NCBI GenBank assembly: GCA_019119835.1
Contig: DWWE01000062.1
Span: 1 to 34,477, forward strand
Direction: 5' to 3'
Length of the DNA stretch: 34,477 nucleotides
From: Candidatus Gemmiger stercoravium
GTDB lineage: Bacteria; Bacillota; Clostridia; Oscillospirales; Ruminococcaceae
A model generated the notes under the pieces. The model made no database searches and was not told the origin of the DNA. It saw only the letters and a list, made by a program, of their open reading frames with translations. The first letter of the stretch is position 1; every line of letters begins with the position of its first letter. A program made the position numbers and the translations under genes. Of the stretch, positions 1 through 34,477 are shown one piece after another.

Positions 1-468
1 GATGAACTGGGCATCGACTATGCCAAGACCGCGGTGGGCGACAAGTATGTGTATGAGTATATGCAGCAGCACGGCAGCCGCATCGGCGGCGAGCAGAGCG
101 GGCATATCATCTTCTCGAAGTATGCTTCGACCGGCGACGGCATCCTCACCAGCCTCAAGCTGATGGAAGTCATGATGGCCCGCAAGAAGCCGATGAGTGA
201 GCTGGCCGCTCCGCTCAAGATCTACCCCCAGGTGCTCAAGAACGTCAAGGTCACCGACAAAGCCGCCGCCCAGGCCGACGCCGACGTGCAGGCCGCGGTG
301 GCAAAGGTGGCCGAGGCGCTGGGCGATACCGGCCGCATCCTCGTGCGGGAATCCGGCACCGAGCCGCTGGTCCGCGTGATGGTGGAAGCGCCGGAGCACG
401 ATACCTGCCAGCAGTTTGTGGATGAAGTGGTGGATGTGATCTGCCGCAAGGGCTACGCGGCGGACTGA
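1..468 (+). CDS. glmM: Phosphoglucosamine mutase, C-terminal part (5' end outside window)
   Basis: GlmM interconverts glucosamine-6-phosphate and glucosamine-1-phosphate in the cytoplasm, feeding UDP-GlcNAc and peptidoglycan synthesis. The frame is open from base 1, so only the last 155 residues are present. The sugar-binding loop GGEQSGH (about residues 29-35 of the visible part) and the C-terminal phosphate-binding loop RESGTEPLVRVMVE are both intact, and these identify the bacterial GlmM branch of the phosphohexomutase family. The gene ends 40 bases before the start chosen for the HAD phosphatase gene and probably shares a transcript with it. The catalytic serine lies upstream of the window and cannot be checked. 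Confidence 0.93.
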   Translation, partial: DELGIDYAKTAVGDKYVYEYMQQHGSRIGGEQSGHIIFSKYASTGDGILTSLKLMEVMMARKKPMSELAAPLKIYPQVLKNVKVTDKAAAQADADVQAAVAKVAEALGDTGRILVRESGTEPLVRVMVEAPEHDTCQQFVDEVVDVICRKGYAAD

Positions 469-508
469 ACCGCCCCGGCTGCGGGCGGTGAGAAGGAAGG
501 AAATGCCG

Positions 509-1189
509 ATGCGCAGCTGTGTTTTGTTTGACTTTGACGGGGTGCTGGTGGACAGCGAATGGCTGGCTTTCTGCCAGACGCAGACGCTGATGGCCGAGCG
601 ATACGGTGTGCGCCTGCAGGCGGAGGACTGCCGCCGCTACAGCGGCGGTACCGAGGAGCGGATGGCCCGGTCGCTGGTGGAGCGGTTCGCACTGCCGGTG
701 ACGCCCCAGGCCCTGTGCGCGGAACTGTCCGCCGCCAGCACCCTGTATGAAAGCGACGCCCTGACCCTGATGCCTGGCGCCCGGGACTTCCTTGTGCGGC
801 TGCGCCGCCAGGGGGTCCGCACCGGGCTGGTCTCCTCCACGGCCAGCCGGCATATCCTCAGCACGGCCAACCGGCTGGGGCTGGTCAGTCTGATGGATGT
901 GATCCTCTGCGGGGATATGGTGCACCGCCACAAGCCTGACCCGGAAGGCTACCGCACCGCCACGGCGCTGCTGCATGCCGCGCCGGAAGAATGCGTGATC
1001 CTGGAAGATTCCCCGGTGGGGCTGCAGGCCGCCCGGGCGGCCGGGGCGTTCACGGTGGGGCTCTGCCAGTCGCGGCTGCGGCAGGATGTCTCGGCGGCCG
1101 ACCTGCGGGCGGCGTCCTATGCCGAGCTGTGCAGCCCGGCTGTCTGGGCGCGGCTGGACCTGCCGGCCGGGCCGGAATCGGACGGCTGA
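509..1189 (+). CDS. HAD-superfamily phosphatase, beta-phosphoglucomutase-like
   Basis: A soluble HAD hydrolase of subclass I. The nucleophile motif DFDGVLVDS lies at the extreme N-terminus, the threonine/serine motif is VSSTAS, and the lysine-bearing HKPDPEGY and acidic VILEDSPVGLQAARAAG motifs follow in the normal order. The alpha-helical cap sits between motifs one and two. Family members are phosphoglucomutases or small sugar-phosphate phosphatases; the substrate cannot be read from sequence. The ATG at 509 is preferred because an AGGAAGG element lies eight bases upstream; an ATG at 503 and a GTG at 488 are in frame but badly spaced. It follows glmM and is closed by a strong terminator. 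Confidence 0.85.
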   Translation: MRSCVLFDFDGVLVDSEWLAFCQTQTLMAERYGVRLQAEDCRRYSGGTEERMARSLVERFALPVTPQALCAELSAASTLYESDALTLMPGARDFLVRLRRQGVRTGLVSSTASRHILSTANRLGLVSLMDVILCGDMVHRHKPDPEGYRTATALLHAAPEECVILEDSPVGLQAARAAGAFTVGLCQSRLRQDVSAADLRAASYAELCSPAVWARLDLPAGPESDG

Positions 1190-1210
1190 AGTTTTTGCAA
1201 GACAAAGCGA

Positions 1211-1246
1211 CCGGCCCCCAACCCATGCGGTTGGGGGCCGGTTTTC
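1211..1246 (+). terminator. Rho-independent terminator after the HAD gene
   Basis: A perfect 12-bp stem (1211-1222 with 1230-1241, CCGGCCCCCAAC and its complement) has a 7-base loop and is followed by TTTT. It ends the glmM-HAD transcript. Confidence 0.9.
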
Positions 1247-1331
1247 CGCCGGACGGGGGCTGCGCCCCCAAAAAGCAGGATACAGGCCGGCAGTACAGAA
1301 TGGCCGGAAGGTACAAAAGGAGCGAATCCCC

Positions 1332-2048
1332 ATGGGACCCACCAAACGACAAACCCTGCGCCGGGCTGCCTCCTGCGCGTTTCCCTACACCCTGCCGATT
1401 CTGGCCGGGTTTCTGTTCCTCGGCATCACCTATGGCATCTACATGAACGTCTCGGGGTTCAGCTTCTGGTATCCGATGCTGATGAGCCTGACCATCTTCG
1501 CCGGCTCGGCGGAATTTGTGGCGGCTGACCTGCTGCTCAGCCCCTTCGCCCCGCTTCAGGCGCTGCTCATGACCCTGATGATCAACGCCCGGCACCTGTT
1601 TTACGGCCTGTCCATGCTGGACCGGTTCCGGGGCACCGGGCGCAAAAAGCTCTACCTGATCTTCGGTATGTGCGACGAAAGTTTTTCCATCAACTGCACA
1701 GCTCGCATCCCGCAGGATGTGGACCGGGGCTGGTTCATGTTTTTCGTCACCCTCTTCAACCATCTGTACTGGTTTGCCGGCGCCACGCTGGGCGGGGTGT
1801 TCGGCTCGCTGCTGCATTTTGACACCGAAGGGCTGGACTTTGTCATGACCGCCATGTTCGTGGTCATCTTTCTTGAACAGTGGGGGAAGGAGAAAAACCA
1901 CATCAGCTCGCTGCTGGGGCTGGCGGTCTCGCTGGTCTGTCTGCTGCTGTTCGGGGCCGACGGCTTCCTGATCCCCGCGATGCTGGCGATCCTTGCGCTG
2001 CTCAGCACCCTGCGCGGGCCGCTGGAACGGGGAGGTGAGGAGGCATGA
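1332..2048 (+). CDS. azlC: AzlC family branched-chain amino acid exporter, large subunit
   Basis: AzlC is the large membrane subunit of a two-part exporter (AzlCD, BrnFE type) that moves leucine, isoleucine, valine and methionine, or analogues such as azaleucine, out of the cell. The 238-residue product is about the usual length. It begins with a short basic cytoplasmic segment and then runs through several hydrophobic helices. The family signatures are visible: [22 protein letters not shown] (about residues 55-67) and [12 protein letters not shown]. An AAAGGAG element about 11 bases upstream supports the ATG at 1332. Its stop overlaps the azlD start (ATGA), so the two subunits are translationally coupled. 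Substrate assignment rests on family knowledge. Confidence 0.92.
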
Positions 2049-2371
2049 CGCTGCCGCAGCAGTTCATCACCATCGGCATGGTGGTGCTGGGTACCCTGAT
2101 CACACGGTTTCTGCCCTTTGCGGTTTTCCCGGCCGGCCGCCCCACCCCCGGCTACATCCGGTATCTGGGCAAGGTCCTTCCGGCGGCGGTGTTCGGCCTG
2201 CTGGTCGTCTACTGCCTGCGGAATGTGGATCTGCTGTCGGGCAGTCACGGCCTGCCCGAAGCCATTGCCATCGCGGTGGTGGCGGGGCTGCACCTGTGGA
2301 AACGCCAGATGCTGCTCTCCATCGCCGGCGGCACGGTCTGCTATATGCTGCTGGTGCAGCTGGTCTTCTGA
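2045..2371 (+). CDS. azlD: AzlD family branched-chain amino acid exporter, small subunit
   Basis: AzlD is the small, roughly 100-residue membrane partner of AzlC. The 108-residue product is almost entirely hydrophobic, with about four predicted helices, and carries the typical early segment [13 protein letters not shown] followed by [22 protein letters not shown]. It starts inside the last codons of azlC with an ATGA overlap and a GGAGGTGAGGAGG ribosome binding region. Its 3' end overlaps the 3' end of the convergent LysR gene by about 31 bases. No terminator separates the two, so mutual antisense reading is possible. Confidence 0.9.
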
Positions 2372-3279
2372 CCGGTGCCGCCCGGGGCGGGGAACCGGGC
2401 CCGGGTGCGCACCATCTCGATGAAGCGGGCCACATCCTCCGGCGGGTCCAGCTGGTACAGGATCCCGTAGGGGATGGCGTGGTCCCATTCCACCGGGATG
2501 GTCACCAGCGAAGGGTGGACATCCGCCCAGCAGTCCAGTGTCACCAGCAGGCAGCCGGTCTGTACGCAGCGGTTGAACACCTCAATGTCGTAAAACTGCG
2601 GCGTGTCCACAAGGTGAATCTGCGGGTAGCGCTCCAGCTCGTCCCGCAGCCGGTCCACGGTGGGGGAATCGCCCCGCTTGACCAGCATTACCGTCTCGCC
2701 GTACAGATCCCGCAGCCGCAGCTTCTTTTTGCCGGCCAGGGGGTGTTCCCGGGGCACGGCGATGCTCTGGGGGCAGCGGCACAGCGGCAGAAACCGGCAG
2801 CGGGTCAGCCACTGGCGGGAGTCGCAGGCGCCGATCAGGAAATCGAACTTCACACCCAGGGCGGAGATCTGGGTCAGGATGTCGGCGTGGTCGTCCTCAA
2901 ACGGGACGATGTGCAGCTGATACCCGGGGAAAAAGCTGTTCACCTGATACCACAGGTCCATGAAGGGGCGGCAGGGGTTCAGGATGGATGTGCCGACGCA
3001 GAAGGTACGGTTGGCCATCTCGGTGTTCATGCGCGCCTGGGTGATGGCCTGTTCGGACAGGGTGAACATCTGCTTGGCATACCGGTAGATCACCTGGCCG
3101 GCGGCGGTCAGCCGGATGCCGTGGTTGGTGCGCTCGAACAGCTTGAGATCCAGGTGCTTTTCCAGGCTGTTGATCTGTTTGATCACGGCGGTGGAGGAGA
3201 TGTACAGCTTTTCGGCCGCCTGGTTGAAGCTGCCGCTGTCTGCCACGCAGACAAAACTGGTCAGCAGGGGATTGAACAT
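2341..3279 (-). CDS. LysR-type transcriptional regulator
   Basis: A 312-residue LTTR. The N-terminal winged helix-turn-helix is clear ([20 protein letters not shown], then [21 protein letters not shown]), and a substrate-binding domain fills the rest. The ATG at 3279 is chosen because GGAGGT lies six bases upstream and this is where homology to the family begins. The gene is convergent with azlCD and divergent from a cupin gene. LTTRs commonly control the divergent neighbour, so the cupin gene is the first candidate target and azlCD the second. The ligand is unknown. Transcription starts from a near-consensus promoter overlapping a palindrome, which suggests autoregulation. Confidence 0.9.
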
Positions 3280-3308
3280 GGGGCTACCTCCGACTGGCTC
3301 AAACTTAC

Positions 3309-3347
3309 GGTTATAACCATCATAAAGATTCCGTCCTTCCTTGTCAA
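3309..3347 (-). promoter_or_regulatory. LysR gene promoter with overlapping palindrome
   Basis: On the minus strand TTGACA (3347-3342) and TATGAT (3324-3319) are separated by exactly 17 bases. The perfect palindrome GGTTATAACC (3309-3318) follows at once, covering the expected start point. A regulator bound there would block its own transcription. On the plus strand a TACAAT at 3360-3365 is a candidate -10 for the divergent cupin gene, but it has no convincing -35. Confidence 0.7.
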
Positions 3348-3469
3348 GCGCCGCCGCACTACAATAGAGGGGACAGAAAGCGCGGCGGCCCGGACCTTTG
3401 CGGGGCGGGGCGCAGTCGGGCTGTCCCCGCCCCGCCGCGGGGGCGGCCGCCTGGACAAGGAGGTCTTTT

Positions 3470-3880
3470 ATGGAAATCCAGGAGAGAAGCATTTTCCCGA
3501 TCGGGCAGAAAAACGATGCCTTCGCCCGGTATTTTGTGGGGCAGAGCTACCTGAACATGCTCACCACCACCGGCGTGCCCATCGGCAACGTGACCTTTGA
3601 GCCGGGCTGCCGCAACAACTGGCACATCCACCATGCCAAGACCGGCGGCGGGCAGATCCTGCTGTGCACCGCCGGCCGTGGCTGGTACCAGGCATGGGGG
3701 GAGCCGGCCCGGGAACTGCACCCCGGCGATGTGGTGGTGATCCCGCCGCAGGTCAAGCATTGGCACGGCGCCGCCAGGGACAGCTGGTTTGCTCATCTGG
3801 CAGTGGAGGTGCCCGGCACCGAGACCTCCAACGAGTGGTGCGAACCGGTCAGCGCCGAAGAGTATGACGCCCTGCCTTGA
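3470..3880 (+). CDS. Small cupin-domain protein
   Basis: A single-domain cupin of 136 residues. Cupin motif 1 is WHIHHAKTGGGQILLCTAGRG (residues about 45-65), with two histidines and downstream glutamine and leucine positions. Motif 2 is HPGDVVVIPPQVKHWHG, which supplies the third histidine, so a metal site is plausible. Relatives occur beside carboxymuconolactone-decarboxylase-like proteins and oxidoreductases, usually with unknown substrate. The ATG at 3470 follows AAGGAGG with seven bases between. The gene is divergent from the LysR gene and monocistronic, being closed by a hairpin terminator. No catalytic function is assigned. Confidence 0.85.
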   Translation: MEIQERSIFPIGQKNDAFARYFVGQSYLNMLTTTGVPIGNVTFEPGCRNNWHIHHAKTGGGQILLCTAGRGWYQAWGEPARELHPGDVVVIPPQVKHWHGAARDSWFAHLAVEVPGTETSNEWCEPVSAEEYDALP

Positions 3881-3896
3881 CAGGTGTGCAAAAAGC

Positions 3897-3963
3897 AAAA
3901 AAACAGCCGGCAAAGGCATCCCTGCCCCAAGGGGGAGGGTACGCCTTTGCCGGCTGCTTTTTT
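3897..3963. terminator. Bidirectional terminator between cupin gene and DUF6465-like gene
   Basis: A perfect 14-bp stem (3904-3917 with 3943-3956) is flanked by seven A residues on the left and six T residues on the right, so it can terminate both converging transcripts. The loop holds a second GC-rich hairpin. Confidence 0.9.
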
Positions 3964-3973
3964 ACCGCCGGGT

Positions 3974-4243
3974 TCACCCCTCCAGGGGCGTCGGGTCCAG
4001 CGGGATCTTGCCTTCCACACGGTTGATGACATAGTAGGCGGCGTTTTCTTCCGGCTTGATATATACCTTGCAGGAATGAATACCGGTCTTGTGGGTCAGG
4101 CGGTAATCGGCCCGGGCTTTTTCCACAATGGCGGCGCAGTCATATTCCTGCCCGCCCACCTGCAGGCGGATCTCGGTGGGCGGGGTATGGGCCTTTTTTA
4201 CCGGGCCTTTTTTGGCGGTCTTGGATTCAGGAGTTTTCGGCAT
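3974..4243 (-). CDS. Small conserved protein, DUF6465-like
   Basis: An 89-residue cytoplasmic protein. The first 20 residues are rich in lysine, proline and threonine and look disordered. The remainder contains IRLQVGGQEYD, IVEKARADY and VYIKPEENAAYYVIN, which I recognise as the signature of a small uncharacterised Firmicutes family (DUF6465). The start at 4243 is supported by GGAGGG upstream. No function is known. An extended -10 (TGCTATACT on the minus strand, 4282-4290) provides a promoter. The family name rests on memory of the motif and could be checked by a domain search. Confidence 0.75.
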   Translation of the reverse strand: MPKTPESKTAKKGPVKKAHTPPTEIRLQVGGQEYDCAAIVEKARADYRLTHKTGIHSCKVYIKPEENAAYYVINRVEGKIPLDPTPLEG

Positions 4244-4587
4244 GATTTTCCCTCCATTTTCTGCGGTTTGTACTTGGTTTCAGTATAGCACAAACCACAG
4301 GAGAAAGAACAGGGAATTTCAAAAATTTTTGGGATTTACCCGCATTTTTCACATCCTTTGCCCTCCGTTGGCCTGCGGGGGTCCGCCTGACCATTCTTTT
4401 ACGGTGAGAACGTTGACTTTGACGTTTGGTTGTGCTATCTTAAGATTACTTGGATTTTGAGATTTTTTAATGAAAAATGTCGGTTCGGCCGGCATCATTC
4501 TTTGAAAAGTCCGAATCATGTCAGGAATATATGCCGCAAACAGGCGCGCAGCCGCCCGTTGCCGGCTGTGCAGAGGAGGCGTTTTCC
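4244..4587. promoter_or_regulatory. Divergent promoter region before the DegV operon
   Basis: This 344-base AT-richer gap holds no gene. On the minus strand an extended -10, TGCTATACT, serves the small gene on the left. On the plus strand TTGACT (4413-4418) and TATCTT (4436-4441) are 17 bases apart. An overlapping alternative is TTGACG (4419-4424) with TAAGAT (4441-4446). The predicted leader before the ATG at 4588 is about 140 bases long, without an obvious riboswitch. Confidence 0.6.
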
Positions 4588-5439
4588 ATGGTCAGGGTCT
4601 TTACCAATTCTGTCTGTGACCTGACCCCGGCGCAGGCCGAGGAGCTGGGCGTCACGATGATCCCGGACATGATTGCCTTCGGGCCGGGGGAACAGTACCG
4701 CAACAACGAGCAGATCGACCCGCCCACCCTTTATAAAAAGCTGGCGCAGAGCGATGAGCTGCCCACCACGGCCCACCCCAACCTGGACCAGTACATGCAG
4801 GCGTTCCGCAGTGTGGACAATGGGGACGAGATTCTCTGCATCAGCCTCACCAGCAAGATGTCGGGGTCGTACAACACCGCCTGTTCCGCCTGCCGTCTTT
4901 TGCAGGAACAGGGGTTCGCCACCCCCATCCGGATCTACGATTCGCTGCAGGTCTCCTTCGGGCTGGCGGTCCTGGTCCGCCAGGCGGCCCGGCTGGCCCG
5001 GCAGGGGGCGGGCATGGCGGCCATCCTGGCGGCACTGGACGAACTGCGGCCGCGGGTCGGCGTCTATTTTGTGATGGAATCGCTGGAAAACGCCCGCCGC
5101 GGCGGCCGGGTGGGGGCCATCCGGGTGCTGGCCGCCGATCTGTTCAAGGTCAAGCCGATCCTGGTTTTTCGGGACGGCCTTGTGCGGGACATCGGCATCG
5201 TTCGCGGGTATGACAACGCGGTGGACCGGGTGCTGAACCTGTACCGCGAGCGGGCCCGCTTCGGCGGGGAGGTCTATCTCTTCCACGCCGACCGCACCGG
5301 CCTGGCCGAATCGGTTCGGGATCGCCTGCTGCAGATCGACCCCGACGCCCGGATCACCATTGGCTGGGTGGGGGCGGTCATCGGCATCTACACCGGCCCC
5401 GGGGCGCTGGGGCTGGCCTTCGAGCAGAAACAGCCGTGA
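4588..5439 (+). CDS. DegV family fatty-acid-binding protein
   Basis: DegV/FakB proteins bind a fatty acid in a deep cleft and, in the FakAB system, present it to the kinase FakA. The 283-residue length is typical. The N-terminal strand VFTNSVCDLTP matches the usual SDSxCDLxP, and LTSKMSGSYNTA and FVMESLENARRGGRVG are the family motifs. The start at 4588 has GAGGAGG upstream; an open frame extends to 4477 without a ribosome binding site. It is the first gene of a four-gene operon, and its stop overlaps the GTG start of the next gene. Whether it serves FakA or delivers an acid to the GH3 enzyme two genes downstream is not known. Confidence 0.9.
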   Translation: MVRVFTNSVCDLTPAQAEELGVTMIPDMIAFGPGEQYRNNEQIDPPTLYKKLAQSDELPTTAHPNLDQYMQAFRSVDNGDEILCISLTSKMSGSYNTACSACRLLQEQGFATPIRIYDSLQVSFGLAVLVRQAARLARQGAGMAAILAALDELRPRVGVYFVMESLENARRGGRVGAIRVLAADLFKVKPILVFRDGLVRDIGIVRGYDNAVDRVLNLYRERARFGGEVYLFHADRTGLAESVRDRLLQIDPDARITIGWVGAVIGIYTGPGALGLAFEQKQP

Positions 5440-6053
5440 GCGCGCTGCTGCTGTTGGCGGGGGCTGCGGCTTTCGGGCTGATGGCGTTGTCCGACTGGCT
5501 CTGCGTGCTGCGGGGCCGTGCCTGGGGCGGCCGGCTGTTTGCAGCCGGCTGTCTGCTGCTGGCCGGGGCCACCGCCGGGCTGCTGGCAGGGCGGGGGGCG
5601 CCCCGCCCCGCATCGCTGCCCTGGTGGGCGCTGGCGGCGGGGATGCTGGCCTTGCTCTTGTACACCCTGTTGGGGGCGCTGCCGGCGGGGGGCAGCCACC
5701 TGATGCCGCCCACCGAGCCGGCGCTGCGCCCGCTGGTGGACACCGGCGTCTACGCGCTGTGCCGCCATCCCGGCGTGCTGTGGCTGGGCGGGTTTTACCT
5801 GTTTGCCTGGTGCGCGGCGGGTGGCTGGCCGCTGCTGGCGGCCTTCGTGCTCTTTACCGGGCTGGATGTGGCGTATGTTTTCTGGCAGGACCGGGTCGTC
5901 TTCCCGGTCAGCATCGAACACTACCGCCTGTATCAGCAGACGACCCCTTTTCTGGTGCCAAGCGCGGCCAGCCTGCGCCGGTGCCTGCGCCGCCGGGAGA
6001 GCGGTGAAGAAAAAACGGATCCGGAAGGGAAGGATCAGGAATGGAAAAGATGA
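5436..6053 (+). CDS. ICMT/PEMT-like integral membrane methyltransferase homologue
   Basis: A 205-residue membrane protein with about five hydrophobic segments in residues 1-150. The isoprenylcysteine carboxyl methyltransferase/phospholipid methyltransferase signature lies at its C-terminal half: TGVYALCRHPG (103-113), DRVVFP (152-157, corresponding to the acidic pair) and YRLYQQTTPFLVP (163-175). This family methylates carboxyl or amino groups of lipidic substrates at the membrane with S-adenosylmethionine. The C-terminal tail of about 30 residues is charged. The GTG start overlaps the degV stop, and the gene overlaps the GH3 gene by 13 bases. The substrate is unknown; the second acidic residue is not in its usual EE form, so activity is uncertain. 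Confidence 0.72.
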   Translation: MSALLLLAGAAAFGLMALSDWLCVLRGRAWGGRLFAAGCLLLAGATAGLLAGRGAPRPASLPWWALAAGMLALLLYTLLGALPAGGSHLMPPTEPALRPLVDTGVYALCRHPGVLWLGGFYLFAWCAAGGWPLLAAFVLFTGLDVAYVFWQDRVVFPVSIEHYRLYQQTTPFLVPSAASLRRCLRRRESGEEKTDPEGKDQEWKR

Positions 6054-7672
6054 CCTTTGAAGAAAAGCTCAAGCACTGCCCGCCGGCGGAAGTCTGGCAG
6101 GAGTACTGCGGCTTTTTGTCCCTGTCCCTGCCGGAATACATGAACATCCAGAAGCGCCTGCTCATGGAGCAGGTGCAGCTGATGGCGGGCTGTGCGCTGG
6201 GGCAGCGGTTCTTCAAGGGCCATGTGCCCGCCACGGTGGAGGAATTCCGCGCCCGGGTGCCGCTGACCCGGTTTGAGGACTACGCCGACGTGCTGCTGCC
6301 CCAGCGGGAAGAGATGCTCCCGGCCAAGCCGGTCATCTGGCTGCACACCACCTGGGAGGGCGGCGATTTCCCCTCCAAGCGGGCGCCCTACACCGAGAGC
6401 ATGCTCGAAACCTACAAGACCAACATCCTGGCCGCCATGCTGCTGGCCACCAGCCACGGCCGCGGGCATTTCCACGTCCGCCCGGGCTGCCGGGTGCTGT
6501 ACAGCCTGGCGCCGCTGCCCTATGCCACCGGGATGTTCCCGGACCTGATCAGTTCCGAGATTCATCTGCGGTTCATGCCCTCGGTGCGGGAAGCCCGTAA
6601 GATGTCCTTCGGCCAGCAGATGCGCACCGGCTACAAACTGGCGGCCAAACACGGGATGAACCTGTTCTTCGGCATGTCCAGCGTGCTGTACGGGGCCACC
6701 CGCAGCCTGAATATGCTGGGCGGCGAGAAGGCGCCAAGCCTGCGCTCGCTGCTGGGCATGAGCCCGCGGATGATCGCCCGGCTGGCGATGGCCAAATACC
6801 GCAACCGGCGCGACGGCACCGAACTGCGCCCCCGGGACCTGTTCAAGCTGGATGGCTTTGTCTGTGTGGGGACGGATACCGCGCTGTACAAAAACGAGCT
6901 GGAGGAAGCCTGGGGCATCCGCCCGCTGGAGATCGCCGGCGGCACCGAGCCCTCCTGCATGGGGACCGAGACCTGGAGCAAAAACGGGCTGGTCTTTTTC
7001 CCCGACGCCTGTTTCTATGAATTCATCCCCGAGATGGAGCTCTACCAGGAGATGGAGACCCCCGGTTACATCCCCAAGACCTACCTGATGGACGAACTGG
7101 TGGCCGGCCAGAAGTATGAGCTGGTCATCACGGTGCTCAAGGGCGGCGCCTTTTTGCGCTACCGGGTGGGGGATATTTACCGCTGCCTGCGGCTGCGCAA
7201 CCCGGCGGACGAGCTGGACCTGCCGCAGTTCGAGTATGTGGACCGCATCCCCACCGTCATCGACATCGCCGGCTTCACCCGCATCACCCAGCGGGAGATC
7301 GAACAGGTGCTGAGCCGCTCCCGCCTGCCGGTGGAAAGCTGGTTCGCCGTCAAGGAGTATGACGAGGACGGCCATTCCTTCCTGGACCTGTATGTGGAGC
7401 TCAAAAGCGACGACGAGCAGGCGGCGGTGCTGGACTGCCAGATGCTGCAGGAGCTGCTCTCGGTCTATTTCCGCTCCTATGACGGCGACTACAAGGACCT
7501 CAAGCGTCTGCTGGGGATGGACCCGCTGCGCATCACCCTGCTCAAGACCGGGACGATCGCCCGCTACCGGCAGCAGACCGGCCGCCGGGTCCCGCCGGTG
7601 GGCGCCCCGCGGGAGATCGTGCTGGACATCCTCCGCCTGCAGGCGGCGCAGGAAGGAGGGGCCCCGGCATGA
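6041..7672 (+). CDS. GH3-family acyl-adenylating enzyme (diverged ATP loop)
   Basis: GH3 enzymes are ANL-type ligases that adenylate a carboxylic acid and usually conjugate it to an amino acid. The 543-residue length fits. Recognisable blocks are the core GGTEPS (about 301-306) followed by FFPDACFYEFIPEME, then FLRYRVGDIYR (about 370-380) and the C-terminal FEYVDRIPTVIDIAGFTRITQREIEQVL. The phosphate loop, normally SSGTTGG-SK-P-T, reads TTWEGGDFPSKRAPYT (103-118): lysine, proline and threonine are kept but the SGT part is not. The AAGGGAAGG element upstream supports the start. It is embedded between a membrane methyltransferase homologue and an HD-GYP receptor, overlapping both. Substrates are unknown. 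Confidence 0.82.
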   Translation: MEKMTFEEKLKHCPPAEVWQEYCGFLSLSLPEYMNIQKRLLMEQVQLMAGCALGQRFFKGHVPATVEEFRARVPLTRFEDYADVLLPQREEMLPAKPVIWLHTTWEGGDFPSKRAPYTESMLETYKTNILAAMLLATSHGRGHFHVRPGCRVLYSLAPLPYATGMFPDLISSEIHLRFMPSVREARKMSFGQQMRTGYKLAAKHGMNLFFGMSSVLYGATRSLNMLGGEKAPSLRSLLGMSPRMIARLAMAKYRNRRDGTELRPRDLFKLDGFVCVGTDTALYKNELEEAWGIRPLEIAGGTEPSCMGTETWSKNGLVFFPDACFYEFIPEMELYQEMETPGYIPKTYLMDELVAGQKYELVITVLKGGAFLRYRVGDIYRCLRLRNPADELDLPQFEYVDRIPTVIDIAGFTRITQREIEQVLSRSRLPVESWFAVKEYDEDGHSFLDLYVELKSDDEQAAVLDCQMLQELLSVYFRSYDGDYKDLKRLLGMDPLRITLLKTGTIARYRQQTGRRVPPVGAPREIVLDILRLQAAQEGGAPA

Positions 7673-10206
7673 CGCTGAACGAACGACTTTTCATTGTGGT
7701 GCCGCTGGTCTCGCTGATCTGCAACCTGCTGCTTCTGCTCACGGTCCTTTTCGCCCGCAAAAACCGGCTGGTCAATTCCTTCATCGTGCTGCTGGCGGTG
7801 TTCACCGCCTGGACCGCCGGTTCGCTGTTCATGCGCATGACCGTGTGGCCGGGGCCGTCCTTCTGGTATGCGGTGTCGATCACCGGCATCTTCCTGGTCC
7901 CTTTCGTCTTTTACAATTTCATCTATTGCTATACCGACGCCAAGGGCAGCTTTGTCCGGGTCGGGCTGATGATCTGCTGGGCCGTGATCGCGGTGCTCAA
8001 CATGGGCAACTGCTTCATCACCGACCCGCATATCACCATCCAGAACGGGGAACGCCGGTTTGAGTACGGCATCTCCCCCTGGGTGGCGGTGCCCATCCTG
8101 CTGGCGGTGTTCACCTTCTGGATGGCCTGGCACCTGGCCGCCCGCAGCTGCCGGGAAGGCCGGACCAGCCTGCACCAGTACACCCCCATGATCGTGGGGG
8201 TGGCGGTGATGTTTGCCGGCACCGTGTCGGCGGTGCTGCCGCAGATGGTCTCGCTGCCGGTGGATACCTTCTCCTGCTGCCTCAACGCCATCTGCCTGTA
8301 TTACATGCTCTATAAGCGGCGCATCGTGCAGCTGCGCAGCTTTGCCACCAACGCGCCGGTGTATGTACTGGCGGCCATCTGCTCGACCCTGGTGCTGGTC
8401 AACTGGTACGGGCCGGCGCTGCGCTTTTACGACCATCTGCTGCCGGACTACCGCAGTTACCGCACCATTGTGTTTGCGGTGGCCTTCTCGGCGTTCACGA
8501 TGCTGCTGTGCTCGCTGCTGCGCAGCCTGATGGGCAACCTGCTGCTCAAAAGTTCGGAAGAGCAGGAGGAGGAAGTCCGCCAGTTCAGCGTGGCGGTCAA
8601 CCGCACCCTGCACCTGGAAGAGCTCCTCGGGCTTTACCGGGACTTCCTGCAGCAGAATCTGCCCGGGCAGGTGGCCCGTGTTTTTCTGAAAGACCCGGCC
8701 ACCGGCTGCTACCGGATGCAGGGCAGCACCGAAATGGCGCTGGCCAACCGGGACGCCCTGCCGGCCGACCACCCGCTGGTGCAGCTGCTGCAGCAGACCG
8801 GCCACGGAATCACCTACAGCGAATTCAGCCGCACCCGCGGGTTCCGCGCCATGTGGCAGCAGGAACGCAGACGCCTGGAGGAGATGGACGTGACCATGAT
8901 CCTGCCGGTTTTGAGCGGCAGCGAGATGGTGGCCATCACGCTGGTATCCGGCCAGGGCCAGGGGCGGGCGCATCGGCGCACCTCCCTCACCGGGCAGATG
9001 TCCTTCCTGGAATCCACCGCCGCGGTGCTGGCCATCGCGCTGAAAAACGCCATCCTGTACGAGGCGCTGGAAAAGAAAGCCCAGCACGACCCGCTGACCA
9101 ACCTGTACAACCGGGGCTACTTCCAGGAACATATCCGGGAGGAGTTCGAGCAGTGCCGGCACGGGCAGCTGTCCCTGCTGCTCATCAGCTTTGACGACTT
9201 CCGCCTGTATAACGAGCTGTACGGCTCGGGGGAGGGGGACCTGATCCTCCAGCGGTTCGCGCAGGCCCTCAGCAGCCTGGCCGATGGCCGGGGCACGGTG
9301 GCCCGCTACAGCGGCAGAGAGTTTGCCGTCAGCTTCCCCTTCGGGTCGGCGGCCGATGCGGTCGCCTACGCCGAACAGGCCCGCCGCTGGCTCAATGAGG
9401 AGATCCTCCGCTCCGGCGAGAAGACCCGCAAGTTCCTGACCTTCAGCGCCGGCGTCAGCAGCTACCCCGCCTGCGCCGGCACGGTGGAGGAACTGTTCAC
9501 CTATGCCAATATGGCGGTGTATTCCGCCAAGACCAACGGCAAGAACAAGATCATCCGCTACAAGAAGGAGAGCGAGGACAAGCGGATCGCCCACAGCCTG
9601 AAATCCAAACGGGCTCTGGCGGAAAACTGTGCCTCCACGATCTACGCCCTGACCGCGGCCATCGACGCCAAGGACCACTATACCTTCTCCCACTCGAACC
9701 ATGTGGCCGAGTATGCCGCCGCCCTTGCCGAAGCGCTGCAGCTGGATGAGGAACATGTCGAGATCATCCGTCAGGCGGGGCTTTTGCACGACATCGGCAA
9801 GATCGGCACGCCCGAAGCCATCCTCACCAAGACCTCCCGCCTGACCCGGGAGGAATATGAGATCGTCAAACAGCATGTGGAAGCCTCGATCTCGATGATC
9901 CGGTATCTGCCGTCGCTGGACTATGTCATCCCATCGGTGCTGGGCCACCATGAACGGTGGGACGGCAAGGGCTACCCCCGGGGCATTGCCGGCGAATCCA
10001 TCCCCATCGGCGCCCGCTGCCTCTGCCTCGCGGATTCCTTCGACGCCATGATCTCCCGCCGCAGCTACAAGGAAGCCATGAGCGTCCGGCAGGCGCTGGA
10101 CGAGATCCGCCGCAACCTGGGCACCCAGTTTGATCCGGAACTCGGCCGGGTCTTCATCGACCTGGTGGAAAGCGGACGGATGCAGGTGTTCCAGGATACG
10201 GTCTGA
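7669..10206 (+). CDS. Membrane receptor with GAF, degenerate GGDEF and HD-GYP domains
   Basis: An 845-residue signalling protein. Residues 1-285 hold seven or eight hydrophobic segments resembling the 7TM sensor region of histidine kinases. A GAF-like region (about 295-455) follows. A GGDEF domain begins at HDPLTNLYNRGYF, but its active site reads ARYSGREF (545-552) instead of RYGGDEF, and no RxxD inhibitory site precedes it, so cyclase activity is unlikely. The C-terminal HD-GYP domain is complete: HSNHVAEYA, LLHDIGKIG (705-713) and HHERWDGKGYP (760-770). Such domains hydrolyse cyclic di-GMP, or in some lineages cGAMP. The ATGA overlap couples it to the GH3 gene. It is the last gene of the operon. 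Confidence 0.9.
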   Translation: MTLNERLFIVVPLVSLICNLLLLLTVLFARKNRLVNSFIVLLAVFTAWTAGSLFMRMTVWPGPSFWYAVSITGIFLVPFVFYNFIYCYTDAKGSFVRVGLMICWAVIAVLNMGNCFITDPHITIQNGERRFEYGISPWVAVPILLAVFTFWMAWHLAARSCREGRTSLHQYTPMIVGVAVMFAGTVSAVLPQMVSLPVDTFSCCLNAICLYYMLYKRRIVQLRSFATNAPVYVLAAICSTLVLVNWYGPALRFYDHLLPDYRSYRTIVFAVAFSAFTMLLCSLLRSLMGNLLLKSSEEQEEEVRQFSVAVNRTLHLEELLGLYRDFLQQNLPGQVARVFLKDPATGCYRMQGSTEMALANRDALPADHPLVQLLQQTGHGITYSEFSRTRGFRAMWQQERRRLEEMDVTMILPVLSGSEMVAITLVSGQGQGRAHRRTSLTGQMSFLESTAAVLAIALKNAILYEALEKKAQHDPLTNLYNRGYFQEHIREEFEQCRHGQLSLLLISFDDFRLYNELYGSGEGDLILQRFAQALSSLADGRGTVARYSGREFAVSFPFGSAADAVAYAEQARRWLNEEILRSGEKTRKFLTFSAGVSSYPACAGTVEELFTYANMAVYSAKTNGKNKIIRYKKESEDKRIAHSLKSKRALAENCASTIYALTAAIDAKDHYTFSHSNHVAEYAAALAEALQLDEEHVEIIRQAGLLHDIGKIGTPEAILTKTSRLTREEYEIVKQHVEASISMIRYLPSLDYVIPSVLGHHERWDGKGYPRGIAGESIPIGARCLCLADSFDAMISRRSYKEAMSVRQALDEIRRNLGTQFDPELGRVFIDLVESGRMQVFQDTV

Positions 10207-10298
10207 ACGCCGGTGTGCCGCCAAAATCCCGGCTGCCGCCGCGCAAAGGAAATGGCAGCCGGGCAAAACGCAGCCCCGGTCAGCAGCGAGAACAAGCA

Positions 10299-10346
10299 AA
10301 ACGACCCGCAGGGAAAGCTTTGGCTTCCGTGCGGGTCGTTTTTTTC
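10299..10346. terminator. Terminator after the HD-GYP gene
   Basis: A long imperfect stem (10299-10319 with 10322-10340, core AACGACCCGC) ends in seven T residues. An A-rich left flank may allow it to stop the converging minus-strand transcript as well. Confidence 0.85.
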
Positions 10347-10399
10347 AGTTTGCCTTTATCAAGAAATAAGCAGACGGAGCGGGCGGCTTCGTCTGGGCC

Positions 10400-11182
10400 T
10401 CAGCGGTTCCGGTGCCGGACGCAGACCAGAGCGACCAGGGCGCAGAACAAAAGAAAGGCGAGCCCCAGCAGGGGAAAATAGTAGTCGGAGGGCAGCCGGC
10501 CCACGGCCGGGTGGCACAGCACGCACGCCGCTGCAGCGCCGGCCAGCAGCGCGGCGCAGGCGACCACCCAGGCCAGCAGCGGGTCCCCGGGGCGTTCCAG
10601 GCGGCAGTCGGCCGGCTGGCGCTGTTCCAGCAGCCGCAGCAGGTCGGGGGTGCGCAGCGCCTTCCCCAGCGAATAAAAGCGCCGGGTTGTGCCGCCGTTC
10701 GGCATCTTCACCCGGCAGGTCACGGTCAGCCGTCCGGGGGTCTCGCGGATCGACTCCACCTCCAGGATCTCCGGTTCCAGTCCGGTCAGGCTTTTGGCTT
10801 CCTGCAGGTGGGCGGTCAGCACACCGCCCGCCACCATGTTGCGCAGCCGGCGCTGCAGCGGCACAAACCAGAACAGGTCCGCCCGGCGGAACTGCGTGTC
10901 CTCCCGGGCGTTCACGGCAAACAGCCGCCCGGCGTCGTCCAGGCAGAAGATCAGACAGAGGTCCGCCAGCCGCCGGGCCGCCCCGAAGGCCAGCCCCAGC
11001 AGGCCGGCCGTCACGATCAGGAAGGCGGCCGTCGCCACGGCGGCGATCGGCAGGCCGCAGGCGATGGCCAGCAGGGGAGACAGGCACAGGCCGCCGAACA
11101 GCAGGAAGATCCCCGCCAGCAGACCGATCCCCAGGCGGGTCACACCGCCCTGCACGCCCTTTGGGTCATACCAGATCTTCAT
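10400..11182 (-). CDS. Hypothetical membrane protein
   Basis: A 260-residue protein I do not recognise. Two hydrophobic segments near the N-terminus (about residues 15-65) are followed by a soluble middle part (about 75-195), which begins LCLIFCLDDAGRLFAVNARED. Two further C-terminal helices end in the basic tail RHRNR. The middle part might be a PH-like cytoplasmic domain, but that is a guess. The ATG at 11182 has AAAGGA upstream. It lies 23 bases downstream of a degV gene and is probably co-transcribed with it, suggesting a membrane-associated lipid role without proving one. Confidence 0.7.
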   Translation of the reverse strand: MKIWYDPKGVQGGVTRLGIGLLAGIFLLFGGLCLSPLLAIACGLPIAAVATAAFLIVTAGLLGLAFGAARRLADLCLIFCLDDAGRLFAVNAREDTQFRRADLFWFVPLQRRLRNMVAGGVLTAHLQEAKSLTGLEPEILEVESIRETPGRLTVTCRVKMPNGGTTRRFYSLGKALRTPDLLRLLEQRQPADCRLERPGDPLLAWVVACAALLAGAAAACVLCHPAVGRLPSDYYFPLLGLAFLLFCALVALVCVRHRNR

Positions 11183-11205
11183 GGTTTCGTCCTTTCTGCC
11201 GGCGC

Positions 11206-12045
11206 TCAGTAGGTCAGGATGATCCCCTGGTCCTGGGCGTAGAAGCTGCAAAGCCCTCCGCAGGGATGGATCAGCACCCGGGCCTGGGGCCACTTGGCAT
11301 GGATGCCGTGCTCCAGCATCCCGGCCGCGGCGGCATTGTCACAATGGGCGATCTGCACCGGCAAAGACCCGTCGAATCCGTCGTGGTCCATCTGTTCAAG
11401 GATGCGGGCCAGAACCCGGGCCTCGCCTCGGGTCTTGTAGAAAAAGTCGATCTTGCCGTCCGGGGTGCGGCGCCCCAGCACCCGCATGTTCAGCCGCCCG
11501 GCAATGAAACCGACCACCTTGGACACCCGACCGTTTTTGGCCAGGTTGTCAAAGCTGGCCAGCGCAAACAGGATATGCCCGTCCTGGCACTGCTTGTCCA
11601 GCGCCCTGCAGACCTCCTCAAATCCGGCGCCGCGGCGGATCATCTCGTTGGCGGTCATGGCGGCGGTGGCCAGCGCGCCGGAGCAGCTCAGCGTGTCCAG
11701 AATATAGATCTGCTTTTCGGGGTGGTCTTCCAGCACCATCTCCCGGGCGGCGACGGCGGCGTTGTAGCTGCCGGACAGATTGCGGCTGATGGTCAGGGCA
11801 ATCACCTGGTCCGCCTGCAGGAACCGCTCGGCCCATTCCTCCGGGCTCGGGCAGGCCGAGGTGGACGCACCGTTGTAATCGGTCATGGCCTGCATCATCT
11901 GGGGTACGTTCAGGGTGGGCAGGTCCACATACTCCCGCTGCCCGATGCGGATCTTGAAAGGGGCCAGCGCAAACTGCACCCCCGGGGCCGGATCCTCCAG
12001 CTCCCGAATGTCACACGACGTATCCGACACGATCATCCATGCCAT
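11206..12045 (-). CDS. DegV family fatty-acid-binding protein (second copy)
   Basis: A 279-residue DegV/FakB homologue. The N-terminal block WMIVSDTSCDIRELE, the central TISRNLSGSYNAA and the later ASFDNLAKNGRVS correspond to the three family motifs. It differs strongly from the DegV protein encoded at 4588, so this is not a recent duplicate. Many Firmicutes carry several DegV proteins with different fatty-acid preferences. The ATG at 12045 is preceded by GGGAGGG, and a strong promoter lies about 45 bases upstream. It leads a two-gene operon with the membrane protein at 10400-11182. Confidence 0.9.
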   Translation of the reverse strand: MAWMIVSDTSCDIRELEDPAPGVQFALAPFKIRIGQREYVDLPTLNVPQMMQAMTDYNGASTSACPSPEEWAERFLQADQVIALTISRNLSGSYNAAVAAREMVLEDHPEKQIYILDTLSCSGALATAAMTANEMIRRGAGFEEVCRALDKQCQDGHILFALASFDNLAKNGRVSKVVGFIAGRLNMRVLGRRTPDGKIDFFYKTRGEARVLARILEQMDHDGFDGSLPVQIAHCDNAAAAGMLEHGIHAKWPQARVLIHPCGGLCSFYAQDQGIILTY

Positions 12046-12088
12046 GGCAAACCCTCCCGACGGCCTTGCGGTATCCATATCTCTTTTT

Positions 12089-12117
12089 ATTATACGTCCA
12101 GTCCCGTGCCCCGTCAA
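12089..12117 (-). promoter_or_regulatory. Promoter of the second degV gene
   Basis: On the minus strand TTGACG (12117-12112) and a perfect TATAAT (12094-12089) are separated by 17 bases, a strong sigma-A promoter. Confidence 0.85.
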
Positions 12118-12182
12118 GAAAAAACGGGGGAGCCCTGCCGCCGCCACGCAGCGGCAAAACCTGTAAAACCTTGTGCAACCCC

Positions 12183-12212
12183 TTGCGCATCCGGGGTGGG
12201 AAGCGGTATAAT
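12183..12212 (+). promoter_or_regulatory. Promoter of the SGNH hydrolase gene
   Basis: A perfect TATAAT at 12207-12212 is preceded, 18 bases upstream, by the weaker TTGCGC (12183-12188). It drives the gene starting at 12274. Confidence 0.65.
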
Positions 12213-12273
12213 GAAACCATATAACCGGCTGGCCGGACGGGCCATGCCCCTGACTGGTATTTGGGAGAAGATT

Positions 12274-13305
12274 ATGGCGGATTACTATTTCTATCGCCGC
12301 AAGGTGGAAAGTCAACGGCGGCGCAAGCGCGCCGTGGTGGCGCTGCTCGTGGTGCTGGTGCTGCTGTGCGCGGCAGCGGGCTTTTTCTGGTTCCGGTCCT
12401 CCGGCCACGGCTCGCAGCAGGAACCGGCCATCCTGCTGCCCACCGCCACCCCGGCGCCCACCCCGACGGCGGCGCCCGCCACCCCGGAACCCGCCACCCC
12501 CGAGACGGCCACCGGTGAAAGCGCGGAAGTCTTTGCCCCCCAGCGCCTGCTGCCGGCAGTGGAGGAATCCGCCTGGAACCAGAGCACCGCGGTGGAACAG
12601 ACCATCGACTTTGAATACCGCAACACCGATTTCCGCATGGTGGCGCTGCCGGCGTCCGGCCGGGTCACCACCGAGCATTTCAACACGGCGGTGCTGCTGG
12701 GCGACAGCATTACCGAGGGTATGGCCATCTACAACACCGGCCTGCCCAACGCCCAGGTGCGGGGGTTCCGCAGCTCCGGTCCGCAGATCATCGTGAACAA
12801 CGCCACGGTACACGACTACGCCCGCAATGTGGACGAGGCCGCGCTGGACTCGGTGGTGGCGGCGCAGCCGGACTTCCTGTATGTGCTGTTCGGCACCAAC
12901 GCGCTGACGGCCCAGGGCAGTGAGGACTCCTTCATCGCCTACTATGGCAAAATGCTGGAGGTGCTCAAGGAAAACCTGCCCGGGGTGGCCATCTATGTAC
13001 AGGCCATTCCCGGTGTGCAGGAAACTGTGGTGCAGACGCATCCCGGCCTGGACAACGCCCGCATCCAGACGGTCAACAATATGCTGGCCAATCTGGCGCT
13101 GACATACGGGTGCTATTTTGTCAACATCCAGGAGGCGCTGTGCTACCCGGACGGCAGCCAGATCGACGAATATGAGGCGGCCGACGGCATCCACTTCAAC
13201 CCCACAGGCTACGGGGCCTGGACCGAGTATCTCAAGACCCACACGGCCTGGGACCGCCGCAATCAATACGAGGGGACCAGCCCGTATTATATCCTGGGAT
13301 CCTGA
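12274..13305 (+). CDS. Membrane-anchored extracellular SGNH/GDSL hydrolase
   Basis: A 343-residue exported esterase-like protein. A short basic cytoplasmic N-terminus (YRRKVESQRRRKR) precedes one transmembrane helix at about residues 24-44. A threonine/alanine/proline-rich linker follows, then the SGNH domain. The nucleophile block LLGDSITEG places the catalytic serine at 145, FGTN supplies the block III asparagine, and DGIHFNPTGY gives Asp304 and His307. Such domains in Firmicutes remove acetyl groups from cell-wall or exopolysaccharide sugars; the substrate here is unknown. The ATG at 12274 has GGGAGAAG upstream; an in-frame ATG at about 12211 overlaps the -10 and is rejected. A hairpin terminator follows. 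Confidence 0.85.
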   Translation: MADYYFYRRKVESQRRRKRAVVALLVVLVLLCAAAGFFWFRSSGHGSQQEPAILLPTATPAPTPTAAPATPEPATPETATGESAEVFAPQRLLPAVEESAWNQSTAVEQTIDFEYRNTDFRMVALPASGRVTTEHFNTAVLLGDSITEGMAIYNTGLPNAQVRGFRSSGPQIIVNNATVHDYARNVDEAALDSVVAAQPDFLYVLFGTNALTAQGSEDSFIAYYGKMLEVLKENLPGVAIYVQAIPGVQETVVQTHPGLDNARIQTVNNMLANLALTYGCYFVNIQEALCYPDGSQIDEYEAADGIHFNPTGYGAWTEYLKTHTAWDRRNQYEGTSPYYILGS

Positions 13306-13312
13306 ACAACAA

Positions 13313-13362
13313 AAGGCGCTTGCGCCGTACTTGCCAAAAAGTACGGTGTAAGCGCCTTTTTT
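13313..13362 (+). terminator. Terminator after the SGNH hydrolase gene
   Basis: A stem of about 19 bp (13313-13332 with 13339-13358, nearly perfect) is followed by a run of six T residues. Confidence 0.9.
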
Positions 13363-13458
13363 CGACCTGTGCCGGCCGGCTCGACAAAGAATGTGACTAA
13401 TTTGCACAAATCGACAGGAAAGCTTGCGAAAATTTTAGCGCTTTATTACAGAAAACCC

Positions 13459-13552
13459 TTGAAATTCCGTCCGGAAACAGGTAATATAGTATCAATAGAA
13501 ACCAGTTTCCGAAAAGACTGCCCGCCAGGCCGCCGGTTTCGGCGCCGGGCAG
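13459..13552 (+). promoter_or_regulatory. glg operon promoter, inverted repeats and structured leader
   Basis: TTGAAA (13459-13464) and TAATAT (13482-13487) are 17 bases apart. The spacer contains TTCCG-TC-CGGAA (13465-13476). A second inverted repeat, CGGAAAC (13472-13478) with GTTTCCG (13505-13511), brackets the -10. The leader of roughly 105 bases can fold a GC-rich hairpin, CTGCCCG (13518-13524) with CGGGCAG (13546-13552). An operator and a leader control are plausible but unproven. Confidence 0.65.
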
Positions 13553-13598
13553 ACCGGACAGTCCGAACAAATCTTGGTTTTGTAAGGGGAGATCGATT

Positions 13599-15632
13599 TT
13601 GAAAGAAAAGGAAAAGGTTCCGACCGAACAGGTGCCGAAGCCTTCGGACCTGCCGATCTATCTGTTCCGGCAGGGCAATAACATGGAAGCGTACCGGTAC
13701 TTCGGCGCCCACCTGTGCGAACAGGACGGCCAGGCCGGGGTGGTGTTCCGTGTGTGGGCCCCGCATGCCAAGGCCGTCTCGGTGGTGGGGGACTTCAACA
13801 GCTGGGAACCCGCCGCCAACCCGATGCAGAAGATCGCCGACGGCATCTGGGAAGGGTTCGTCCCCGGCATGAAGCAGTACGATGTCTACAAATTCTGCGT
13901 CACGACGCCTTCGGACGAACAGATCTTCAAGGCTGACCCGTATGCCTTCCATGCCGAGACCCGCCCGGCCAACGGCAGCAAGGTCTATGACATCGGCGGC
14001 TATGCCTGGGGCGACGCTGAATGGGAGGCCGGGCAGAAAAAGAAGGACACCATCAACGGGCCGATGCTCATTTACGAGCTGCACGCCGGCAGCTGGAAGA
14101 TGAAGGCGGACGGCGTGCCCTACAACTATGCCGAACTGGCCGACGAGCTGATCCCGTATATCCAGGAAATGGGCTATACCCATGTGGAGCTGCTGCCCAT
14201 CACCGAATATCCCTTCGATGGCAGCTGGGGGTACCAGGTCACCGGTTATTTCGCCCCCACCAGCCGCTACGGCACCCCCCACGACTTTATGGCGTTTGTG
14301 GACAAGCTCCACCGCGCCGGCATCGGCGTGATCCTGGACTGGGTGCCCGCCCACTTCCCCAAAGACGGGTACGGGCTGTACATGTTTGACGGCGCCCCCT
14401 GCTATGAGGACCCGAACCCCCGCCGCGGCGAACACAAGGAGTGGGGGACCATGGTGTTCAACTATGGGATGCCGGAAGTACAGAGCTTCCTGATCTCCAG
14501 CGCGCTGTTCTGGGTGGAGCAGTACCATGTGGACGGCCTGCGTGTGGACGCGGTGGCCAGCATGCTGTACCTGGACTACAACCGCCGCGACGGCGAGTGG
14601 GAGCAGAATGTCAACGGCGGCAAGGAAAACCTGGAGGCCATCGCCTTCCTGCAGAAGTGCAACAGCACGGTGCTGGGCCGCTACCCCCACAAGATGATGA
14701 TTGCGGAGGAATCCACCGCCTGGCCGCTGGTCACCAAACCTGCGGCGGACGGCGGCCTCGGCTTCAACTTCAAGTGGAACATGGGCTGGATGAACGACAT
14801 GCTCAGCTACATGAAGACCGACCCGCTCTTCCGCGCCGGCAACCACGGCAAGGTCACCTTCAGCTTCTTCTACGCTTTCAGCGAAAACTTTGTCCTGCCC
14901 ATCAGCCATGACGAGGTGGTCCACGGCAAGTGCAGCCTCATCAACAAGATGCCCGGCGACTATGAGCAGAAGTTTGCCAACCTGCGCACCTTCTTCGGCT
15001 ACATGCTGGCGCACCCCGGCAAAAAGCTGCTCTTTATGGGGCAGGAGTTCGGCCAGTTCATCGAGTGGGATGAAAACAAGCCGCTGGACTGGATGCTGCT
15101 GGGGTACGACAAGCACCACCAGCTCCAGACCTATGTGAAGGACCTGAACCATTTCTACCGCGACACCCCGGCCATGTGGGAGATCGACTACAGCTGGGAA
15201 GGCTTCCAGTGGATCGTGCCGGATGACAACCAGCAGAGCGTGATCGCATTCCTGCGGCGGGACACCAAGGGCAAGATGGTCATGGTGGTCTGCAACTTCA
15301 ACCCGGTCCTGCGGGAAGGGTATGCCATGGGCGTGCCGAATTCCGGCAGCTATAAAGAGATCCTCAACTCGGATGATCCCAAATACGGCGGCTCCGGCGT
15401 GACCAACGGCACGGTGCGCAGCCGCAAGGGCGCGATGCACGGCTTTGAACAGCATGTGACCCTCACCCTGCCGCCGCTGTCCACGCTGTATTTCAGCGTG
15501 CCGGCGCCGCGCAAAAAGGCTGTGCGCACCGAAAAGGCCAAGCCGGCCGCCAAGGCAGCCAAAAAAACGACCGCCAAAGCCGAAGCCGCGGGGCGTAAAA
15601 CCACCAGGTCCAAACCGTCTGCAAAGGCGTAA
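13599..15632 (+). CDS. glgB: 1,4-alpha-glucan branching enzyme with basic C-terminal tail
   Basis: GlgB transfers alpha-1,4 glucan segments to form alpha-1,6 branches in glycogen. The 677-residue protein has a CBM48 domain (FRVWAPHAKAVSVVGDFNSWE, about 50-70), a GH13 barrel with the nucleophile block GLRVDAV (Asp317), the acid block MIAEEST (about 368-374) and ISHDEVVHGK, and a C-terminal beta domain. The start is TTG at 13599, preceded by AAGGGGAG. After the normal end of the enzyme (SVPAPRKKAV) come about 45 residues made almost only of lysine, alanine, arginine and threonine, which is unusual for the family. It is the first gene of glgB-glgC-glgD-glgA. Confidence 0.95.
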   Translation: MKEKEKVPTEQVPKPSDLPIYLFRQGNNMEAYRYFGAHLCEQDGQAGVVFRVWAPHAKAVSVVGDFNSWEPAANPMQKIADGIWEGFVPGMKQYDVYKFCVTTPSDEQIFKADPYAFHAETRPANGSKVYDIGGYAWGDAEWEAGQKKKDTINGPMLIYELHAGSWKMKADGVPYNYAELADELIPYIQEMGYTHVELLPITEYPFDGSWGYQVTGYFAPTSRYGTPHDFMAFVDKLHRAGIGVILDWVPAHFPKDGYGLYMFDGAPCYEDPNPRRGEHKEWGTMVFNYGMPEVQSFLISSALFWVEQYHVDGLRVDAVASMLYLDYNRRDGEWEQNVNGGKENLEAIAFLQKCNSTVLGRYPHKMMIAEESTAWPLVTKPAADGGLGFNFKWNMGWMNDMLSYMKTDPLFRAGNHGKVTFSFFYAFSENFVLPISHDEVVHGKCSLINKMPGDYEQKFANLRTFFGYMLAHPGKKLLFMGQEFGQFIEWDENKPLDWMLLGYDKHHQLQTYVKDLNHFYRDTPAMWEIDYSWEGFQWIVPDDNQQSVIAFLRRDTKGKMVMVVCNFNPVLREGYAMGVPNSGSYKEILNSDDPKYGGSGVTNGTVRSRKGAMHGFEQHVTLTLPPLSTLYFSVPAPRKKAVRTEKAKPAAKAAKKTTAKAEAAGRKTTRSKPSAKA

Positions 15633-15679
15633 GGAAATAGCTACCACAGCGAAAACGAAATTCTAAGGGGAGAAACATT

Positions 15680-16903
15680 ATGGCAAAAGAAATGATCGCA
15701 ATGATCCTGGCCGGCGGGCAAGGCTCACGCCTGTATGCGCTGACCCAGAAGCTGGCCAAGCCGGCTGTGCCGTTTGGCGGCAAGTACCGCATCATCGATT
15801 TCCCGCTGTCCAACTGTGTCAATTCCGACATTGACACGGTGGGGATCCTGACCCAGTACCAGCCGCTTGTGCTGAATGAGTACATCGGCAACGGCCAGCC
15901 CTGGGACCTGGACCGCCTGCACGGCGGCGTCCATGTACTGCCCCCTTACCAGCAGGCGTCCGGCTCCGACTGGTACAAGGGCACAGCCAATGCCATCTAC
16001 CAGAATATTTCCTTCATCGACCGCTATGACCCGCAGTATGTCATCATCCTGTCCGGCGACCAGATCTGCAAGCAGGACTACAGCGACTTCCTGCGTTTCC
16101 ACAAAGAGAAGAACGCCGAGTTCAGCGTCGCTGTTATGGAAGTGCCATGGAGCGAGGCGTCCCGCTTCGGCCTGATGGTCACCGACAACGACGACCGCAT
16201 CAACGAATTCCAGGAAAAGCCGAAAGACCCCAAGTCCAACCTGGCCTCCATGGGCATCTACATCTTCAACTGGGACATCCTCAAGCAGTATCTGATCGCT
16301 GACGAAGCCGACCCCGAATCCGAGAACGACTTCGGCAAGAACGTGATCCCCGCGCTGCTCAAGGATGGCCGCCGGATGTATGCCTACCGCTTCAGCGGCT
16401 ACTGGAAGGATGTCGGGACCATCACCTCGCTGTGGCAGGCGAACATGGAAGTCCTGGACCCCTCCCATTCCGGTATCAACCTGTTTGACGAAAACTGGAA
16501 GATCTACTCCCGCAACTCCGGCCAGCCCTGCCAGCAGATCAGCGCGGACGCGGACATCATCAACTCGATGGTCACCGAAGGCTGCAAGATCAACGGCACG
16601 GTCAAGAACTCCATCCTGTTCCCGGGCGTCGTGGTGGAAAAGGGCGCCACGGTGGAGGCTGCCGTCGTGATGGGCGGCACCGTGGTCAAGGCCGGCGCAA
16701 CGGTCGCCCACTGCATCGTGGCAGAGAATGTCACGGTGGAAGAGGGCGCCACCGTCGGCAAGATGCCGGAGGACGGCCTGAACATTGCCGAGCCCGGCGA
16801 TGTGGCGACGGTCGGTTCCGGCGTCAAGATCGGCAAGGGCGCCGTGGTCGGCCCCAAGGCGATGGTATCCAATGATGTAAAGGATGGTGAGGAACAATGG
16901 TAA
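15680..16903 (+). CDS. glgC: Glucose-1-phosphate adenylyltransferase (ADP-glucose pyrophosphorylase)
   Basis: GlgC makes ADP-glucose from glucose-1-phosphate and ATP, the committed step of glycogen synthesis. The 407-residue protein has the nucleotide loop [13 protein letters not shown] at residues 10-22, the substrate blocks [19 protein letters not shown] and NDFGKNVIP, and a C-terminal left-handed beta helix. The AAGGGGAG element upstream fixes the ATG at 15680. It starts 47 bases after glgB and overlaps glgD by seven bases. In Firmicutes GlgC forms a heteromer with GlgD that changes its catalytic and regulatory properties. Confidence 0.96.
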
Positions 16904-18024
16904 GCAGCAACGCTAATGCTCTGGGCGTGATTTTCGCCAACTCGTATGATAACCTTGTCCCCGAACTGGTGGCCGAACGTACCATGGCCTCCATTCCGTT
17001 CGCGGGCCGCTATCGCATGATCGACTTCACCCTGTCCAACATGGCAAACTCCGGCGTGGACAACGTTTCGATCATCGTGCGCAAGAACTATCATTCTCTG
17101 ATGGACCACCTGGGCTCCGGCCGTGAATGGGACCTGACCCGCAAGCGCGGCGGCCTGAACATCATCCCGCCTTTTGCCGAGCGCAGCATCAAGCTGTACT
17201 CCGGCCGTGTGGACGCCCTGGCCAGCGTGCTCACCTGGCTCAGCGCCCAGAAGGAACGGTATGTGATCCTGTCGGACTCCAACATTGCGATGAACTTCAA
17301 CTTCAACAAGCTGTTGGAAGCCCATATCGAGAGCGGCGCCGATGTGACCATGGTCTACAACCGCTCCGAGATCCCCGACGGCGCCCGCAATGACAACTAC
17401 ACCATCCGGATCGACGCCAACGGCCGTGTCACCGAGCTGCTGAGCAACGACTACCGCCCCGGTATGCAGAATCTGTCCATGAACCTGTATATCATCGAGC
17501 GGGAAAGCCTGATCCAGCTGGTGCGGGATGCGGCGGTGCGCGGCCTTGTCTACTTTGAACGGGACATCCTGGCCCGCAACCTGAGCCTGCTCAACGTCAA
17601 GGCGTTCGAGTATACCGGCTACGCGGCCCGCATTGCGGACATGAAGAGCTATTTTGACGAGAACATGCGGCTGCTGCAGTCCGGCAATGTGGACAAGCTG
17701 TTTGATCCCGCTAACCCCATCTACACCAAGATCCGTGACGACAACCCCACCCGCTACCTGGAAGGCAGCAAGGTCAAGAACTGCCTGGTCGCGGACGGCT
17801 GCGTCATCGAGGGTACGGTGGAGAACAGCGTGCTGTTCCGCGGCTGCACCATCAAGAAGGGCGCCGTCGTCAAGAACAGCGTTCTGATGCAGGATACCAT
17901 CGTGGAAGAGAACTGCTCGGTGGACTATGTGGTCACGGACAAGAACGTCCACATCACCACCGGCAAGCAGCTCTGCGGCACCGATTCGTTCCCGGTGTTT
18001 GTGGCCAAGAACCACACGGTCTGA
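16897..18024 (+). CDS. glgD: GlgD, regulatory-type paralogue of ADP-glucose pyrophosphorylase
   Basis: GlgD is the non-catalytic partner of GlgC in Gram-positive bacteria. The 375-residue protein keeps the overall fold ([22 protein letters not shown], then a C-terminal beta helix with repeated VxNSVLxxG hexapeptides). It lacks the GGxGxRL nucleotide loop: the N-terminus reads [16 protein letters not shown]. The start codon lies inside the last codons of glgC, so the two are translationally coupled and likely made in equal amounts. Its divergence from GlgC shows an old duplication and not an assembly artefact. Confidence 0.95.
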
Positions 18025-18076
18025 TCGCTCAAAAAGGCAGACCGCCACATCTCCCCGGCGGCCCTGCCTGATTGAG

Positions 18077-18108
18077 AGGGCGGGGGAGTCTCCCGCCCTT
18101 TCTCTTTA
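18077..18108 (+). terminator. Hairpin between glgD and glgA, weak terminator or attenuator
   Basis: A GC-rich stem (AGGGCGGG at about 18077-18084 with CCCGCCCT at about 18092-18099) is followed by the broken T tract TTTCTCTTT. It sits in the 132-base gap before glgA, so it may reduce, not abolish, read-through. Confidence 0.5.
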
Positions 18109-18156
18109 CCAGCCACGGGCTGATCGCCCTTTCATACACCCAAGGAGGCAAAATCC

Positions 18157-19575
18157 ATGAAGATCCTTTACGCAGCCAGCGAAGCGGCTCCCTTTGCCAA
18201 ATCCGGCGGCCTGGCCGATGTGGCCGGTGCGCTGCCCAAGGCTTTGGTGCGGGACGGCATCGACTGCCGTGTGGTCCTGCCGCTGTATAATGATCTGAAG
18301 TTCAAGGATACGCTGACCTACGTCACCAATTTCAGCGTTCCGGTGGGCTGGCGCAGCCAGTACTGCGGCCTGTTCCGTGCCGAGCGGGACGGCGTGACCT
18401 TCTACTTCCTCGACAACGAATATTACTTCAAGCGCAGCGGCCTCTATGGCTTCTATGATGACGGCGAGCGGTTTGCGTTTTTCGCCCGCGCCATCCTGGA
18501 AATGCTGTTCTACACCGATTTCGAACCGGACATCATCAACTGCAACGACTGGCAGACGGCCCTGACCCCGGTGTATCTGAACCTGTATTACCGCCATCTG
18601 GACAAGTTCAACCGGATCAAGACGGTGTTCACGATCCACAACATCGCCTACCAGGGCAAGTATGGCCTGGATATTCTCGAGGATACCTGCGGCATCGGCA
18701 AGCGGGACGCCCATGTGGTGGAATACGACGGCTGCGCCAACTTCATGAAGGGCGCCATCGAGACCGCCGACAAGGTCACCACCGTCAGCCCCACCTATGC
18801 CAACGAGATCCTGGACCCCTGGTTCAGCCATGGCCTGGATGGTCTGCTGCGCCAGAAACAGTACAAGCTGTGCGGCATCCTCAACGGCATCGACGTGGAC
18901 GTGTTCAACCCCGCCACCGACCCGGACATCGCCCAGAACTATGATGTCAACACCTTCCAGGAGGGCAAGGCGGTCTGCAAGGCAGCCCTGCAGGATGAGA
19001 TGGGGCTGAACAAGGACGGCAGCCCGGTCATGGCCATGGTCACCCGCCTGGTCGGCCACAAGGGCGTGGATCTGGTCCGTTCCATCGCCGAAGGTCTGCT
19101 GCAGCAGGGCATCGAGCTGGTCATCCTCGGCTCGGGCGAAGCCCAGTACGAGAACTTCTTCAACGAACTCTGCGCCCGCCATCCCGGCCGCGTGGGGGTC
19201 TACATCGGCTTCAACGCCAAACTGGCCCAGCATATCTATGCCGGCGCCGACATCTTCCTGATGCCCTCCCGCTCCGAGCCCTGCGGCCTGGCCCAGATGG
19301 TCTCCTGCCGTTACGGCACCATCCCGGTGGTCCGCGAAACCGGCGGCCTGCGCGACTCCATCCACGATTCCGGCGATGGGTTCGGCAACGGCTTCACCTT
19401 TGCCAACTACAACGCCCACGAGCTGTATGAGGCCTGCTGGCGCGCCAAGGAAGGCTACTGGAACAAGGGCGGCTGGCCGATCCTGGTCCGGCGTGCCATG
19501 GAATGTGACTTCAGCTGGTCCAATTCCGCCAAGAGCTACGAGGGTCTGTACAACGAGGTCGTCAACCTCTGGTAA
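18157..19575 (+). CDS. glgA: Glycogen synthase (ADP-glucose type, GT5)
   Basis: GlgA adds glucose from ADP-glucose to the growing alpha-1,4 glucan. The 472-residue protein has the N-terminal KSGGLADV (ADP-glucose-binding lysine 15), the inner FTIHNIAYQGKY, the mid-protein NGIDVDVFNP and the GT-B C-terminal block PSRSEPCGLAQM followed by RETGGLRDSI. The ATG at 18157 follows AAGGAGG. It is the last gene of the glg operon, separated from glgD by a possible attenuator. No glycogen phosphorylase gene lies in the window. Confidence 0.96.
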   Translation: MKILYAASEAAPFAKSGGLADVAGALPKALVRDGIDCRVVLPLYNDLKFKDTLTYVTNFSVPVGWRSQYCGLFRAERDGVTFYFLDNEYYFKRSGLYGFYDDGERFAFFARAILEMLFYTDFEPDIINCNDWQTALTPVYLNLYYRHLDKFNRIKTVFTIHNIAYQGKYGLDILEDTCGIGKRDAHVVEYDGCANFMKGAIETADKVTTVSPTYANEILDPWFSHGLDGLLRQKQYKLCGILNGIDVDVFNPATDPDIAQNYDVNTFQEGKAVCKAALQDEMGLNKDGSPVMAMVTRLVGHKGVDLVRSIAEGLLQQGIELVILGSGEAQYENFFNELCARHPGRVGVYIGFNAKLAQHIYAGADIFLMPSRSEPCGLAQMVSCRYGTIPVVRETGGLRDSIHDSGDGFGNGFTFANYNAHELYEACWRAKEGYWNKGGWPILVRRAMECDFSWSNSAKSYEGLYNEVVNLW

Positions 19576-19598
19576 TCGAAACCGACCTTTGTCAACAA

Positions 19599-19637
19599 AA
19601 CCCCGCCGGCGGCTGCAAAGCCCCGGCGGGGTTCTTG
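19599..19637 (+). terminator. Terminator of the glg operon
   Basis: A perfect 11-bp stem, AACCCCGCCGG (19599-19609) with its complement (19623-19633), is followed by the short tract TTCTTG. The T tract is weak. Confidence 0.75.
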
Positions 19638-19698
19638 TACGTTGCGTGCGTTGCGGACCCTTGCTGCAGGCGGCGTCTGGACACTTTTCGACAAGTCC

Positions 19699-19751
19699 TG
19701 ACAAAATTCACACATTTTTGCTACAAATTCGGTACAGGTAGGGTTTACAAT
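19699..19751 (+). promoter_or_regulatory. Candidate promoters of the serine hydrolase gene
   Basis: CTGACA (19699-19704) and TACAAA (19722-19727) are 17 bases apart. A second possible -10, TACAAT (19746-19751), has no good -35. Either would give a leader of roughly 50-75 bases. Confidence 0.5.
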
Positions 19752-19807
19752 AAAACCAGACGATGCGGAACGCCGCCCCGCCAGGGGCGGCAAGGGAGGG
19801 AGCCAAG

Positions 19808-20785
19808 ATGCGGCCAGGCCGAGGATTCAGGCGGTTCTGTGTCCTGCTCTGTGCGGGGTTGCTGGTGCTGGGCGGCTGGCGGGCAGCCGGTTCGCCGGGG
19901 CTTGATGCGCTGCAGCAGGAAACGGAGCGGCTGCAGGAATCCATACGCCAGGTCCGGGAGACTTCAGCTGCCGTCACCCCGACGGCCACGCCGGCGCCGG
20001 CGGTGTCTGCCGGGCTGGATGTCCAGGCGCTGGACGCCTTCTGCGCAGCCCAGCGCGGCAGCTTTTCGGTGTACATCCTGGACCTGTCCACCGGGGAGGA
20101 ATACAGCTATGGGGCGTCGGCCCAGTATTACCCCGCCAGCCTGCTGAAAGCCCCCTATGCGCTCTGGCTCTGCAATCTGGCGGAGGAGGGGGTGCTTGAT
20201 CTGGACGGCGAACTGTACAATCTGTATGCAGGCCAGCTGGCCGACACGACCCTGGCTGCGTATGACGGCGAAGAGACCATCCCCATCTGGTCGGCGCTCC
20301 ATGCAATGATCGCGGACAGCGACAACCTGGCCATGCGGATGCTGGCGGCTGTGTGGCCCGGCATGCAGGACACCGGCTTCCAGTCCTTTTTGGGGGAACT
20401 GGGGTTCGAGTGGTCCGGCAGCTGCTCCATCTCGATGGAAGAGGGCATCGCCGGCGTGATGAACGTCACCGATGCCGGCCGGGCGATGGCCGCCCTCTAC
20501 GACTACTTTGAGACCGACACCGACACGGCGCTGCGGCTGCGCCAATGCTTTCTGGATGCCGGCCATACGGCGCTCTTCATCCCGGACGGGGTGGAGGCCG
20601 CCAAAAAATACGGCAGCTGGGACGATGCCTTCCATGACCTGGCCATCGTTTACGCCGCCAGGCCCTATATCCTGTGCTGCATGACCGACCAGGGGGACGC
20701 CGATGCGGATTTCCCGACGGAACCGGTGGAGACTATGCAGCAGCTGGGCCGGCTTGTTTATGAACAGCTGAACCCGGCGGCCTGA
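19808..20785 (+). CDS. Exported serine hydrolase of the class A beta-lactamase fold
   Basis: A 325-residue exported protein. An N-terminal signal or anchor segment (about residues 8-26) is followed by a short helical stretch and the linker TPTATPAPA, then the beta-lactamase/PBP-type domain. The three active-site motifs are present: SLLK (Ser111, Lys114), SDN (171-173) and KYG (267-269) in place of the usual KTG. Relatives include wall-associated carboxypeptidase-like enzymes and inactive homologues as well as true beta-lactamases; resistance should not be inferred. The start at 19808 follows GGGAGGG; an in-frame ATG at 19763 has no ribosome binding site. Confidence 0.82.
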   Translation: MRPGRGFRRFCVLLCAGLLVLGGWRAAGSPGLDALQQETERLQESIRQVRETSAAVTPTATPAPAVSAGLDVQALDAFCAAQRGSFSVYILDLSTGEEYSYGASAQYYPASLLKAPYALWLCNLAEEGVLDLDGELYNLYAGQLADTTLAAYDGEETIPIWSALHAMIADSDNLAMRMLAAVWPGMQDTGFQSFLGELGFEWSGSCSISMEEGIAGVMNVTDAGRAMAALYDYFETDTDTALRLRQCFLDAGHTALFIPDGVEAAKKYGSWDDAFHDLAIVYAARPYILCCMTDQGDADADFPTEPVETMQQLGRLVYEQLNPAA

Positions 20786-20815
20786 ATCCGGCCCCAAAAA
20801 CGCCTGCAAACCGCA

Positions 20816-20865
20816 CAAAAAGCCCCGGGGGCACCGGCATCTTGCCGGCAGACCTCCGGGGCCTT
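20816..20865 (-). terminator. Terminator of the spoIIID-comEB-udk side
   Basis: A long GC-rich stem (GCCCCGG near 20822 with CCGGGGC near 20856, plus an inner GCCGG hairpin) is followed on the minus strand by TTTTT. It ends the udk transcript and may also stop the convergent hydrolase transcript. Confidence 0.8.
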
Positions 20866-20876
20866 GCCTTATGTTT

Positions 20877-21497
20877 TTATGTTTTTGCCAGGTGGTTGGA
20901 CACCCACTTGATCAGCATGTCCAGCGCCACCTCGTTGCGGCCGCCTTCCGGCACGATCAGGTCCGCCTTGCGCTTGCTGGGCTCCACAAACTGTTCGTGC
21001 ATCGGCTTGACGGTGGTCAGGTACTGGGTCACCACGCTGTCCAGCGTGCGGCCCCGGGCCTTCACGTCCCGCACAATGCGGCGCAGGATGCGCACGTCGG
21101 CATCGGTATCCACAAAGACCTTCAGGTCCATCAGCTCGCACAGTTCAGGGGAAGCGAAGATCAGGATGCCCTCCACAATGATGACCGGGGCCGGGCGAAC
21201 GGTGATCGTCTGGTCGCTGCGGTTGTGGATGGCATAGTTGTAGACCGGCACCTCCACCGCTTCGCCCCGGCGCAGCGCCTGCAGATGCTGCACCATCAAT
21301 TCGGTGTCAAAGGAATCCGGGTGGTCGTAGTTCAGCTTGCACCTTTCGGCGTAGGGCAGCTCGTCGTGCCGCTTGTAATAGCTGTCATGGTTGATGACGC
21401 TCACTTCGTTCTGACCGAAATGATCCCGCAGCCGTTCGGTCAGGGTGGTCTTTCCGCTGCCGGTTCCCCCGGCAATTCCGATGATGATGGTGTTCAT
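20877..21497 (-). CDS. udk: Uridine kinase
   Basis: Udk phosphorylates uridine and cytidine to UMP and CMP in pyrimidine salvage. The 206-residue length is normal. The P-loop GIAGGTGSGKTT is at residues 7-18, the nucleoside-binding block INHDSYYKRHDELP follows at about 35, then NYDHPDSFDTELM and the lid region RRIVRDVKARGRTLDSVVTQY. The ATG at 21497 is preceded by GGAGGA. It lies 25 bases downstream of the dCMP deaminase gene and shares its transcript, giving a small pyrimidine salvage operon. Confidence 0.95.
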   Translation of the reverse strand: MNTIIIGIAGGTGSGKTTLTERLRDHFGQNEVSVINHDSYYKRHDELPYAERCKLNYDHPDSFDTELMVQHLQALRRGEAVEVPVYNYAIHNRSDQTITVRPAPVIIVEGILIFASPELCELMDLKVFVDTDADVRILRRIVRDVKARGRTLDSVVTQYLTTVKPMHEQFVEPSKRKADLIVPEGGRNEVALDMLIKWVSNHLAKT

Positions 21498-21522
21498 CCG
21501 TCCTCCACGTCCTTCTCTTGGG

Positions 21523-22002
21523 TCATACAGTAAAGCGGATCTCGCGCCCGGTGGGCTGGTACGCCCGGTACTTGACGCCGGCCATGTCCAGCAGACGGCG
21601 GCTGGCGATGCTCATGTCCGCATTGTGGTATTTGTCCGAAAGGTATACGATTTCCTTGATGCCGCTCTGGATGATGCTCTTGGCGCACTCGTTGCAGGGG
21701 AAAAGGGTCACATACACCCGCGCCCCCCGCAGGTCGCTGTGGGCGGAATTCAAGATCGCGTTGAGCTCGGCATGGCAGACATACATATACTTTGTCTCCA
21801 GCGGGGGACCCTCCCGGTCCCAGGGCATCTCGTCATCGCTGCAGCCGGTCGGCATACCGTTGTACCCCAAAGAAAGAATCTTATTTTCCGGGCTGACGAT
21901 GCAGGCCCCCACCTGGCTGTTGCTGTCCTTGGACCGCATGGCCGAAAGCAGGGCAATGCCCATGAAATACTCGTCCCAGCTGATATAGTCAGTACGTTTC
22001 AT
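21523..22002 (-). CDS. dCMP deaminase (ComEB-like)
   Basis: This zinc enzyme deaminates dCMP to dUMP, the substrate of thymidylate synthase. The 159-residue protein has the catalytic [12 protein letters not shown] motif (about residues 75-86) and the second zinc motif [10 protein letters not shown]. The early [24 protein letters not shown] block is typical of the ComEB/dCMP deaminase group and separates it from cytidine deaminases. The start at 22002 follows GGAAAGG. A near-perfect promoter lies about 75 bases upstream, and udk follows in the same operon. Confidence 0.93.
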
Positions 22003-22077
22003 CCGTTCACGACCTTTCCTGTTATGGGATGCGCTGCCCTTCCGGTTGACAGCGATTTTGCACAGATTCTACCTTTT

Positions 22078-22106
22078 ATTATACTGTCCGCCGCAGCCGG
22101 GTGCAA
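22078..22106 (-). promoter_or_regulatory. Promoter of the dCMP deaminase-udk operon
   Basis: On the minus strand TTGCAC (22106-22101) and a perfect TATAAT (22083-22078) are separated by 17 bases. It separates this pair from spoIIID. Confidence 0.85.
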
Positions 22107-22155
22107 GAGTCATCCGGTGGGAAAATGCCAAAAAGCCGGGCGGGACCCGGCCGCC

Positions 22156-22437
22156 TCAGTCTCCCGGGCCGTCGGGCGGGTGCAGGGCCCGGGCCTGGCG
22201 CAGATATTTGCAGCGGGTGGCCTCGCCGCCGCGCAGGTGGCGCTCGGCCTTGTTTTTCAAAAGAACTTTGCGAACCTCTCTCCACAGCCCGGGGCTCAGC
22301 CGGCGCAGCCGCATCTGGTCTTTCCAGATGGTGCTTTTGCTCACGCCAAACACTTTGGCGGCGGTGCGCACGGTGGCACCGCTGCCGGCCAGATAACGGC
22401 CGACCGCCAGCGCGCGTTCTTCCGGGTCGCCTTTCAT
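22156..22437 (-). CDS. spoIIID: Sporulation transcriptional regulator SpoIIID
   Basis: SpoIIID is the mother-cell DNA-binding protein that modulates the sigma-E regulon in spore formers. The 93-residue product has the helix-turn-helix at about residues 22-43, with GVSKSTIWKD as recognition segment, and the family signature RHLRGGEATRCKY at 66-78, which contributes the basic DNA-contacting region. The last 13 residues are a proline-rich extension. The ATG at 22437 has GGGAGGT six bases upstream. It is divergent from an AraC gene. The shared gap holds a perfect 11-bp inverted repeat. The host group is often described as non-sporing, so this gene matters for that question. Confidence 0.92.
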   Translation of the reverse strand: MKGDPEERALAVGRYLAGSGATVRTAAKVFGVSKSTIWKDQMRLRRLSPGLWREVRKVLLKNKAERHLRGGEATRCKYLRQARALHPPDGPGD

Positions 22438-22457
22438 ACGCAGACCTCCCTCACACA

Positions 22458-22499
22458 GGTTTGTCAGGGCCGGCGCAGCGGCCGCCCTCCTGACAAACC
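22458..22499. repeat. 11-bp perfect inverted repeat between spoIIID and the AraC gene
   Basis: GGTTTGTCAGG (22458-22468) and CCTGACAAACC (22489-22499) form perfect arms around a 20-base GC-rich centre. There is no T tract, so an operator is more likely than a terminator. The GACAA core resembles part of the known SpoIIID site (RRACAR), though the match is incomplete. Confidence 0.7.
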
Positions 22500-22517
22500 C
22501 TATGCGAAAAAAGGCGG

Positions 22518-22547
22518 TTGTAGACCCGGCGCCGGCTGTGCTACAAT
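22518..22547 (+). promoter_or_regulatory. Promoter of the AraC regulator gene
   Basis: TTGTAG (22518-22523) and TACAAT (22542-22547) are 18 bases apart, and a TGC before the -10 gives an extended -10 element. Confidence 0.75.
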
Positions 22548-22573
22548 GGAAAAAATGCGGGGGAGGGATCAAA

Positions 22574-23431
22574 ATGTCTGTGGTCAACTGGCACCAATTG
22601 TATCAGCCGCTGACGGCCCGGCCCAAGCCTCTGGTGGCGGAAAGCCGGCCCTGCGCCCCGCTGCGGCCGTATGTCCGCTGCTTTTGGGGGTGCGACGCCG
22701 GCAGCCCGGAACCCGCCGTCTGGGTGGTGCCGGACACCTGCGTGGACTTGATCTTCCGCATCGACCGGGCAGCGGGGGCGGTGAGCGTCCGGTTCTGCGG
22801 GGTGGACGACCGGCCGTATCGCTCAGCCGGCGGCGGGCCCCATGCGCTGTTTGCCATCCGCTGGTATGCCTGGACGGCGGGGTACTTTGCCCAGGACAGC
22901 CTGCAGGGGACCCGCAACGGCGGGTTTGCGGGCGGTTGGCATTTTCCCGCCCTGACGGCGGCGCTGGCCCCGCGCCTGCTGGAAGCCCCCAGCCATACGG
23001 CGCGGATCCGGTTGGCCGAAACCCTCCTGCTCACCTGGCTGGAGCAAACCCGGTGCACCATGCCCGACGCCGTTCAGACAGCGGTGGGGACGCTGCTGCA
23101 GGCGCGGGGAAATCTGCGCACTGCCGAACTGCCGGCCCGGACTTTCTGCAGCGCCCGTCAGCTGGAACGCCAGTTCACCGCCTGGATGGGCTGCCCGCCC
23201 AAGACGCTGGCCGGGCTGATCCGCTACCAGTGCCTGTGGCGGGATCTGCTGACCGCGCCGGACTGGAATGTGCAGGATGCGGTGGCCCTGTATGGCTTTG
23301 CGGACCAGTCTCATCTGCTGCGCAGCTTCAAGCGCTATCACGGCATGACCCCGGCCCGGGCGCTGGCGGCGGCCCGTGGTGCGGAATCTGTCGCATTTTT
23401 ACAATCCCACATCCCCGGCAGCGGGATATAA
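22574..23431 (+). CDS. AraC family transcriptional regulator (DUF6597-type N-terminus)
   Basis: A 285-residue regulator. The N-terminal half contains RPYVRCFWGCDA and VVPDTCVDLIFRID, the signature of the beta-barrel sensing domain (DUF6597) found in a subset of AraC proteins. The C-terminal AraC domain has FCSARQLERQFTAWMG as its first helix-turn-helix and DAVALYGFADQSHLLRSFKRYHGMTPARAL as its second, typical unit. The ATG at 22574 follows GGGAGGG. The next two genes run in the same direction after a short gap and are its likely targets or partners. The ligand is unknown. Confidence 0.87.
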   Translation: MSVVNWHQLYQPLTARPKPLVAESRPCAPLRPYVRCFWGCDAGSPEPAVWVVPDTCVDLIFRIDRAAGAVSVRFCGVDDRPYRSAGGGPHALFAIRWYAWTAGYFAQDSLQGTRNGGFAGGWHFPALTAALAPRLLEAPSHTARIRLAETLLLTWLEQTRCTMPDAVQTAVGTLLQARGNLRTAELPARTFCSARQLERQFTAWMGCPPKTLAGLIRYQCLWRDLLTAPDWNVQDAVALYGFADQSHLLRSFKRYHGMTPARALAAARGAESVAFLQSHIPGSGI

Positions 23432-23459
23432 TGGAGAAAACCTGCAAGGAGGCTTTTCC

Positions 23460-24194
23460 ATGATCCAATCCCGCTGCGGCCTGTGCTGTGATGCCTGCGC
23501 CCACCGCGAACCCAACCGCTGTCCCGGCTGCACCCGGCAGCCCCGGCCCTTCTGGGGCGACTGTCCGCTCAAGACCTGCGCCGAACGGCGAGGACTGGCC
23601 CACTGTGGCCTGTGCCCGGACTTTCCCTGCCGGACGCTGTCCCGATTCGCCTATGATGCGGAACACGGAGAAGGGGGCGGCAGCCGGCTGGAACGCTGCC
23701 GCCGCTGGGTCGGGACCACGCCGCGCCTTCGGGCCTGCCTGCTGGTGGTGGAGGATCTCGACCGTGCCGCCGCCTTTTACGGTGAGCTGCTTGGCCTGCC
23801 GGTGGTGGAGGACGCCGGCGGGAACCTGACTTTGGCGGGCGGCATCGCGTTGCAGCAGCGGCGGGCCTGGCAGTCTTTGCTGGGTGGGGCGGAAAGCCGT
23901 TTCGGTCACAACGCCGGCGAACTTTACTTTGAGGTGGAGGACCTGGACGGGTTTGCGGCGGCTGCGGCCGCCTACGGGGCCAGGGTGTTCCAGCCGGTCC
24001 ACACCTTTCCCTGGGGGCAGCGGGGGCTGCGCCTGCGGGACCCTGACGATCATCTGGTGGAAGTGGCCGAGTCGATGGGGACGGTGGTCCGGCGGCATCG
24101 GGAAGCCGGCCTGACGCTCGCCGAGATCGCCCGGCGCATGGGAGTCGCGCCGGACTATGTGGCCCGCTATCTGCCCGGAGAGGAGGAAGCCTGA
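23460..24194 (+). CDS. Fusion of a DUF3795 cysteine-rich domain, a VOC/glyoxalase domain and a short HTH
   Basis: A 244-residue three-part protein. Residues 1-60 are the DUF3795 domain, with eleven cysteines (6, 9, 10, 13, 21, 24, 35, 40, 49, 52, 57) in its CGLCC-CPGC-HCGLCPDFPC pattern, a likely metal or redox site. Residues 95-205 form a VOC domain (LVVEDLDRAAAFYGELLGL through RDPDDHLVEVAE), as in glyoxalases and antibiotic-binding proteins. Residues 215-240 (GLTLAEIARRMGVAPDYVARYL) look like a helix-turn-helix. AAGGAGG supports the start. Its stop overlaps the YjbR gene (TGATG). Its substrate is unknown. Confidence 0.82.
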   Translation: MIQSRCGLCCDACAHREPNRCPGCTRQPRPFWGDCPLKTCAERRGLAHCGLCPDFPCRTLSRFAYDAEHGEGGGSRLERCRRWVGTTPRLRACLLVVEDLDRAAAFYGELLGLPVVEDAGGNLTLAGGIALQQRRAWQSLLGGAESRFGHNAGELYFEVEDLDGFAAAAAAYGARVFQPVHTFPWGQRGLRLRDPDDHLVEVAESMGTVVRRHREAGLTLAEIARRMGVAPDYVARYLPGEEEA

Positions 24195-24592
24195 TGTTGT
24201 ATGAACGCTATCCGCAGCTGGACGCCCGGCTGCTTTCCTACCCCGGCGCCCGGCGGGACTATCAGCCGGTGTGGATGTGGGACCGGTATCTGGTGGCGGA
24301 TCGGATGTATGCGGGGCTGCTGTACATCGGCGCCCACAAGGACCCGCGCTATGCCAACCATCCGTTTTTGTCCATCAAGATCGATCCGGCGGAAGGGGAG
24401 TTTTACCGCGCGCAGTACCCGGACACCGTGCTGCCGGGGTATTACTCCGACAAGCGCACCTGGGTGAGCATCCGGCTGGACGGCTCTCTGCCCGAGGCTG
24501 AACTGGCCGCCCTCTGCCGCCGCAGCTATGATCTGGTGGTGGCCAAACTTCCCAGGGCCAAGCGGCCGGTTGTGCCGGGCCCGGCCGGGTGA
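24194..24592 (+). CDS. MmcQ/YjbR family protein
   Basis: A 132-residue protein of the YjbR fold, a CyaY-like small alpha/beta domain. The C-terminal block WVSIRLDGSLPEAELAALCRRSYDLVVAKLPRAKR carries the family signature, and the middle part has FLSIKIDPAEGEFYR. YjbR proteins are annotated as possible DNA-binding proteins, but their function is not settled. It overlaps the upstream fusion gene by one base, so the two are co-translated. A hairpin terminator follows, closing the cluster. Confidence 0.8.
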   Translation: MLYERYPQLDARLLSYPGARRDYQPVWMWDRYLVADRMYAGLLYIGAHKDPRYANHPFLSIKIDPAEGEFYRAQYPDTVLPGYYSDKRTWVSIRLDGSLPEAELAALCRRSYDLVVAKLPRAKRPVVPGPAG

Positions 24593-24630
24593 GGGGGGCG
24601 GCTGCCAGAAAGAAACCAGAAAGAAAAAAG

Positions 24631-24673
24631 AAACCAGGTCAGCGCCGGTTGGGTTCGGCGCCGACCTGGTTTT
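24631..24673. terminator. Terminator after the YjbR gene
   Basis: A stem built on AACCAGGTC (24632-24640) with GACCTGGTT (24663-24671), extended by GCGCCG pairing, is followed by TTTT. It stands between converging genes. Confidence 0.85.
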
Positions 24674-24711
24674 GCTTGTCACGGCGGCGTGCGGACGGCG
24701 CCGGGGCGGAA

Positions 24712-25074
24712 TCACAGCGGTTCCCCGCAGTGGGGGCAGAAGGTGGGCAGAAGCCCTCGGACCCAGAGCAGACTGCCCTGGCAGCGGGGACAGCGATAGA
24801 AGAAAAATGCCTGGACATACCCGAGGACCAGTGAACCGGCGGCCAGCAGAAGGCAGATCACACAGGCCACGGCCCGGGGCGAAAGCGGTTCGGGCGCACT
24901 CGGGGCGGCGTCCGAATCCGGCACCGTGATGGTCAGCGACCCGATGTCGGCCGGGGAAACGTCCGCTGGCGGCGGGGCCAGCAGCCAGCCTGCAATCAGC
25001 AGCAGAAGTGCCAGCCCCAGGCTGGCGATCAGCAGCTGCCGGCTCCTGCGCGGGGAGAGGCGGGGCTTTTTCAT
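24712..25074 (-). CDS. Small membrane protein with C-terminal zinc ribbon
   Basis: A 120-residue protein not assigned to a named family. A basic N-terminus precedes a transmembrane helix at about residues 13-33, an outside loop of about 35 residues rich in proline and acidic residues, a second helix at about 67-92, and a cytoplasmic zinc ribbon with CPRC (95-98) and CPHC (113-116). A GGAAAGGAAGG element upstream supports the ATG at 25074. Its promoter overlaps the terminator of the upstream cysteine-synthase-like gene and a perfect palindrome, so its expression is probably regulated. Function unknown. Confidence 0.75.
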   Translation of the reverse strand: MKKPRLSPRRSRQLLIASLGLALLLLIAGWLLAPPPADVSPADIGSLTITVPDSDAAPSAPEPLSPRAVACVICLLLAAGSLVLGYVQAFFFYRCPRCQGSLLWVRGLLPTFCPHCGEPL

Positions 25075-25139
25075 CGGGAACCTTCCTTTCCGGGGCAGGG
25101 GAAACGCGGGTTGCCTGCCTCGCGGTGTTTCGCGTTGCT

Positions 25140-25160
25140 TTTCCTTTATTATAAAGGAAA
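25140..25160. repeat. Perfect palindrome over the -10 of the zinc-ribbon gene
   Basis: TTTCCTTTA (25140-25148) and TAAAGGAAA (25152-25160) are perfect 9-bp arms around TTA. On the minus strand the centre forms TATAAT (25153-25148). A regulator bound here would occlude RNA polymerase. Confidence 0.75.
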
Positions 25161-25195
25161 GCTCGGCGTCTGTACAGGGACAGCAGACGCCGAGC
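25161..25195 (-). terminator. Terminator of the cysteine-synthase-like gene
   Basis: A perfect 12-bp stem, GCTCGGCGTCTG (25161-25172) with CAGACGCCGAGC (25184-25195), is followed on the minus strand by TTTCCTTT. The T tract is part of the palindrome at the next promoter. Confidence 0.75.
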
Positions 25196-25205
25196 CGAAC
25201 ATCCG

Positions 25206-26099
25206 TTATTCGTACATACGCCGCCCGGCAAACACGCACAGCGGCCGCTTGGACTTGCCGGTCCCCATCAGCTGCACGGCGGCGGCCAGGGTGGCGCCGG
25301 CGCTGGTGCAGGCGGGCACACCGTCCATAAACAGTACTTCCCGGGCGGCCTGGTGGGCGTCGGCGGTGGAGACGGTCAGCACCGTATCCACCACATAGGG
25401 ATTGTAGTTGTCCGGCACAAACCCCGGCCCGATGCCCGCGATGCCGTGGTGCCCCACAAACCCGCCCGAGATGGCCGGGCATTCGCTGGGCTCCACCGCA
25501 ACCACCCGGATCATGCTGTTCCAGGCTTTCAGAAACTCGGCCACGCCGGTGATGGTCCCGCCGCTGCCGACCCCGATCACCACCGCGTCGATGGAATCGC
25601 CGCAGGCTTTCAGGATCTGCGGCCCGGTGACCCGGCGGTGATACTCCGGGTTGTCATCATTGGCAAAGTAGTTGGTGTAATAGGCGCCGTACCGGGCGGC
25701 GGTGTCGGCGGCAATATGCTCCAGGGCCTTGCGCCCGTGGGCGTTGCAGGCAACGATCCGGGCCCCCAGGTTCTGCAGGTGCTTTTTTCGTTCGGCCGGC
25801 AGGCTGCTGGGCACAACCAGGATGCAATCGTGCCCGGTGGTGGCGCAGGCGACAGCCAGCGCGGCGCCGAAACTGCCGGAACTGGCCTCTACCACCGGCA
25901 TGCCGGGTTTCAGGTCCCCGCGTTCGGTGGCAAAGGCCAGCATGGCCTCGGCCACGCCGTCCTTGCAGGTGCCGGTGGCGCCGCCAAAGTCCAGGTAGGC
26001 CAGGATGGCGGACTCCAGCCCGTAGTGGCCGGAATAGCGGGGAAGCCGCGTGACCGGGCACTTATACACGTCCTGGTAATAGCTTTGCAGGATGGCCAA
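25206..26099 (-). CDS. Cysteine synthase family PLP-dependent enzyme (divergent)
   Basis: A fold-type II PLP enzyme of 297 residues. The PLP lysine is probably Lys46 in GATGTCKDG, where classical cysteine synthases have GSVKDR. The substrate loop reads SSGSFG (73-78) instead of TSGNTG, while the phosphate-binding GVGSGGTITG and the block VEPSECPAISGG are well kept. The divergence suggests a substrate other than O-acetylserine; names such as cysteine synthase are only family labels. The start is uncertain: TTG at 26099 begins the homologous region and has AAAGGA upstream, though the spacing is long; a GTG at 26138 lacks a ribosome binding site. Confidence 0.8.
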   Translation of the reverse strand: MAILQSYYQDVYKCPVTRLPRYSGHYGLESAILAYLDFGGATGTCKDGVAEAMLAFATERGDLKPGMPVVEASSGSFGAALAVACATTGHDCILVVPSSLPAERKKHLQNLGARIVACNAHGRKALEHIAADTAARYGAYYTNYFANDDNPEYHRRVTGPQILKACGDSIDAVVIGVGSGGTITGVAEFLKAWNSMIRVVAVEPSECPAISGGFVGHHGIAGIGPGFVPDNYNPYVVDTVLTVSTADAHQAAREVLFMDGVPACTSAGATLAAAVQLMGTGKSKRPLCVFAGRRMYE

Positions 26100-26163
26100 A
26101 GGGCCGCCACCGTCCTTTCTGTGCAGGTTCCGTTCCACTGGCAGCAGGGGGCCAGGTTTCTCT

Positions 26164-26172
26164 ATTATAGCA
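26164..26172 (-). promoter_or_regulatory. Extended -10 promoter of the cysteine-synthase-like gene
   Basis: On the minus strand TGCTATAAT (TATAAT at 26169-26164) forms a strong extended -10. No clear -35 is seen at 17 bases. Confidence 0.65.
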
Positions 26173-26284
26173 CAATCCGACCGCCTTTGCACCCCCTGCA
26201 GCCGCCAAAAACAAGAAACCGCCCGAAAAAACCGGAACGGGGCAAAAAAATGTCTCTGTGCGGCGGAAAAAGCATGAAATTCCC

Positions 26285-26343
26285 TTGACACCCGGGTCCC
26301 GGGGTGCTATAATTCATCTGCTGTAAAGAAAAAAGACTTTACA
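26285..26343 (+). promoter_or_regulatory. Consensus promoter of the ylxM-ffh operon with a downstream inverted repeat
   Basis: A fully consensus promoter: TTGACA (26285-26290), a 17-base spacer and TATAAT (26308-26313), with an extended TGC. The spacer has two CCCGGG palindromes. Just after the expected start point, TGTAAAG (26322-26328) and CTTTACA (26337-26343) form a perfect inverted repeat around eight A-rich bases. Confidence 0.88.
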
Positions 26344-26369
26344 TCACCCGCCGGAAAGGAGGCGCGGCC

Positions 26370-26747
26370 GTGGCTCCCAAATCGCAGAAAAACCTGGAGT
26401 TTTCGGTCCTGCTGGACTACTACGGCGCTGTCCTGACCGACAAACAGCGCGCCATCCTCACCGAATACTATGACGAGGACCTTTCCCTGGCGGAGATCGC
26501 GGAAAATTACGGGATCACCCGGCAAGGGGTGCGGGATGCGATCAAACACGGGGAAGCCACCCTGACCGATATGGAGACCCGGCTGGGCTATGCCCGGCGG
26601 GAAGGCGCCCAGCGGGCCGACCTGGAACGGCTGGAGCAGCTGGTCATGGAGGTGCGCTGCTGCAACACCGGTTTGTATACGCCGGTGCCGCAGATCACCC
26701 GCGATACCGACGAAATGCTGGCGATCATCCGCCGGCTGAACACCTGA
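26370..26747 (+). CDS. ylxM: YlxM family helix-turn-helix protein of the SRP operon
   Basis: A 125-residue protein. The helix-turn-helix lies at about residues 20-58: YYGAVLTDKQRAILTEYYDEDLSLAEIAENYGITRQGVRDAIKHGE is a sigma-70 region-4-like fold and the family signature. YlxM always sits before ffh in Firmicutes and is thought to act with the SRP, although its exact role is uncertain. The GTG at 26370 follows AAAGGAGG. The gene is 21 bases from ffh and under a consensus promoter. Confidence 0.92.
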   Translation: MAPKSQKNLEFSVLLDYYGAVLTDKQRAILTEYYDEDLSLAEIAENYGITRQGVRDAIKHGEATLTDMETRLGYARREGAQRADLERLEQLVMEVRCCNTGLYTPVPQITRDTDEMLAIIRRLNT

Positions 26748-26768
26748 GTAACGGAAGGAGGGGCTTTG

Positions 26769-28112
26769 ATGGCATTCGAATCGCTGAGCGAGCGGCTGTC
26801 CGGCGTGTTCAAAAAGCTGCGCGGCAAGGGCAAGCTCAATGAGGCGGACATCAAGGCGGCCATGCGGGAAGTGCGCATGGCGCTGCTGGAAGCCGATGTC
26901 AACTACAAGGTGGCCAAGGACTTCTGCACCCAGGTGTCCGAGCGGGCTATGGGCCAGGAGGTCATGGAAAGCCTGACCCCCGCCCAGCAGGTGGTCAAGA
27001 TCGTCAACGAGGAACTCACCCGCCTGATGGGCGGCGAGGAACCCAAGACCCTGCGCATCAAGAACAAGGGCCAGACCGTGCTGATGATGTGCGGCCTGCA
27101 GGGCAACGGCAAGACCACCCACGCGGCCAAACTGGGCAAGTTTTACCGCGGCCAGGGCCGCCGCCCGCTGCTGGTGGCCTGCGACATCTACCGCCCTGCG
27201 GCCATCGACCAGCTGCGCATCGTCGGCCGGCAGGCCGGGGTGCCGGTGTTCGAAATGGGGACCGAAAAGCCCGAGATCATCGCCGCCAAGGCGATGAACT
27301 ACGCCAGGGACCACGGCCATGACATCGTGATCCTGGATACCGCCGGCCGTCTGCAGATTGACGACGCCCTGATGGGGGAGCTGGTCCGCATCAAGGAGGC
27401 TGTCGAGGTGGACGAGACCCTGCTGGTCGTGGACGCCATGGCCGGTCAGGAGGCCGTCAACGTGGCCAAGACCTTCAACGAGAAGGTGGGCATCAGCGGC
27501 GTGATCCTCACCAAGACCGATGGCGACACCCGCGGCGGCGCGGCACTCTCGGTGCTGGCGGTCACCGGCAAGCCGATCTATTTCCAGGGCACCGGCGAAA
27601 AGCTGGATGATCTGGAGCCCTTCTATCCCGCCCGCATGTCCAGCCGTATCCTGGGGATGGGGGACGTGCTCTCGCTGATCGAGAAGGCCCAGGCCGTGCA
27701 GGACGACAAGGAAGCCGAACAGGCGGCCCGCCGGTTGATGGAAAATAAGTTTGACCTCAACGACATGCTGGCCCAGTTCGCCCAGATCAAAAAGATGGGC
27801 GGCGCCGCGGCACTGCTGAACATGTTGCCCGGCGGCAACCAGATCGACCTGGACGCCGTGGACGAAAAAGCCCTGCCGCACATCGAGGCGATCATCTATT
27901 CCATGACGCCGGAAGAGCGGGCCAAGCCTTCCATCATCAACCCCAAGCGCAAGCGCCGCATCGCGGCCGGCAGCGGCCAGACGGTGGAAGCCGTCAACAA
28001 ACTGCTGCGTCAGTACGAGATGATGCAGAAGATGATGAAAAAAGCCAAGCGCAACCCCAAAGGCTTCATGCGCAGCCTGGGCGGGCTTGGCGGTCTGCGC
28101 GGCCTGCGCTGA
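26769..28112 (+). CDS. ffh: Signal recognition particle protein Ffh
   Basis: Ffh is the GTPase that, with SRP RNA, targets nascent membrane and secreted proteins to FtsY and the Sec translocon. The 447-residue protein has the N domain, the G domain with P-loop GLQGNGKTTHAAKLGKF, DTAGRLQIDD and TKTDGDTRGGAAL, and the methionine-rich M domain (MNMLPGG, MMQKMMKKAKRNPKG) at the C-terminus. The ATG at 26769 has GGAAGGAGG upstream; a TTG one codon earlier is less likely. The ffs RNA gene is not visible in the window. Confidence 0.97.
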   Translation: MAFESLSERLSGVFKKLRGKGKLNEADIKAAMREVRMALLEADVNYKVAKDFCTQVSERAMGQEVMESLTPAQQVVKIVNEELTRLMGGEEPKTLRIKNKGQTVLMMCGLQGNGKTTHAAKLGKFYRGQGRRPLLVACDIYRPAAIDQLRIVGRQAGVPVFEMGTEKPEIIAAKAMNYARDHGHDIVILDTAGRLQIDDALMGELVRIKEAVEVDETLLVVDAMAGQEAVNVAKTFNEKVGISGVILTKTDGDTRGGAALSVLAVTGKPIYFQGTGEKLDDLEPFYPARMSSRILGMGDVLSLIEKAQAVQDDKEAEQAARRLMENKFDLNDMLAQFAQIKKMGGAAALLNMLPGGNQIDLDAVDEKALPHIEAIIYSMTPEERAKPSIINPKRKRRIAAGSGQTVEAVNKLLRQYEMMQKMMKKAKRNPKGFMRSLGGLGGLRGLR

Positions 28113-28129
28113 ACAAGCTGTTATCTCTC

Positions 28130-28168
28130 CCCGTGAGGGGTGGATATAGAAAACCCGGCCCTCACGGG
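28130..28168 (+). other. Hairpin between ffh and rpsP
   Basis: A perfect 10-bp stem, CCCGTGAGGG (28130-28139) with CCCTCACGGG (28159-28168), has a 19-base loop and no T tract. It lies 32 bases before rpsP and may be an RNA processing or stability element. Confidence 0.5.
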
Positions 28169-28200
28169 CCCGTCACAACATGATTTGGAGGAAAATAACC

Positions 28201-28440
28201 ATGGTCAAGATCCGTCTGCGCCGCCTGGGCGCCAAGAAGAACCCGTTCTACCGCGTCGTGGTGGCTGACAGCCGCTTTGCCCGCGACGGCCGCTTCATTG
28301 AGGAGATCGGCTACTACGATCCCACCACCGAGCCCTCGGTCATCAAGATCGACGCCGACAAGGCCAAGCAGTGGCTGGCCAACGGCGCTCAGCCCACCGA
28401 CACGGTGCGCGTGCTGCTCAAGAAGGCTGAGATCCTGTAA
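28201..28440 (+). CDS. rpsP: 30S ribosomal protein S16
   Basis: S16 is a small primary-assembly protein of the 30S subunit. The 79-residue product begins [20 protein letters not shown], the family signature, and continues with [15 protein letters not shown]. The ATG at 28201 has TTTGGAGGAAAATAACC upstream; an in-frame ATG at 28180 would add seven atypical residues and lacks a ribosome binding site. It is followed after 31 bases by khpA, the normal Firmicutes order. Confidence 0.97.
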
Positions 28441-28471
28441 GCAAAGCCGATCCAAAGGGAGGGAACCCCAA

Positions 28472-28705
28472 ATGCAGGAACTGCTGATTGCTGTTGCCCG
28501 CGGCCTTGTGGAAGATAAGGACGCGGTGCGGGTGACGGTTGATCCCGTGCGAGAGGATGGCACCATCGTCTACCATCTGAGCGTGGCGGAAAACGATATG
28601 GGCCGCGTGATCGGCAAACAGGGCCGCATTGCCAAGGCGATCCGCGTTGTCATGCGCGCCGCCGCTGTCCGCCAGGGCGAAAAAGTCGTGGTGGAGATCG
28701 ACTGA
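28472..28705 (+). CDS. khpA: KH-domain RNA-binding protein KhpA (YlqC)
   Basis: A 77-residue single KH-domain protein. The GxxG loop reads GKQG in MGRVIGKQGRIAKAIRVVMRAAA. KhpA pairs with KhpB (EloR) to bind RNA and affects cell elongation and division in Firmicutes. An AAAGGGAGGG element supports the ATG at 28472. A terminator follows, which sets it apart from the rimM-trmD unit. Confidence 0.94.
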   Translation: MQELLIAVARGLVEDKDAVRVTVDPVREDGTIVYHLSVAENDMGRVIGKQGRIAKAIRVVMRAAAVRQGEKVVVEID

Positions 28706-28720
28706 CAAGCCAAACAGCTG

Positions 28721-28758
28721 GCGCTCCGCTGCCGTCCATCGGTGCGGGGCGCTTTTTT
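28721..28758 (+). terminator. Terminator after khpA
   Basis: The stem GCGCTCCGC (28721-28729) with GCGGGGCGC (28744-28752) has one G-U type pair and is followed by six T residues. It isolates the following pyrophosphatase remnant and rimM from the ribosomal operon. Confidence 0.85.
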
Positions 28759-28774
28759 GCGTAAGGGGAACCCA

Positions 28775-28966
28775 ATGCGGCCGGAAACCTTCACCGGGCC
28801 GGTGATCGCGGTCATCCGCCGGGCCGACGCTGTGGAAGAAAAATGGGTGACTGCCCCGCAGGACTGCCGCTATAGCCGGCAGCAGATCGAACAGGCGGTC
28901 CGGTTTCAAGAACAATATTTTCGGTCCCAAGTCATTTTATTGCCGCACAATACAAAGGAGAACGCC
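28775..28966 (+). pseudogene. Inorganic pyrophosphatase-like C-terminal remnant, in frame with rimM
   Basis: Sixty-four codons open in frame with rimM and without any stop before it. The sequence FTGPVIAVIRRADAVEEKWVTAP and IEQAVRFQEQYF matches the C-terminal half of the small Firmicutes inorganic-pyrophosphatase-like proteins (about 120 residues) as I remember them; the N-terminal half with the acidic catalytic residues is missing. It has its own ATG with AAGGGG upstream, so translation could start here and yield a 240-residue fusion with RimM. The second, internal ribosome binding site suggests rimM is also made alone. It may be a decayed fragment or a functional N-terminal extension. Confidence 0.6.
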
Positions 28967-29497
28967 ATGCAAACCTATCTGCCAGCCTGCAAGATCGTCA
29001 CCACTCACGGTGTCCGCGGCGAGATGAAAGCCCTGCCCCTGTGTGACGGCGCGGCTTTCCTGGCCAAGTTCAAGCGGCTGTACGCCACGCCGCAGGGCGG
29101 CGGCGAGACCCCGCTGTTGGGGGTGCGCGCCCAGGGCAACATGCTGCTGATCCGCCTGGGCGGGGTGGAGGATATGGACGCCGCCCGCGCCCAGGTGGGG
29201 CGCACCTGGTACTTTGCCAAGGCGGATGCCCGCCTGCCCGAAGGCCGGTATTTTATCGACGATCTGCTGGACTGCCGTGTGCTGGATGCCGACACCGGGG
29301 CGGAGTACGGCACCATCCGGGCGGTGGAACACCCGGCCGCCCAGGATGTATACACCGTGGTGGACGAGGCGGGCAGGGAATATCTGTTCCCTGCGGTGCC
29401 GGAATTCCTGGACCGGGTGGACCTGGAAGCGCGGGCGGTCTATGTGCGGCCGATCCCGGGCATCTTTACCCCGGCGGTCAATGGCGATGAGGGCTGA
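28967..29497 (+). CDS. rimM: Ribosome maturation factor RimM
   Basis: RimM binds S19 and assists maturation of the 30S head domain. The 176-residue product has the N-terminal RimM barrel (KIVTTHGVRGEMKALPL) and a C-terminal PRC-barrel with YFIDDLLDCRVLDADTGAEYGTIRAV and YLFPAVPEFLDRVDLE. The ATG at 28967 has AAAGGAG six bases upstream and lies at the usual family start. The frame is open far upstream, through the pyrophosphatase remnant. It ends four bases before trmD, the usual partner. Confidence 0.94.
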   Translation: MQTYLPACKIVTTHGVRGEMKALPLCDGAAFLAKFKRLYATPQGGGETPLLGVRAQGNMLLIRLGGVEDMDAARAQVGRTWYFAKADARLPEGRYFIDDLLDCRVLDADTGAEYGTIRAVEHPAAQDVYTVVDEAGREYLFPAVPEFLDRVDLEARAVYVRPIPGIFTPAVNGDEG

Positions 29498-29501
29498 ATC
29501 T

Positions 29502-30749
29502 ATGCGGATTGATATTGTAACGCTTTTCCCCGAATTGTGCGACAGCTTTCTCGGCGCCAGCATCCTGGGGCGGGCCCGGGCCAGGGGGCTGTTTGAGGCC
29601 CATTGCCACCAGATCCGGGACTATACGCTGAACAAGCAGCGGCAGACCGACGACTACCCCTACGGCGGCGGCTGCGGCATGGTGCTGTATGCGCAGCCCA
29701 TTGCCGACTGCCTGCGGGAAGTGCAGCGCCAGTGCGCGGCCGCCGGCCGCGGCAAACCCCATGTGGTGTTTCTGACGGCCGGCGGTCAGCCCTATACCCA
29801 GTCCATCGCCAAGCGGCTGGCCGGGTGCGACAGCCTGACCCTGGTCTGCGGCCACTATGAGGGCATCGACGAGCGGGTCATCGAGGCGTTCGGGGATGAG
29901 GAAATCTCCATCGGCGACTATGTGCTCACCGGGGGCGAGCTGGCCAGTCTGGTGGTGGCCGACAGCGTTCTGCGCCTGCAGCCCGGCGTGCTGGCCGAGG
30001 CCCAGGGCTTTCAGGAGGAGAGCCATTGGGACGGCCTGCTGGAATATCCCCAGTATACCCGCCCCGAAGTGTGGGAGGGGCGCGCTGTGCCGCCGGTGCT
30101 GCTGACCGGCGACCATGAAAAGATCGCCGGCTGGCGTGCCCGCCAAAGCCATGAGCGCACAATGACCCGCCGCCCGGACCTGTATGAAGCCTGGTGCCGC
30201 ACCCATCCGCTGACCCCCGGCCGCTGGAAGCGCAGCGAGCGGGCGGCCCTGATCCGCACCGAGGCGGAGTGGGCGGCGGCGGCCGAGATCTATACCGCCG
30301 GCTGGCAGCAGCTCTGTGCCGATGTCTGCACCGCCGACTACCTGGCGGCCCACACCACCGACTTTATGAAGCGGGAACTGCAGGCCGACCGGGCGGCTGG
30401 GTGGGCCTTCTACCTCCACAGCACGGCGGGCGAACCCGACGCGCTGGTGGGGGTCTGCCACAGGACCGGGGAGATCGGTCGGCTGTATGTGGCGCCGCAG
30501 GCCCAGGGGCGGGGCATCGGCGCCAAACTGCTGGCCTTTGCCCGCAAAAAGTTGGCGGAACATCCCCGGCCTTTTCTGACAGTGCTGGACTGCAACCGGC
30601 GGGCCATCGCGCTGTATCTGCGCATGGGTTTCCGCCCGGCCGGGGTACACGCGGTGTATGATCCGGCACAGGACCCCGCGGCCAGCGCATTCTGCCGGGA
30701 ACTGAAATTTGTCTATACACCGTCAGAAAATGAAGAGGGTGCCCGGTGA
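29502..30749 (+). CDS. trmD: tRNA (guanosine(37)-N1)-methyltransferase fused to a GNAT acetyltransferase
   Basis: TrmD methylates G37 next to the anticodon and prevents +1 frameshifting. Residues 1-235 contain the whole enzyme: DDYPYGGGCGM (50-60), the knot segments CGHYEGIDERV and ISIGDYVLTGGEL (135-147), and the C-terminal TRPEVWEG and SHERTMTRRPDL blocks. Residues about 260-410 form a complete GNAT domain with the acetyl-CoA motif APQAQGRGIGAKLL and LDCNRRAIALYLRMGFRPAG. The total of 415 residues compares with about 240 for ordinary TrmD. GAGG nine bases upstream supports the ATG at 29502. The GNAT substrate is unknown. Confidence 0.93.
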   Translation: MRIDIVTLFPELCDSFLGASILGRARARGLFEAHCHQIRDYTLNKQRQTDDYPYGGGCGMVLYAQPIADCLREVQRQCAAAGRGKPHVVFLTAGGQPYTQSIAKRLAGCDSLTLVCGHYEGIDERVIEAFGDEEISIGDYVLTGGELASLVVADSVLRLQPGVLAEAQGFQEESHWDGLLEYPQYTRPEVWEGRAVPPVLLTGDHEKIAGWRARQSHERTMTRRPDLYEAWCRTHPLTPGRWKRSERAALIRTEAEWAAAAEIYTAGWQQLCADVCTADYLAAHTTDFMKRELQADRAAGWAFYLHSTAGEPDALVGVCHRTGEIGRLYVAPQAQGRGIGAKLLAFARKKLAEHPRPFLTVLDCNRRAIALYLRMGFRPAGVHAVYDPAQDPAASAFCRELKFVYTPSENEEGAR

Positions 30750-30782
30750 GGGTATCGGGGTTATAATTCCTTACCAAGAATG

Positions 30783-30897
30783 TTGAAAATAAACTGGTTA
30801 AGTTGTACAAAGAACGGCGCCGCGGTTTGGCGGAAATGCGGAATCCTGACAAAAATGCGATTTTCCACTGTACAAAGTCGAACAAATGGGATAAAAT
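30783..30897 (+). promoter_or_regulatory. Promoter region of the HPr gene
   Basis: TTGAAA (30783-30788) and TACAAA (30806-30811) are 17 bases apart. A second AT-rich candidate -10, TAAAAT, lies at 30892-30897. The octamer GTACAAAG occurs twice (30805-30812 and 30870-30877), 65 bases apart. The region from 30750 to 31003 contains no gene. Confidence 0.55.
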
Positions 30898-31003
30898 AAT
30901 AATATCCGGGCGGCCACTAAGCGCAAACAAACCGCCTGACACTTGCCCGCGGTAGTTATAACTTGGGCGTAGTATTATTTTCACAAAGTAGGAGAGAATA
31001 GCT

Positions 31004-31267
31004 ATGTACGTGAAAGAAGTTACCGTTGAGAATCAGGTTGGTCTGCACGCTCGTCCGGCTACATTTTTTATCCAGAAGGCGAATGAATACAAGTCTTCCA
31101 TCTGGGTGGAAAAAGAGGAGCGCCGCGTCAACGCCAAGAGCCTCCTGGGTGTCCTGAGCCTGGGTATCGTGGGCGGTACCACCATCCGCATCATTGCGGA
31201 CGGCACCGATGAGCAGGCCGCTGTGGATGGCCTGGTCAAGCTGGTCAACTCCGGCTTCTCCGAATAA
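31004..31267 (+). CDS. ptsH: Phosphocarrier protein HPr
   Basis: HPr carries phosphate in the sugar phosphotransferase system and, in Firmicutes, signals carbon status through Ser46. The 87-residue product has the His15 site in VGLHARPAT and Ser46 in AKSLLGVLSLG, so both phosphorylation sites are present and this is not the Crh paralogue. TAGGAGAG precedes the start. No enzyme I gene is adjacent; the gene stands alone, closed by a terminator. The Ser46 route connects carbon supply with catabolite repression through CcpA, which also affects glycogen genes in related bacteria. Confidence 0.94.
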   Translation: MYVKEVTVENQVGLHARPATFFIQKANEYKSSIWVEKEERRVNAKSLLGVLSLGIVGGTTIRIIADGTDEQAAVDGLVKLVNSGFSE

Positions 31268-31280
31268 TTGCACTGCGTTC

Positions 31281-31325
31281 AGGCCGGGTGGGATGCCACC
31301 CGGCCTTCTTTGTGTTTCTTTTTTG
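31281..31325 (+). terminator. Terminator after ptsH
   Basis: A perfect 11-bp stem (31281-31291 with 31296-31306, AGGCCGGGTGG) has a GATG loop and is followed by a T-rich tract ending TTTCTTTTTTG. Confidence 0.85.
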
Positions 31326-31339
31326 TTTAAGGTGACTGT

Positions 31340-33184
31340 ATGACCAAAGCCGAACTCTACAAAAAAGCCTGTATGCTGCCGCTGCTGCCCGGCGTCTACA
31401 TCATTCGGGACAAATCCGATACCATCATCTACATCGGCAAGGCCAAGCGGCTGCGAACCCGGGTGTCCCAGTATTTCCGGGCGGGGGTGCCCCACGACGC
31501 CAAGGTCACCCAGATGATCGACCACGCCTTCAGCTTTGACGTGATCGTCTGCCAGAGCGAATTCGAGGCGCTGGTGCTGGAAGCCAGCCAGATCAAAGCC
31601 CACACCCCCAAGTACAACATTCTGCTCAAGGACGACAAGGGCTACAGCTACGTCAAGGTCACCCGCGGCCCCTGGCCGCGGATCTCGGCGGTGCTGCAGA
31701 AGGATGATGACAACGCCGATTACATCGGCCCCTTCACCTCCTCCTTTGCGGTGCGGGAGATGGTGGAGACCGCCCAGGACTGCTTCCTGCTGCCCCGCTG
31801 CCACAAGGAATTCCCCCGGGACTTCGGCAAGGGCCGGCCCTGCCTGAACGCGCACATCGGCAAGTGCATGGCGGTGTGCAGCGGCAAGATCAGCTGCCAG
31901 GCATACAACGAGGCCGTGCAGGGGGCGCTGCAGATGATCCGGCACGGCAAAAAGGATATTCTGCACCAGCTGCGGGAAAAGATGCAGGCCGCCGCCGAGC
32001 GGCTGGATTTCGAGAACGCCGCGCTGCTGCGGGACCAGATCGCCGCCATCGAGCGGGTGGCGGCCGGCCAGAAGGTGGTCATGCAGACGGATACCGAGAT
32101 GGACGTGGTGGCCCTGGCCGGGACCAGCCGCTCGGTCTGCGCGGCGATCCTGCGCTACCGCGACGGCCGTCTGGCGGACAAGCGTGAGTTCCTGTTCCGG
32201 GATACGGCCGACATTGCCGCCGTGCGGGAGGAATTCCTGCCCCAGTATTACCTGGGGGGCGAGCGGGTCCCCAAAGTCATTGCGGTGGATGCGCTGCCCT
32301 CGGACAGCGAGGCGCTGAACCAGGCGCTGAACCAGGCCCGCGGCAGCAAGGTGGAACTGTATGTGCCCCAGCGGGGGGATGTGGCCAAACTGGTCACCAT
32401 GGCCTATACCAACGCGGTGGAGCGCCTTGGCCGGGAGAGCGGCCGCTATACCCGGGAGGAGAAACTGCTGGAGGAAGTCGCGCAGGTGCTGGGCCTCAAG
32501 GCGCCGCCCCACATGATCGAAAGCTACGACATCTCCAACTGGGGCGACGGGTCCAGCGTCTGCGGGATGGTCGTCTTCAAGGACGGCAAACCCCATCGCA
32601 GCGGCTACCGGCGCTTCAAGATGCAGTCGGTGGCCGGCACCGACGACTATGCCTCGCTGGCCGAGACCCTCTCCCGCCGTGCGGCGGAATACGAGGCGGC
32701 GCGGCGCGGTGACAAGCCGGACGGCCCCTCCAACCAGTTCGCCTGCCTGCCGGACCTGCTTCTGATCGACGGCGGCCGCGGCCAGGTCGGCGCGGTGCGG
32801 GCGGCTTTGCGGGGCACGGCGCTGGAACATGTGCCTACCTTCGGTATGGTCAAGGACGACCACCACCGGACCCGGGCGATCGTGGACGATGCCGGCGGCG
32901 AAATCGCCATCAACCGCCATCGCAACATCTTTACCTTTGTCACCGCCATCCAGGACGAGACCCACCGCTATGCCAACGACTACCGCAAACGGCTGATGAA
33001 GCGGCGCTCCTATGCCGCCACCCTGACCAATCTACCCGGCGTGGGGGAAAAAACCTCGGCGGCGCTGCTGGCGCATTTCAAGACGGTGGCGGCGGTCAAG
33101 GCAGCCTCCATCTCTGACCTGGAAGAAGTCCGGGGCATCAGCCACACCAAGGCGGAACAGATCTACAACGCCCTGCGCGCCTGA
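31340..33184 (+). CDS. uvrC: Excinuclease ABC subunit C
   Basis: UvrC makes both incisions in nucleotide excision repair with UvrA and UvrB. The 614-residue length is normal. In order: an N-terminal GIY-YIG nuclease (LPGVYIIRDKSDTIIYIGKAKRLRTRVSQYF), a cysteine-rich part, the UVR motif (REKMQAAAERLDFENAALLRDQI, about 215-237), the RNase H-like endonuclease (IESYDISNWGDGSSVCGM, PDLLLIDGGRGQVGAV) and a C-terminal double helix-hairpin-helix (LPGVGEKTSAALL, VRGISHTKAEQIY). AAGGTG precedes the ATG. It stands between the ptsH terminator and the rsmD promoter. Confidence 0.97.
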   Translation: MTKAELYKKACMLPLLPGVYIIRDKSDTIIYIGKAKRLRTRVSQYFRAGVPHDAKVTQMIDHAFSFDVIVCQSEFEALVLEASQIKAHTPKYNILLKDDKGYSYVKVTRGPWPRISAVLQKDDDNADYIGPFTSSFAVREMVETAQDCFLLPRCHKEFPRDFGKGRPCLNAHIGKCMAVCSGKISCQAYNEAVQGALQMIRHGKKDILHQLREKMQAAAERLDFENAALLRDQIAAIERVAAGQKVVMQTDTEMDVVALAGTSRSVCAAILRYRDGRLADKREFLFRDTADIAAVREEFLPQYYLGGERVPKVIAVDALPSDSEALNQALNQARGSKVELYVPQRGDVAKLVTMAYTNAVERLGRESGRYTREEKLLEEVAQVLGLKAPPHMIESYDISNWGDGSSVCGMVVFKDGKPHRSGYRRFKMQSVAGTDDYASLAETLSRRAAEYEAARRGDKPDGPSNQFACLPDLLLIDGGRGQVGAVRAALRGTALEHVPTFGMVKDDHHRTRAIVDDAGGEIAINRHRNIFTFVTAIQDETHRYANDYRKRLMKRRSYAATLTNLPGVGEKTSAALLAHFKTVAAVKAASISDLEEVRGISHTKAEQIYNALRA

Positions 33185-33210
33185 ACGCGGCGCAAACTTT
33201 CCCCGGGCCC

Positions 33211-33253
33211 GGCCGCAGTTTGACTTGACAACCTGCGGCCCAGGCCCCATAAT
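33211..33253 (+). promoter_or_regulatory. rsmD promoter with an inverted repeat across the -35
   Basis: TTGACA (33225-33230) and CATAAT (33248-33253) are 17 bases apart. GGCCGCAG (33211-33218) and CTGCGGCC (33233-33240) are perfect arms around the -35, so the element could be an operator or the remnant of a uvrC terminator without a T tract. Confidence 0.7.
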
Positions 33254-33289
33254 ACATAGTAAGACCAACAGAAAGGCAGGTGTCCGCCT

Positions 33290-33838
33290 GTGCGCGTGAT
33301 CGCCGGTTCCGCTCGGGGCAAGGTGCTGACCGCCCTTCCCGGGGAGGATGTCACCCGCCCGACCATCGACCGTGTCAAGGAGGCCATGTTCTCCAGCGTG
33401 CAGTTTCTTGTGCCCGGCGCCCGGGTGCTGGATCTGTTTGCCGGCAGCGGTCAGCTGGGAATCGAGGCACTCTCCCGCGGGGCGGCCCAGTGCGTGTTTC
33501 TGGATGCCAACCCCGACGCCGTGCGCGTCGTGACCGCCAACTGCGCCGCCGCCCGGGTGCAGGACCGCGCCCGCATCAGCTGCGGGGACGCCTTCAACTA
33601 CCTGCACACCGCCCGCGGTCCGTTCGACCTGGTCCTTTTGGACCCGCCGTTCCACAAGGGTACGCTGGCGCAGGTCCTGCCGCTGCTGGGGCGCAGCCTG
33701 GCGCCCGGCGGGGTGGTGCTGTGTGAAAGCGAACTGACCGCTGACCTGCCCGCCGCAGCGGGCGGCCTGCAGCGGACCAGACAATACAAATACGGCAAAA
33801 TTCTGGTAAGCCGGTATGAGAGAGAGGGAACGCCATGA
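33290..33838 (+). CDS. rsmD: 16S rRNA (guanine(966)-N2)-methyltransferase
   Basis: RsmD methylates G966 of 16S rRNA. The 182-residue product begins RVIAGSARGKVL, the family start, with the SAM-binding LDLFAGSGQLGIEALSRGA and the catalytic LLDPPF (NPPY-type) motif. The GTG start at 33290 follows AAAGGCAGG. The stop overlaps the next ATG (ATGA), so the downstream coiled-coil gene is coupled. A clear promoter lies about 40 bases upstream. Confidence 0.94.
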   Translation: MRVIAGSARGKVLTALPGEDVTRPTIDRVKEAMFSSVQFLVPGARVLDLFAGSGQLGIEALSRGAAQCVFLDANPDAVRVVTANCAAARVQDRARISCGDAFNYLHTARGPFDLVLLDPPFHKGTLAQVLPLLGRSLAPGGVVLCESELTADLPAAAGGLQRTRQYKYGKILVSRYEREGTP

Positions 33839-34311
33839 ATGTGGAAGAATTGCTGGAACTGATGGAAGAGACCCTGGAAGAGGGGGCTGCGGTGCCGTTC
33901 GCCTCCTCCCGGCGCATCGTGGATGTGGACCGTATGCGGGACATCATTGACGAGGTGCGGAACAACCTGCCGGACGAGATCCACGACAGCAAAAAGATCG
34001 TGGCAGACCGGGAGCAGATCATCAAGGGCGCCAAGGCCGAGAGCGAAAACATCATCAAACAGGCGGAGGAGCGCGCCCGCGGCCTTGTCTCGGAACAGGA
34101 GATCGTGAAGCGGGCCCAGCAGCGTGCGGTGGAGATCCTCACGGCAGCGCAGCAGCAGGGCAAGGAGATGAGCCGCAGCGTCACGACCTATTGCGAGACC
34201 ATCCTCAAAAATTCCGAGGAAGTGCTGGCCCGCAGCGTGAGCGACATCAAAAACACCCGGATGAATCTGCGCAGCGCCGCTTCCCGCGGGATGCGCGGCC
34301 AGAAAAAGTAA
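33835..34311 (+). CDS. Coiled-coil protein, V-type ATPase stalk-like
   Basis: A 158-residue soluble protein that is nearly all alpha helix. Residues about 50-115 (IHDSKKIVADREQIIKGAKAESENIIKQAEERARG) form a long heptad coiled coil. It resembles the peripheral-stalk or b-subunit-like helical proteins often annotated simply as ATPase in Clostridia, but no nucleotide-binding motif is present, so the enzyme name is not justified. It is conserved beside rsmD in this group, overlaps it by four bases and is closed by a hairpin terminator. Function unknown. Confidence 0.75.
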   Translation: MNVEELLELMEETLEEGAAVPFASSRRIVDVDRMRDIIDEVRNNLPDEIHDSKKIVADREQIIKGAKAESENIIKQAEERARGLVSEQEIVKRAQQRAVEILTAAQQQGKEMSRSVTTYCETILKNSEEVLARSVSDIKNTRMNLRSAASRGMRGQKK

Positions 34312-34356
34312 ACGCCCGCCGCCCCGGTGCGGAAGGGACAGAAGAAAACAGCCAAA

Positions 34357-34388
34357 AGAGCTTCGCAGCAGATGCGAAGCTCTTTTTG
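34357..34388. terminator. Terminator after the coiled-coil gene
   Basis: A perfect 11-bp stem AGAGCTTCGCA (34357-34367) with TGCGAAGCTCT (34373-34383) is followed by TTTTT; AAAA on the left allows some bidirectional function. Nothing can be called in the last 90 bases. Confidence 0.88.
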
Positions 34389-34477
34389 TTTTGCCCTGGC
34401 CGTCTCCCTCTGCCGCCGGCCGGCCCGGGCGGAATCGGCCATGCTGCGCCGGGGCAGAAAAGCAGGCGACGCCGGCG

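Follow-up and report, generated by a model that had tools for sequence, protein, structure and literature searches.

The window, a stretch of 34,477 nucleotides from Candidatus Gemmiger stercoravium, carries four open reading frames between positions 4588 and 10206, all open and all on the forward strand. The junctions overlap by 4, 13 and 4 bases in gene order, bearing out the four-gene overlapping operon described in an earlier note on this DNA. Two overlapping sigma-70-like matches (4413..4446, forward strand, 9/12 each) provide weak, consensus-only candidates for a promoter; three such matches were found in the region, both strands counted, against 0.9 expected. Rfam searches at gathering thresholds gave no match within the window, and no c-di-GMP riboswitch was detected at these thresholds in the loci of five relatives.

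Proteins encoded by the operon

The first gene (4588..5439, forward strand) encodes a DegV/FakB-like protein containing a DegV domain (Pfam, 211 bits). The NCBIfam FakB1 model scored 110 bits, under its cut-off of 350, and the protein is probably fatty-acid-binding. The second gene (5436..6053, forward strand, GTG start) encodes a 205-aa protein resembling integral membrane methyltransferases of the ICMT/PEMT type, with the motif GxYxxxRHPG and a C-terminal FPxxxxxYxxYxxxxPFLxP. Pfam returned no match for the window's protein itself; among 24 members of its family, at E<=0.1, PEMT matched 14 (best 9e-7), ICMT five (best 6e-4) and DUF1295 four, while Steroid_dh matched one (2.5e-5). An AlphaFold model (pLDDT 86.7) was compared with known structures using Foldseek, where the top match was a weak one to steroid 5-alpha-reductase (E 0.49) and Ma-ICMT was found with a probability of 0.89 but an E of 1.2, also weak. 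Searching solved structures with the family profile gave a single irrelevant match (E 0.28). For the window's protein itself, methyltransferase is a weak assignment.

The third gene (6041..7672, forward strand) encodes a predicted GH3-like adenylate-forming acyl-acid amido synthetase. Its GH3_M domain scored 46.4 bits, above the Pfam cut-off of 23.6, and the GH3 N-terminal domain scored 22.9 bits, slightly under the cut-off of 23.6. Plant GH3 proteins led the matches in a profile search of the PDB, and a structural model (pLDDT 87) matched GH3 and PaaK structures in Foldseek with E about 1e-18. The protein contains motif II (GGTEP) and a motif III that fits RYRxGD (GGAFLRYRVGD; subfamily form GGAFxRYRVGD), and it has both its fold and motif III in common with the plant enzymes JAR1, GH3.5 and GH3.12, although structure alignments gave only about 15% identity and motif I is unlike theirs. 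In the window protein motif I reads TTWEGGDFPSK, which does not fit (S/T)SG(S/T)xGxxK. A motif alignment found TTW at this site in 48 of 52 clade members (TSGK in three, TSGR in one), with one residue inserted relative to (S/T)SG(S/T), whereas other GH3 proteins carry (S/T)SG(S/T) in 39/40 cases and TGGS in the remaining one. Judged by this alignment, the clade is a separate GH3 subfamily with TTWEGG in place of (S/T)SG(S/T); because motif I is altered and contains an additional residue, catalysis could differ or be lost.

The last gene (7669..10206, forward strand) encodes a receptor in which Pfam matches (GGDEF, HD_5/HD), motifs and hydrophobic segments indicate a multi-pass membrane sensor (HisKA_7TM-like), a GAF domain, a GGDEF domain and an HD-GYP domain; HisKA_7TM and GAF were found in the receptor of a relative (L043). 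The HD-GYP residues are intact (HDIGK, HHERWDGKGYP). The GGDEF domain, which amends the earlier description of this protein, is degenerate (SGREF) and lacks the GG(D/E)EF signature of an active diguanylate cyclase. The proposal that the last gene encodes a membrane receptor destroying a cyclic dinucleotide thus suits the window receptor, with its intact HD-GYP residues, but not that of every relative. HD-GYP is intact in 46 of 50 receptor loci; it is degraded in L137, absent from L136, where a GGDEF domain is present, and in L123 the output is a hybrid histidine kinase, a layout that we take to resemble RpfC. The sensor part of the receptor is conserved while the output module changes.

Recurrence and linkage of the core genes

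Genome searches covered samples within the window's own phylum (297, 394, 398, 291, 297 and 309 genomes), and other phyla were reached through pattern scans of genome contigs, using short patterns from the window protein, and of viral contigs. An ICMT-like gene lay directly upstream and a receptor gene directly downstream of the clade GH3 gene in 42/42 genomes, representing 16 families of one phylum; this count takes in two genomes split by contig ends (G506, G943), in which each half has the expected neighbour. Of 18 named-collection loci, 16 had the same order, and the contig ends within the other two (L036, L047). The recurring order across genera that had been set beforehand as a test of the operon was therefore observed for methyltransferase, GH3 and receptor, and its presence in all GH3-clade genomes that were inspected shows that these genes are not grouped by chance. 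Around other GH3 genes, an ICMT-like or sensor match was found at none of 40 control places, for which about 6 kb was fetched per side (flanks mostly about 5 kb, with one side ending <200 bases from the GH3 frame in five of the 40: L175, L190, L204, L208 and L212). Three genomes (G1132, G1220, G1171) carry both a clade GH3 and another GH3. At two control places (L187, L194) an unrelated GGDEF/HD-type match lies >3 kb away.

The core comprises three genes, ICMT-like, GH3 and receptor, rather than the four of the original description: DegV, which immediately precedes the ICMT-like gene in 22 of the 46 informative loci, is accessory. ORF clustering over 46 loci, considering clusters in at least four, identified no fifth conserved gene besides DegV; most clusters resemble out-of-frame shadows of the four operon genes, and some are flank genes common to close relatives. 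Neither in this clustering nor among the ORFs closest to the core in 23 loci that lack DegV did an exporter or any other gene recur, and the flanks vary around a constant three-gene core. Carriers of the triad include Gemmiger formicilis An812 (L045), and it was also found in Syntrophomonadaceae MAGs and in deep branches. The window GH3 protein had no match on plasmids and a single match among viral contigs (L173), which also has the triad. Apparent ICMT-GH3 fusions in seven loci arose from tblastn matches that overran a stop codon; stop-to-stop frames leave a single open frame for both genes in one locus, L123; there the GH3 start still has its own Met within the frame, so the two genes may not be truly fused.

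Across 297 genomes of the family, sensor and GH3 clade occurred together in 20, the sensor alone in three and the GH3 clade alone in none (Fisher p=3e-28), a co-occurrence favoured by the sensor profile having been built from GH3-adjacent receptors. The earlier note had held that scattered genes, or a receptor and GH3 rarely found together, would indicate a chance grouping; here the sensor was present in 20/20 GH3-clade genomes of the family sample, versus 3/277 others. Among 309 genomes of the phylum sample, 10 of the 11 with a sensor match (own genome counted) were GH3-clade genomes. Divergence of the GH3 protein and of the sensor ran in parallel (Mantel r=0.92; largest value in 999 permutations 0.23; 43/51 loci).

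Known systems and proposed function

A GH3 and a membrane methyltransferase encoded beside a receptor, across many families, look like the equipment with which a cell produces and perceives a chemical signal of its own, and the conserved enzyme-receptor operon is probably a signalling module. We consider it an evenly balanced proposition that the core operon serves both to produce and to perceive a single small acyl compound. In this model, which extends to putative substrates, methylation, ligand identity and the direction of the c-di-GMP response, the GH3-like enzyme would convert its carboxylic substrate, probably a fatty acid, to an acyl-AMP and then couple the acyl group to an amine, for instance an amino acid. 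The ICMT/PEMT-like enzyme would methylate the product, as a carboxyl ester or at an amine, and the multi-pass membrane receptor would bind the compound or its precursor. In Gemmiger stercoravium the ligand-bound receptor would switch c-di-GMP hydrolysis by HD-GYP, acting through the GAF and degenerate GGDEF domains. DegV, where present, could serve as a FakB-type fatty-acid carrier that supplies or buffers the acid. The constant gene order, the co-occurrence and parallel divergence of GH3 and sensor, the retention of the sensor with different outputs and the single ICMT-GH3 frame of L123 speak for the model; against it stand the altered motif I, the weak methyltransferase assignment, the related sensors in four genomes without the GH3 clade and the lack of a recurring exporter beside the module.

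Such a module would be akin to DSF or Phc fatty-acid signalling, but with other synthases. As far as the available descriptions go, the DSF/Rpf system of xanthomonads (RpfF, RpfC, RpfG) combines a fatty-acid signal, a membrane sensor kinase and an HD-GYP protein, and the Phc system of Ralstonia (PhcB, PhcS; phcBSR operon) combines a fatty-acid methyl ester signal made by a methyltransferase with a sensor kinase. In Rpf the sensor and HD-GYP reside on separate proteins, whereas the window receptor has both; the output of Phc is a histidine kinase. RpfF is a crotonase-type synthase, and no crotonase family was found among the Pfam matches of the window operon. To our knowledge the Rpf system contains neither a GH3 nor a methyltransferase, and the Phc system no GH3. 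Literature searches found no description of a system like the one proposed here.

A related arrangement suggests instead an aminolipid pathway, in which GH3 and an N-methyltransferase of the PEMT type produce a membrane lipid, a methylated N-acyl amino acid, while the receptor, instead of reading a released signal, keeps track of the state of the membrane lipids. In the available text on the planctomycete Singulisphaera acidiphila, the GH3 enzyme OlsH uses ATP to join a fatty acid to ornithine, giving N-acyl ornithine, an activity that the window enzyme may resemble in activating a fatty acid with ATP and N-acylating an amino acid, and the olsH gene likewise shares an operon with a methyltransferase gene, that of the lipid N-methyltransferase OlsG (PMC12493201). 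This parallel speaks for the signal model as well. That PEMT is the commonest Pfam match in the ICMT-like family (14/24) agrees with this explanation. However, the three-gene OlsH-OlsG-OlsI operon is described there without a receptor, unlike the triad, and with an additional O-acyltransferase, OlsI (PMC12493201); our general surveys of flanking ORFs found no O-acyltransferase or hydrolase recurring beside the module. Motif I of OlsH, as given in the available material, is TSGTTQGATK, unlike TTWEGGDFPSK of the window GH3, and the clade as a whole differs from OlsH at this motif. Moreover, a dedicated receptor at every locus, with swapped outputs, exceeds the needs of a lipid pathway, and we regard this explanation as rather unlikely.

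Plant GH3s conjugate hormones, and they are among the PDB profile matches of the window enzyme, which raises the alternative that the receptor responds to a carboxylic acid from the environment, and that this acid is rendered inactive when GH3 conjugates it and the methyltransferase methylates it, much as plant GH3s inactivate auxin. Several of the carriers are from genera of gut bacteria and would encounter plant-derived acids. Against this, the Syntrophomonadaceae MAGs and deep branches that carry the module indicate that it is probably not gut-specific, and its surveyed flanks contain no recurring gene for uptake or degradation, making such a role improbable. Least probable by far is an ordinary co-regulated operon without functional coupling, its genes being neighbours through chance or shared demand: the lineage-limited association of DegV would fit, but the triad in all GH3-clade genomes of 16 families and at no control place, together with varied flanks around the same core, already contradicts it for the three genes. 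A compound made and sensed by one unit, as originally suggested, is the best reading of the locus, favoured by output-swapping of the receptor.

More tentatively, and at less than even confidence, the module may produce a cell-cell signal of a class new for bacteria. A divergent GH3 subfamily and a membrane methyltransferase would yield an acyl-amino acid or acyl-amine in methylated form, and a dedicated multi-pass receptor would perceive it through an exchangeable output, which may be c-di-GMP hydrolysis, c-di-GMP synthesis or a phosphorelay. We know of few bacterial GH3 enzymes with an established role. Enzymes of the plant-hormone type are widespread among bacteria, according to the available text on OlsH (PMC12493201). 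The unbroken link between this GH3 subfamily and its receptor provides a direct route to the GH3 product, making a possible lipid-derived signal that controls c-di-GMP in Gemmiger and its relatives approachable. The genomes with a lone related receptor, comprising the three in the family sample and one other (G782), may be listeners.

Conserved and accessory genes of the operon

Four reading frames were found on the plus strand at 4588-10206, with junction overlaps of 4, 13 and 4 bases, bearing out the earlier note's description of four overlapping genes. Pfam searches identified DegV in frame 1, GH3 domains in frame 3 and GGDEF plus HD domains in frame 4; frame 2 (ICMT-like) of the window gave no Pfam hit by itself. 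The assembly (2.36 Mb, 93% complete) contained one match to the window GH3 protein, and the closest named relatives in the scan of named genome contigs were Gemmiger species.

Searches with the GH3 protein or alignment in samples of the family (297 genomes), order (394), phylum (398) and class (291) gave scores that split in two, at least 250 bits versus below 80 bits. The high-scoring clade comprised 42 genomes from 16 families (20 from the family search, 5 more from the order, 12 from the phylum and 5 from the class). In all 42, an ICMT-like gene lay directly upstream of GH3 and the sensor (the N-terminal membrane part of the receptor) directly downstream, on the same strand; where a contig end splits the GH3 gene (G506, G943), either half keeps its expected neighbour. 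A single scan of the named genome contigs with GH3 yielded 18 loci, 16 with all three genes and two truncated by the contig (L036, L047). At one relative, L043, a gap of about 0.3 kb separates the ICMT-like and GH3 genes. By contrast, no ICMT-like or sensor match was found near low-scoring GH3 genes at any of 40 control places, whose flanks mostly reached ~5 kb outside the gene, with one side ending within 200 bases at five. Three genomes (G1132, G1220, G1171) encode one GH3 of each kind, and only the clade member had these neighbours.

DegV was directly upstream of the ICMT-like gene in 22 of 46 informative loci (51 minus three duplicates and minus L043 and L047, whose upstream end is cut). 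At 23 loci lacking it, a search for a recurring flank gene found none, the flanking genes being varied. Since the neighbours are constant in the clade and absent from the controls, and the flanks vary, the conserved unit is three genes: ICMT-like, GH3 and receptor. The recurring order that the earlier note would count as support holds for these three genes but not for DegV; among taxon-sampled genomes, DegV was seen in just two families, the window's own and another of its order (G513, G558). FakB-type members of the DegV family bind fatty acids. The module is also patchy, present in 20 of 297 family genomes and absent from three of the same genus. An entire triad (L173, 2461-7211) is located close to one end of a contig listed as viral (IMGVR_UViG_2744054950_000006), where it may represent host sequence flanking a provirus.

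Predicted enzymes

Searched against the PDB, the clade profile matched plant GH3 enzymes (best 2.4e-11), and the AlphaFold model of the GH3 protein (pLDDT 87) matched GH3 and PaaK structures. Motif III is retained, as is GGTEP, which resembles motif II. At motif I, 44 of 52 clade sequences have TTWE, 4 have TTWK and the 4 most divergent have TSGK or TSGR; other GH3s have (S/T)SG(S/T) in 39 of 40.

The ICMT-like protein, of ~200 residues with several hydrophobic segments, carries GxYxxxRHPG and a C-terminal YxxYxxxxPFLxP, which we take to be the ICMT/PEMT pattern. Pfam matches among 24 family members were to PEMT (14), ICMT (5) and DUF1295 (4). The protein is likely a methyltransferase, a prediction put no more firmly because its structure matches were weak and ranked a steroid reductase first.

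The receptor and its outputs

About eight hydrophobic segments occupy the receptor's N-terminal 300 residues (HisKA_7TM and GAF were detected in the L043 receptor), followed by GGDEF and then HD-GYP. Of 50 loci, duplicates counted, 46 preserve the HD-GYP residues; of the remaining four, the L037 receptor is cut by its contig, L136 has GAF and GGDEF without HD-GYP, L137 has an intact GGDEF with a degraded HD-GYP, and L123 joins the same sensor to a hybrid-kinase output (HisKA, HATPase, REC). In L123 the ICMT-like and GH3 sequences share one open reading frame (kinase sensor and shared frame at 2199-5171 and 5153-7336, minus strand). At the third GGDEF residue, 35 of 48 domain-bearing loci have lysine and 13 carry D or E; the window receptor has arginine there. 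Judging by these residues, most of the receptors probably lack cyclase activity. In L138 the receptor gene (9521-12111) is split into two frames, and the adjoining ICMT-like and GH3 genes are open.

A sensor-only profile (27 sequences, E<=1e-10) matched 23 of 297 family genomes, 20 of them exactly the GH3-clade genomes, a co-occurrence biased upwards by the profile's origin in GH3-adjacent receptors. The other three (G020, G185, G024) scored 147-198 bits versus 279-354 for the clade; a contig end interrupts the receptor in G024, and in G020 and G185 no GH3 or ICMT-like gene adjoins it. These lone HD-GYP receptors (L160 in G020, 4958-7444; L161 in G185, 8335-10950) possibly mark listener-only genomes. 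In a phylum sample of 309 genomes the sensor occurred in 11, including the window's own; 10 were GH3-clade genomes and G782 matched weakly (74 bits). Pairwise divergence of GH3 correlated at 0.92 with that of the sensor (43 loci, 8 of 51 being dropped as duplicates or incomplete) and at 0.75 with that of the ICMT-like protein.

A candidate signal and the operon's surroundings

If the receptor reads the product or substrate of the two enzymes, one would expect just this pattern, a constant place next to them and a changing output. We infer every chemical step of a scheme in which the enzymes would form a fatty-acyl conjugate, the conjugate would be methylated at the membrane, and the receptor would sense it and respond via c-di-GMP. 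This scheme draws on FakB-type DegV and on published precedents: the bacterial GH3 OlsH N-acylates ornithine with fatty acids and is encoded beside a methyltransferase gene (PMC12493201); N-acyl alanine methyl esters occur as natural products (PMC11580390); and known signals include fatty-acid methyl esters as well as DSF fatty acids. The strongest rival to a sensed conjugate is that the product is a methylated membrane aminolipid.

No description of this gene combination was found in the literature covered, which included few subscription papers; OlsH was the sole relevant match. A synthase-plus-receptor design is already known and these parts together are new; the system would be categorically new only if its product proves a signal.

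Upstream of the operon lies a LysR-type regulator (2341-3300, minus strand), and in five named loci, genes that look related to it stand 3-6 kb away from GH3, on one side or the other. Just past the operon, on the opposite strand, is a second DegV-family gene (11206-12051, minus strand, 160 bits), so the genome encodes a minimum of two DegV proteins in a span of under 8 kb. Further on (15680-19575, plus strand) is a glycogen-synthesis-type group made up of two nucleotidyl transferase genes and one resembling starch synthase.
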